The translations under genes were made by a program, and so were the position numbers. The notes under the pieces were generated by a model. That model saw only the letters and a program-made list of their open reading frames with translations, was not told the DNA's origin and made no database searches. Shown piece by piece: positions 1-64,000 of a stretch of 64,000 nucleotides of DNA. Each line of letters starts with the position of its first letter. The first letter of the stretch is position 1. The stretch comes from Sphaerolaimus hirsutus (lineage: Eukaryota > Nematoda > Chromadorea > Monhysterida > Sphaerolaimidae): NCBI GenBank assembly GCA_964036195.1, contig OZ038453.1, positions 14,669,206 through 14,733,205 of the forward strand. Reading direction: 5' to 3'.

Positions 1-779
1 ATTTTCCTTCAGAAAGCACTGCGCCAGCTTATGTATCAATACTCACTGTCATAATTTTTGTGCATTATGTCCTTTTTTTGTGACTCAATTGAATTTTGTG
101 ACTTTTAATATATTTTTGATGACAATTTTGATTGAATGAAGTGTGAAAATTGTATGAAACTTCTGAAAATATGCATTCAAATGGTTATCGGTCCCGATAG
201 GGCTCAAAATGGGACTGTGGTCCTGGTACCTGGTTCGGCAAATCCTGGTCCCGGTCCGGATGCCCCAGTCCCGGTCCCGGTCCTGACAATTGAAAAATGC
301 CAGCCCCGGTCCCGGTCCCGACCACCTAGTCCCGGTCCCGGTTCCGATAAGAAAAATTTCTGGTCCCGGTCCCGGTCCCGGTCTGAAAAACTGGTTCCGT
401 TTGAACCCTAGATACATATTTACTCACCGATGGGGTAATATTCCATAATATATTGTACAGTGTTTTGAATTTTTTGTTTGGATATTTATCGGGTTATTCC
501 AATGATCTTTCATTTATATATTTATTTCTGCACACATAAATATTATTTATTTGCACACACCGACGGTTTAAAAAAATAAATTATAATTTATATTTACACA
601 AATTCTTGGATTGTGATTTTTTGATAACAGTTGTCATGGATTTGTGTGCACACCTGAAATGTGCGCTTTCCTCAAACACATTTATTTGTGACAATATTTT
701 AATTGTGATTACGCATCCAACTTTTCATTACTTCATCTAAAATTGTCTCTCCAATCACAGTGAACTGGGTCAATTAAAA
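1..779. other. 5' flank of the ZIP7 gene with a decayed tandem-word element
   Basis: No coding exon is supported here. Positions 184-410 hold tandem CCCGGT/CCCGGTCCCG words ending in GTTTGAACCCTA, the same terminus as the better preserved CCCGAT element at 4173-4625. The left terminus is degenerate and no target-site duplication is visible. The remaining AT-rich sequence up to 779 should contain the promoter and 5' UTR of the downstream gene, but no core promoter motif can be assigned with confidence. Confidence 0.5.
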
Positions 780-3700
780 ATGGGTAAAATCCAATTTGTA
801 ATTGGCATAATCTTTCTCATTGGCAATTTGCCAGAACTAATTAATTGTCATGGACATGAACACGATCACGGACATGCGCATGACCAGCCGGCTCATTACA
901 AATACAGCAAGGAAGCTAATTTGGCTGAGCAGGTTATTATTCAAATGATTGTGCATTTTGCACATGCGTGATCGTAGCTTTGTTGGGAGATTTTTTTTCT
1001 TCAAATTATCGACATGGTGTGTCGATTCGACGAGACTTTTCATTCATGCTATTAAGTCTTTTGATATCTTTAAAAAGATTTTGATGTTTGAAACTTCAAT
1101 TCAAATATATATTCAACGCTAAATTGATGGTGGGCAGACAAAGCCGTACTATTGCTGTAAGTTTTAACTTAGGAACAGCATATTATTTTGCAAATTCAAT
1201 TTTGCACGCTCAATTAAACCAACTTCCCCAATCATCTAACAACTCCTCCCCCATATCCAGGTGGACTCTCACGAGCACGGGCACGATCACGGGCATGCGC
1301 ATGACCATGGACATGCACACGACCACGAACACGATGCCGGACATGGTCATGCACATCAACACGGACAGCGGGGTGTGTTTTGATGTTATTTTGGGAATTT
1401 GTAGCTAGCTGGTAGTAGCTTGGGCTGGTGCTGTTTTTGCAAGTGGTGATAAATGGTAGGTTACGTTTAAACTCGATTGAACGCTTCTTTTAAGTTGTCT
1501 CATAAGGCACCGGTTAAACTCATTATGAATTTACTCATCACTCAAGTTCATTATGAATTTACTCGTCACTTAGCACTTTTAAATTACCACTCATGAATTT
1601 ACTTGAACTCACTTGCGCCTGAAATTAGAGACCTGTTTTACCTTACCAATTAAATTTGGGTCCTGTAATAAATATTTTAACCTTGAAACCCATTTTCGTT
1701 CCAGCCGCTAAGGCGTGGGATATTCCAGTTAAATTCGATCCAAATGGACCCTTCAATTTTTTGAACGACCGCACCACCGCGCTGTGGACGTATAGCATTG
1801 GATCTACGATTTTGATCAGTTTGGCACCGTATTTGATCCTGTATTTTATCCCGATTCAGGTTTGAGGGTGTTTTATTCGTTTTAAAAGGATTTCCGGTGT
1901 TCTGAAGTCTAAAAAAAAGTTCATTTCGTGATGAAGTATGTTGATTTCGATTTCGACAATGTTGTAAATACAATCTAAATGTTCATTTAGGTTCATGGCG
2001 CTTTTATCTTATGATTTTAGGATTTTATTTTGTTTTGGATTTTGTAAGTATTAAAAAACGACGTATCAAATCGTACCGAGTGTTTGAATAATAACTTTGG
2101 TGCGATCCTACTGTTGTTGGGGAATAAAGGTGTAAATAGTTGTGTGTTCAATGTGCTACTCTGATAGCTTTTTTATATTTCTTATTTAAATACAACCCTA
2201 AATACCCCCCCCCCCCCGCCCCCACCCGCAGTCGAATACAGCGGCACACGCGCCGCTACTAAAGGTGCTTCTATCATTCGCCAGTGGCGGTTTATTAGGA
2301 GATGCCTTTTTACATCTCATACCGCATGCGATCATGGCGCAGAAAGAGGCTCAGAGTGAGGGTGACCACGCTCATTCGCATGATACTGAACATCATGGTA
2401 GGTTTGAATTGAATTGTGATGCGCCATGGCGCTTTGGCGCTGGCGCCATTTTTTTGTGGCGCTAGTGGCGCTACGTACCGTGGCGTTTTAGGTGAGGGAT
2501 CACTAGGAATCACAAAATTTTATCTGTCACTTTACTCGATTTTTGCGTATTTACAAAATTTTATCAAATCGAAAAATTTTATTCATTTTTTAATGCTTTT
2601 TGACTATCCTACGCCTTTTATTAACATTATTTTCCCCTTTTAATTTTCACACTTTTCAGGCCATTCTCACAATGCCGGCACCATGAATGTCGGTCTGTGG
2701 GTACTTTTGGGGCTGGCCTCATTTTTGATGGTTGAAAAATCGGTCAGAATCGCCAAAGGGGGCGGTCATGGGCACTCGCACTTTCCAAAAACTGAGACAA
2801 CTGAGAAAAAAGATAAGTTGGGTGAGAAAAAGTTGGATGAAAAAGGAGAGGGGTTGAGAAAAAGAAAGAAGGATAAAGATTCGACTGATGGTGGGTTTAA
2901 AATGTGTTGTTGTTTTTTTGATTTGAGTGCGCACGGAATTAACCGGTGTTAACAAGTTTTGATGCAGCCGCAATATTAAAGTTTAGAAATTTGAATAAAA
3001 TGATTAATGTATATTATTTGACGTCACAACGTGTGAATGCTATTTATAAACCTAAAACATTTATCACATCAACATCATTTATGAGTAGGGTTGGCCGATG
3101 TTTTTTTTAAAACGTTTAAAAAAAAAAAAAAACGTTTTTTTTTAAAAAAAAACATGACGTCCGAAATGTTTTTTTTTAAAAAAAAACATCGGCCGAAATT
3201 TTTAGTACTAAGCACTAGGTATTTTGCAAAATTTTTGCGCGCAAGCGCGCAATTTCACACACAAATTGACATTGGTGGTTGTTTTCATTGGTTTTGCTGC
3301 ATTTTTAGTATCAAAACATCCATTTCTATGTGCTACCATGGGTGAATAAGCCGACATATGTTGCTGTAATATATAATATTGAGGTAATGTGCTTCCATGT
3401 ACCTCCACAGTGTGTAACTTCACTCCCAAAGTAACAACCTCCTTTTATAACCTTGTTTGATCACCATTCCGTGCCAAACTTTACCTGAAGTCACGAACAT
3501 TCGACTATAAGGCGATATACGAAAGATATGTCGACGAAAAATGGATATTTTTGACACAAATCACCACTTATAATGCTATCCCATGGCTCCACAGCCATTA
3601 TATGGTCATATTTAACATCACAGAGTATTGCCAGTGTCTGATATACCTATATATGTTGACACTAGGTCATATCTGGGAGCTTTAAAAAAAAAACGTTTTT

Positions 3701-6683
3701 TTTAATAAAAAAAAACGTTTTTTTAAAAAAAACAACGTTTTTAAAAAAAAAAAACATTGAGTTAAAAAAAACGTTTTTTTTTCAACCCTATTTATGAGAA
3801 CTTGAATTTCAATTTTTTTAATTTAAAAACAAACAAACAATAACTGACATCCTTCCAGACGAAAGTGCCGATGACGCGTCTCAAAGTAGCGAGACAAAGG
3901 TAGCCGACAATGAAATCGCCGTCGCTGGCTACCTGAATTTGGCTGCCGATTTTGCACACAATTTTACGGATGGACTGGCGGTTGCCGCCTCTTATCTCGC
4001 TGGTGAGTTTGTCAAATTTAAAAAAAATGAATTTTAAAAATGATGGTTGATTTCAATGTGCCATATATTTGAATACCGTATTTCCTCGAAATACCCCCCC
4101 CCCCTTCGAAATACCCCCCCCCCCTCGTTTGACCCCCCCCCTCTCGAGACCACTATGAAACAATCACCCCCCTAGGGTTCAAACGGGATCCCGATCCCGA
4201 TCCCGGATCCCGTGAAATTCCGGGATTTTGCAGTCCCGATCCCGATCCCGAAAATTTTCAAATCCCGATCCCGATCCCGAGAAACTCCCAAGTCCGGGAT
4301 CCCGATCCCCGAAAAATTAGTGAAATTATAAAAAGTGAAAAAAATGACATTTTTGTATGCAAAAATGTGAACGACAACATCCCAGCGTCCATTTTATACC
4401 ACTTTTCTGGCATCCAACAGTGTTTTGAGACCTTTATGAACAACTGTAGATGCCAGAACATTGCCCAAAATCTCTATCCCAAGACCCCAATCCCGATCCC
4501 GAAAAAATGCCAATCCCGATCCCGTGACCCCAATCCCGGCCAATCTCGATCCCGATCCCGATCCCGAAATCTCAAAAAACCAATCCCGATCCCGATCCCG
4601 AAAAGTCAATCCCGTTTGAACCCTAACCCCCCCTCGAAATACCCCCCCCCCCCAAATTGAGTGTAAAGAGAACGTACATGACAAATACTGCAGTTTGTGT
4701 TCTGCGTAGTGCAGAACACACGTTAAAACAATGTCGGAATCACGTTAGAACAGTGTTTATACCATCTACGTACTAATATTAGTCTACAGGAGTCTTTACA
4801 TGTCAGTTATTGATGCATTTTTCTACCCCAGCGCACATCACAAACAACGATTTTGTACTAGGATTTCAAAAAAGTTCTTGTGAAATAATAACCCCCCCCC
4901 CCTCGAAATACCCCCCCTCGTTTAACCCCCCTCCTCTCGGGACCACTATGAAACAATCACCCCCCGGGGGGTATTTCGAGGAAATACCGTATGTAGCTGG
5001 ATGCCAAAAATCTGTTGTTTTTATGTTAAAGAAAATCAAGACGTTTGAAAAAATTGAAGTTTTTATAAAAAAATCAAGGCGTTTAAAAAAAATTGATTTT
5101 TTTTCCAACATTAAATACACCCATATATTTCAACATTTAGAAGGGGGTGACCTTTAGAAGGGGGGGGGGGTAACGTTAGAGTCCTGTGCATGCAGCGTAT
5201 AATTTCTATAAAATTTATCGGGCAGCCCGACAAACCCTGTCGGGCTAATTAGGTTTCCAGCTAATTTTACCCACTTTTTCAGGAAACACTGTGGGCGTGG
5301 TCACGACTGTAACTGTGCTGCTGCACGAAGTTCCTCATGAAATTGGAGATTTTGCCATTTTAGTTCAATCCGGCTGCTCGAAGAAAAGGGTGTGTGGTGA
5401 TATTTTTGGAGGGACATTTTTTACTGACATTTTTGGGTGTTTAGATATATATTTGTGTGAAAGCAGCTTCGCAGAGTGGTAGTTTTGTGCATAACATTTC
5501 CGCGGAAAGGAATTCAGCTTTTGTAGTTCTCAATTGCGCAATATCCTGGTGCGGAAATTCTGTATAGTTTTCGAAATTCCATGGCAAAAAATCTGCCACA
5601 CAATTTCGAATCACTTTGAAATTATCGTCGCCCAATGCAAAGGTACATTAAAAACATATTCTCAACTTCAAGTAGGGTCGGGACGATATGACTTTTCGAT
5701 ATCGATATCGATCTGTTCTGAAACTCGATATTCGATATCAATACGAAAAGTAGTCAATATTCGACGTTTATTCAGAATTTTCGATATCGATACTCGCTAT
5801 GAGAAAATAGTTGGTAGTCGACATTCAATTCAATAATCGACCCAACCCCCTTGCCAACCCCCTCAACCACCCCCAACCACAGGCGATGTTACTCCAACTG
5901 GTGACTGCGCTAGGCGCTCTTCTGGGCTGCGTTATTTCCCTGTGCACGGCGGATCCAGAGGCGGTCGCTCACGCCGCCGCTGCCAGCTGGGTGCTTCCGT
6001 TTACTGCCGGTGGGAATTTTGGGGGTTTTTTTTTGTGGGGGGGGGGGGGATACCACAGAGACTAGTTTGCTAACAGAAGTAGACTAGGATTGGGTGCTGA
6101 TAAATCGGCTTTGAACGTATTTGAGCTTATCACGATGAGTTATTTTAAATCTTCGTCAACTGTAGGTAGTTGGCAGGAAGATCATTCTGGTGAACTCAAA
6201 TGTAAACCCTGATCTTTTTGTGATGGAAAACAAAAAGGTGAAAATGGATGAACAGCAACTCCTGGATGCCCGTCAAACATCTGTTGTAAATATTTATATT
6301 CAAAATAAAATTTATAAAAATGGTTCAAAAAATAAAAAAATGCCGAATGTGGTAGGGAAAAACGAAATGTCGAAAAATAGTACAGAAATTCAACAACCAT
6401 TTCGAAATAAAATTGGAAGACTCATTTGAAAAAACAGATAAAACTTTGATCAACGCCAGACTTGTTAAACCACCATGTGGTTCGAAATTGTCCTTTTTAA
6501 ACAGTCAAAATCCAATCCAAATGGCTCTATATTTAATCTAATTTAGGCGGTTTCATCTACATCGCGACTGTGTCAGTGATTCCAGAACTGTTGGAAGACT
6601 CTGGAGTTTGGCAGAGTGCCAAGGAAATTTTCGCCCTTTTCGTTGGCATAATGATGATGGTTGTGATCGCGCAAATGGAGTGA
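780..6683 (+). CDS. ZIP7/SLC39A7-type (Catsup-like) zinc transporter, complete, 9 exons
   Basis: Predicted ER/Golgi zinc-release transporter of the ZIP (SLC39) family, LIV-1/ZIP7 branch. Exons: 780-932, 1261-1372, 1705-1859, 2232-2397, 2660-2890, 3859-4002, 5283-5389, 5883-6009, 6547-6683. They join in one frame of 1332 nt (443 aa), close to the usual length of ZIP7 proteins. The start is the first ATG, followed by a signal-like hydrophobic stretch and a His-rich luminal segment; exon 2 is almost entirely HxH repeats. Diagnostic motifs are [20 protein letters not shown] (exon 4), [13 protein letters not shown] (exon 6, metal-binding TM4), [17 protein letters not shown] (exon 7, TM5) and the ending VIAQME. 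A charged Lys/Glu plus His cytosolic loop occupies exon 5. Introns carry several MITEs (3086-3790, 4074-4992, 5673-5843). Orthology to Drosophila Catsup or human SLC39A7 is inferred from motifs only. Confidence 0.93.
3086..3790. mobile_element. hAT-like element, AAACGTTT-arm family, copy 1 (ZIP7 intron 5)
   Basis: Starts TAGGGTTGGCCGATG and ends CAACCCTA. It is flanked by a perfect 8-bp duplication TTTATGAG (3078-3085 and 3791-3798). Both arms are built from AAAAACGTTTTTT words. The roughly 450-bp centre is shared with 10768-11388 and 20162-20813. Small open frames in the centre recur in two copies but are weakly coding-like. It is non-autonomous and lies wholly within an intron. Confidence 0.85.
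4074..4992. mobile_element. TACCGTATTTCCTCG-TIR element with nested CCCGAT element
   Basis: Outer TIRs are TACCGTATTTCCTCGAAATA and its near-complement ending at 4992. The interior is poly-C/CCCCTCG runs. A second element (4173-4625) sits inside it, starting TAGGGTTCAAACGGGA and ending CCCGTTTGAACCCTA, with arms of tandem CCCGAT hexamers. The surrounding C-runs make its target duplication ambiguous. The whole block lies in the ZIP7 intron between exons 6 and 7. Confidence 0.75.
5673..5843. mobile_element. Short element with CGATAT tandem arms (ZIP7 intron 7)
   Basis: Starts TAGGGTCGGGACGATA and ends near AATCGACCCA, giving an imperfect terminal inverted repeat. The arms consist of overlapping TCGATATCGATATCG words. 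It follows the same terminus-plus-short-word plan as the other families here. No clean 8-bp duplication is visible. It lies 40 bp upstream of ZIP7 exon 8. Confidence 0.5.
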
Positions 6684-6768
6684 GGTGTTTTTTGTTGATT
6701 TTTTTAGTATTGTGATAGGCTGAGATTTTGGCGGGTGATTGGTTTTTCCCATTTTTATGTGGAAATGG

Positions 6769-6980
6769 CCCCACACACTAGTTGACATCGCAAATAAATG
6801 TCAACTAAAGGTCAATTAAATAACACAAAAAACTTTAATGCATCACAGTTAACAGAAACAATGAAAATGTAATGTCACGATATAAAATTCACTATAACCC
6901 AAATATCACATAAGTTGAAATCACATAATTTACCAAAACTTAGTTGACACTAATTTTGATGTCAACTAGTGTGTGTGGGT
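6769..6980. mobile_element. CACACACTAGTTGACA-TIR MITE
   Basis: Inverted termini CCACACACTAGTTGACAT and ATGTCAACTAGTGTGTGTGG enclose about 210 bp of AT-rich sequence just downstream of the ZIP7 stop. Related termini occur at 12668-13327, 21519-21760, 24375-24605, 45095-45292 and 56916-57103. Confidence 0.7.
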
Positions 6981-7764
6981 CCAATATGTTCCAATGAGGT
7001 CTACAAAGGTCTCTTTATTTCAAATATTTTTGGTATTTATACAATTTAATTATTTATGTATCACGTTTTTTTATAACCAGCTGCTATCTAAACCCCCACC
7101 CAAAAGAAAATGCTTAAAATAAAACAAAAATGGAGACCCATAATATTTGTGCTACGCACGAGTGCTGTCAACTGGTTACCATGTAAAGTCATATAAATAT
7201 TATTAACGATTGAAACTACGATTTTCAAATATACATGCAGCAATTGAAACGTAAATATTGCGGCATGTGCCTTTGAACATTTTTCTGAAAACCGATCAAC
7301 TAAAATCTGAATTGACATGAAAACCAGTTGACACAGGCGACATTGTTGCACTGTTTCATGGATCTTTAGGCCGCTTGTATGCCAAGTTGAATGTTGGGTT
7401 TATTGCTTTTTATTGAGCATCTTACCTTTACACAGTTTTTTCTTTGACTGTTAAATATTGTTAATTCGTTGTTAAGTATTTTTAGGTACGTTATCTGGCA
7501 AACTGCCAAATTTTTACAATATGTCCGAGCTCCTTCGAAATAAAATGTGAGAAAGTTACATTTTTTACTGTAAAAATTGCGCATTGCCAGCCATTTCATT
7601 CCTGCGTATTTTGATGGGTACCAAAGGTGACTGAACTCTGCATCATAAGCATTTCTGTAAATCCATTTTCGTATTTATCATGTGAATTTTTATTAATAAA
7701 CTAATTCTGTAAAATACCATGGCCAATAAAAAAAATCGTTTCACGAAAACAATACAACCACCAG

Positions 7765-10700
7765 CTATTTTGGGTAACATATGCCCGTGTTCTTACAAAT
7801 CCAGTTCACATGTTTCGCCACATTGATGTAGTACTGTCCGAAAAAGGTGACATCTGGTGCACCAGGGGCGGAATTCAATTTGCCCCACAGTTTTTTCTGC
7901 CAGCCCGATTCGTTGTGTGGATTTATATTTATGGCTTCCCGATTATACCTATTTTTGAAGAATTACAGTTTGCGGAGGGTACACCTTACAATGAAATCTA
8001 CCATATCCCATCTGAATGAACGAACAGACAACGATTTTTTTCTCATCACGTTGGTGCACAATTTTTCACATAACCTTATTCATCAAACTATGGTAGCATT
8101 TATTGTATAGCGTTCTGTCCGTCCAGTATATGAAGTGGTTTTGAATTTTATTTGAATATATTTTCTGATGGAACGAATCGAGCTGCCCGTAAAAAAGTGT
8201 CGGGCTTATAGAATTCCTCACCCGGTCCAAATATTTGCACTCTGTTCCTCATATCGGTTACGTCTGCACATTCGGACCCCATGCTCATTACGCCCGCCAA
8301 AGTGTACCTGCGCGAATTTTTTAAAAATTTATGATTTGTAGGTAGTGTAAAAATGCTTGCATGGGCGAAAATCAGTGAATGTGAATGTAAAATTGTGAGA
8401 CAAACCTCAATCCTTTTTGCGTATACCTCTGTTTTATTATTGGCCCTCCGCTGTCGCCCTTCATAAAAAAAACATCATTAAAAATATGAAAAAAACATGA
8501 AAAGTTGAAATTTGAGGTTGTAAAACCCTACCATACAACCTACGGCGCCCTTCTCTTCTTTAGTACACATAAAATCCTCTGGAAAGGAAAGTTCGGTTCT
8601 CATTTGCCACATCTCTTTGCATTCTTTTGCATTTTTTGTGAACATGGTACCCTGGAGAGAAATTTAATTTGGGCCATGTGTTTTTCGGGTACCCGATTAC
8701 CTGCATGGAATATTTTGCGAAGCCTTAACATATGCGAATTTAATTGGCAGTTTTCTAAAGGAGCCTACACAGTTGACAAAATAATAATGCGCAGTGTATA
8801 GTTTCTGATATTATGAATCGGCTACCCGAAAAAATACTGGCAAAGTAAATTTCGTCCCTGGTTCAAAACGTTCGATTCATCCGATGGCTGCCCTGTGTCT
8901 GGGTCCACTATTAGTGCTGCGTTTACGAAGGGGTCTTTATATTTCACAAATTTTCAAACTTGATTCCATCAAATTATTATCCTTCTTCGAATAACTTCGC
9001 CTTTCAAGCATAGCATACATAAATCGGGGGGGGGGGGGGGGGGTCCACCAGATTTTGTGTAGTCCCATTCTGTTGTATGTTGACCGATTTTGATGCCGTT
9101 TGAGTATGTTGGGGTTTGAGGTCGGGGCTATGACTGAAATTTTGTTGTTTGCTCCAATAATCCCTCAGTCCCGAGATAAGGGAGTCTAAATATTTATGTG
9201 GTCATTTTGCATAAATTTGAAGCTTAATAACTAGGCCATTTCTGAGCATTTGGATTGTTCAACACACAAAAACTATCAGGACAGCCTGCAGATTCAATAT
9301 TTGTAGTCTGATTTGTGATGTCTAAATATCGTGCGCCGATTTGGCCCATTCTATAAACATAAAAAAAGTTTTTTCTAACATGCTATCATATACTTAAAAC
9401 ACTCACAAATTATCTTTGTCTCGTTGTCTAACATATTATGTTCTCGTTGTCTAACATATACCTATTCTCGTTGTCTGACATCATGTTCAGAATTTTTGTC
9501 GTGTTGAAAGTCATCAAATCGACACACGGAATTTAAAGATCACCAGTGACGACTGAAAAGTTATTGGAGCAAACAAAAAATTCAATCATAACCCCAAACC
9601 CCAACATACTCGAAGGGTATCAAAATCGGCCAATGAACATACAACTAACGATGGCAAACCCTCATGAAAAAACTATTTTACTTTTAGTGTTTTTTTAACC
9701 GACTTTTCGGATTTTCGAATTTTTTCCAAAACTAATTTTCAATTTTCGAATTTAGTTTTCGAATTTTCGAATCTTTTGATCACTTTTCGAATTTTCGAAT
9801 TTTTTTATGACTTTTCGAATTTTTTCCATCAAATTATAGCATTTTCGAATTTTTAGTCAGAATTATGAATTCATTTTAATGTTTTACAGTCTTCTGTACT
9901 GTTACCGCGGATCTATTTGCACATAGAAGTTCTGCGGCTACCAAATAATCCATGCAAAAGTGATGTTTTGAGTTAATTTTCTTGTATTTTACACATTTTT
10001 CACCAAAAATACCCAAAAAGATTCGAAAATTCGAAAACGTTTTCGAATTTTTTGAAAATAAAATAGATTTTTATGTATTTCACCGTGTGCTCAAAAATTC
10101 GAAAAGTCAAAAAAAATTCGAAAATTCGAAAACGTTTTCGAATATTTTTTTGCCATCGTTACATACAACAGGTATACTCGGCGGACAGCACACTTAGCAT
10201 GAAAACCAACCATAACCCATCTGAATAATGAACCAAAAATTATACCGTTTTTTCATCCGAATATTTCGTTTTACTATGGAATAATTAATTACGAAATTTA
10301 TCACAAGATTTTATTCATTAAATTATGGTAGGTTTTCATACTAGATGTGCTGTCCGCCGAGTATACATGTAAATACATACAACAATGGGACGACACAAAT
10401 GTCTGGTCGACCCCCTACCCTAAAATGCCACAGTCGATTTATGCTACGTATCTATGTCTGAAAGGCCCTTTTAAATGTTGTGTTCTAATCCGTTGGGCGA
10501 GAAAAATTAAATACAATCCCCTTGAATAAGCCGTATTCATATCTATATTTTCCAGGTAAGGGTGTCTAAATGGTTGACTAACGATTTATGCCATATCCAT
10601 AACTATGAAAAAACTTTGCCTTTTTCAATTTATCTGCATCAGAGCTGTTTGGCAGGCACATGATTGAAGCCCAAGTGCCACTTCCACAAGTGGACAAGTG

Positions 10701-13700
10701 ACAAGGAAATTGGTAAGTGGTGGGGAAAGTTTTACTTGTCAAATCATCAGACAAGTGGACTTCTGACTAGGGTTGGCCGATGTTTTTTTTAAAACGTTTT
10801 TTATTAAAAAAACGTTTAAAAAAAACAAACATGACGTCCAAAATGTTTTTTTAATTTTAAAAAAACATCGACCAAAATTTGTAGTACTAAGCACTAGGTA
10901 TTTTGCAAAATTTTTGCGCGCAAGCGTGCAATTTCACACACAAATTGACATTGGTGGTTGTTTTCATTGGTTTTGTGGCATTTTTAGTATCAAAGTATCC
11001 ATTTATATATGCTACCATGGGTTGATAAGCTGTCATATGTCGGTGTAGTATATAATATTGAGGTAATGTGCTTCCATGTACCTCCACAGTGTGTAACTTC
11101 ACTCCCAAAGTAACAACCTCCTTTTATAACGTTGTTTCATCACTATTCCGTGCCAAACTTTACCTGAAGTCACGAACATTCGACTATAAGGCGATATACG
11201 AACGTATCGACAAAAAATTTTTTTTTTGACAAAAATCACCACTTATAATGCTATCCCATGGCTCAACAGCCATTATATGGTCATATATAACATCACAGAG
11301 TATTGTCACTGTCTGATATACCTATATATGTTGACACAAGGTCAAATCTGGGAGCTATTAAAAAAAAACGTTTTTTTTTCCAACCTTACGCCACTTTTCC
11401 CGTCACTTTCCCACTTTCTGAATTTGCACCAGCCATCTTTTAGAAGTCTGAATGGAATCGGTTTCCAAAGTTCAAGTATGGCTATGTCATTCCCTGCCTG
11501 ACAAGGCCATTTGTGCCTGTGATTTTTGACATTTTTCTCCTTTTTTCATTGCACATTGAGTTCCAAACCAAAACCTACCCTTCAGACACATAGGCTTTGC
11601 TCACTTTTATTCCACCATTTTTCACATTGTCTAAGACTTGGTCTGTGTCAGTATTTTGTCCAAAAATGGCCAACATGCCTTGGCCTCTCCCAAATATTGT
11701 GCTGAAACGTTTTTTACGCGTGTATAATATTGTGAATCTTTCACGGGGCAGTCCCGCACCCTGTAAAGTTTCAAATGTCAAACGACTTTATCAGATGTCA
11801 TGCAAAATGCCAGAAATGCTCTAGTAAAATCTTTTCCTTTTTAATGTTATTTGACACTTGGCGTAAGAATTACACTACAGGGCACGGGGCTGTCACCTGG
11901 TGCCTGGTGCCTTTTTATGACGCCAGCTTTTTTTGAAGTATTTCGTTACCTTTTACCCTAAACTCATTTTAAATATACCGTATATCCTCGAATTTTGTCA
12001 GTGAAGTAAGTTTTTCGTTTGACTTTTTGACTTGGGTAATTTTTTCCTTACTCGGCTGAAAGGGGCGGTTAATTAGTTTAGTTTAAACATGTGGCTAGTT
12101 CCGCAAATTGAGAAGTGATAAGTAAAATGGCAAATGCGAAGTGAAATGGTAGAAGCGAAGTGAATTGAGAAGTAAAACGGCAAACGCGAAGAGAAATTAC
12201 TTTTTATTTTTTATGCTTCACACACAATTGACAATTTACTTGCCATTTCACGTCAATTTTGCCATTTTATTTCGCTTTTGCCATTTTACTTATCAATTTG
12301 CGGGGCTGGCACCTGGCTCGCTGAATCGGATAAATGTGCAGTTGTGCAGTGTATTAATTTGCCGCGTAACTATCCCGGATTGAGTTCTCTTTATTATCGA
12401 TTCATACCGGAACGCTGCAAAATATTCAAAAATATGTAGAAGTTCCTCCTTTAATTACCCCCTCGAATAAGTCAGACGTCTGCCATAAAACATTTATCTA
12501 GGGAAGTTATTCAAAAATACCTATACGGTAATTATCTCGACCGACTTGTTTTTATTTTCACAATCTTCCATTTTTTCGTTCGCCTGGACACAATGCGCGG
12601 CGGTGATCACGTGCCATCTGTTTGTGGAATTCAGATTGGGGAAAATTGGGCAAATTGGGGAATTTGGCGGCGCACACACTAGTTGACACTCGTGTGTCAA
12701 CTGGTCTGTGTCAACTCAGATTTCGGCTTCACGTGTCGCATGGAGATAACCAAATGCACATGCGGCAATGTTGAAAAATAAATATTGGCAATAAATAATA
12801 AAAATCGGCAAGTGCATTGGAACAGGGGCGGATTTTTGAGCGGGGGGGCTGCTTGTTTACGGAGGCCGGCGAACGGGGGGGGGGCTCAGCCCCCCCCCCG
12901 CTAAAATGTTAGCCACAGAGTGGCGGAATGGCGCCATGGCGCTGGCGCCATTCGTAGGCGCCACGCCATGGCGCCATTGGCGTTGGTGCCAGCGCCATGG
13001 AACACTGTATATGTAAATATACATACAAAAACAGCAAAAAGCACAATATTGAGTGTATTTATGATTATTTGTGGCTACATGGAGCAAATCTGATTATAAT
13101 ACCTTAAATCTGGCGAAAAATGCGCGCATGCGCGCAAAAATTTTTACGCTGACGTTGAAAAACTCGCATTTTCCGGTCACTTTCTGGTCTCACCCCTGGA
13201 AGGAGGGGGGGCTGCAGCCCCCCCCCTGGATACGGCCCTGCATTGGAAGATCGCTGCGACACGTGAGGCTGAAATCTGAGCTGACACAGACTAGTTGACA
13301 CACGTGCGTCAACTAGTGTTTGGGCTGCCTTTGTTGAATTTGTTCTTTTTCTTAATTTTCATTTGTCGCTGATCACCTGTATCTTGAATTGTGAATTCAC
13401 TTAGCGCTTAAACTTACTCAATTTTACTAAATTTTTACAGCAGCAAAATACAGCAATTTTACTAAATTTTACTAATTTTAGTCCGCTTGCGGAAGGATCA
13501 GGCCTATTATGCATGTAAACCCATTACGCATCTACATCCATTATAGACACATTATACCCGCAGGGGTAAGAAAGGGGGCGGGTTCCCCACCCCAAACTGC
13601 CCAGCTATCTATCTATACCGGAGGCAATTTTTTTCGGTTACTTTTCTCAGAACAGAACCCCCCCCAAGTAAATTACCTAGCTATCTAGCTATCTGGATCG

Positions 13701-15576
13701 CTTTTGAGTAACTGTACCCTAATTTTCAGCCAAAGTCGCTAATTTTCATACTTTTTATAGATTTTTACGTATAAAATCACTAGTTTATGTGTTTTATTGC
13801 ATATTTTCAGCATGTCTGGTATCGTTAAATGCGTTCTGGTTCTAGATGCATAATGGGTTTACATGCGTAATGGCACAAGGCCCTTGCGGAATACTGCCCC
13901 TGATTTAATTTTGACCAACCTTGAAATGATTGTGCCAGTGCAAAAGACCCCTGGATCTGCGCGTTGGGTCCGTTAGGTAGTGCGACTGACTACCGTATTT
14001 ATTCTAATAGAAGATCGCCGTTCTATTTTTTTCGTCAACTTTTTTACCTTCTTTTTACCTTTCTCGTCAACTTTTTTTTGCCGTTCTATTAGAGGTGCCG
14101 TTCTATTGGAGGCTGCCGTTCTATTTTTTCACCAGTATTTTTCTCACATTTTTCATTTGAACATAGCGTTTTGAATGAAAAATGAACAACGTATTACTAT
14201 CATAGAATCAATTCAAACAAAACCAAATGTGATAACAACCGTTTAACCATAGTGCTGAACACCTTGGATGTTCTCACTTCCCATTTATCTAATATTTGTG
14301 TGTTCTGGCACTCTTCCAATGTAATTTCTACCTGCCGTTCTATTGATTGTGCCGTTGTATTGGAGGTATGCCGTTCTATTAGGAGAAATACGGTATTTAT
14401 GTGCCATGTATTGGATAGAATTGGAAATGTCGATAATTTATTTTTGTATGATTTTTCTTTCCTGATTTTTAAAAAAAATTTCATCTTTGCCAAACTAAAT
14501 GTGAGAAATCATCGAGTTAACGAAATTGCAAATATAAAATTAGGAAACTTACCACCATTTTTCATATAAAGATAACATTTAGAATGTTGACATCAAAACA
14601 CAGAAATGGGATTTATAAAACTACCCCCCTACAACAAACAGGCATCAACATACCCAGAAATATATCCTCATGTTTGTAGTTCTCTCCATTGCCCCTGTAA
14701 ACTTTATCACCAGGTATCTGCCGATAAAGATACAATGCCACAGCGAATGGCCATTCCTTGGGTGCCGTACCTAGCATTGAAAAATGGGTAATTTTGGGGA
14801 AAAATAAAATATAATCTCAGTCCTCAGAATCTGAAAATAATATACCGTATTTCCTCGAAATACCCCCGGGGGGTTTATTGTTTCAGAGTGAGAATTTTGA
14901 GGGGGGGTTAATCGAGGGGGGGGGGGTATTTCGAGGGGGGGTTTATTATTTCGCCAGAAATTTTTTGAAATCCCAGTACTAAAATGTCGTCTGAAACGTA
15001 CGCAGACGTCGAAAAATGCAACAAAAATCGCCATTTATAAGACTCTAAAGACATTTATAAGTGTGTAGACGTACAAACACTGTTCTCACATAACAGAGTC
15101 ATCGTTTTTAACGTGTGTTCTGCATTGTCGGGATGACAAACCGCAGCCTTTGTCATTTACGTTCTCTATACACTAAATTTGGGGGGGGGTATTTCGAGGG
15201 GGGGGGTTTATAAATTCATAGTGTCCATTTTGAGGGGGGGGGTATTTCGAGGGGGGGGGGTATTTCGAGGAAATACGGTAATCTGAAAAAAAATATTGTC
15301 AAATATATTTTGGTATCTGTGAAAAATCAGGAAAAAAAAGCAAATTTAAGTCCAATGTTTTTGAGTTTTTATGATATTTTTAAAAATCGCAGAAAATCAT
15401 TCAAAAATCACTCTGGAAGGAATATAAATATAAATTTTGTTATTTTCTGTGTTTTTTAAATATAAATGTCCCAGAGAGTTTTCTAATGGTAACTGTACCT
15501 TCACCATATACCATTTTGAAGCCACGATCAATCTCAGAATTTCCATTGACAGTGTTTTTGTATCCGCACTTGTCAC
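7765..15576 (-). CDS. Chymotrypsin-fold (S1) serine protease, multi-exon, 5' end not found
   Basis: Exons in gene order: 15576-15499 (GDKCGYKN...FKMVYGEG, activation site K|MVYGEG), 14770-14654 (TAPKEWPFAVALYLY), 12617-12546 (WHVITAAHC, catalytic His), 11926-11897 (tentative), 11737-11579 (GQNTDTDQVLDNV), 8934-8838, 8754-8730 (tentative), 8651-8532, 8458-8427 (GDSGGP, catalytic Ser), 8307-8222 (TLAGVMSMGSECA), 7934-7765 (GQYYINVAKHVNWI, stop at 7767-7765). The first two exons, and those from 8934 down, chain in phase. The links 14654 to 12617 and 11579 to 8934 do not, so short exons are missing there. The Asp position reads NAAL where NDIAL is expected. Residue 189 (by alignment to Ser195) is Val, so specificity is not trypsin-like. 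A secreted zymogen is inferred; no signal-peptide exon was found. Confidence 0.82.
9055..10170. repeat. Inverted repeat with arms at 9068-9165 and 9548-9645, interrupted by a TTCGAA element
   Basis: The two arms, about 90 bp each, are reverse complements with few mismatches and share the word CCCCAACATACTC in opposite sense. A TTCGAA-arm hAT-like element (9646-10161) has inserted exactly at the outer end of the right arm. The block is intronic with respect to the minus-strand protease. Confidence 0.75.
9646..10161. mobile_element. hAT-like element, TTCGAA-arm family, copy 1
   Basis: Starts TAACGATGGCAAA and ends TTTGCCATCGTTA. It has a perfect 8-bp duplication CATACAAC (9638-9645 and 10162-10169). 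Both arms are tandem TTTTCGAATTTTCGAA-type words; the centre is AT-rich with no coding evidence. The second copy is at 31447-32255. Confidence 0.88.
10172..10366. mobile_element. GTATACTCGGCGGACA-TIR MITE
   Basis: Termini GTATACTCGGCGGACAGCAC and GTGCTGTCCGCCGAGTATAC are near-perfect inverted repeats about 195 bp apart. Related termini (GTATACTCGGCAGACA) occur at 30003-30216 and 41351-42029. Confidence 0.8.
10768..11388. mobile_element. hAT-like element, AAACGTTT-arm family, copy 2
   Basis: Same termini (TAGGGTTGGCCGATG / CCAACCTTA) and same centre as 3086-3790. The flanking octamers do not match, so this copy has lost or never kept a target duplication. Confidence 0.75.
11738..11896 (-). 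mobile_element. Introner-like palindromic element acting as an intron of the serine protease (candidate)
   Basis: In the gene sense it begins GTGACAGCCCCGTGCCCTG and ends GGGACTGCCCCGTGAAAG. It shares the CTGTAAA / TCAAATGTCATG interior with the elements at 26545-26739 and 27455-27646. The upstream segment ends in ACCAG and the downstream exon continues ATTCAC, giving an uninterrupted phase-2 junction (codon AGA). The downstream exon is solid; the 30-nt upstream exon is tentative, so this is weaker than the two copies in gene X. Confidence 0.5.
12092..12316. mobile_element. AAATTGAGAAGTGAAATGGC-type MITE, copy 1
   Basis: The termini are AGTTCCGCAAATTGAGAAGT and its complement ending in GGGGCTGGCACC. 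The arms are repeats of GCAAANGCGAAGTGAAATGG. Related copies are at 24716-24920 and 28236-28458, both inside introns of gene X. Confidence 0.7.
12668..13327. mobile_element. CACACACTAGTTGACA-TIR element with GGCGCC material inside
   Basis: Outer termini are GCACACACTAGTTGACAC and the matching GTGCGTCAACTAGTGTTTG. Inside are poly-G/C runs and a GGCGCCATGGCGCC cluster at 12930-13000, suggesting later insertions. It lies beside the catalytic-His exon of the protease. Confidence 0.6.
13500..13886. repeat. Inverted repeat, GGCCTATTATGCATGTAAAC family
   Basis: The left arm (GGCCTATTATGCATGTAAAC) and the right arm (GTTTACATGCGTAATGGCAC) are reverse-complementary with short internal repeats of CATTACGCAT. 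A related foldback is at 60404-60810. No coding potential was recognised. Confidence 0.65.
14843..15280. mobile_element. TACCGTATTTCCTCG-TIR element
   Basis: Near-perfect inverted termini TACCGTATTTCCTCGAAATA and TATTTCGAGGAAATACGGTA enclose an interior with G-runs (GGGGGGGTATTTCGAGG) and a unique central segment shared in part with 4680-4800 and 63420-63620. It lies in the protease intron between the two most 5' exons found. Confidence 0.8.
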
Positions 15577-15762
15577 CTGGGAGAAATTGACTATGTGAAA
15601 AAATATATTGGTATCTGTACAACATTAACACACCTTGGGGCTAGAGATGACCGGTGTTTTTTAAACTGTTAAAAAACGTTAAACGTTTTTTAAACACAGG
15701 CATCGAAACCGTTTTTTAAAGCAGCAGAGAATTTCTGTACGTACTTATTAATTACGTAGGTG

Positions 15763-18182
15763 TAGTGATGTAAAAGCGCCATGGCGCCATTGGCGCTTGG
15801 CGGCACGACAACGAAAAGTGCCATGACACTTTTGACGCTTGGCGCTGGCGCTATTTTACCCGGCGCTAGGAACAATGCTGCTCACTGTGCTTTTTATGCT
15901 ATGAAACAAACCCTTCTGTCAATTAATGACCAGGCGATAAAAGCTCGGCCACCACCATTTCTTAAGAAGAATTCAACCTTAAAATGCCATGGCGCTCCTG
16001 GCGCTTGGCGCCATTTTGCTGTGGCGCCATTGCCGCTTGGCGCTAGAGGTCGGAAAAGCGCCATGGCGCTTTTGGCGCTTGGCCCTTAAGTAGTGATGTG
16101 AAAGCGCCAAAACAAAAAGCGCCATGGCGCTTTTGGCGCTTGGCGCCTTTTTGCTGTGGCGCCATTGGCGCTTGGCGTTGTGCTACGGGAAAGCGCCATG
16201 GCGCTTTTGGCGCTTGGCGCTATGATGTCGTGGCGCCATTGGTGCTTGGCCCTGGTGTTTTATAAAGCGCCAAAGAAGCGCCAAGTAGTACCAAAAAAAT
16301 CATTTTTCTTATGTAAAAAGACCTTGCCTGCATGAGTTACATAAGTAAATGTGTTACTGTAAGTGTGTTACAGGAAGAACAAACCCTCTACTTGCTTATT
16401 TTGTAAACCATGTCCATGCAATTGCAACGATATTCAAAACTTTTACCAAAAAATGGGACTACACGCACTACGTAGTTTTCAACGACATTTTATGTCAACT
16501 GGTTTTCGTCCCAATTCAAGGCTTGATGACGAGCCGACGAACAGCGTTCAAATGCATAGTGTTGCATTATATTGTAAATGAAGTTGTATTGATGCTGTGG
16601 AATGAAGTACGGCATGATGTACCTACCGTATTTCCTCGAAATACACCCAGGGGGTTTATTTTTTCAGGGTGCAAATTTTGAGGGGAGTTTCGAGGGGGGC
16701 TTATCCGGAGGGAATTTTTATGAAGGGTCGTAGTAAAGTATCGTTTTTTTGTACCCAAAACGTAAGGAGATGACCAAATAGGATATATTGTGGCCATATT
16801 ATCATAGATCGTTCCATAAACAACGCCATGTATAGCTGCGATGTAAATTCACAGCTGACAAAATATATCATGTTCATTGGATACATGATCTACCTTACTC
16901 CAGACGGGTGTATTTCGAGGGGGGGGGGTTAATTGAAGAGGGTATTTCGAGCAAATATGGTATATGTGTATACAACGCTGGATAGTGTTACTTGTCAGCA
17001 AGCTTTGAATTGGGATGGAAACCAGTTGGCAAACAAATAGATAAATAGATGCACTTTGTGCAGCAAAATTTTCTGGCGTGGGCGTTATTGGCGCTTGGCG
17101 CCATCATCCCCCGGCGCCATTGGCGCTTGGCGCCATGGTGAGGGAAACCCATTATTTAACCACAGCGACTCGTAACCCATCGTCTCGTAAGCCAAAGTGC
17201 ATCAAGATTTAACCCAAAGTACCTCGTCTCGTAAGCCGCAGCCAATCATTCGACTCGTCACCCAAAGTGTGTCATTATTTAACCCCACTGTGTCATTATT
17301 TAAGCCACGAGTACATAGTACAAATTTTGTGTCATTATTTAAGCCGTGTGTACACATGTATTTAGTTCATATTTGTGTATTTTTTGAATGCCAGCGAATA
17401 CATAGCACTGATGTGCTGGTGCGGAACCAACGTAAATATGTGTTTACATGGTGACCAATGATACTTGCAATGTGGGATGAACAAGGGAAATAGATATATT
17501 TATCTAGGTAACTCACAAATTTCATTTCAAACATATCGCGCCCACTTTCAAATCAAATCAATTTTATTACCCCCCTTGAAAAATGCATAAGAAACATGCA
17601 ATGGAAGATAATGTGGATAGAAATGAACAGCTTTTTCTCTCCATTTGATACTCTCATGCATGAAACACTCTTTATGTCTGTTGTCCATTTCGCTTTATTA
17701 GGACCGAAAGTATCCATGATCCACTTACTCGAGCCCACCAGATATTGACCACAGATGTCCAAGTGCATTAGCCAAAAACGACTGATCTTACCGCCACATG
17801 TAATGTCTATACATCCATCTTATATGTATACATGTTATGTATTTACCTGTACTGCGGCTTACGAGTCGACACATTGGGTTAAATAATGAGGCACAATGGC
17901 TTAAATGATGACACACTTTTTCACGTTAATTGTGGCTTAAATGTCGCCATACTTTGGCTTACCTAGCGAGGTACTTTGGCTTTACAGTCGATGGGTTAAA
18001 TCTCGGGTAGCTTAAATCTCGCTATACTCTCGCCATGGTCTAGAAAAGCGCCATGGCGCTTTTGGCGCTTGGCGCTTGGCGCTCGCATGCCAAAAGCGCC
18101 ATGGCGCTTTTGGCGCTTGGCGCCAAAAGTCTGGCGCTTTTCACATCACTACCCTTACGTCATGGCGCTTTTTACATCACTA
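15763..18182. mobile_element. GGCGCTTTT-arm hAT-like element, outer copy of a nested pair
   Basis: Starts TAGTGATGTAAAAGCGCC and ends GGCGCTTTTTACATCACTA. The flanking octamers CGTAGGTG and CATAGGTG match at seven of eight positions. Most of its length is a second element of the same family (16091-18151). Confidence 0.75.
16091..18151. mobile_element. GGCGCTTTT-arm hAT-like element, inner copy, carrying further nested repeats
   Basis: Starts TAGTGATGTGAAAGCGCC and ends GGCGCTTTTCACATCACTA, with octamers CCCTTAAG and CCCTTACG on either side. It contains a TACCGTATTTCCTCG element (16624-16962) and a foldback whose arms (about 17140-17350 and 17860-18025) repeat ATTATTTAAGCC, CTCGTAACCCAT and their complements around a unique centre. 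The open frames inside (for example 17553-17768 minus) were not recognised as known proteins. Confidence 0.7.
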
Positions 18183-19016
18183 CATAGGTGTTTTTCAATT
18201 TTCTTTTGCATGCATGCAATTTCGCAATTTCACACGCCTAGTCTTCCATTTCAATCTAGCACTTGTTTGATATACCTGTACTATTTATGTCGACAAACAG
18301 AAACAACCATTTTTTACCAATTTTTTTTACCATCCCTTGTAGGGTCAGCCGAACAAAAAAAATATCATGCAAACAATTACTCATAATCTGTAGTCACCCA
18401 ATGATTTGGATTTCTGTCCACTTTGAAATGAGAACAGGTTCATTGAATCTACATCAGCGACCATTTGCAGGCTCAATATTTTGACAAGTAAAGTGATGTC
18501 CATGGCTCCCTGTGAGTGATCAGTTGTAAATGAACAAATATGCAAAAATACAACTGTTAAGTGCCAAATTTTGGACAAGTTTATAAATATCTGTAAAATT
18601 ACAAAATTAATTATGCACTGAATGAAAAAAGACAAGTAAAGATTTGATGCGTATAACGTACACAGTCAAGTGCTATAAAGTTTCAAGTGTCAAATCTCAA
18701 ACTTTAAGGTACATGGTAAACTGTAGTCTAAAGGTTTCACTCACCTGCTGAAAATCTGATTTTTCCTTACTCTCTTGTAGATTTTTTGGTTTTTGTTAAA
18801 ATGTTAGTTTTTTAAATATATTTTGTTTGCGGGTATTAATAATTATAATTTTGCAATGTATGTTTTAGTTTTCAAATTTTCAAATTTAATCTTTCATAAA
18901 TTGAAAATTCACATTACCAAATTAAATAAAATCATTCAACCGTGTTGATTAATCTGCATTTGAAAAAAAAAATCAGTTTTCCCACGAAGTCACGGTGACA
19001 ACTAGTGTGTGTAGGC

Positions 19017-19682
19017 CAACGATGGAAAAACACAGAAATAAAAACACAGAAACTCATTGAGTTTCTGTGTTTTTGTTTTACACAGAAACACGGAAACTCA
19101 CAAATTTTGAAAAACATGGAAACTCAAATAAGTTTTTTGAGTTTTTTCATCGGATTTTCAAAATGAGTAAATTTTAAAGCACTTTGTTATGTGATGAGTC
19201 GATGAAAAAAAAGTTTGTTTATGAACACATTGTCCCTTAAATGCGATTTTTTGTTGAAATTTAATGAGGTATTTTGGGATAGGTAAGTAGTTCAGTTATT
19301 GTGAAGGCTTCAATGGATGCACATCCATTCAAGAATCTTGGAGTACTGCGTAAATTGTTGTTTTTCAATATGTTGTCGTGTAGATGTGCTCATTGTAGAA
19401 ATTTTTGTGGACTTTGTCAACACTTAAATGAATACGCAGCTGTTAAGTGTGGTTGAAACATGTGTAAAACCAATATTGGTTGAGAAAACTGCTGTTTTCA
19501 CGTTTAAATGCTGTAAACATAACTTTTTGGAGAAAAAAACTCGAGTTTTTTCAAAAAACGCAGAAATAAAAACAGAGTTACTCAAGTTTTTTTCGTGAAA
19601 AAAAACTCAAAACACAGGTATTCATTTTTGAAAAACTCAAAACACAGAAAGTGTTTTTATTTGGAGAACTTACCCATCATTG
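19017..19682. mobile_element. hAT-like element, CAGAAACTC-arm family, copy 1
   Basis: Starts CAACGATGGAAAAACACAG and ends TTACCCATCATTG, with a perfect 8-bp duplication GTGTAGGC (19009-19016 and 19683-19690). The arms are tandem ACACAGAAACTCAAA words. The target lies in the terminus of an older ACACTAGT-family element. The second copy is at 62014-63204. Confidence 0.88.
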
Positions 19683-20161
19683 GTGTAGGCACATTCTGTG
19701 CACTGTGCAGCGCACAGATGAGTTTTCCAAACATTTAAATGAAAAATCATAAAATTTGGATATATTCAAATATGTTCGAATTTTTATTTTTTCACGATAG
19801 TTATCTTAATTATGAACAATGCAGCACCATTTAGGAAAACAATTTGAAGAACTATTTTCGAACTTTGTTGTTGCTGCCGTTCTTCACTGTCACTCTCACT
19901 ATGAAATCAGCCGTTATGCGCAAATGTGAAACTTTTACAGAAATTTGTCACTTTAAAAGGGGACTTCACATGGCGCTGGATTCAGCACAATACAAAAAAA
20001 ACGTAAGAAAATTTCTAGCCAACAAATCTATGCGCTGTAGTACTGCCTTTCTTGTGATGATGGGAAAGCCTTTATATTTATGGTAATGTGTGATGTCTGT
20101 GAAAGCCACAGTTGTTTAATGTAAATTTACCGAACATACCTTAGCATTTTGGAGATAATAC

Positions 20162-20813
20162 TAGGGTTGGCCGATGTTTTTTTGAACGTTTTAAAAAAAA
20201 CAACGTTTTTTTTTAATAAAAAAACATGACGTCCGAAATGTTTTGTTTAAAAAAAACATCGACCGAAATTTTTAGTACTAAGCACTGGGTATTTTGCAAA
20301 ATTTTAGCGCGCAAGCACGCAATTTCACACACAAATTGACATTGGTGGTTGTTTTCATTGGTTTTGTGGCATTTTTAGTATCAAAGCATCCATTTCCACC
20401 ATGCTACCATGGGTTAATAAGCCGTCATATGTTGCTGTAGTATATAATATTGAGGTAATGTGCTTCCGATGTACCTCCACAGTGTGTAACTTCACTCCCA
20501 AAGTAACAACCTCATTTGATAACCTTGTTTGATCACTATTCCGTGCCGAACTTCACCTGAAGTCACGAACATTCGACTATAAGGCGATATACGGGCAGTC
20601 GACAAAAAATGGATTTTTTTGACACAAATCTCCACTTATAATGCTATCCCATCGCTCCACAGCCATTATATGGTCATATATGACATCACAGAGTATTGCC
20701 ACTGTCTTATAAACCTATATATGTTGACACCAGGTCAAATCTGGGAGCTTTTTAAAAAAACGTCGTTTTTTTCAAAAACATCGAGTTAAAAAAACGTTTT
20801 TTTTCCAACCCTA
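20162..20813. mobile_element. hAT-like element, AAACGTTT-arm family, copy 3
   Basis: Termini TAGGGTTGGCCGATG and CCAACCCTA; octamers GATAATAC and TATAATAC differ at one position. The centre matches copies 1 and 2. Confidence 0.82.
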
Positions 20814-21518
20814 TATAATACTATTGATTAAGATTTGTATTTACAATTTACAATTTACTGTAGAACGTTTTTGTATTCTTACAATTTTTTTGCATACCGT
20901 ATTACCCCGAAATACCCCCAGAGGGTTTATTATTTCGATTTATTTTTACTCCACTGGTCTTACACGGGGGCTTATTCGAGGAGGGAACCATTCAACCAAA
21001 TATGGTATTTATTATCCACTCCAAAAATCCTCTATATCCACGACATTCAAAAATCATATTATTACAAGAACAGTCATTTTTATTCAGACACCATTCAGTG
21101 CGCAACTCTAAATTTTTGTTTTTGTTACTGTGGTCGTGTGTAGCACATTCAAAAAACATCCCCTGCGGGTATACTCAGTACCTATTGGAACAATGCCAAA
21201 AACGTTATCATCAAAATATATCACGCCAAAAATCTGGGCAGAAATATTCTAAATACCTGGGCATTTCGGGTAAATAAATTTTGCCAATACTGTTATAAAT
21301 GGGTTACTGCGTGCATTATGTATGTATACATTTTATTGATGTTCTAGTATTTATAGCTTTTTTCAGGCTACCTATTTTTTCTGCACCTGTACTGAATTTT
21401 TTTGATAGAATATTTTCAATATGATTTACGTTTTCCAAAATTAGTGGGTAATCTTTTGGTTTTTGGACATTTGGATTGTAATTATGTGAAAAATTTTTTG
21501 TGGATATGTCCGGTTGGC

Positions 21519-21760
21519 CCTACACACACTAGTTTTCACCGTGACCTATATGAAAACTGAAATGGCCACATGGCGACATACAGCCTACGCTTATTGTAGG
21601 TATATTGTATGTGTTTTAGTTGTCAAATTTTCAAATTTTAACTTTCATTAATCTAAATGAACATTAAAATTACATAAAATCATTCAACCGTGTTGATTAA
21701 TCTGCATTTGAAAAAATATCAGTTTTCCCGCGAAGTCACGATGAAAACTAGTGGTGTAGG
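21519..21760. mobile_element. ACACTAGTTTTCACC-TIR MITE, copy 1
   Basis: Termini CCTACACACACTAGTTTTCA and TGAAAACTAGTGGTGTAGG; the interior (TCATTCAACCGTGTTGATTA) is shared with 24375-24605 and 18930-18960. Confidence 0.75.
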
Positions 21761-22170
21761 CACGTTGTATGAAAACGAGCTAGGTCTTTTCAATTTATCT
21801 GGAGTAACTTCCTTCCATGCAGGCTTCTATAAGAAGTGGATGCACAAAAAAATCACACAGAAATATTTCGACAAAAAGAAACAAGATATCAATTGGTGAA
21901 AAAACGAACTAACAGCTAGGAATCCGTCTCTCATAATTAGTGATGAGACAAAAAGTTATTTTTATATTTATGTTCAAGGATTGAACCTTCCGTGTATTCT
22001 TGAATACCTAAGTTCCGTTGCAAAAAAACATAAGTAAAAGCTTGTTCAGAGTGTTATGTCACTAGAGTACAACTCAATTCAACATCAGATGGCGGGATTA
22101 TTCAAGTGTGCTGGGGTTTTTACTCAAGCCATCTATATATGGAAATTTCCAAGGTGTGGTGAAAACTTTT

Positions 22171-22271
22171 TACCGTATTTCCTCGAAATACCCCCCCTCG
22201 TTTGACCCCCCCCTCTCGAGACCACTATGAAACAATCACCCCCCGGGGGGGTATTTCGAGGAAATACGGTA
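22171..22271. mobile_element. Minimal 101-bp TACCGTATTTCCTCG element
   Basis: Almost only the two inverted termini plus CCCCCCTCGTTTGACC and GGGGGGTATTTCG. It is the shortest complete member of the family in the window and useful for defining its ends. Confidence 0.85.
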
Positions 22272-22383
22272 AACAAAATGCTATATTTGAGCATAAATAT
22301 ATCGCGTCATGACGCCATTATCTCATCACAAATTCTGAATAGAGAAACACAGTCAGAACCTAAAAACTCCCACAACAAAGAAA

Positions 22384-25300
22384 ATGTCATCCGAAATCTT
22401 GAAAAAATCGTACAAAAGTAATCCGTCGAAGGAATCAAAAAAATCGTGCACCAAAGTCACTATGACGCTGCAGCAACCACCGGTGCGAATTCGAATTGAC
22501 CCGACAGTTTTTTCGGGTTGCCCGATTTTTGGTAAAATAAATGCAGCCTGATTCATTTCATTCTGCCTGCACAATAATTTACAGCGGAAATCTCGATAAT
22601 AAGTTGACGGATACCTCATTCCTGTAAACTCAAAATGCTCTCAAAGCTGAGTTTTCGAAATTTTGGTAGTGAACTATCTAATGTGTGTAGTCAAGTTTTT
22701 GAGATTTTTGAAGTCCGTGGATGAAACCTTGTAAATAAAATGTCCAGACAAATGTCAGGTGCCACGTGACGTAAATATGATACCCGATAAAACTCAAAAA
22801 TACTCGATCTGTCGCACTTAACCAAAGCGCCTAGCCCTCGGTGATATTCACATTTATGTAGAAGAGCACAATTCGGGTTACCCGACAAAAAACCTGTCGG
22901 GCAAATTGAACATCTTAGGATGCAGCAGTCGGGCACCGCGACCATGTCGGGCGGCCACAGCGGGGACAGCCACGGGCAAAGTTTGGTCGCGGAAGTCACC
23001 CCGTCGGAAGTGAATGAGTTGAATGAGGTTTGATTTGGGTGGGGGGTTATATGAAGGTGGTAGATTTTGAGTGGAAAATTGACATTTGAAAAATCGAGAA
23101 ATCGACATGTGTCTACTATGTATGTTTTGCTGTTAAATACATCACGCGCTCTATATTCACTTAAGGGGCACTAAAAGTCTTGTTATTTTAGTATACAGGT
23201 TTTTCAGAGAGATTTTATGTTAGGTATTCTCTGAGAGATTTTTTATACTACCTACATTTAATTATATTTTAGAAAATCAAAAAACCAACAAAAACTACCC
23301 ACGCTAGGTGTTAAGTACTTCACTCTTGCTTCACTACTCACTGGTGATGGAATGGCGCCATGGCGGTGGCGCCATTTGAGGGCACCACGCCATGGCGTCA
23401 CCGCGCCCACTTTCTGAAAGGCGCCATGGCGCTCTTAGCGCTTGGCGCCCTTTTTCCGTGGCGCCCTTTGCGCCTGGCGCCCTGCACTAAAAGGGCGCCA
23501 AAATGGCGCCAGCAGGGTTTCAAGTGATTGCTGCATAAATAAAAAGAAATAAAAAGCGTGTGCGTGAATAATCGAAATTCGCCGGAAAAATCGACATTGT
23601 ACGGGTATGTTCTGAAAATCTGTTCTGCATTGCCAGGAACACAAACCGTAGCTTTTATAGTTAACGTTACCTTTACACTCAAAATTGGGGGGGGGGGTAT
23701 TTCGAGGGGGGCTGATATTTACAGGCGCGTGTTGTGAGAAAGTGTGAAGTAACGTCAATGTGAAGTACCTAACTTCACTCGTCAATGCTTTTTATAAATG
23801 ATGTGCCCGATTTAATCGTGATTTTTCGGTAAGTGAGCATTTGAACCGTTAGAGTAAAAGCGCACTTCAATATTTCCACACGAAAACCCAATAAATCCGC
23901 ACAAAATCCACAAGCTCGCACAAAAAAACCTCCACTGAAAAAAACAACAACTAAAAAACGGACATCGAAAATTCGACCAGTCACTGGAACTTGACCGGAC
24001 CCCCGCACCCTCAAAATTGACAAAAAATGGTAAAAATTAACGCAACTAAACCGGTGCGAGTGGCAAACAGGGGCCCCCCTCAAGCTTCAACGCAGTCCCA
24101 CTCGGAACGGAAATCTGATCCCGATCTAGTTACGAGGGTGAGTTGAATTGGTGTTTATGGTGGGGGGGGGTTGGTATTTGATAAGTAGTGTTCGATTTTC
24201 AATTTCAATTTGAGATGAAACATAAAATCTCGAAGGCACTAGTGATGGAAAAAGCGCCAGGGGTGTGGCGCTAGGCGCCATGGACTTTTTTTGCAACCAG
24301 CGCCAATGGCGCCATCAAGAGCGCCTAGCACCAGAAGCGCCATGGCTCTTTACATCACTAGAAGGCTCCAATGGCCCTACACACACTAGTTTTCACCGTG
24401 ACTGATGTGAAAACTGACATGGCGACATCCAGCCTACTCTTATTGTATGCTATGTGTTTTAGTTTTCAAATTTTCAATTTTAAGCTTTCATTGATTTAAA
24501 TTCAAATTTAACTTAAATAAAATCATTCAACCGTGTTCATTAATTTGCATTTGAAAAAATTTCAGTTTTCATACGAAGTCACGGTGAAAACTAGTGTGTG
24601 TAGGCACAATGTCATCGAAACCCCAACTTGTGACGCCACCGGCAAAACGATGAATACGTCACTGGACACTGGTGATAACTGGCACCGCAGAGGTAACTGT
24701 GCTACTTTAGATGGGGGTACCGCGTCTGGGGCCAGTTCCTCAAAATGAGAAGTGAGACGTGAAATGGCAAAGGCAAAGTAAAACAATAAAAATAAAAAGT
24801 AATTTCCCTTCGCTTGTGCCATTTCACTTGCCAATTCACTTGCCGTTTCACTTCGCCTTTGCGCTTTTACTTCGCCTTTGCCATTTCACTTCTCATTTTG
24901 CATAACTGGCACCTGGACTCCGGCCCCGGTGCCCCGGTGTCTTTCTATTGCCAGTGTCCTCATCCGACTATCTACCCCTCATTCAACCCCCCTAACCCCC
25001 ATTCAAGCCCACCTGACCTCACCCCCTCATTTACCCCCACCCATTCTTTATTCAACCCAATCCCCTTATAATTGAACCCCCCACCCAGCAAAACCCGAAA
25101 GAGCCCAGCTATGCGGAGCCCCTGCCAGTGGCCTTTGTGTCCACAGGCTACGGTCCCGCGGGGGTCACCATATGTTGGATCTTTTGGGGGTGCGTATGGA
25201 TGTCGGGTCGTGTTAACTTGGGGGTAGGGGTAGCTGGATAACGTGTATTCCCGAATTGACCCCTCCCCAAAGAAAGACGCCCCTGAGGCGGCCACAGACC

Positions 25301-28300
25301 CAGTAAAATGACCTGTAAGATGTAGAATGTTCTGTAACATGTAGAATGTTCTGCAAAGTGTCATGCCAAACGTCAAATTTTTATTTGATCATCTGATATT
25401 TTACAGGATACTATACATAATTTTTGACACAGCACGACATTTGACATTTGACAGGATATTTTCAATGGTATATTTTACATGACATTTTACATTGCGTAGC
25501 GAGGCATTTCAAGGGAACGGTTTATTTTTCCCCAGCTCGCTCAGACCTTCAGGGTATTTAAGGGGTGGCGTGGGGGGGGGGGTGGAGGCTGAATTCGAAG
25601 GTGGAGTAATTCGAGTAAATACAGTATCGCATAGTGTTCAAGACTAATCCTTTCACAATCATCACATAACTGGCCATCTATAAGCGTGTCGGGGGGGTGC
25701 ACTGCCCCCCCCCCCTGGAGACCCCCTCGGCGGAAGCACGAGGGCCGGGAGTGCCGGGGGTGGCACCGTCTGCCCCACCGCAGTGGGTCAAATGGACAGT
25801 CACGGACAGAGCACGGTGGGAGAGAGGACGGTCGATTCTGTTCGCGAGGAACTGGTGGAGGTTGTCTATTGCTTGGGTGTGGGGGTGTCTTGGCTAGGTG
25901 CCACGTGGAGGGTGTGGTGGTTTGGCACTATGCCAAGTGGAGGTTTTATTTCTGATGTGGATTGGGTGTGAGGTTGTGGATTTGGTTCGGTTGTGGTGGT
26001 TGGTTAGGTATTGCCGTGTTTGAGAATAATGGTAGTTTGTGGAATGATCACTGGGACAAGATTATCTGTTTTTGATAAAATAGATAGGTAAACTTTTTCG
26101 GGTTTCATCGCTTGAATTTCCGATAGTGTATTTTCGTGAAAAATATGTTTTCGAAATACAAAAATACTGTAGTCAAAAAACTAATCAAAAAACGTTTTGT
26201 TTGTTATTCTGTCTGATAAAATTGTGAGAATGAATACTTTGTATTTTTTCTACATAAATGATAAAACCAAAAACTATAACAACAAACAAATAAAATTATA
26301 CTCTTACCTACTAATTGTGTCATTCAACATCTCAGCACAATCACAACAAAAACTGCCCAACCCCCCAAAAAATCCCCCACATACTTCCACAGATTTGCAG
26401 ACTCTCCCCACCCAATGAACTAGTCCTAATTGGCCCCGAGGGATGTTCGAAAACGGGGAAATTGCGCGTGCATTTCGCCCCGCCCCCAAGCACCAAGGCG
26501 AGTGGCATCAGCGACATTTACACGTTCAAAGTGAAGGCTACCAGGTGCCACTCCCGGGCCTTGTAAACTGCCCTGTAAAATGTCAAGTGGCATGCAAAGT
26601 GTCAAATGTCATGTAAAATGCCATGGGAAATGGAAAACGTTCGTTTGCCAGTTTACACGGCATTTTCCATGACTTTTGACAATTTGCATGACATTTGACA
26701 TTTTACCGGGCTTTTTACAGTGTCCGGGAGTGCCTCAAGAAACCACACGTTCCGAATTAGGCCAGTTTTTGGTTTGGTAGATAGGAGATTTGACAGGACA
26801 CCCATTGATATTAGCGTGGGTTGGGGGATTTGGGAAATTTTATACGATTCCGTAATTCAAATTTGATTATCGGCTTTGCTTCCGTTTTCATTTTATTGTC
26901 GCCCGAATTGAGACTTTTACATTGACTACTTAAGTACAACTTCACTTATCATATAAGGTATACTTATCACTTCTAAATTTTCGGAATAGGTTTTCGTCGG
27001 CCAGTCCCGTGTTCTGGAAAGTGACATGTAAAGTGTAAAATATCAGACAAATTTGCAAAATGCGAAAAATTACTGGGAATATTACATTCACATGATATTT
27101 TACAAATTTATCTCACATTAAATTTTATGTATCAACATTGTGCATGACATTTTACAAATCTTGTCTGATATTTTACATCGAATTATACATTTAGAGCATT
27201 TAGAAAGGTGCGGTTCGTAGCCCCAGGCAACAAAAGCGCTTTTCAACTTCTTCAAAGTGCTCCCAAAACCCTGAAAACAATCTTCCACAGGTGACCAAAC
27301 TAACCCAAGATCGCTGGCAGCGGCCCAAAAAACCTTCGAGCACGAAAAAATCGTCAAAACCAGACAGAATCACGCTGGTTTTCGCGCATTATCCTCGGAA
27401 AAACGACGCGCCGCGGAGGCCCATGGCGCTGTGGCACCGCGAATGTCCGCACAGGTGCCAATCCCGGACCCTGTAAAATGCCCTGTAAAATGTAAAATAT
27501 CATGCAAAGTGTAAAAAGTCACGTAAAATGCCCTCCAAAATGGCAACGTGGTTGCCATTTTGCAGGGCATTTTACATGACTTTTTACACTTTGCATGACA
27601 TTTAACATTTTACAGGACATTTTACAGGGTCTGGGACTGCCCCCAGGCCGGTCGAGACGGAATGCCAGAAAATGAGTGTCGTTGTCAGGTGGGTGGGTTT
27701 TTTTTCGAATATGGGGTTAGATAGGGTTGGCAATGGTGGGTAATCCCCTTCCCCCGCCCCAACGCTTCAGCCATTTTTTATATCCCTGGCACCATTCAGC
27801 TTTCTGCCTACCCTAAAGCAAATTGTTTGGTTAGTACACCATGAACCCCCCCCCCCCCTCCCCCAATTGTCCAATTACTTTTATGTGGAACAATTTGAAC
27901 AAATAGAAAATTATTTAAAAAGGCGGAGTCGAGTAAATACAATCAATGCAAGTTTCGTGCATGTAACCATTTGTCATTTTTGGGAATTTTTTATTATTAA
28001 CGATGACGTCATGATGGAATGTTTCGTTTGGTAAAAATGCATAGCACGCGGTGCGCGGAATGTAAATATTTACGCAACTTCTCCATCACTGGAAAAAAAT
28101 AAATTCGTGAAGTGTGTGGAAGCGGCCTCTGTGAAGACACGTCTGTGAACTCTGTGGCTTCCACACACTTCACCTGTCTTCACGACGGACCAAATTCGTG
28201 GAGTGCACTTCACGAAGCATTGCGGCATACTTTGCCTGGGGCCAGTTCCGCAAATTGAGACGTAACATGGCAAATGCGAAGTGAAATGAGAAATGAGAAG

Positions 28301-30511
28301 TGAATTGCAAAAGCGAAGGGAAATTACTTTTCATTTGTATCTTTTTACTTAGCTTTTGCCAATTTACTTGCATTTCACGTCGCTTTTGCCAATTTTCTTC
28401 TCAATTCACTTCGCATTTGCCATTTTACTTCTCACATCTCAATTTGCGGAACTGGCACCAGGTCCGGGTACGGTGAAGCGTACGGCGGCGCAGGGAAGTG
28501 TCTTCTCGCCGACCCGGTGGGTCCGCGTGAAGTCACTTCACGAAACTTCACCACTCATCACACATGCACACACCTATTTTCTGCAGTTCATTACTCACCC
28601 GCGCGCAGGCAAGTCGACGGGCCCTACGCCACCGGGTCAATCAGAACTGCGGTGCGCGCGCGCAGCGACGCTCCGGTCACCTCTGCCATCACCAAGACTG
28701 AGTAAGCTTTTCCTCGCTCACATTTGGGGTCGTTGATTGCCGCTGTGCAAGAAAGTCTACCGTATACCATCTGAATGATTGAGCAGAGATTACTTTCTGT
28801 CGCTTTGATGAATATGTCGCGCCTACACACACTAGTTAATGCAGCAACTTCAAAAAATTGGACTTGAGTTTTTTACACGCCAGGAAAAATGTCTTTAGCC
28901 TCCTGATCGGGAGCAAAAATCTATGTCTCCCCTGTTAACGTGCGACCTGTGTTAGGGTATACATGGGTGAATTCTTGTAGATTAAGGTGCCTTTATTCCG
29001 CATCTCGATTTTTAGCTTTCTCGGTGCATTGCCGCTCATTTGACAGCCATTCAAAGTCAAATTTCCGATGGAAAAAAGTCTTTAGCCTTTATGGGAAAAC
29101 ATTAAAACAAAGAGAGAAAACAAACGATGAAGAAAACCTGCATTGCTAAAATATTTATCACTTATTCACAAATTTGAATTAAAAATGGTTTAAAACACCC
29201 GATAGCCACTGCGATCTCACACTCACTGTGATTTTGACAATTGTTTGCCTTTGGACAGCAGACAAATATCGACCCGGCATGATGCATATTTTTGAAGTAA
29301 TGAACGAAACCAAATTGTTCGAAGTTTCATAGCAAAGTATTGTGTAGGGCAATCCCCTCCCCCAATTACCTAAGCACATAATTTATCACATTATTAAAAA
29401 CTTTCAATCTGCAAAACTCATCCCTAAACACAGCGAGATAGAAGTGAGACAAAAATTATCAGCAGACAAGACTCAGCCTTTTACTCAAGCAGAATCCATT
29501 CCAAGTGATGCTTGTACCACAGCTAAGCCGACTGGTCAGTGGGGGGGCTTTTTATTTGAGGATATATGGTATGTTCAAAGGCAAACAATTTATCAGAGTT
29601 CGTTTACTAATTGGGTGAGGTCCAATTTACACTCGTACCTCCTTCCGGAGAATGAGTGCATCACCAAAACACTCATACCTAAGCCTAAGCCTAAGCAGAG
29701 CCTAAAATATTGTGAAAATATCACAAATTTGTATGTAAGGCATATCCAAACCAAATAAATGTGAAGAACAAACCGTATCCAAATCAAAAATACCAATCGA
29801 ATTTTTGGCACATTATCAAAAATCGTGAAAAAGAATGCCGATGAATTGAATCACATGTTCAAATGATAAAATTATGGAAAGGTTGGTGGTAAAATGTGGA
29901 AAATTTTGTGAAAAAATAGAACGGCACCTCCAATAGAACAGCAAGTAGAATATTTGATGAACAAATAGAGCAGCACACTCCTTTGAGAAAAAATCTGGTA
30001 TACTCGGCAGACACGATACTCTACAAACAGATAGGAGTTATGTCTTTGGCTGGCAGACGGCCAGCCGAGAACTTATGGAAGACGAGATGAAGACAAAGTG
30101 ATGACCATCAAGACGACGTGATAGCGAGAGATGATGATGGCGACGAAAGGGATCACGTCATGATGGAGTGTTTCCTCCGGGAAAATGTACGGCGTAATGT
30201 CATTCGAGTATACAATCCAAAAATTCCAAACCTTCCCACTTCAATTTTCACATCTCCTCACCCCCACAGTTCTCCCAGATGACAAAACCTTGCCCAAAGA
30301 GGAGGAAAGTGGTGAAGAAAGTGAAGAGGAAAGTGAAGAGAGTGAAGAGAGTGAAGAGGGTGAAGAGGAAGAAGAAGCTTCAAGTGAAGCGTCAACAAGT
30401 GAAGCAGCTACAACTGAGGCAACTACAACTGAGGCAACCACAAGCGCATCTGGCACGTCCGTGAAGCCTGGCGGCTGGGTGCTGCGCATTACCCGCGACA
30501 CCGTTGTTTAG
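22384..30511 (+). CDS. Unrecognised multi-exon gene X with acidic Ser/Glu-rich C-terminus
   Basis: Function not recognised. The 3' half chains in phase: 26393-26544 (or from 26401), 26740-26815, 27291-27454, 27647-27688, 28609-28701, 29434-29534, 30270-30511 (stop TAG at 30509). It reads ELVLIGPEGCSKTGKLRVHF ... YTFKVKATRNHTFRIRPVFG ... DRITLVFAHYPRKN ... GPYATGSIRTAVRARSD, then an EESEEESEE tract, a Thr/Ala/Glu repeat and the end GGWVLRITRDTVV. The 5' part is less certain: a possible first exon at ATG 22384 (MSSEILKKSYKSN), then GC-rich segments at 22919-23027, about 24060-24136, 25090-25160 and 25703-25860 whose frames do not all link. Two introns (26545-26739, 27455-27646) are copies of one palindromic element. 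The segments at 22960 and 25795 share DSHGQS in comparable context. The mid-region is basic and the tail strongly acidic; no signal peptide or TM segment is evident. Confidence 0.58.
24240..24361. mobile_element. Short GGCGCC-arm hAT-like element
   Basis: Starts TAGTGATGGAAAAAGCGCC and ends CATGGCTCTTTACATCACTA; flanking octamers GAAGGCAC and GAAGGCTC. It lies in an intron of gene X. Confidence 0.75.
24375..24605. mobile_element. ACACTAGTTTTCACC-TIR MITE, copy 2
   Basis: Termini CCCTACACACACTAGTTTTC and GAAAACTAGTGTGTGTAGG; interior as in 21519-21760. It is adjacent to the preceding short element. Confidence 0.78.
24716..24920. mobile_element. AAATTGAGAAGTGAAATGGC-type MITE, copy 2
   Basis: Starts GGGGCCAGTTCCTCAAAATG and ends CATTTTGCATAACTGGCACC; the arms repeat AAGTGAAATGGCAAAGGC. 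It lies in the gene X intron before the 25090 segment. Confidence 0.7.
26545..26739 (+). mobile_element. Introner-like element forming an entire intron of gene X (copy 1)
   Basis: 195 bp, starting GTGCCACTCCCGGGCC and ending CCGGGAGTGCCTCAAG. It is a long imperfect palindrome of CTGTAAAATGTCAAATGTCATG words. The exon before ends ...AAGGCTACCAG and the sequence after continues AAACCACACG. Splicing at its ends gives codon AGA and extends the frame for 25 more codons, to 26815. Without the element the two exons form one open exon. No host sequence remains inside the intron. Confidence 0.72.
27004..27190. mobile_element. Diverged relative of the introner-like family
   Basis: Contains CCAGTCCCGTGTTCTGGAAA and the palindromic ACATGTAAAGTGTAAAATAT / GATATTTTACA words. 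The ends are decayed. It sits inside the gene X intron 26816-27290 and is not itself bounded by usable splice sites. Confidence 0.45.
27455..27646 (+). mobile_element. Introner-like element forming an entire intron of gene X (copy 2)
   Basis: 192 bp, starting GTGCCAATCCCGGACCCTG and ending GGGTCTGGGACTGCCCCCAG. It is the same palindromic family as 26545-26739. The exon before ends GTCCGCACAG; after the element the frame continues GCCGGTCGAGACG for 13 codons to a good donor at 27689. The junction is phase 2, as in copy 1. Confidence 0.72.
28236..28458. mobile_element. AAATTGAGAAGTGAAATGGC-type MITE, copy 3
   Basis: Starts GGGGCCAGTTCCGCAAATTG and ends CAATTTGCGGAACTGGCACC, with arms of AAGTGAAATGGCAAAAGC words. 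It lies in the gene X intron between 27688 and 28609. Confidence 0.75.
30003..30216. mobile_element. GTATACTCGGCAGACA-TIR MITE, decayed
   Basis: The left terminus GTATACTCGGCAGACACGAT pairs imperfectly with AATGTCATTCGAGTATAC at the right. It lies in the last intron of gene X. Confidence 0.5.
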
Positions 30512-30695
30512 AAGTGCAGGGTGCGGCAATTTAGACCAACACTTTAGATTTTGAATAACTTGACACTGGGTGGTCGGATGAAAATCAAAAGTTAGGTAAA
30601 CATTGGCAAGGCGGATTAGTGGCGTGAACTCGTGCATTTAGGTGCTCTGCTGCGAAAAGAAAAAGGAACAAACTGAAGAAAAAAACAATGCTGAT

Positions 30696-31254
30696 TAGGG
30701 TGTCAAATTTCCGTTTTCCATTTCCGTTTTTTTTTGGCTAATTTTCCATTTTCCAGCTAAATTTTCAGTTTTTTTTCCAGCTTTTTTCCATTTTCCTTTT
30801 TCCAGCTCAACTGTCTGTTTTCTGTTTCAGCCAAACAGGTAAACATGCATGCAGGTTTTCAATTATGTTATATTTTTTCTCCATTTTCCATCAAAATTTC
30901 AGCAATTTTTACCATTTCCAGCAAATTTCAGCAATTTTCTTCCGTTTTCCATCAAAATCTTAGCAATTTTTTTCCATTTTCATGCAAATTTCATTTGTCC
31001 GTTTCCGGTTTTCCAGCATTGTTTTCCGTTTTCGCGCTGCTGAATTTTTTTTTTCCATTTCCGTTTCCGTTTTCCAGCAAGTGCAATTTTTTTCTGTTTT
31101 CCGTTCCGTTTTCCGGCTGCTGAATTTTTTTTCCGTTTTCGTTTCCGTTTTCCGGCAAGTGCAAATTTTTGCCATTTTCTATTCCGTTTTTCTGCCGCTG
31201 AATTTTTTTTCCGTTTCCGTTTCCCTTTTCCGTAAAACTTTTTTTGACACCCTA
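30696..31254. mobile_element. hAT-like element, GGAAAACGG-arm family, copy 1
   Basis: Starts TAGGGTGTCAAATTTCCG and ends TTTTTTTGACACCCTA, with a perfect duplication ATGCTGAT (30688-30695 and 31255-31262). The whole interior is TTTTCCGTTTTCCATTTCCG-type words. Confidence 0.88.
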
Positions 31255-31446
31255 ATGCTGATCCCGATCCCAGTCCCAAAAAGTCGATCCCATTTGAACC
31301 GTATCACGAGGTGGTGGTAAAGTGACAATGACGCATTTGCTTCAATAACTCGTGACTGAGTTGAGCTATCGCAGCCATATTTGGTTTGGAGGGAACCTTT
31401 CCTATTGAGTTATTTATGTTCACCTAAATTTTGACTATCATCCAAC

Positions 31447-32255
31447 TAACGATGGCAAACCTTCCAGAAAAAAGTATTTAAATTTTTAAGTGTTTTTTCT
31501 AAAGTGAATTTTCGAATTTTCGAATTTTTCCCCAAATTAATTTTCAAATTTCGAATTTAATTTTCGAATTTTCGAATCTTTTTTGGGAATTTTCGAATTT
31601 TTTTAGAAAAATATTGAATTTGAAGCTTAAAACACAGTATTTGTACTGTCTTCATGTTTGGAGCCCCTTTTAACCTTAATTTCACTGTATGTGAAGCATG
31701 ACATGACAATTTCACTTCACTTTAACATGACAAGTGATATAACACTTATGTGGATAAGTTTTCACCATTTTCGCTGGGGCTGAATGCCTTCCAAAAAACG
31801 GATTGTGACTGCCCCTTCGGAAGACCCGCAAGAGATTTTTTTGATGGACCGTAGTCTGTATCCGCGGAAGTAGAGGGCCGCGGTTCTAATTGTTTGGACG
31901 GCTCCGTGCATTCCTAAATGGATGTGATTGAGTCCGCCGCTGCTGCCGCGGATGCCATTTCAATGTTTTTTAATGTTTGTTATTTCATTACATGAGACTT
32001 TTTCAGACCCACCGCATATCAATTGTCACTTTATTTAGCACTCTGAACTCAAAACTGCATTTTGTCACCTTGAATTCCCTGAAAAATTCGAAAACTATTT
32101 TCGAATTTTTGAATTTTCGAATTTTCGAATTTTTTGAAAAATAAATCGATTTTTAAGTGTTTTTTCCAGGGGTGAAATAAAAATTCGAAAATTATGAAAA
32201 AATTCAAAAATTCGTAAATATTTTCGAATTTTCGAATCTTTGTTTGCCATCGTTA
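31447..32255. mobile_element. hAT-like element, TTCGAA-arm family, copy 2
   Basis: Starts TAACGATGGCAAA and ends TTTGCCATCGTTA, with a perfect duplication CATCCAAC (31439-31446 and 32256-32263). The arms are TTTTCGAATTTTCGAA words around a unique centre. Confidence 0.88.
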
Positions 32256-32768
32256 CATCCAACCACCCAGTGTCAAGTTATTCAAAATCTAAAGCGTTGG
32301 TCTAAATTGCCACACCCTATAGGTCTGTGTTCCTGGCTATCTACTGCTTGTGATGAGAACTACCTGGTGATGTATGGCATTGTTTACTACTGGTACTGAC
32401 TTGGGAAGAGAGATGAAGTAAAATATTTGGTTGATCAGCAATTATTGTAAATTTGATAGGCTGCTGGCAAAATCAATGATAATGTTTTTTATCAATCTCA
32501 TCATCATGACATGTACTTGATAACATAAAAATCAGAACAACACTGGGTTTACTGGTAATGGATATTTGATAATGGGTCACAGTATCAAAATAATAATAAT
32601 TTCTGTAAATATTTTTGACATCTAGTACCCAACAAGTATTATGAAACCATTTGTCCAAATCTTAAAAAACATATGAACACAAAAGTCATCTAATCAATGC
32701 AACAAAACAGTTAACAACAGATAGGACATTTTTATCTCAATCACTCACATCTATCCTAATGTTATATC

Positions 32769-33882
32769 TAAACACGTTCCCGATCAAGTCCGGCCCCCAA
32801 TTTTTTATTTTACTTCTGACGTCCTATCTTCAGTTCTAGGGCGCGCCGGAAGCTGAAACGTGGGGGAGATATGGGCGTAACCCTCCTCTACTTCGCATGA
32901 ATTGGGGGGGGGTCACGGCGACCCCTTACAGGGTGGGTCGCCCTAAGTGCCAAAATATTTATTGGCTTTTTTGGTGTCCCACACAGGTCCGGCCCCCACT
33001 GAATTCTGAGCTGTGGGAGGGGTAAAAATCTAAAATTTTGGGGATGTGTTACCAACACCCCTCCCCTACTATACACTATTCAAAAATGTCAGATTATTGT
33101 GAAAAATTTCTTAAAATTTCACTTATTCTCTAAAAAACACCACCCCCAATAAATGGATGACAAAAAAATTCACGTTTTGGAACTTTTTTGTTATACACTT
33201 GAAGAGCTGGTTTAGGATACTTTAAAGGGAAGTGTTTGATGTTTAAAGTTATGTAAACAACCATACCTCTAAAATGCCTGCATTGCAAAATTTATTTGGG
33301 GGGAATTTCAAAGTGTAAATTTTGTAAATTTTTGTTCCTGCAATGATGTCATTATGATGTCATAAAATTCCCCCCAAGTAAATTTTGCAATGCAGGCATT
33401 TTAGAGGTATGGTTGTTTACATAACCTTAAATATCAAACCCTTCCCTTTAAAGTATCCTAAACCAGCTCTTCAAGTGTATAACAAAAAAGTTCCAAAACG
33501 TGAATTTTTTTGTCATCCATTTATTGGGGGTGGTGTTTTTTAGAGAATAAGTGAAATTTTAAGAAATTTTTCACAAAAATCTGACATTTTTGAATAGTGT
33601 ATAGTAGGGGAGGGGTGTTTGTGACACATCCCCAAAATTTTAGATTTATACCCCACCCACAGCTCAGAAATCAGTGTGGACCAAAAAAGCCAATAAAAAT
33701 TTTGGCACTCAGGGCGACCCATCCTGTAAGGGGTCGCCGCGACCCCCCAATTCATGCGAAGTAGAGGGGGGTTGAGCCCATATCACCCCACGTTTCAGCT
33801 TCGGGCGCGCCCTAGAACTGAAGATAGGATGTCACAAGTGAAATCAAAAATGGGGGGCCGGACTTGATCAGGAAGGTGTTTA
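32769..33882. mobile_element. Foldback element with about 540-bp near-identical inverted arms
   Basis: The left arm (32769-33330) and right arm (33345-33882) are almost perfect reverse complements; both ends read TAAACACSTTCCYGATCAAG. Markers such as TTCAGTTCTAGGGCGCGCC occur once in each arm. The short centre (GATGTCATTATGATGTCAT) is itself palindromic. No transposase was found. The right end supplies the stop codon of the adjacent receptor gene. Confidence 0.88.
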
Positions 33883-35223
33883 CAAAGCCATAGACATAAG
33901 CCTTGGTCTACTGAACTTTTTGATGGTTTTATTACTCTGTGTGCTGTATTTCTTTGTAACAGCTGCTGGGTACACCTTGTTACCAGAAAACTTTGTTTCA
34001 TCTCCACACGAGAGAAATAAAAAGAAAAGCTTCTTGACCTTGTTAACGAAAAAAATTAAGAGGTATGGTTTTATACATATCAATAAATCAGTCATGTAAT
34101 AAAATAGGTAATCTATCCAGGAGAAATCATATCCAAAAAACCACATGATGTAACAAATGCACAGAATACAATAAAATGGTGACCAGATAAGTACCATTTT
34201 TGTCAAGTTCAGTTGCAACTTTGCACTGTCTCTCTCTAATTCTGTCAAGTATTCATGAGCCTTTCTATCACACCAAATTTTGAAAAACAATGCAAAAGTG
34301 ATTGCCAGAATAAGTGGTACAAAAATGCACACCTCAACAGCAAAGTCCACAGTGAGATAAACTGCTTCAATCTATAAAAGTGAATTTGCAAGTTGTGTGA
34401 AGAATTTATTAAAGGGGAAATTACAAATTGCTGGAAAATAACCTCCCTTCAGACATGCATTTATGTTTGACTGATAACTTTTCAGAATGTTATTCGAGTG
34501 GGGAGTATGCCAGGGCTGTTATTAGAAAGAACCCAGTACTGGGTTTGTTAAAAATTCTACAGATTGACATAATGAAAGCAAGCAGTACTGATCTGCAAAT
34601 AAAAATAAATACCTCATCACACTTCAGATTAAACACACCTTAGGATTCACAAAAGAAGCCAATAAAGTATTGTTATTTGAAATATAACTTCCAACTTGGG
34701 GTATTGCCATCGGTAGTCCCCAAGGAAGTGCTAGCAGAATACAGATTGAAATAATGATGTATGATGCCACATTTGATTGCATTTTTTCAGTGATTTTTGG
34801 GAAATAGAAGATAATAAGTTGATGGAATTGAAGTGATAACATGAAATGAATTGTGATAAAGTAGTACATCCAATTTCCCATCTGTTTATAGGTTGCATAA
34901 AGCTGCAAAGATGGAGGCAATAGCATTTTTAATACAAAAATTGAACTTTTAGGTGAACATAGGTATTGACAACTCACTGCACTGTCCAATATATAATCCC
35001 TCCAATATCTTCCAATGACATAAATAGTTAAAAGTTTGTGTAACATAAACCACATGTCAGCCACACCAAGTGCTATTGTTAGCATGAAATATTGTCTTGA
35101 CATTTTCACAAAATCTTTCCAGCTAGATATAATTGATACAATGATAATCGTATAAATTGGCATTGTTCCAATGTTAAGATAGTAGAAGAAATCTCTCAAT
35201 ATATCCCAAATTACCGATGGCAT
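33880..35223 (-). CDS. Seven-transmembrane chemoreceptor-like GPCR, two exons
   Basis: Exons 35223-34639 and 34371-33880 join in phase 0 (GAATCCTAAG|GTGTGT ... TTTTATAG|ATTGAA) to give 358 aa. Hydrophobic segments: about 18-34 (MPIYTIIIVSIISSW), 44-69 (YFMLTIALGVADMWFMLHKL), 115-140, 153-178, 199-228 (VEVCIFVPLILAITFALFF), 248-272 and 280-305 (YYMTDLLICIKPYLLIFF), with a short Lys/Ser-rich tail. The layout and TM2 ALGxADxW pattern resemble nematode serpentine receptors of the Srg superfamily (Srx/Srt-like). Family assignment is by pattern only and no ligand can be inferred. The start is the first ATG upstream of TM1. The stop codon lies at the boundary of the foldback element 32769-33882, so the original C-terminus may differ. 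Confidence 0.78.
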
Positions 35224-37341
35224 TTTTAAGTGAGTATCTTATTTTTCTAAATTCTTATTGATATTCAGTGAAAAATCTACGGAAAAATGAAATGCCTGCT
35301 CAACTACGGATGTTGCAGTTTTGTCGAAGCATACATATTTATTTACATAAAGCAATACATAATTTTATAAATAAAAATACCTAGTTTCCCACACTGTAAT
35401 TACCTACAAAATATATCATTGTCAGGCATTGTGTGATAACGGTTGGCAAATTCATGAAGAAAAGACAACAAATATAATTTTTATTGAAAAAATATAATTT
35501 TAAATAAATAAAACCCATGCTTATTTTTTGCCTGTTTTGATCATCAAATCCAATCAGGACATTGTGGGATGCATGAATATTCTTAACAAGCAACCTCAAA
35601 GTATATTCATTTTTCGGCATGCTTTGCATAGAATAGATAGTTACCATAATTTGATGAATAGATTCGTGTGGTAGATCCTGTACTAAATTGTCCAATAGTG
35701 AAACCAATGTATTTATTACAGTGAAAATGCTGTTATTGTTGGTTCATTATTAAGATGTAATATGGTAGATTTCTGTCCAGTGTGAGAGTATAAATATGTT
35801 GCACATTTATGAAGGTAGGTGTTCCAACTATTCAAATGAAAATGTATCCCACACACTAATTAACTCTAAATTGTTCACTTTTTTGTTGTCAACAAGCGAA
35901 AAACAACAAAGCAAACATAAATGACAACTAAACGTTATACATTGATCACCATATTATGTGTAGCATATAAGCCACAATTAAAAGCAGTGTACAGATGCAC
36001 ATGAATTATATTCTATTGACAATTCTGTGCCAACTTTTTTATTATGTGGCCACGTTTCCTACATAGACATTTACTGCATCTGCACTACACATGGCTGCAA
36101 CCAAAACCTACATGTAAACTGAGCTATTGAGCAAACTGAAATTTTATAATTGTTTCGAATCCTTTGACGAACTAGAAATATCGTATTTCCTCTAAATATC
36201 CCCTCAAAATGGCCACTATGAATTAATAAACCCCCGCGAAATACCCCCCACCTCGTTTACCCCCCCCCCCTCAAAATTCACACTATGAAAGAATACCTCC
36301 CCGGGGGTATAATGCGGTAATCTTTAAATGATTTACTTGTAACTTGTTACTTATTTACTTGTTATTTATTTTCTCTTAATAAGATCACTACAGCACTGAA
36401 GTTCGGTGCAGAAATTGGTTAGCACAGTTTCATTACAAATCTCGATTTATGCAAGCAATTGAATAATTACGCTTCAAGCAACAGCATGAATTAACGAAAA
36501 CAACAACAAATTGCACATATTGTATCTTGTTGACACTTGCATATATGCATTTGCAGCTTAAGCAATGAGATCATAAACAGTATGACCACGGCCCAGATTT
36601 GATTGGCTATTTTTGACTTTTCATCTTATTCAATTCGACAAATATTTCAAAACGTGTCAATAAAATTATTGTCATGCGAATGTGTATGGATTTCGATCCA
36701 AAAAAAAACTTATTAGCAATCATTTTCTCGTGCTAATAAGCGATAACTGAACTTTTCTTCATTTTTTAATAAAAATCCGTACAATGTGTGAACTGTTTTA
36801 TTGACATATTGAAATTTTGCCAGCATATCAGTTGATTTACCCTGATTAAATCTGGTCCAATGCGTTTTGAATGCATATTTATATAAATTACAAAATGATC
36901 ATTAGCTTAAAGTCTGTAAAATGTGAAACTGGAACGCAAACATTACAGGTTATCTTAGTGAACTGGTGGAACTGAGTTTTTATAGGTAAAATTAATTTGT
37001 CTCAATTTGAGCTCAGCTTCAATTTCTGTTCAATAAATACATTGTTATAACAAATGGGGTGCCAGTGGTGCTGGAAGAGACAGGTGCTGGCATGGTGCCC
37101 ATTGGCAACTTTTCATCACTAATCACACCAGGGGGCAGTCCCAGACCGTGTGAAGTGTTAAGTAAAGTGTCAAATGTCATGTAAAATAATGTCAATCATC
37201 ACTAAAAAGAGAAAATATTTTATTTCCGAACTTTTTGAACTGCATGACAATCGACACTTTAGTTCACATTTGCCATGACAATAGACACTTTGCATGATAT
37301 TTGACACTTCACTTCAGACTTTACAGGGTTACAAGTGAGCA
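35224..37341. other. Interval between the receptor and globin genes
   Basis: A minus-strand open frame at 35381-35707 (starting MVSLLDNLVQDLPHESIHQ) looks mildly coding-like, but its frame does not connect to a neighbour and it was not recognised. A TACCGTATTTCCTC-type element is at about 36181-36324. A palindromic copy related to the introner-like family (37131-37330, minus sense, 3' end GACTGCCCCCTG without AG) directly follows the globin stop. The rest is AT-rich. Confidence 0.4.
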
Positions 37342-39840
37342 CTACTTATTTAAATCATCTTGATGCCTCGAAATATCCCCAGCTCTATCTTTTTTCGCCA
37401 TGAAGTACAATTGCAACGCTGAAAACCACTGGGAAACTCTGCTACCTTTTTTCGCCTCTTTTGTATCATTTTCCAAGAGTATGCAATCACTATTTACCTT
37501 TCCACTTTCACTCAAATTAATTTGACAACCTTCTGCACTGGAGGATGGAGATACAAATGTAGTTTCCGGGATAAAAATATCACTTGAATAACTTGATGGT
37601 GATCTGCTATTTTCATTTTGATGGGAGTGTTTTTTATTGATATTGGATAATTTGTTGCCCAGGGATAGCATTTTTGGAGTTATTGGCAGCTTGCCAATAC
37701 TGCTGGTTGAGCAATAACTGCTGGAGCGTTTTTCCAGCCAATATCCATCTCTCAGTTTTTCAGTCATGTATGTCACTAGGTGAGACCAGGCACATACTAC
37801 TGCCTGTGTATTGAGGCTGTGATAAGTTCGGGTACTCATCATGTAGTATGGCAAAAATGTGTTTGTATTAGGTTTTGCAGCAGATTCAATATGTTTGATG
37901 CAGTCACTGTGAAGACACTTCAATTCACTTTTTAGGCACAGTGAGATTACAGGTCTGAAGTGATTTTCAAGATGCCTGGCATTATGAGGGCTTGGATATA
38001 CTGCTTCTAAATTTACATGCCTCACCAGTAATGCTTTTTTGATTTGTGAAGTGGTGTGAAGCAGTGTGAGCATACCTGCTCCAGGTCAAGTGTCTTCACT
38101 GTGGTGCCCAACACAATACCATTGGGAAGTAACTTAATTTAATTAACGTGGCTTATGTTATATGAATTAAATAAAAATGACATGAACACAAAAAATACAA
38201 AAACATCCAACCACCCAACCTCATGACTGCTAGCACAATCTTCCAAAATTGGCAAAACTCTCTCAGGGTTCCTCATGAGCACCTCATCCACAGTGGACAC
38301 AATTGTCACTGCAAAAAGTGACGTAGTTGCATGGTCAAAAACTACATCCCTTTTGTAGCAGTGCCTTCTGCCATAGGTGATCAGTGCTGGTCCAGCTTGA
38401 GCTTCTAGCTCGTCGACGTTTTTTACCTGATTTTTACATTTTACATGATGTTTCACATAATTTTTGGCGTTTTTAAAGGGTTCAAAACTGGCCTCCTATA
38501 AAATGGGACAAACTTGACATATTTCTTTGAATTCTTACAGTTTATGTTAACAGATGGTTGTCAGCTTTTGCCTTCACTATCACTGCTTGCCAATATTGCA
38601 AAGTGAGTGTACCTAGGTACATAAATTTGCAAAGAAACTATGGGAACTGATTTTTCATGTGAACCAATAATGTGGGAAAGTAAAATTCATAAAATGGTGT
38701 AACTTTATTACATTTTCAAAATTCCTCATTTGTCAAGGGAACTCAATTATAGATATCCCAAAGTGGTGAACTCACAGCCAAGTCAATCATATTTGTGAAG
38801 ACTCTCGTGTGTCTGTCGAAATCTGCATGCTCCATCAAATTTGTGACAGTCAATGTGTCAGAATTCTGGGCACCAAAAATCAACGCAATGTCAGGTCTTC
38901 TGTTAAATAGCCTTCTGAAGCATTCAGCAGCGAAATTTTTACCATTTCTGGTAGCTGATGTCTGTGAAAAAGATTAAGTTATTGTATTCTAAAAACACTG
39001 TTTTCATTTCAACAGTTTTAATAAGGTGATGCTAAGATTTATGTTTTGCAGCAATTAACACATGTAAATTACATAGCATATCTGATGTGCTTTCTTCCAG
39101 ATGGGGGGTTATTTCAAGGCAGGTTTTTTTTTCCTAAGCTCACTAAGATCTGGGTGTATTTCAAGGGGGCTTAATTCAAAGGGGGGTATTTGTAGGAGAT
39201 ACCCGGCATCACTTGATACAACCTGTTTCAAATAAAGTAAATGCAAACCCCACAGATGATCACACCTCTTTTATCAGCGGCCACGTTTCCTTGATAAGTT
39301 GTCTTTCTTCAGGTAATAATACAGTAGTCTCTTTATTATGGGTGTGCCTGGAAGAAAACGTGGAATTCAAATGGTTTTGTGTCATTCTAATGGAGATTGC
39401 TTTATATGCACCTCATAAATTTTTGGTTTACATTTTTCTATACTCACGTACATTCAAAAAGCGCGCGTAAAGGTGAGTACGGGTCTTTTTTCTGGACAAA
39501 ACTTAAATGTAAATATTTACTCAGTACTTGAGTATACCTACGTATTTTTCGAGTAAACGTAAATAAGTTTTAGCAACTATGATACCAACCTCGATTTTGA
39601 GCTATTTTTCCTTCCCTTATTCACACTAGCAAAAGTCAACCAAGATCCCAATCTGCCAGTGCTGCCGTGAAAACTAGAAAATGTCCCAGTAATCATCGCG
39701 CTCACATTTACATTTCCAGTTAACTCTTCTATTGGCAAATTGTCCATATCAGTCATAATTTTTGTATTGTCGTGAGGCATCACGTTGGAATTTGATCGTT
39801 TTCTGCGCATTCTGCTTCCCGTAGCCGGAGAATTCGGCAT
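37342..39840 (-). CDS. Globin with long N- and C-terminal extensions
   Basis: Heme-binding globin fold. Exons: 39840-39586 (N-terminal extension, about 85 aa), 39328-39266 (A helix, LPEERQLIKETWPLIKE), 38961-38776 (B-E, NGKNFAAECFRRLFNRRPDI, CD1 Phe in ALIFGAQ, likely distal E7 His in DRHTRVF), 38426 to about 38283 (F, YGRRHCYK with proximal His F8), and a last exon ending 37342 (G/H, ENHFRPVISLCL, CAWSHLVTYMTEKLRDGYW) followed by a roughly 150-aa Ser/Lys-rich tail. The first four exons join in phase 0. The exact 3' end of exon 4 and 5' end of exon 5 are unresolved: the open frame continues to 38073 and several donor/acceptor pairs are possible. The first exon has basic MRRKRSNS. Extended globins are common in nematodes; a respiratory, redox or signalling role cannot be chosen from sequence. 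Confidence 0.83.
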
Positions 39841-41170
39841 GGATGTTATACGACCTGTATGTGAAATGCGCGTGGTTCGTTTACGGTATGAATGAATGTT
39901 TTTGGCGGAGGGTTGGTTAATTTTTTCGATTTATTAAGTATAATATTTACTGTATTTGCTCGAATAATTGGAATGGGAATAATTTTTTGTCAGACCTTTT
40001 TGAGGGGGACTATTTAAGGGGGATTATTCAATTCGAAGAGGGAAATATTCGCGTAAATATGGTAAGTTAAAAGGAGACCTTTTAGTTTTAGAAATGCTTT
40101 AGCAAAGTTGCTCATTTATTGAGATGTTATTCAATTTTCTATGGGATGTTGTCGTTCGATTTCAATGGGATGTTATTCAATATTTTATTTTATGATACCT
40201 AAATATTTGTGAACTATAGACAATGCAAATTTCGTAAGCTACAACGAATATTTTGTACACTTAAAAGTACAAAATATTCGTTGTAGCTTACAACCGCCCG
40301 ACGAGTATATTTAGTTTCTATGTTTAGTGATGTAAAACTGCTAGCACCAGAGATTTTTCTGGTGTCCAAAGAGAAAAGTGAAGAAATTTAAAAGAGCGCC
40401 AGCGCTCTTGAACTAATAGCTGTTGAAACATTTCGTCAACCTCTCAAAACGCTAAGCACTTTTTGAATAATTGGCGCCACAGTGAAACGCGCCAGCACCA
40501 CGGTCATTGTTTACATTACGCCAGAAATAAATAAATCAAAACACAGAAAAATCTGTGTAATGACGTCAGAGTGTGCCTTTCAAGGGATATCTATTCATTG
40601 TTTCACTCGTGGGACCGAACTATAACATGTTTTGTATATCTAATTATTATAGTATTGTACATCTAGTGCGTACACACAGTGTGTTATTGTGTCTCTGTAT
40701 TTTTAATCAAAGTTTGCAAACATTTGTGGTAAAATCACGTCAATTTCAAGTTTTAACCTACCAATCAAGTCTCCAAAAAGCAGTTTGTACCCGCACATTG
40801 AGACTAAAACGATAGAATTTCTCTACTATATTTTTTTTTTGAGTCACATGCTCAGTCACTTTGTCAAAAACGTTAGATTTAGAAGAAAAAAACACTAAAA
40901 AGTTTGTTACAGTCAAACAACTGAGCGCTAATGCCTAGCAGAGAATAGCTAAAAATTGCACGTAATTGTGGTCTGGGAACGATGGAAATTTAAAAAAAAC
41001 TTAAATTTTTGAACTTTTAAATGACCTTGCCTACATAATGAGTATGACTGAATTTATGAAACTAAAGACATTTCGGAATTTACGTGTTTTATCATTTTCA
41101 ACTCAGTGTGTGGTGGAGTTTTGGAAGAATATTAAGCTTCTAATGTATGTTGCAAAGTTCGCAGAATCTA
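39841..41170. other. Interval without a supported gene
   Basis: Contains TACTCG-type low-complexity near 39900-40070, a 25-bp perfect hairpin (listed separately) and a GC-poor stretch with a decayed GGCGCC cluster at 40330-40500. No exon could be supported. Confidence 0.4.
40234..40291. repeat. 25-bp perfect stem-loop
   Basis: Arms 40234-40258 (GTAAGCTACAACGAATATTT...) and 40267-40291 are exact reverse complements with an 8-nt loop. The size and perfection would suit a small-RNA hairpin or a cruciform; there is no flanking TIR signal. Confidence 0.7.
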
Positions 41171-41353
41171 TACCGTATTTCCTCTAAATACCCCCCCCCC
41201 GCCTCGAATCACCCCTCATTCGAAATACCCCTCAAAATAGCCACTATGAAATAATAAACCCACCCTCCAAATACCCACTCCCTCGTTTAACTCCACCCTC
41301 AAAAATTTCACCATGAAAAAAAAACCCTGGAGGTATTTCGGAGAAATACAGTA
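41171..41353. mobile_element. TACCGTATTTCCTC-TIR element
   Basis: Left terminus TACCGTATTTCCTCTAAATA; right terminus GTATTTCGGAGAAATACAGT. It abuts the next element. Confidence 0.7.
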
Positions 41354-42029
41354 TAAAAAGTCGGCAGACATGATATTACACAGGTTTGGTCCACTTATGT
41401 TTCGCTTCGCTGAGCGTCAATGAAATTCAACATCTTACTGAACAGCGAAGTGCGATACATCTTAAATACGGTAGAAAAACGGTGCACAGTGGGTCGTAAA
41501 TATGTCAATATGTATAGTCGACGGACATATCATTCTACAAAATTGCAAAGTTATATTTTGTTCTTGTAGAGCGAACGAGAAAGGAATTTAGTAAAAAAGA
41601 AAATATAAAGATAGTAAGAAGGAAAATAAAAATGTGCTGTTCTTTACGCACTCGTTTACTCTAATTTTTGTGCCGATAGGTGCTGCAAATTTTTGATTAT
41701 ACGTTTACCTACGTTTAATCTAATTCATATTTAGAAAAGTTACACGCTATCGATTCATTTTGACGAAAACTTGTTACGTTCAAAATTTTGAATTCAGAAA
41801 ACGTTCCCGCTGTGTATTTATTCAGATCCAGACGACGCTTGGATGGCATCATGCCAAAAAACTCAACTACACTTTGACGGGGGTTTGAATTGTGCGGGCA
41901 CAATTGAATAGTTTCATTCCGTATATGCGTAAGCACGAGTCACCAAAACAGAGTTCTACGGGTTGGATACAGCGTGCATGATATGACATCATGCGACTCA
42001 TTGTATAGTATAATGTCTGCCGAGTATAC
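41351..42029. mobile_element. GTATACTCGGCAGACA-TIR element with an internal minus-strand ORF
   Basis: The left end (AGTCGGCAGACATGATATTA) and right end (TAATGTCTGCCGAGTATAC) form an imperfect TIR. A 73-codon minus-strand frame (41936-41715) starting MLTHIRNETIQLCPHNSN lies inside; it has no recognised match and could be a captured or remnant exon. Confidence 0.6.
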
Positions 42030-43652
42030 GTATCTTTTGGTGATTTTTCATCACTATATTACTGTAAATCCTCAAATAAGTCCCCAGTGGGGTTATTTCT
42101 TGTCAGTCCTTAATTAAATAAAAATTGATTCTGGTGCATGCAACATAGTTTTATGACCCACTATTTACATGGGATAGTTTTTCAAGGGGTTCGTTTGCAG
42201 GAGGGGACTAATTCAATTATTTACGGTAGTGTTTTCAAAACAAAATTCAATTACGACGTCACATAACAGATGACAAAGATTACTGATGCATGGCACACTC
42301 AAGCTCAACAGAAATGTTTAAGTTTTCACGTGTAAAAGTGCTGATTTGATGCGGTCTGATGCCCAAGTCCAGTTAATTAACACACACAAATTACATAATT
42401 TGCAGCTGTAAACTCTGTTCTGGGAGTTATAATGTCGACAAAGGTATAAAGATATAACTGTCCATTGTGACTTGTGAGCACTTTAGGATCAATACATTTT
42501 AATTTTAATATAATAATAAATTATAATAAATCTCTAAAAAAACCTCTGAAATCGACCAGACGAAATGTCTATTTTTCGAAAATTCCTGTCCATGAAATGT
42601 CACATAGGAAATTTACCTTAGAAACACGGAAGTCTGCTCTATTTGAGATTCCATTCTAAGATCCCATGAGAAACAAGTAAACAAGCATGTGGCTATGTGC
42701 CATCGTGTCGCGTGTCCCCATTCAACTATAATAAGTAATCGTATGGCGCTAGTGCCATTACGATCATGAACCATGGCGCTGGCGCCAAAAACTTTACCCA
42801 TCTTCTAATTTCCAGAGAGAATCAGTTTGCGGAGTGAGCTTATTGTTATACTCTGTGAACAGCACAGTATGCAAACGCAAATAAATACTTATGTCTTACA
42901 CACCAACGCACCAACGCCAAACTTATGCACATACTTTCAGAAAAAGAGAAATATTTAAAAAAAGCCTTCCCCATTTTTAATTTCTCTATTGTAAAGCCGA
43001 AGTAAGCCGAAGTGTATCAATGATAAAACCTGATGCAGGTTGAAAAATTACCTCGATTTTAACCTATGTATTGTAAATATGTAGTGATGGAAAAGCGCCA
43101 GAAAATATGGCGCCATGGCGCCATTCGGAAACCAGGTGCCAGACGCCAATGGCGCCAGAATAGACTGCTTTTTTCTTCCAATGGAAGAGGGCCCTTCTAT
43201 TTTTTGTCACCTTTTTACCTACGCTTCTATCGGAAGCCACCGACCTATTTTCTTCACCTAAAAGTTGCCAAAACCAGCCGTTTTATTGGTGGAAAAACGT
43301 ATTTTGCATTTACGCATGAAAAACGCAAAATCAGTACTTACTCGTTAGTTAATCCTAATTAAATCCTAAGCAATGAAATCTGGCCCCTGAAAGTCCATCA
43401 ACACTTGACGTAACTTCCGTGCAATTTTCCATCACTAGCATGGGTATATTTCAAAGAACTCATTCAGCGGAAGCCATTTTAAATGCATGAATGATGACAA
43501 TACACCTGATAAATTTTGTGATCCCATTAAATTTTAGTGAATGCCTTTAAGTCACGTTCACTTGAATCAAGTGAAGGGTGAATTGTTTATGTGATAAGTG
43601 TAGTTTTTGTTGTGAATACTACTGGACGACTATGAATGTGTGTGGTTATACC
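42030..43652. other. Interval without a supported gene
   Basis: Holds CTCGAATAAGTCCCC-type low-complexity (42060-42240) and a GGCGCC cluster at 42740-42800. A GGCGCC element starts TAGTGATGGAAAAGCGCC at 43081 and probably ends CCATCACTAG near 43437. No exon recognised. Confidence 0.45.
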
Positions 43653-44135
43653 TATTGGTGTCAACTTTCCGTTTTCTGAAGGCAAATTTTTTCGTTTCCG
43701 TTTTCCAGCAAAATTTCAGGTTTTCCGACTGACTTTCTATTTCTGGCAATTTTTTCCTGCCTCCGTTTCCATTTACTGGCAAATTTCCTGGGTTTTTTTT
43801 CACCTTTCTTTCCACTTTTTTTCGTTTTTCCAGCCCAACTTTCTGTGTTCTATTTCATCCAAACTGGGAAACCTGCAAGCGAGTTTTCCAATAATGCATT
43901 TTTTCCTGTTTCCAGAAAATTTTCTGCAAATTTTTCCCTGTTAATGGAAAAATTTCAGGAATTTTTTCCCCGTTTTCGTGTAAAAAATCTTTCCGTTTTC
44001 CATTTTTTTCCACATATAATTTTTCTGTAATTTTTCCAGCAAGCGCAAAAGAATTTACGGTTCCATTTCCATTTTCCGGCAAGTGTATTTTTTTTCCATT
44101 TCCAGTTTTCCATTAAATTTTTTTTGGACACCCTA
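43653..44135. mobile_element. hAT-like element, GGAAAACGG-arm family, copy 2
   Basis: The left end TATTGGTGTCAACTTTCCG is mutated from TAGGGTGTCAAA; the right end is TTTTTTTGGACACCCTA. Flanking octamers GTTATACC and GTGATACC differ at one position. The interior is TTTTCCGTTTCCAG-type words. Confidence 0.72.
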
Positions 44136-44170
44136 GTGATACCTAACCCTAACCGTAGTAAACCCTCCAC

Positions 44171-44358
44171 TCTGCGGTAAGGTGCCAGTCCCAGATCATG
44201 TAAAATGCCCTGTAAAATGTCAAAAGTCATGTAAAATGCCTAGTGAAATGGCAAACGGGAAGTTTACATGACTTTTGAAACTTTGCATGACATTTGACAT
44301 TTGACATTTTACAAGGCGTTTTACAGGGCATTTTACAGGGTCTGGGACTGCCTCCAGA
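44171..44358. mobile_element. Introner-like family copy outside recognised exons
   Basis: Starts GTGCCAGTCCCAGATCATG after GGTAAG and ends GGGTCTGGGACTGCCTCCAG. It is palindromic with TGTAAAATGTCAAAAGTCAT words. It retains GT at the left and AG at the right, with an AG also preceding it, but no flanking coding frame was recognised. Confidence 0.65.
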
Positions 44359-44711
44359 TAACTATTTGTTTGAACAAAAGTGAATTCTGAGCGTGTGGGA
44401 GAATGGCGAAAGTAAATGTTTCAAGAGTGAAAGGACTTAAGACATTGAATTCCGAAAATAGAATATAGGTACCTAATAAACGAAACACTAATTTTATCGT
44501 ATTGTTTATAATGAGACGGCACACCTCCAATAAAAGGACACCCCAAATATAAAGGACATGTTTTGGTTCTTTTATACTCTATGTTCAGAAGAGTGCAGTG
44601 CTCTTCTTTCAAATACCTATAAGAAATACGGTATATATTTTTGCATGTAAATATTTCTGCACCACATTCATGAATAAATATGCATTTATGCACATTTTTG
44701 GGAATTTTAAC

Positions 44712-46271
44712 TCATTAAGTCCAGATGTTTTGTTGTTTTTATCGTCACTAGACAATGCAGACAGAATAGAAACTCGGAATAAGTCTAAAAAGTTTTCTTT
44801 CAAGTAAGTCCGCTTATCTGGCAAGCTGCAGGAGCATTTGGAAATGGTTTAGCATTTAAAAATGCTAATGATAAAAGGAGGTATGTCAATATTGGCTAGA
44901 AAATGCGATGTTTTGGGATTTTTAGTGAAGTGTCGTGAAGAGCCTAGCCTACTCATGCAATTACACAAATTTTACATGGTAATTTTTATGAGATGAGATT
45001 CTGAAGAAAAGTGAAAATTTTTAAGTAACAAACAGAAATAAATAAAATGCATTCACTAAGCGTTTTACCTCAGCTAATTTGGTCCAATGACCCTGCCCTG
45101 CACACACTAGTTTTCACACGCAATTTCGAAAACTCATAAATGAGCTTTGAACGTGTTTGAGTTTTCCACAATGAGTATTTTTAATCTCCGTCAACTGTAG
45201 TTGATGACCACCTCGTTGTAGTAAACTCAAATACGTTCTAAGCTGATTTGTGAGTTTTCGAAATTTCGTGTGAAAACTAGTGTGCGCCGGCACATTACAA
45301 TGTAATAATTATTAAATAAATATACGTAATCCAAAATAAAATCAGATTTCACCAAAGTCATTAAACTTTTGCAACTGGGGAATCACACATAAAACGTTTC
45401 TAGAATAACTAATTACCCTAAACCCTCGAATAAGACCCCAGGGGAGTTATTTGTCCTCGGAAGATTGACAGGGGGAGTTATTCAAGGGGGTAGTTATTCG
45501 AGGGGGGGGGGGGGTAATCTCAGAAAACTTGGACTTAATTCATTGTATGGAGCCAGTGTGTAAACTAATTCAATAATTTCACTGTACAACAACAACAAAA
45601 ATATGTGTATACACTGCATACACATCATGTATCTGCTGTTGCTGCTGTAGGCTAATATTCTTTTGTATTTTTGTTTGTATCGTTTTCATCCAGAGGGGGG
45701 GAGTTATTCAAGCGGGGGAGTTATTCGAGAGGGAGTTATTTTTTCCTCACCCTGCCAACAGAGGGGAGTTATTCAAGGGAGAGGGGGTTATTCGAGGGGG
45801 GTCTTTTTCGAGGATTTGCGGTACATGTTTTTTGTAAATAAGCTACCTACCCACATCCACATTGAAAAACGATTGAGCGAAAAAAGCATGTGTAGCCACA
45901 ACAAAAAATATAAAATGAAATTAATAATACAAATACAATATAGGTAATGTAAAAATACAAACATTTAATGAATGCAGGTGCCACTCACAGCCCCTGTATA
46001 AAGCCCTGTAAAATGTCAAATGTCATGCAGTGTCATAAGTCATTGAAAATGCCCTGCAAAATGGCAACTCAGTTTTACAGGGCAGGTCTACTCGACATTT
46101 TACAGGGCCTGGGAGAGCCCCCTTGTAGGTAAAAAATGTAAAAAACTCACTCCTATTTCTTGCCAACAAGCTGCTCTGTCTTGTAGCGGTAACCCTTCTC
46201 TTGAATTGTTTTTGTTGTTCATCTTCAATTTCAGACAATGTCAATTGATTGATGGGTGGAGTCTGCGACAT
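44712..46271 (-). CDS. Possible 5' part of an unrecognised gene, two exons
   Basis: Exon 1, 46271-46151, begins with ATG and reads MSQTPPINQLTLSEIEDEQQ followed by a basic segment, ending at donor A|GTGAGT. Exon 2, 44817-44712, reads KRTYLKENFLDLFRVSIL and ends AATGA|GTTAAA. The phases agree (1 into 1). Amino-acid composition and frames look coding, but no family was recognised and further exons were not found. The intron between them contains several MITEs. Confidence 0.35.
45095..45292. mobile_element. ACACTAGTTTTCACACG-TIR MITE
   Basis: Termini CCCTGCACACACTAGTTTTC and GAAAACTAGTGTGCGCCGG; subterminal TTTCGAAAACTCA words are inverted. A close relative is at 56916-57103. Confidence 0.75.
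45976..46122. mobile_element. Introner-like family copy
   Basis: Starts GTGCCACTCACAGCCCCTG after GCAG and ends GGGAGAGCCCCCTTGTAG. It lies 28 bp 3' of the first exon of the possible minus-strand gene, in antisense to it. Confidence 0.6.
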
Positions 46272-46934
46272 GCTATTACCTATTTTGCACTATTATCATT
46301 CATAAAATTCAAACAGCATTGAAATTATGTATGTAAATTGTTAGTAAATAGGCCCTGGAGATATAAGTCATTTTGATTGATCAGAATTAGGTAAATACCG
46401 TATTACCTCGAAATACCCCCATGGGGGTTTATTATTTCGCCAGCAAAATTTGAGGGGGGGTTAATTTGAGGGGGAAGGGTTTATTCGAGGGGGGGGGGGT
46501 TTATTATTTCGTCAGAAATGTTCGTAAGGATCGTAGTAAATGGTAGGCATTTGCGTACACAAAATAGGTAATAAATGTGTCCAAACAGGATATATTTGGA
46601 CATGAAAACGTAGATAGCTAAACAAACTACTCAATGTGTAGCTGCCAGAGTTGCGAAAACGTATTTACGTTTACCCGAAATACCCGGTTATTCGGGTATT
46701 TATACTTACGTTTACGTTTACGTTTTCATAAAATACCATTACGTTTTGTTACGTTTTCCTTACCGAAATACCCGGGTACCAGAGAAAACGTAAAAAACGT
46801 TGTGAGACCACAAAATTTCAGCAAAATGCAACTACCACTATAAATTTCCGACAATTTTTAAAATTTTGCGCGCAAGCGCGCACTTATTTTCAAAATAGGT
46901 ATATTCAATATTCAAATTTTTCTATAGTCCCACC

Positions 46935-47595
46935 TAGGGTGTCAAAAAAATTTTTTTACGGAAAACGGAAACGGAAACGGAAAAAATTTTTCAGTGGCCG
47001 GAAAACGGAACGGAAAACGGAAAAAAATTTGCACTTGGCGGAAAACGGAAACGGAAACGGAAAAAAATTTTCAGCGGCCGGAAAACGGAAAAAGAGGCCG
47101 GAAAAACGGAAACGGAAAAATCAAATTTGCACGGAAATGGGAAAAACTTGCTGGAATTTTGCTGGAAATCGCAAAAATTTGCTGAATTTTTGCTGGAAGT
47201 GGAAAAAATTTGCAGTAATTTTGCTGGAAACAGAAATTTTTTTACATCATTGACAATCTGCATGAATTTTTGCCAGTTTGGCTGATCAGAAGACCGAAAG
47301 TTGAGCCAGAAAAAGGTAAAATGAGGTGGAAAAATGGAAAATTGAGGCGGAAAATGGAAAAAAGGCAGAAAAACTGGAAATTGAGGCGGAAAACGGAAAA
47401 AAGGCGGAAAAACTGAAAATTTAGCCGGAAAACGGAAAATGAGCCGGAAAAACGGAAACGGAAAAAAATGTTGCCGGAAAACGGAACGGAAAACGGAAAA
47501 AATATTTCAGCAGCCGGAAAACGGAACGGAAAACGGAAAAAATTTGCCTGCGGAAAACGGAAACGGAAAACGGAAAACGGAAATTTGACACCCTA
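46935..47595. mobile_element. hAT-like element, GGAAAACGG-arm family, copy 3
   Basis: Starts TAGGGTGTCAAAAAAATTTT and ends AAATTTGACACCCTA, with a perfect duplication GTCCCACC (46927-46934 and 47596-47603). The interior is GGAAAACGGAAACGG words. Confidence 0.9.
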
Positions 47596-47620
47596 GTCCC
47601 ACCCCACCTGCAGTGCAGAG

Positions 47621-47804
47621 TAGTGATGGAAAAGCGCCATGGCGCTGGCGCCTGGCGCTAGCGCCAAAGCAAAAAGCGCTTTTGGCGCTTGGCGCTAAAA
47701 CGCTTTGGCCTTTGGCGCCATTGGCGCTTGGTGCCGGGATCTGGAAAAGCGCCATGGCGCTTTTGGCGCTTGGCGCTAAAAGCCTGGCGCTTTTTCCATC
47801 ACTA
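47621..47804. mobile_element. Compact GGCGCC-arm hAT-like element
   Basis: Starts TAGTGATGGAAAAGCGCC and ends GGCGCTTTTTCCATCACTA, with a perfect duplication GTGCAGAG (47613-47620 and 47805-47812). At 184 bp it defines the ends of this family. Confidence 0.9.
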
Positions 47805-49022
47805 GTGCAGAGTATTATGTATTACTTCCCAAACTCGAATTGTGCCAAATGCTTTTAAAGAAGTCAGCGGACGCTGTTCTTTAGTGGCTTTCATCGATTG
47901 ATTTTGTGCTATTTGAAAATCAAATGTTGAAAAACTCTATGAATCATCATACTACCAATTTTTTGTGACATAACACTTGGGAAAACGTTGACAGAACATG
48001 AAAAATTGCCAAAAAAACTGGCGAAAAAATAGAAGGGCAGCTTCCAACAGACGGCGTCGCCAATAGAAAGTTGGTTAAAAATAGAACGGCGCCCTTCTAT
48101 TAGATGAAATATGGTAATATTTTTTTTTACGTTTACGTTTTATTTTACGTTTTCCCAGGTATTTTAAAAATACCTTACGTTTTAGTATTTATACTTTCAT
48201 TTTGGAAAAGATATTTACGTTTACGTTTACGTTTTCCAAAAATACCAGTATTTGAACAACTCTGGTAGCTGCAATGCAAATTAACAGTAATATACATCAT
48301 GTACATTGCGTACATGCCGTATTTTTTATGTACTTGACGTACATCATTCCGAAGGGGGGGGGTATTTCGAGGGGGGGTTTATTATTTCCCCAGCCCATTT
48401 TCAGGGGGGGGGGTAATTCGAGGGTGGGGGGGTAATTCAAAGGGGGGGGAAATTCGAGGTAATACGGTAGTATACTTCGGTAGGTAAACGTGATGTGATT
48501 CTCTGCACTCGCAATAATGTATGTCTCACGTTCAGCGTTGGATTACTTTATAATTACTTAAACTTTACTAAAATGGTAGACATTGGCACCAGCAGCAACA
48601 CCAATAGCGTTATGGCATGGCGCCTACGCATGGCGCCAGGGCCATGGCACAATTTCCTTACAATGGCAGTCAAATTTTAGGGGGGGGGGGCGCCGGGCTG
48701 CGTAAACAATCCACCCCCCCCCCCCCGCTCAAGAATCCTGCGTACGTCCCTGGCTATAGTTTATATAGTTTTTTTCAGGCATGGAAGGGGGAAAAGGGTG
48801 GAAAAGGGCTGAAAATAGAGAAAAGCCAAAAATGTGTATATACCGTAAATGCTCTAATAATACAACAGGTCTCAAATAATACGACATCTCCAATAGTGCG
48901 ACAGGTTTGGGCACGTTGTGTGAAAATAATCCGACACTCTCCAATAATGCGACACTCTTCAATAGTGCGACACTCTTCAATAGTGCGACACCTGAGAAAA
49001 AAAATAAAAAGCGACGTAACGA

Positions 49023-50933
49023 TAGGGTGTCAAAAAATTTTTTTTACGGAAAACGGAAAACAGAAAGGTAAATTTTTTTCACTTTATGGAAAACAGAAAA
49101 CGGAAAGGTAAAAAAAAAATTTCTGCCGGAAAACGGAAAACGGAAAGGTAAAAAAAAATTGTCGGCCGGAAAACGGAAAACGGAAAAATGAAATGCCGGA
49201 AAACGGAAAACGGAAAGCAAAATTTTCACGGAAACGGAAAAAATAAAGTGAAATTAGCACAGTAATAGACAAATTTGCAGAAGGAAGGCTTTGATTGTGG
49301 TAGCTGTACATTCTGCAACTATGGATCATGCCTGTAACTTCACTTGTAGTTCAAGCTTAACTGAACCAACAAAAAATCATCAAAAAGTAGCCATAGTGGC
49401 CATAGGAAAGGAAACACTATGACAATTTCACAGTCTAGAAGCAGTGGGAATCACTGATGACCCCTATGCAATTGATGACAACATTGCAGAGGAGATGATA
49501 ATAAATAGCAGAAAATTCAACAACAACAACAAACAATACTATATTGACTGCTCGTATAAAGAGAGTATCAGTGACCTGCCCATGGGAAAAGCAGAAGCCT
49601 TGGTGTGGTTTAAATCACTGATAAGAAGATTCAACAATAAAGATCCAAACTTATTCGAACAATACCGGAAAGTTTTGGACAACCAACTAGAAAAGGGAAT
49701 AATTGAGATCTGTGACGATAAAACAGACAACAAGGGGATTCATTACCTGCCACACCAGCCAGTAATCACGCCGGGCAAATCAACATCATGCAGAATCGTG
49801 TACAATGGGTCGGCAGGTAAGCCCAGTTTCAACGAGTGCCTTTTTAGAGGACCAATTACAACACCATTAGCACTGGGCCTACTCCTGAGGTTCAGGGCAG
49901 GCAATCTAGCATTAATTGCCGATATTGAAAAGGCATTTTTGCAAATAGGATTGCATGACCAAGCTAGAGACTACACATGATTTTTCTGGCTGAAAGATGC
50001 CTCAAAACCAGTAACTGAAAATAACTTAATAGTACTTCGTTATTAACGCGTACTGTTTGGACTTGTCTGCAGCCCAGCAATTTTGGGAGCAGTCATAAAA
50101 TACCATTTAAATGTGACAATAAACAACATGAATGAATATGAAGAAAATGAAGGGGAACAAAACCAGTTGGCGATGATAATAAACAACATTTACGTCGATA
50201 ACTTCATCATGAGTGTCACGAATGAAGTTGAAGCTTTAGAACTATATTACAAAGTCAAAGCTTTATTCAACCAATGTTCTATGAACATGAGGGAATGGCT
50301 GTCAAACTCCAGATCAGTCATGAATGAAATAGCAGAAAACGACAGGAGTCCAAAGGTGAATAAAATTGTCGCAGTAATGGGCATGAAATAAAATCACCGA
50401 ATGGACATGCTGGCAATATCAACACCAAAATTGCAAATTGACAGCATCACAACACCAACCAGACAAAACTTGAATAAATTATTGGTGGCAGCATATGACC
50501 CAATTGGGTTCACAGCACCTGTTTCACTGACCCTGAAATCCCAGTTGTCAATGCTGCTCCAAGAGACAAAAACAACCCAATGGGATGAGCCCATTGAAGA
50601 TAAATACAGATTGAAAAAAACAATGGAAAAATGCCAGAAAACTGAAAATCGAGCCAGAAAATGGAAAAATGGCCTGGTAAAACGGAAACGGAAAGGTAAA
50701 AATTTTTCAGCCGGAAAACGGAAAAATGGGCCGGAAAAACGGAAACGGAAAGGTAAAAAATTTTCAGCTGCCGGAAAACGGAAAACGGAAAGGTAAAAAT
50801 TTTTTGGCTGCCGGAAAACGGAAAACGGAAAGGTAAAATTTTTTCGGCTGCTGGAAAACGGAAAACAGAAAGGTAAAAAATTTTCCTGCGGAAAGGCGGA
50901 AACGGAAAACGGAAACGGAAATTTGACACCCTA
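49023..50933. mobile_element. hAT-like element, GGAAAACGG-arm family, copy 4, carrying BEL/Pao sequence
   Basis: Starts TAGGGTGTCAAAAAATTTTT and ends AAATTTGACACCCTA, with a perfect duplication CGTAACGA (49015-49022 and 50934-50941). Instead of a pure word array, its middle is a 1.2-kb BEL/Pao pol fragment. Confidence 0.88.
49430..50620 (+). pseudogene. BEL/Pao-type retrotransposon pol fragment (reverse transcriptase), broken
   Basis: The frame from about 49444 shows the BEL/Pao protease-RT linker and RT core: YLPHQPVITPGKSTSCRIVY, NECLFRGPITTPLALGLLLR, LIADIEKAFLQIGLHDQ, then RVLFGLVCSPAILGAVIKYH, IYVDNFIMSVTNEVEALELY (an active-site YVDD-type box reading YVDN) and MNMREWLSNS. In-frame stops at 49978, 50044 and 50388 split it. 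No LTRs, integrase or gag flank it; both sides are GGAAAACGG word arrays. It is therefore a dead fragment, probably captured by the hAT-like element or left after a retrotransposon insertion into it. Confidence 0.88.
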
Positions 50934-51217
50934 CGTAACGATGTGGCAATCTGCGGAAGCCGCGGATGCGGCGCTTTTTGACAAAGCGGCGGCTGGCGGC
51001 AGTTCACATGAGTCGCTCGGCAGTTCGCAAGGGTCGGCGGACAGTTCGCAAAGGCGCCAACCGCGTCACAACCGCCACTATTCACTGGCAGAGAAGTTGT
51101 TGATTTGACGAAAACAATAATGCAACACTCTCTAATAATGCAACATCTCCAATAGTACGACACCTAAAAATGTGCTGAAAAAAATAGCTCTGTTGTATTA
51201 TTAGAGCATTTACGGTA

Positions 51218-54200
51218 AAATAAAAAATAGCTAAAATGGCTGAAACTGGGCATATTTTATGTTGAAATGGCAAAAAAGTCAATTATAGATTTTGAGTGAA
51301 AATTGGGGCAAAATTTCTAAAAAAATACTTTAACGATTTTCTGGGGAAAAGTATTTTACTCATCTTTACCCATAAGTAAAAGTAAAAAAAATTGCTTTGA
51401 GTTTTCTGTACTCATGGGGGTGAGTAAAAAATAAATACTTTACATTTACATATACTTTGTAAAAAGTTAGGTACTTTTATCAACTCTGGTATGAACAATA
51501 GACTGCAGCAAAATCGAGTGGGCGGGCCAGCGCCAGCCCTCGCAATCTGGGAGGGCGCAAGCGACCCGCCCATAATACGGTCAGAGACAGCGAAATGTGG
51601 AAATTCGAAAATTTGAACTCCAGAGTGCCATGAGCTATAAAAAAGCCCACTTACTCCATTGGAAAGCCCGTGTCGGAAAGCACCCTGCTCGATTTAAAAA
51701 AGTTATTCACAATTTTCTTTCAGAGGTAGTGTTTCTTGTTGTTGTTGGGAATAAAAACCTAGTAAAATCCGATACGTTATTTTAAGAAGCTTTTAAAACG
51801 TTGAGATTTTTCGTCGCGATAAAAGGTATGCAGGGACTGCATTACGGGTAATCAACAGGTGTGTATTTATTGGCGCTGCACACACTCTAGAATTTGGTAA
51901 ACTCAGTTTTCAGCTTCTGAGCACATCTGAGTTTACCGGAATGAGCTATTCGTCAATTACAATTGACGGAGATTAAAAATCACACATTCCGGTAAACTCA
52001 GATGCGCTCAGAAGCTGAAAAATGAGTTTACCAAATTCTTAGTTTAACGTTGGTAAACTAGTGTGTGCAGCGCCATTCACTTGCTTTCGATTTTATCAGT
52101 ATGTTGTAAATAAGCGAAATGGATTTAATTAAAATACCTGAATTCAATGCGTATATTTTATATTTGATTACCACATTGTTTATTTTCCATATGATAATAA
52201 CATGCAATAATCATTTACGAAATGCACTATTTATATTTTTACTTTGCAAACGAGACTTCGTCTTGAAAAATTTGATGAAAAGTAACACCCAATTACAGTC
52301 TTGACGATAACTCACTGAAAAAAGTTAGAAAAAGTACCAACCAGGGTGTCTTTCAAGGTAATATGGTACCTATAGACTTACTTAAGAGTTCATATGCTTA
52401 GGCAACAGAAAAGTTCGTCTTGCCAGTGTCAAACTTTAAAATGCAATTTTTAAAGAGAAATTGCAATTTTGCAATGAGACTTACAAATATCTTGGATTGA
52501 GATCTTACTTTTGTGATTGAGAATCTTCAATTGTGAAATAAAACTCTTAAATTTTGCAAATTTTGGAAACAGCCTGACAGAAAGAAAAAATCAAAACTTG
52601 AAGCATTGCCAAAAAAATAAGAAAATGAGCGATACCGAGTTGACCAATGTTACGTGACATTTCAGAAAGTTTAGTGGGACCCAAATTGCGATTTAGAGAA
52701 ATCCGTCAAAAATATCTTCAAGCCACGTCATGCAATTTTAATGGACTTGGCATCGATGATAGAAAAGCGCCTGGAATAGTGGTGCCAGACGCCAATGGCG
52801 CCATGGCAGGGCACCAATTAAAAATGGCGCCAGTTTAAAAATTGTCATTTAGAAATGGGACGAAGTGCCAATGGTTTCACTAATTACACCAAAAAGCGGC
52901 AATGAATTAGCCGCCACTTTATTCAGTGCCATTGGGAGATTTCAACCACTATTCCACAAATTGATTGCTATTTAATGGACTTCAAATTAGAATCCGACCG
53001 AAAATACAATGTTTACTTTGCTTTAAACCCGTTTTCTTACGGCGAACTGGCACAGAAATTGAAAGCTCTTTCAGCAAATTTACCTAAATATACCCGTCAT
53101 CAGAATCAAGCAAACAGAATTTCAGTTTGTAATGGTAATCAGGCAGAAAATTGGCAACCAACTTTAGAATGCGATTAGGTGAACGCAGGCGAAATTTTGA
53201 AACGGGTAAAATGAAACAGTAAATCAGGGTTACGTGCAACGTTGCAAAAACGTACCTTTCTTTTACTCTTACTCGAGAGTATTTAGAATAGGTAGGTACT
53301 TCGGTACCGAGTAAATAATTAGTACTTATACGCTAAGTACAGAAAACGTAAATTTAAGGTATATTTATACGAAGTATCTGAGTACCAAAAACTTAAATTT
53401 AAGGTATATTTATACAACGTATCTGAGTACAGAAAACGTAATTTGAATTGATACTTTTTCAAAGTATCTGATTACAGAAAACGTAATTTTCATGCGGATC
53501 CACTATATGTGAACGCGTAGAATACTGCGAAGTCTGACTAAAAGTGCGGGAAGAACCCACTAGTTCAAAATAACTTACATTTTTGTATTTATCATACCTT
53601 GAGAAAAGTTTGGTACTTAATAACAAATTTTGAACAACTCTAGTTTTGTTTTGGTTAGTTAGGCGCTAAAATGGTTCAATGTTTAGGTTGCAAGTGATTT
53701 CGGATGGAAAGTATTTCGTCGTTGCAAAAGCTTTCAGAAATGATTGACATAGGGTGGAAGTGTCAATGTTAAATTCAACTGTGCATCATTCTATGACGAA
53801 ATTTTGTATGATAGGTAAATTTTACCGTTTTTTTCCTCAAAAAGTTGCCTGAGAATTGATTTTTGGTCGGACGAATTTTTTCACTGTGGGTGGAGTTCTT
53901 CATGGGATTATTTGCTATGGCAATAATTATTATTTATTTATTACCAGATAAACGTAAACAAAATTTATAATTTATCAGGTATATGAATAGTATATGGCAA
54001 ACTTGGTCACGTTATGATAATACTGACAGAGACACCAAATTTTAAATATTCATCTACTAAACTGATCATAGCGTATGCTTTACCGGTGATTAGCATTCTA
54101 AAAATAACCCGTGATTTATATTTTCGAAAATCACAATAAATATAAATAACCCGTGATTTATATATATTTATATTTTTTCCAAATTCTGAGTGATATATTT

Positions 54201-54660
54201 ATATATATTTTTTTAAATCTGAAAAAAATCACTGAGAAAATCACTCATACTTGATACATTGTGGTGCAATGATTGCGCTTTATGACTAAACATGCAATCT
54301 GTGCAAGAGAAATTTGCAGGGATTTTTGCCAGAAAATCTCTCTGTTCATGTAGAGCATTATTGGGTTAAAATTGTATTTGAAGCAGGTAAATATTGTTAG
54401 CCTACACACACTAGTTTTCACCCTGACTTTTTTGAAAACTGAAGTGGCTAAAAATGGTGACATGTTTCCATCAAGTTTGAATCCATCCTGCTTTGAATTC
54501 TATGGTTATGTTTTAGGTATAAAGCATCTCTCTATCTTTTAGCATACTTTTCTGAAATAAAACATGACTTTAAATCAAAAAATACCAATTTGATGTGATC
54601 AAAATTTTTCTACAGTGATTGCAAGCTCAGTTTACCATTTTTGAAAACTGATGATGCTTG
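51218..54660. other. Interval without a recognised gene
   Basis: Contains half-elements with ACGTTTAC words and CAACTCTG-type ends (51300-51497, 53235-53643) and a GGGCGGG hairpin at 51519-51580. A TIR element lies at 51872-52074 (GGCGCTGCACACACT / GTGTGTGCAGCGCC with AGTTTACC words), and a GGCGCC cluster at 52765-52830. A 67-codon plus-strand frame at 52975-53178 (MDFKLESDRKYNVYF...) is coding-like but unrecognised. Confidence 0.4.
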
Positions 54661-54799
54661 GTGACATGCAACAATGTCGGCTGTTGTCAATTATTGGAAA
54701 CAACTGTGGAAAACTGTCACCATGGTGTCACCAGAGCCACTAGTGTCATCACAATGTTGCCAAAACATAGCCATGTGCCCAAAAATGAGTTTTCACAGC

Positions 54800-55540
54800 A
54801 GCAGTATAACAGGGCGTTTGAACCTATGGGGAAAAGGGTGTGCGCTACACTCGTTCCAAGTAAAGAAAATGGGTGGTTATGGTAGGAATTTTTCCGGAAA
54901 GTGTCCGTATTTGTGAGACTTATGTCCCCAAAGTGGTACTTATGTTATTATGACGTCATAGTTGTTGACGCAAGATGGGTTACGGTAGCGACGCGAGAAT
55001 AATGTAATCTTTTTATCACCCATCAAAATAGGACAAACAAAAACATTCATATATACAACACACATTCACTATCATCAGGGCATTTGAACATATGAGGAAA
55101 TAAGGTGTGCACTACACTCATTCCAACACAAGTCAAAAACAAAATTTCTATGCTAAACCACATGGCAATTAGGTTATGGTAGTCACTTGACGCAAAATTA
55201 GGTTACGGTAGCGACGCAAACATCTTCCCCCACACTACCATAAGATTTGGATACGACGCAATAATACTCACGTCATAATCTTACATCGCAATCTTTTGCG
55301 TCAACTTTATATTCTCGCGTCAACATTATTCTCGCGTTCGCTACCGTAACCCATCTTGCGTCAACAAACTATGACATCATAATAACATAAGTACCACTTT
55401 GGGGACATAAGTCTCACAAATACGGACACTTTCCGGAAAAATTCCTACCATAACCACCCATTTTCTTTACTTGGAACGAGTGTAGCGCACACCCTTTTCC
55501 CCATAGGGTTCAAACGCCCTGTTATACTGCTCACAGCACA
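54800..55540. mobile_element. Foldback element with about 205-bp near-perfect arms
   Basis: The left arm (54800-55008) and right arm (55325-55536) are reverse complements with a handful of differences; shared markers include AACGAGTGTAGCGCACACCC and its complement. The centre repeats GACGCAAGATGGGTTACGG words. No coding frame recognised. Confidence 0.85.
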
Positions 55541-58127
55541 TCACCAATGAAAAAGTGCTGAGCATGAGCACCTATTTAGTCAAATGTCCATTGCCACAAC
55601 CGGCGCTATAGGTTGAGAGCTAAATATTTGACTGTGCAAAATCTTTTTGAAGTTTTTATTGAGGTTGAACTGAAGGTTCAATTTTCTGTGATATTTGCTT
55701 GATGTTTTTCACTTGTAAAATACTGTATAAATGAATACTTACTGTGGAATGATAATAATATACTGTGGTACCTTAGAGTACATTTTTTGTGCTTGCAAAT
55801 GGTAAATAAAGCCAGAATATTGCTTGAAATTAAAATAAAGCTCAAGTGATTTTTTGAGATTTTTTTCGAGCTTTGAGTGATTTTTTCAGTAAATTAATTA
55901 TATTTTCTGGAGACCTAGAGTGATTTATATATATTTATAATTTTTTCCAATATTGGAGTGATATATTTATTTATATTTTCCAAAAAAATCGGTGATTTTT
56001 TGAATGCTACGAGTGATGCTAAATACCATATTTGAAGAATAATGTTACATCACAAATTGTGCACCAAATTCACAGATAAATAGTGAGTATTGTAATTGAG
56101 TGAGGAAAAATGTATACCGTATTTCCTCGAAATACCCCAGGGGGTTGATTGTTCAGAGTGCACATTTTGAGGGGGGGTATTTCGGGGGGGGGGACGCTTA
56201 TTCGAGTTGTTTTTATTATTTTCCCAGAAAATTCTCGAGAAGAATCGTAATAAAGATGGGCTTTTACATATCCAAAACTGGTCATATACGTGATAAAACA
56301 CAACAAATTTCGACGTATAAATTTTAGAAGGGAGTTAATTCGTGTTCTACTTTTTATTCAGATAGGGTATAGTAGATCTCACTGAAAAGTCTGCAGTCGT
56401 ACGATTTTTCCATGTATACCGTAGATCCTCGAATAAGTCCCCCGGGGAGTTTTTTTTTCGTCATAGTTGTTTGAGGGGGGAGTTATTCAAGGGTGGGGAG
56501 CTATTCAAGGGGAGAGTTATTTTTTCTCATAACTTTCAGGAAAACTTGCAGGTAGGTAGGTGTGTATACACTGCGTAAGATACACACACACGTTGTTCCA
56601 GTATGCTCTCCACTCCTCACAGAGGGGGGAGTTATTCAAGGGGGAGTTATTTTTTCGTCAGAGGTTTTGACGGGGGAGTTATACAAGGGTGGGGATTATT
56701 CAAGGGGGAGTTATTTTTTCGTCAGAGTTTTTGAGGGGGGAGTTATTCAAGGGGGGCTTATGCGCGTGTTTACGTCTCGTGAAGCGATGAAGTTATGGTG
56801 TGTATAATCCACATCAAGATAAATTTGGTTCCCGTAAATATCACGTATTCCGACGTTGTCGAGGATTGAGACCTACATATTTGGTCTTTACGTCGTTTGA
56901 GTGAGTGCAAGCAATGGCCCTGCGCACACTAGCTTTCACACGAAATTTCGAACACTCATCAATGAGCTTTGAATGTGTTTGAGTTTTCCACAATGAGTTA
57001 TTTTTAATGTCCGTCAACTCCCTCATTGTAGAAAACTCAAATGCGTTCTAAGCTGATTTGTGAGCTCTCGAAATTTCGTGTGAAAACTAGTGTACGCAGG
57101 CACATAATGAGACATAAATATAGAAAGTGTGGAACAATGCAAATGAAAATGAATTGTATTTTAGCAACCCCTCCCCCCAACGATACAGTTTGGCATTTCC
57201 CTACCATTTACTCAGGTATTGTATAAAACACCTTCATTTCGATGCACAAAATGTAGAAGCGATTAATATTTTAGCACAGTGGGTAGATTAAATACGTATA
57301 TCCTCGAATAATACCACATGAAGAGTTAGTTTTTCATCAAAGTTTATTCAAGAGGGGGAGTTATTCAAGTGGAGTTTTTTTTTCATCAGAACTTTCAGGA
57401 AAACTTGAGCTTTATCATTGTAGGTGGCTGACGAATAAATAAATACTACTTAAAACTAAATGTACCTTGAAAAACACCCTCCTTGAAAACTACCCCACTA
57501 AACAACCTGACATAGAAAAAACTCCCCAGGGGACTTATTTGAGGATATACAGTCCTGTTAAATTGTATATCAAATTATGCATCATTAATTATAATAGCAA
57601 CCGAATAGCATATTTACCCAAGTAAAAAACACCTGTGCATTGGACAAACAAATTACACAAGATTTAGCCCACTTGTTATTGAAAATAAGAAACAGCATGA
57701 CCTATGTAAATACCACACAAACTTCACCCAGCCAGTATATAATCCACATGCTAAACATTAGAGGCATTATGTTAAAAAATAAAATATAACAAAAACAACC
57801 TGTATAGAATAAAGCACTAACAAATTGCAAAATGTGTCTCTGCAAACTATTACTTTGCTTGATGGTTTTCATTGGAATTTTAGAGGTTGTGTCATTTTCT
57901 GCTTGGCAAAAATTTCACTAGAATAGGTATTTCAAAAATAACAGAATCCCTTCTATTCATAAACATAGACATTTTTTATGTTCAAAAGTATCTTGTGAAT
58001 TGACCTGGTATCTCAAAGTTGATTGAGATCTTCTCCAAAAATGTATTGAGAAAGTTCTATACATTCATGTAGAAAATTATCAATAAATGTGAAATTGACA
58101 GAGGAAAAATATTTTATTTTACCTGAG
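55541..58127. other. Interval of low-complexity and MITE sequence
   Basis: Includes AGTGATTTATATATATTT-type A/T words, a TACCGTATTTCCTCG element starting near 56115, GGGGGAGTTATTCAAGG tandem blocks (56410-56770, 57300-57550) and the ACACTAGT MITE 56916-57103. No exon supported; upstream exons of the astacin gene may lie here. Confidence 0.45.
56916..57103. mobile_element. ACACTAGCTTTCACACG-TIR MITE
   Basis: Termini CCCTGCGCACACTAGCTTTC and GAAAACTAGTGTACGCAGG; homologous to 45095-45292. Confidence 0.75.
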
Positions 58128-61100
58128 CTATTTTTTGAGAATATCATCTTCCAAAGCTTTCATCAAAATCAACTTTGATATGCCACCCTACACTCAACAA
58201 ATGAAACCAACACAAAAACACAGGCCCGTCCAAGAAGATTTGGAAAACGGGAAGATGGAACGGCGGGAATGTCAGCACAAGCCCGCCTTCTTCCAAGGAG
58301 ATATTATCCTCCCCGCAGGGGGTATGAGTCGCGCGGGGGTCATCAGCGACGCTAAGAAATGGCCAGAAGGAAAAGTGTACTACAAGGTGAAGAATATTTG
58401 TTTGAAGAATTGTATTTACAGTATTACCTGTAATATAAGGTATACCTTATATTGTTTTTGTCAGATTTTTCAAGCCAAAAGGTTTGCTTTTTATTAGGGG
58501 TACCTTATAAACCCCTGTTTACCACGGTAGGCACTATTGAAACATTTTCAGAAAACAATTCATAACTTCACTATACATCATTGTATTTGGCCAAGTGGGG
58601 TATCCCCTTGTAGGGCAATTCAAGCCCTACAAGTGCATATAGGGCACAACGAGATTATCTCTTCTCTAGGGTATTTTATGGGCCAGATAAATACTTATAT
58701 TCATTCAAAGCTGATCACCACGGTTGGCACCCTGGTGTTTTCTTGGTCCTAAATCCTGATTTCCAAGGCTGCATGCTGCAGCAAATACCAGATTTGAAGA
58801 ACTTTGGCACCCAGCCAGCTCTGAGTGTCAAAGCCCAGTTTGAAATGCATTTTGATGACTGTTTTCATTTTATTTTCTGGAACATGGCCGCAGATGATAA
58901 AAATAGCCAGTTTAGCCATTTCCATAGCTTTTCAGATGCTGAAAATGCCTGGCTGATGAATATGTCATCCGCATACTGTGGTATGACTTTGTCATGGCTG
59001 CATATGTTTTGTAAATGTACTGGAGATTGTCAAGTACTGATGTTGATTTCCATCATGGCTGTTTTTCCAGAGATAAGGCCCTCATGTTCAAGCACATTTT
59101 AAAGGCAACATCTCTAACTGTAGGAGGAATGTTCAAGCTTTAAAAATGAGTGCTTACATGCATGAATCTGTTCACACAAATGTGAGATACACTATGGCAA
59201 AATTGTTGCTTCCATTTTCTTGCCTATTTACTACTGAATTTGCAATTTTTGTGAGAAACTGATTTTTGAAATAGCACTCTCATGTTTGTGTGAACAAATT
59301 TATGCATGTAAGCACTCATTTTAAAGCTTGAACATTCCTCTTACAGTTAGAGATGTTGNNNNNNNNNNNNNNNNNNNNNNNNNNNNNNNNNNNNNNNNNN
59401 NNNNNNNNNNNNNNNNNNNNNNNNNNNNNNNNNNNNNNNNNNNNNNNNNNNNNNNNNNNNNNNNNNNNNNNNNNNNNNNNNNNNNNNNNNNNNNNNNNNN
59501 NNNNNNNNNNNNNNNNNNNNNNNNNNNNNNNNNNNNNNNNNNNNNNNNNNNNNNNNNNCTACCAGCCATCTAAGTTTCAGATGCACGTATAGAATCGTCA
59601 ATTGACAAGTCAAGCATAATTCCCACCTGGTGGCGGTCCCGCACTATGTGAAAGTGTAACGTCAAGTGTCAAATGTCATGCAACATGTCAAAAGTTCAGT
59701 AATAAAACCTTTTGTTTAATTACAATTGGCGTTTTACATGAGTGAGGCATAGGGTTGGAAAAAAATAGATTTTTTTATTGACCCCGAAAAAAAATCAATT
59801 AAAAAAATAATTTTTTTTTAAATCGCAGGGGTCAAAATTAGTCCCATTTCTCTCGAGAATTGCCTCTTAGGTTAATAAAATACATGTAAATTGATAGGCA
59901 GTGCACAGTTATTCTTTCTGTGGTAATATAAGTACTGATGAGCTGTGGAAAAGCTTCAAAGTCAGTCATTTTGAAGTTTAAAAGTAATAAAATTGTTGTA
60001 TTTGCTGCGTGAATCAAATTTCATTGACCATTTGCAATTCTGTTCACAGAAATTGCATGTTTTTGCTGAAAACACTATAAAAATCATGGAAGTGAACATG
60101 GATGCATTTCCATTCATGTTTGATATGAAAACACATGTCAAAACAATGTTTACTTCCCCCAATGATTCACAGCCTACCTTACATGCTTAAAAGCACAAAG
60201 AAATGGGTGCTACACCAACAAATTGCTTGTAAAAGCCATGAAAAAAAACTGGTAGATTGCATGCACACTTTTTTTTGCATTTTACCTAGTGCATGAGTAC
60301 CAAATTTTGCCCCAGCGAATTAAAAAAAATCATTGCAGGGTTTGCGATTTAAAAAAAGATCAGAATTTCTTTTTAAAAATCGCTTGCCAACCCTAGTGAG
60401 GCCTATTACACATGTTAACCCAGTTACTTATGTAGACCCGCTACTCATGTAATTCTACTCATCTATACCCCCTGGCAGCTTGCAGAAGCTTTTGATTTGC
60501 ATGATGTGTAAGTGTTTACATGAATGATTGCACGTACAAATCAAAGTATGCAATTTTCGTTTTGCACATAAACATATAAATATTTACAAACACTAGAGCA
60601 AAAATTTCAAACTTATGTTTGTAAATATACATGTATTTACCTATGTGTAAATCAGAGATTTTTTTGTGCAAGTTATTTGTGCAAACAATTGTGTATGTAT
60701 TTACACATGCAAAAAATATTTAGCACATGCTAGCTGCGAACCCGGGGGGGGGGTTGTATAGATGAGTGACAGGTACACATGAATAACGGGTTTACATGAG
60801 TACCGACGCAGGGTCATTTTACATGACATTTGACACTTTACAGCATGCAGGGTACATATTGACAGTGTGGAATTGACCCCTGGTGGCATTTCTCACTAAT
60901 CAAATACAATAGTACAGGGGTGGGCAACTTTAGTTGCCGCTGGAAAAACGCGATAGCTTGAGCTACGGTTGAGCTATCACAATGAAATTTTAACACAATA
61001 GAGTAGATTCCATAGGACGCCTATTCTGAAGTTTGCAACCCAAACGGACACATTTTGGTGAGTTGGGGGACACACACATTTTAGTATAGTTTTGTGACTT

Positions 61101-61719
61101 GGTGTCACCACTTGCTTGTTGTTCATTGAGGGAAAATGTTTCTAAAAGTTGTTTTTCAAATTCATATCACTCAACACAATCAGAACACGTCACAATCACA
61201 ACAACTATGACTCGATATATTCACCATCCTTCTCCAATATCATATTCAATTCATACAAATATCATGTGTTCCACAACTCACCCAAAATGTGTCCGTCAGG
61301 GTCGCAACTTCCAAACTTCAGAATAGGTGTCCTATGGAGTCTACTCTATTGTGTTAAAATTTCATTGTGATAGCTCAACCGTAGCTCAAGCTATCGCGTT
61401 TTTCCAGCGGCAACTGAAGATGCCCACCCCTGTACTTTCGCCGTCTTTATCACTCGTAACCCCCCACAACGACTTCACATTAATAAAAGGCAACCCTCCA
61501 ATTTGCACCCAGCGCGAAGACGGTTGTTTCGCAGTCCTGGGCTTGGATTCCTTCAGACAGCCGCAACCCGTCAATCTGGAATCGAAATGCATCCCGGACA
61601 ACGAGTACGGCGTGAGTACCGCTGCGCACGAACTTTTACATGCGCTCGGATTCTGGCACGAGCAGACCAGACCCGACAGGGATCAGTATATCGATGTGCG
61701 TGGGGATTACTTTGAGATC
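58128..61719 (+). CDS. Astacin-family zinc metalloprotease (M12A), partial
   Basis: Two exons are supported. The first (about 58128-58386) encodes the end of the propeptide, including the FQGD aspartate-switch motif (58291-58302), and the start of the catalytic domain (KKWPEGKVYYK); donor AAG|GTGAAG, phase 0. The second (from 61408, or a little downstream, to 61719) contains HELLHALGFWHEQTRPDRD, the HExxHxxGFxHExxRxDR zinc site, preceded by a Cys-containing REDGCFAVLGLD segment equivalent to GCWSxVG. The central beta-sheet region (the usual NxI...AM...C segment) was not found between them and may be in the 59359-59558 gap or in unrecognised exons. The Met-turn and C-terminal domains should lie beyond 61719 but were not seen. 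The 5' exon with a signal peptide was also not identified. A secreted or membrane-anchored protease is inferred. Confidence 0.8.
58740..59102 (+). other. Long open frame inside the astacin gene, unassigned
   Basis: A 119-codon frame (FQGCMLQQIPDLKNFGTQPA..., ending CSSTF) runs between two astacin exons and stops just before an inverted repeat. It was not recognised and does not resemble the missing astacin core. It could be a repeat-derived frame. Confidence 0.25.
59105..59358. repeat. Inverted-repeat MITE abutting the assembly gap
   Basis: Arms of about 80 bp (CAACATCTCTAACTGTAGGA ... ATTTTAAAGCTTGAACATTC) are near-perfect reverse complements. The right end coincides with the start of the N run, so assembly may have broken on a further copy. 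Confidence 0.8.
59359..59558. other. Assembly gap (200 N)
   Basis: Exactly 200 unknown bases, probably a nominal scaffold gap rather than a measured length. It lies within the astacin gene. Confidence 0.98.
59750..60395. mobile_element. hAT-like element, AAAAAATCGATT-arm family
   Basis: Starts TAGGGTTGGAAAAAAATAGA and ends GCTTGCCAACCCTA; flanking octamers GTGAGGCA and GTGAGGCC differ at one position. A unique centre of about 450 bp carries short open frames on both strands that are not recognised. Confidence 0.8.
60404..60810. repeat. Inverted repeat, GGCCTATTACACATG family
   Basis: The left arm (AACCCAGTTACTTATGTAGA ... CTCATCTATACCCC) and right arm (TGTATAGATGAGTGACAGGT ... CGGGTTTACATGAGTACC) are inverted. 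Related to 13500-13886. Confidence 0.65.
60915..61432. mobile_element. CAGGGGTGGGCAAC long-TIR element upstream of the astacin active-site exon
   Basis: The arms 60915-61075 and 61273-61432 are near-identical inverted copies. The ends are CAGGGGTGGGCAACT and its complement GATGCCCACCCCTG, flanked by TA. The right arm contains GCGTTTTTCCAG, which fits a 3' splice site, and its open frame runs on into the astacin exon. Confidence 0.82.
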
Positions 61720-62013
61720 GTAAAAGTTGAAAAAATTTCGGAAAATCTGTCAAAAATGAGATATAATGATATTTTCTGAGAAATATAACCTGGAAAAAAT
61801 ATATCGCATTTGCTCGAAAACCCCCCGCCTCTCGAAACACCCCCAGGTATTTTCGAGCGAAGGAAAAAAACCCTCCTTGAAATAACCACCCCCGTCTGGA
61901 ATAACGTTCCAGAGTTGTTAAAAGGTACGTACGTTTACTCGAAAAATACGCGTACGCGAGTACGCGGTAAATACGTTTACATATACTTTTAAAAAAAGTA
62001 ACGTACTCACATG

Positions 62014-63204
62014 CAACGATGGAAAGAACACAGAAATTGAACACAGAAACTCATTGAGTTTCTGTGTTTTTGTTTTACACAGAAACACGGAAACTCACAA
62101 ATTTTGAAAAACTCAAAACTCAAAAGAGTTTTTTTTGGAGAACACAGAAACACAGAAACACGGAAACACAGAAAAGTTTTTTGAGTTTTTTCAGCGAAGT
62201 GGTTGAATTCACATGAATTCAGCTTAACTGATTAAACAAGATAAGATATGCATGTATAGTATATGTAAATAATATGTACATAAATGTATTCATATTTTAT
62301 TATGGAACAAAGTAGAAATTAAAGATGGCATGCACAATTGCACATATCCTGGTGGAATTGACAATTTAAGTTTCAACATGTTTCAGTATACCATATTACC
62401 TCGAATTAACCCCCCTCAAAATGGAATGGCAAAATCATAAGCCCCCTCCAAATACCCCCCTCTGGGATGATGTACATGTATTATCCAATGTATATGGTGT
62501 ATTTATTACTGCTAATATGCATCGCAGCTACACATAGACTGTACTAGATTGTGCAGCTATCTACACATTTGATTCAAATATATCCTGTTTGTACATTTAT
62601 AACCTATGTGGGTATGTAAATGCCTACTATTTACCATGATCCTCATGCAATTTTCTGACAAAATAATACCCCCCTCAAATAAGCCCCCCTGTCAAAATTT
62701 GCTGCTGAAATAATAAACCCCCATTTCAAGGTAATACAGTAGTTGTAGTTAAAATCAATTCTGTAGCCTTCCATACAGTGCACATCCATTGAAGAATTTT
62801 GGAGTACTGCGTCAATTGTCATTACTGGGCATTTTGTTGATGCTGGTGTTGTGATGTGGATTTCCTCATTGTGGACATTTTTATGGACTTTTTAGACACT
62901 TGAATGAATACACAGATGTTATGTGGGGGCTAAACATGTGCAAAACCAATATAGTATAAGAAAACCACTGTTTCCACATCGAAATGCCGTAAATCATAAT
63001 TTTTTGGAAAAACTTGAGTTTTTTGGGGAAAAACTCAAGTTTTTTAGTAAAAAACTCAAAAAACTCAAGTTTTTACAAAAAACACAGAAATAAAAACAGA
63101 GTTACTCAAGTTTTTTTCGAGAAAAAAACTCAAAACACAGGTATTCATTTTTGAAAAACTCAAAACACAGAAAGTGTTTTTTTTGGAGAACTTACCCATC
63201 GTTG
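62014..63204. mobile_element. hAT-like element, CAGAAACTC-arm family, copy 2, with nested insertion
   Basis: Starts CAACGATGGAAAGAACACAG and ends TTACCCATCGTTG, with a perfect duplication CTCACATG (62006-62013 and 63205-63212). The centre matches 19300-19480 and is split by 62389-62741. Confidence 0.88.
62389..62741. mobile_element. Uninterrupted TACCATATTACCTCG element nested in the CAGAAACTC element
   Basis: Its termini resemble 46396-48469. The centre (GCATCGCAGCTACACATAG) is the intact counterpart of the interrupted site there. Confidence 0.82.
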
Positions 63205-64000
63205 CTCACATGTACGTATACATTTTTAAGGCATAAGCGTAAAGAAAATGTATTTATGTGAATTCAATTTGGCACATATTTATAAGGTGACTATGCTGCA
63301 ATTTACTATATTTCCTCGAAATACCCCTGGGAGTGATTGTTTTATAGTGAAAATTTTGAGGGGAGTTAAACAAGGGCGGGTATTTCGAGGGTTTTTTATT
63401 TCGCCAGAATTTTTCAGAACTCTCAGCACTAATCCATTCTTTGTAACATACGCTGAGGTAGAAAAATGCAACAACGTATGTTAAGATCCATGTATAAGAG
63501 TATTTTTATTTACTCACATATATATGTTTGTAAATATAGATAGTATATACTCTGTTCTAACGCGACTTGGTCATTGTTTAAACATGTGTTCTGCATTTCA
63601 CAGAACACAAACTGAAGGTTTTAATATTTACGTTCCATTTATGTTCAATTTTCGGGGGGGGGGGGGGCTTTCGACATGGGGTCAATTATTTAATTCGTAG
63701 GGCCATTTTGAGTGTTGTATTTCAAAAACGTACCCAGTTCTACATATTCTATGAAGAAAAGTGCTCGCTTTTGCATTTTAATGGGAAAAAAATTTGTACT
63801 CACATTTACGCGTGCGTACAAGTAAAAAATAAGTATTTTACGTTTTCGATACTTTGTGGTGAGTAAAAAATAAATACTTTACGTTTACATATACTTTTAA
63901 AAAAGTTCAGTAATTCTAACAACTCTGTAACGTTCATCGTGTATGCAATGTACAGGATGTATTAATTGCTGCCAATATGCATCGCAGCTAGGGATGGCCC
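63205..64000. other. Terminal interval, repeats only
   Basis: A TATTTCCTCGAAATACCCC element begins near 63306, with an interior similar to 14960-15170. From about 63720 there are ACGTTTAC words ending AACAACTCTG (63924), a half-copy of the CAGAGTTG family. No exon recognised. Confidence 0.45.

Follow-up and report, generated by a model that had tools for sequence, protein, structure and literature searches.

Introns that originate by insertion of transposons are said to have been described in Micromonas and Aureococcus by Huff and colleagues in 2016. As in those introners, insertion together with a duplicated target is predicted to produce a spliceable intron in the family analysed here; their hosts are other ones, and we know of no full-length palindrome among them.

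Introners of DNA-transposon origin have been characterized as short repeats that fill introns, some of which hold inverted repeats and target duplications, and that survey places them in two animal groups only (Gozashti et al. 2022, PMC9860276). One of them, from Chrysochromulina, carries the donor and obtains its acceptor from a 4-bp duplicated target, with no TIR evidence (PMC9860276). The family of this study shares with the surveyed introners the short repeats that fill introns and, with the Chrysochromulina case, a donor in the element and an acceptor in the target. It differs from them in its 3-bp CWG duplication, in a palindrome that comprises the whole element and is broken at the donor, and in its animal host. 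A CWG duplication is also found in the NuwaI group of animal transposons, included in the PHIS/PIF-Harbinger superfamily and described as having a TIR that usually starts with GGG (PMC4482050). Finally, DNA transposons are removed from animal mRNAs by SOS splicing (Zhao et al. Nature 2026, cited in PMC13247085). Such a removal is likewise predicted for the present family, but SOS splicing is reported as non-spliceosomal, whereas GT and AG appear to be favoured at the ends of this family.

Introners as such are therefore already known, and the family would tentatively represent a new, CWG-duplicating and full-palindrome variant of them; searches of the literature on introners and on Harbinger intron gain, for the most part outside subscription journals and preprints, returned no title or abstract describing it. 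The family was studied from a 64,000-nucleotide stretch of the Sphaerolaimus hirsutus genome (the window, C4:14669206-14733205). We estimate at roughly 0.87 the probability that the introns in question are insertions of a non-autonomous DNA transposon of ~190 bp, an introner, whose sequence provides the donor and whose duplicated target provides the acceptor.

Two predicted palindromic introns in a gene of the window

Both introns lie on the forward strand of one gene. Copy 1 occupies 26545-26739, with the element at 26545-26736, the left target CAG at 26542-26544 and the right target AAG at 26737-26739. Copy 2 occupies 27455-27646, with the element at 27455-27643 and a CAG on either side (27452-27454 and 27644-27646). 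The original prediction assigned the two introns to a single palindromic family, and this is borne out by their identity of 83-84% in two 95-nt blocks and by the inverted repeat that each forms with itself (82% over 184 nt in copy 1 and 91% over 181 nt in copy 2). As it also claimed, and as can be read in the sequence, both copies are in sense orientation, preceded by CAG and in phase 2, splitting codons as AG^N (^ marking the junction); they start with GTGCC and end with AG (CTCAAG in copy 1, CCCCAG in copy 2). The further claim that the element fills the intron completely holds for the start and the extent, and fails for the last three bases (AAG and CAG), which correspond to the duplicated target and not to the element.

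The exon upstream of copy 1, read from the sequence (26393-26544), ends in ...ACCAG in phase 2, and the one downstream of it spans 26740-26776, its 3' limit having been set by eye. Copy 2 is flanked by an exon at 27291-27454 (5' limit by eye), which ends in ...CACAG, also in phase 2, and by an open frame at 27647-27688; exons located further downstream were read by eye to about 28701. When both copies are removed, frame 2 is open over both junctions (76/42 and 83/32 codons), and the continuous frame that had been proposed is recovered, while retention of the element introduces stops in all three frames, in copy 1, in copy 2 and in the consensus of the family. The joined exons show a weak match to the MSP domain (E 3.2e-4, 21 bits, under the Pfam cut-off of 25.9). 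This match crosses the first junction only (26544/26740) and includes most of the exon upstream of copy 2; the second junction and the exon that follows it are outside the match, and the support for copy 2 as an intron consists of the open frame and the boundaries. A comparison of the joined MSP-like protein with a protein database yielded 48 candidates, none of them at E<=1, and its five matches in its own genome all fall within the window gene itself.

The family has other representatives in the window that were absent from the original prediction, some of them antisense and outside exons. The start motif GGTGCCANTYCCGG has 10 matches in the window with up to two mismatches, compared with a mean of 1.2 in shuffled sequence. 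A third full copy is found on the forward strand at 44182-44357 (element 44182-44354, followed by CAG), with no gene tied to this place. Three related palindromes are on the reverse strand: one starting with GGTGCCAGTTCCGC at 28234-28462, antisense within an intron of the window gene (left CTG and right CAG, by eye); another antisense one at 24726-24916 (CAG/CAG, by eye); and one at 12090-12317. Two degenerate copies are on the forward strand, one at 45977-46122 starting with GGTGCCACTCACAG and the other at 26998-27225 (limits by eye), within the intron that extends from 26777 to 27290. A scan of the window against Rfam at gathering scores gave no match.

The window holds other repeats. Another family of palindromes, whose ends resemble CACACACTAGTTTTCAC, is located at 45097-45290, 24376-24604 and 56919-57100, and two families of DDE_Tnp_4 transposons (L105 and L106) have an end that is similar to it by eye. 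A segment of 1.1 kb (32769-33882) matches its own reverse complement at 88% identity and lies beside a receptor-like reading frame. A receptor match at E 0.45 was obtained as well, which together with the weak MSP match hinted at a nematode without proving it. Boxes resembling GGCGCCATGGCGC are clustered at 12927-12978, 18044-18111 and 23350-23500, and an exon of an astacin metalloprotease is encoded on the forward strand at 61327-61779 (Pfam E 1.9e-16). The gene content, for instance this exon and the Pfam families named below, points to an animal.

Element anatomy and target duplication

The genome searched comprises 348,482,957 bp in 762 contigs. With copy 1 as the query, the best 40 of 2,574 first-look candidates were scored, and the 39 located outside the window were fetched. 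Two of these were left out, one for a run of N (L066) and one for being rearranged (L090), so that the alignment contains 37 fetched copies and three from the window; these 40 represent the closest matches to an exonic copy rather than a random sample. Their mean pairwise identity is 0.883, and the commonest length is 192 (23/40). Copies were oriented by their ends, GTGCCA at the start and TGCCCC at the end, with a few of them shifted by one base.

The 192-bp consensus consists of two 96-bp arms that form a palindrome over their whole length, with mismatches at positions 2 (T versus G) and 4 (C versus G) only. The GT donor exists because of the T at position 2, which is present in 37 of the 40 copies, one of the three exceptions being due to a one-base misplacement of the window copy at 44182-44354. 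At consensus position 25 the two arms vary together (T/T in 21 copies and A/A in 12 of the 40), which suggests either homogenisation of the arms or subfamilies that arose as palindromes. A sister subfamily of 198 bp, which starts with CCAATCCCAAGCCCTGTAAAGTGTAAAG, is very uniform over its first 80 bases among the matches listed, and for this reason is perhaps younger. Regarding the element lengths of 192 or 189, both multiples of 3, common descent suffices as an explanation. The string CAG-GTGCCANTCCCGG was found in 52 stretches of IMG/VR, about the number estimated for chance, and none of the nine inspected after a loose filter was family-like.

The element is flanked by a 3-bp CWG target duplication. 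Target pairs in the 40 aligned copies are CAG/CAG in 20, CTG/CTG in five, CTG/CAG in five, CAG/CTG in none and other combinations in 10, one of which is an artefact of the misplaced window copy at 44182-44354. The outer two bases of the target are nearly invariant and carry little information. The middle base is concordant in 75% of the copies, compared with 48% after shuffling, and none of 2000 shuffles reaches 75%. The genome-wide search that had been proposed with the original prediction used a strict full-length pattern (exact ends, with 155-180 bases between the end motifs) and returned 1,127 matches: 552 CAG/CAG, 340 CTG/CTG, 172 CTG/CAG and 63 CAG/CTG; the same pattern read backwards had no match in any of the four target classes. 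These counts pool exonic and non-exonic copies and include the 198-bp sister subfamily. Concordant and discordant pairs stand at 892:235 (odds ratio 17, p 2e-90). That the terminal CAG could be a fixed part of the element was considered and ruled out by the shuffling of the middle base together with the counts of the target classes.

The CWG duplication implies that the CAG serving as acceptor of the intron comes from the duplicated target, and, with the donor in the element and the acceptor AG in the duplicated CAG, that excision would restore the target. Since CAG is CTG on the opposite strand, insertion that is blind to orientation predicts equal numbers of CAG/CAG and CTG/CTG, and strand symmetry likewise predicts equal numbers of CTG/CAG and CAG/CTG. 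Neither equality is observed, with CAG/CAG accounting for 552 of the 892 concordant pairs (p 1.3e-12) and CTG/CAG for 172 of the 235 discordant ones (p 7e-13), values that assume independent copies, some of which are clustered, e.g., on C9 near 25 Mb. If the larger discordant class is halved, an arbitrary step without biological basis, the comparison becomes 86 versus 63 (p 0.07). Both asymmetries favour AG on the would-be acceptor side.

The same asymmetries might reflect a transposase that inserts the element preferentially one way round with respect to CAG, instead of selection on splicing. Its two ends are set apart by positions 2 and 4, so that a transposase could distinguish them. Yet this would not readily account for the discordant excess of right-hand CAG (172:63), given that a new duplication has the same bases on its two sides, or for the coding domains that extend across copies in sense (see below). 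Orientation preference could be a partial source of the asymmetry, accounting for the CAG/CAG excess more easily than for the CTG/CAG excess; as the full explanation, we regard it as quite improbable.

Coding exons and HSP70 paralogs

For the copies outside the window, 19 joined frames in sense were chosen by eye from the 37 copies, and 11 antisense frames were scanned likewise. In eight of the 19 sense frames a Pfam domain matches across the joined junction with E<1e-3. These domains are HSP70 (L076, E 1.2e-28), HSP90 (L062, E 2.9e-22), Myb (L061, E 1.9e-16), Ion_trans_2 (L064, E 1.5e-9) and PAS (L085, E 1.7e-7), together with three that are under Pfam's own cut-off, Zip (L092, E 5.5e-8), a WD40-type domain (L096, E 1.6e-4) and MFS_1 (L086, E 7.3e-4). 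Among the remaining sense frames, the CUT_C match of L077 (0.002) is confined to one side of the junction and the PDZ match of L087 is marginal (0.051); of the other nine, seven have no match and two have weak ones (L081, 0.025; L097, 0.085). One of the 11 antisense frames matched, to NAD-GH (E 4.6e-6), antisense to the HSP70 exon, and this family is known to be a spurious one. All eight Pfam-supported copies are in sense, a figure that is biased towards sense because it depends on frames selected by eye (19 sense and 11 antisense scanned).

A strand-blind codon model, trained on 1,567 HSP70 codons and with calls made above the 95% control level, classified 13 of the 39 copies as exonic, 12 of them in sense and one in antisense. 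The antisense call (L092) is contradicted by the sense Zip match of that copy, and the model missed L062, L064 and L086 as well as both window copies. What characterizes introners, namely many similar copies whose ends fit the predicted junctions, is found here in eight Pfam-supported genes out of the 19 frames.

The HSP70 copy is the one for which empty sites are available. In L076 the element splits the HSP70 domain at profile position 54, and five other HSP70 exon matches, paralogs from the same genome, are uninterrupted at this position; an in-frame TAG is present in one of the five. Base by base, the DNA of three of these paralogs (L112, L113 and L114) reads through AAAAACCAG or AAGAACCAG with no insert. 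Insertion-free paralogous sites thus exist at the position of the putative intron, which is what its gain by insertion would predict. A near-identical paralog of L076 in an inverted duplication (L116; the pair lies at C3:29.31-29.34 Mb) has the same insertion; L076 shows a GC donor with an AG acceptor, and L116 a GT donor with CGG in place of AG.

Host introns were also inspected in the HSP70 genes. In three of them many introns start with GTGGGT or a similar sequence and many end in long C-runs plus CAG, and in a fourth gene (L115) the introns are AT-rich and without C-runs, all judged by eye. The TGCCCC end of the element followed by CAG imitates the C-rich acceptors of the host. These four genes are other ones than the HSP70 gene with the insertion, and their 24 gaps contain neither a palindrome nor an introner.

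The introner reading of the original prediction, in which splicing is predicted from the DNA, is strengthened by the domains that continue across copies (8/19 sense frames), by the empty HSP70 sites and by the genome-wide asymmetries in orientation and on the acceptor side. These observations, that is, eight conserved domains in sense across joined flanks, an empty site in HSP70 paralogs and four target classes that depart from strand symmetry, also speak against the copies being ordinary MITEs with ends that resemble splice sites by chance, located in genes that are wrongly modelled or dead. Such MITEs would account for the window relatives in both orientations and outside exons, for the subset of copies without an acceptor and for the weakly recognisable gene of the window; all in all, this explanation seems to us highly improbable.

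The copies without an acceptor deserve separate treatment. A GT or GC donor together with a terminal AG is present in six of the eight Pfam-supported copies. L085 and L096 have no AG at the target copy and show an in-frame AG 9 nt upstream. In L087 and L089, which are CTG/CTG copies in open frames that look coding, the last 70 bases contain no AG in frame. Candidate answers for copies without AG are non-AG acceptors, hairpin excision or failing genes. Acceptors with TG have been documented for human genes (PMC2374985).

Hairpin excision could also be postulated for the whole family, as a spliceosome-independent removal from the mRNA, of SOS type and with ligation by RTCB, for which the spliceosomal sites would be secondary or a later refinement. 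SOS splicing recognises inverted repeats, and the RNA of copy 2, the copy that was folded, is a near-perfect hairpin (-126.8 kcal/mol, z -19.8). The open-frame copies L087 and L089 without in-frame AG near the end, and the HSP70 paralog that lost its terminal AG, point in the same direction, as does the description of a process, SOS splicing, that takes transposons out of animal mRNAs (PMC13247085). Nevertheless, hairpin excision alone would not explain the favoured T at donor position 2 and the favoured AG side of the target. The GT or GC plus terminal AG in six of the eight copies with Pfam support also speaks against it, and we consider it unlikely as the mechanism of the family.

Transposon kinship and a route to new introns

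To judge from its target and ends, the family is compatible with the NuwaI type within the PIF/Harbinger superfamily. It shares with NuwaI the CWG duplication and an animal host. Of its two ends, the right one, GGGGCACTCCC, starts with GGG (GGGGCA), as the TIRs of NuwaI usually do, and the left one with GTG (GTGCCA). In contrast to NuwaI, its inverted repeat spans the whole element, where the TIRs of NuwaI are given as 12-61 bp (PMC4482050), and no transposase is tied to it. An autonomous relative would share the TIRs and code for a DDE transposase together with a Myb/SANT protein. Genes for DDE_Tnp_4 are abundant in the host genome (163 matches), and no autonomous partner sharing the ends of the family was shown among the three DDE_Tnp_4 families sampled. 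By eye, the start of L105 and the end of L106, L108 and L109 resemble the CACACACTAG type, and no ends of introner type were found in L107.

Three copies of one of these DDE_Tnp_4 transposons (L106, L108 and L109, on C1, C3 and C15) are 99.3-99.98% identical over 4.17 kb, which indicates a recently active transposon. Their coding region seems to carry a 198-bp relative of the introner, in sense and with CTG on the left and CAG on the right (by eye).

Insertion at a CAG target on one strand gives CAG^GT...CCCCC-CAG^, with a complete donor and acceptor, and removal of GT...CAG restores the sequence that preceded the insertion. The acceptor AG belongs to the duplicated target and follows a short C-run, like many acceptors of the HSP70 genes of the host. 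According to the introner reading, sense copies in exons would be removed by the spliceosome and so escape selection, and antisense copies and those at CTG targets, being without an acceptor, would be purged more often or acquire an AG when CTG mutates to CAG. From the target duplication and the end sequence, a transposase of NuwaI type may be proposed to mobilise the element in trans.

A more elaborate sequence of events can be imagined, in which the palindrome itself renders the element tolerable, its RNA hairpin letting the host excise exonic copies even without an AG acceptor, through SOS-type removal or non-AG acceptors such as TG, and a true intron is subsequently fixed by the T at donor position 2 and the change of CTG to CAG. 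We regard this as a speculative and rather unlikely scenario. If it were true, hairpin excision would be an intermediate step on the way from a transposon to a spliceosomal intron, and the copies in exons would have been caught at each of its stages, CTG/CTG, CTG/CAG and CAG/CAG.

The origin of new introns is an old question, and in this family a symmetric transposon would become an orientation-dependent intron through one base of the element and one base of the target. As CWG is identical on both strands, the four target classes provide a test of splice-site selection that is free of annotation, and the exonic copies with and without an acceptor in open frames permit a direct test of the agent of excision.
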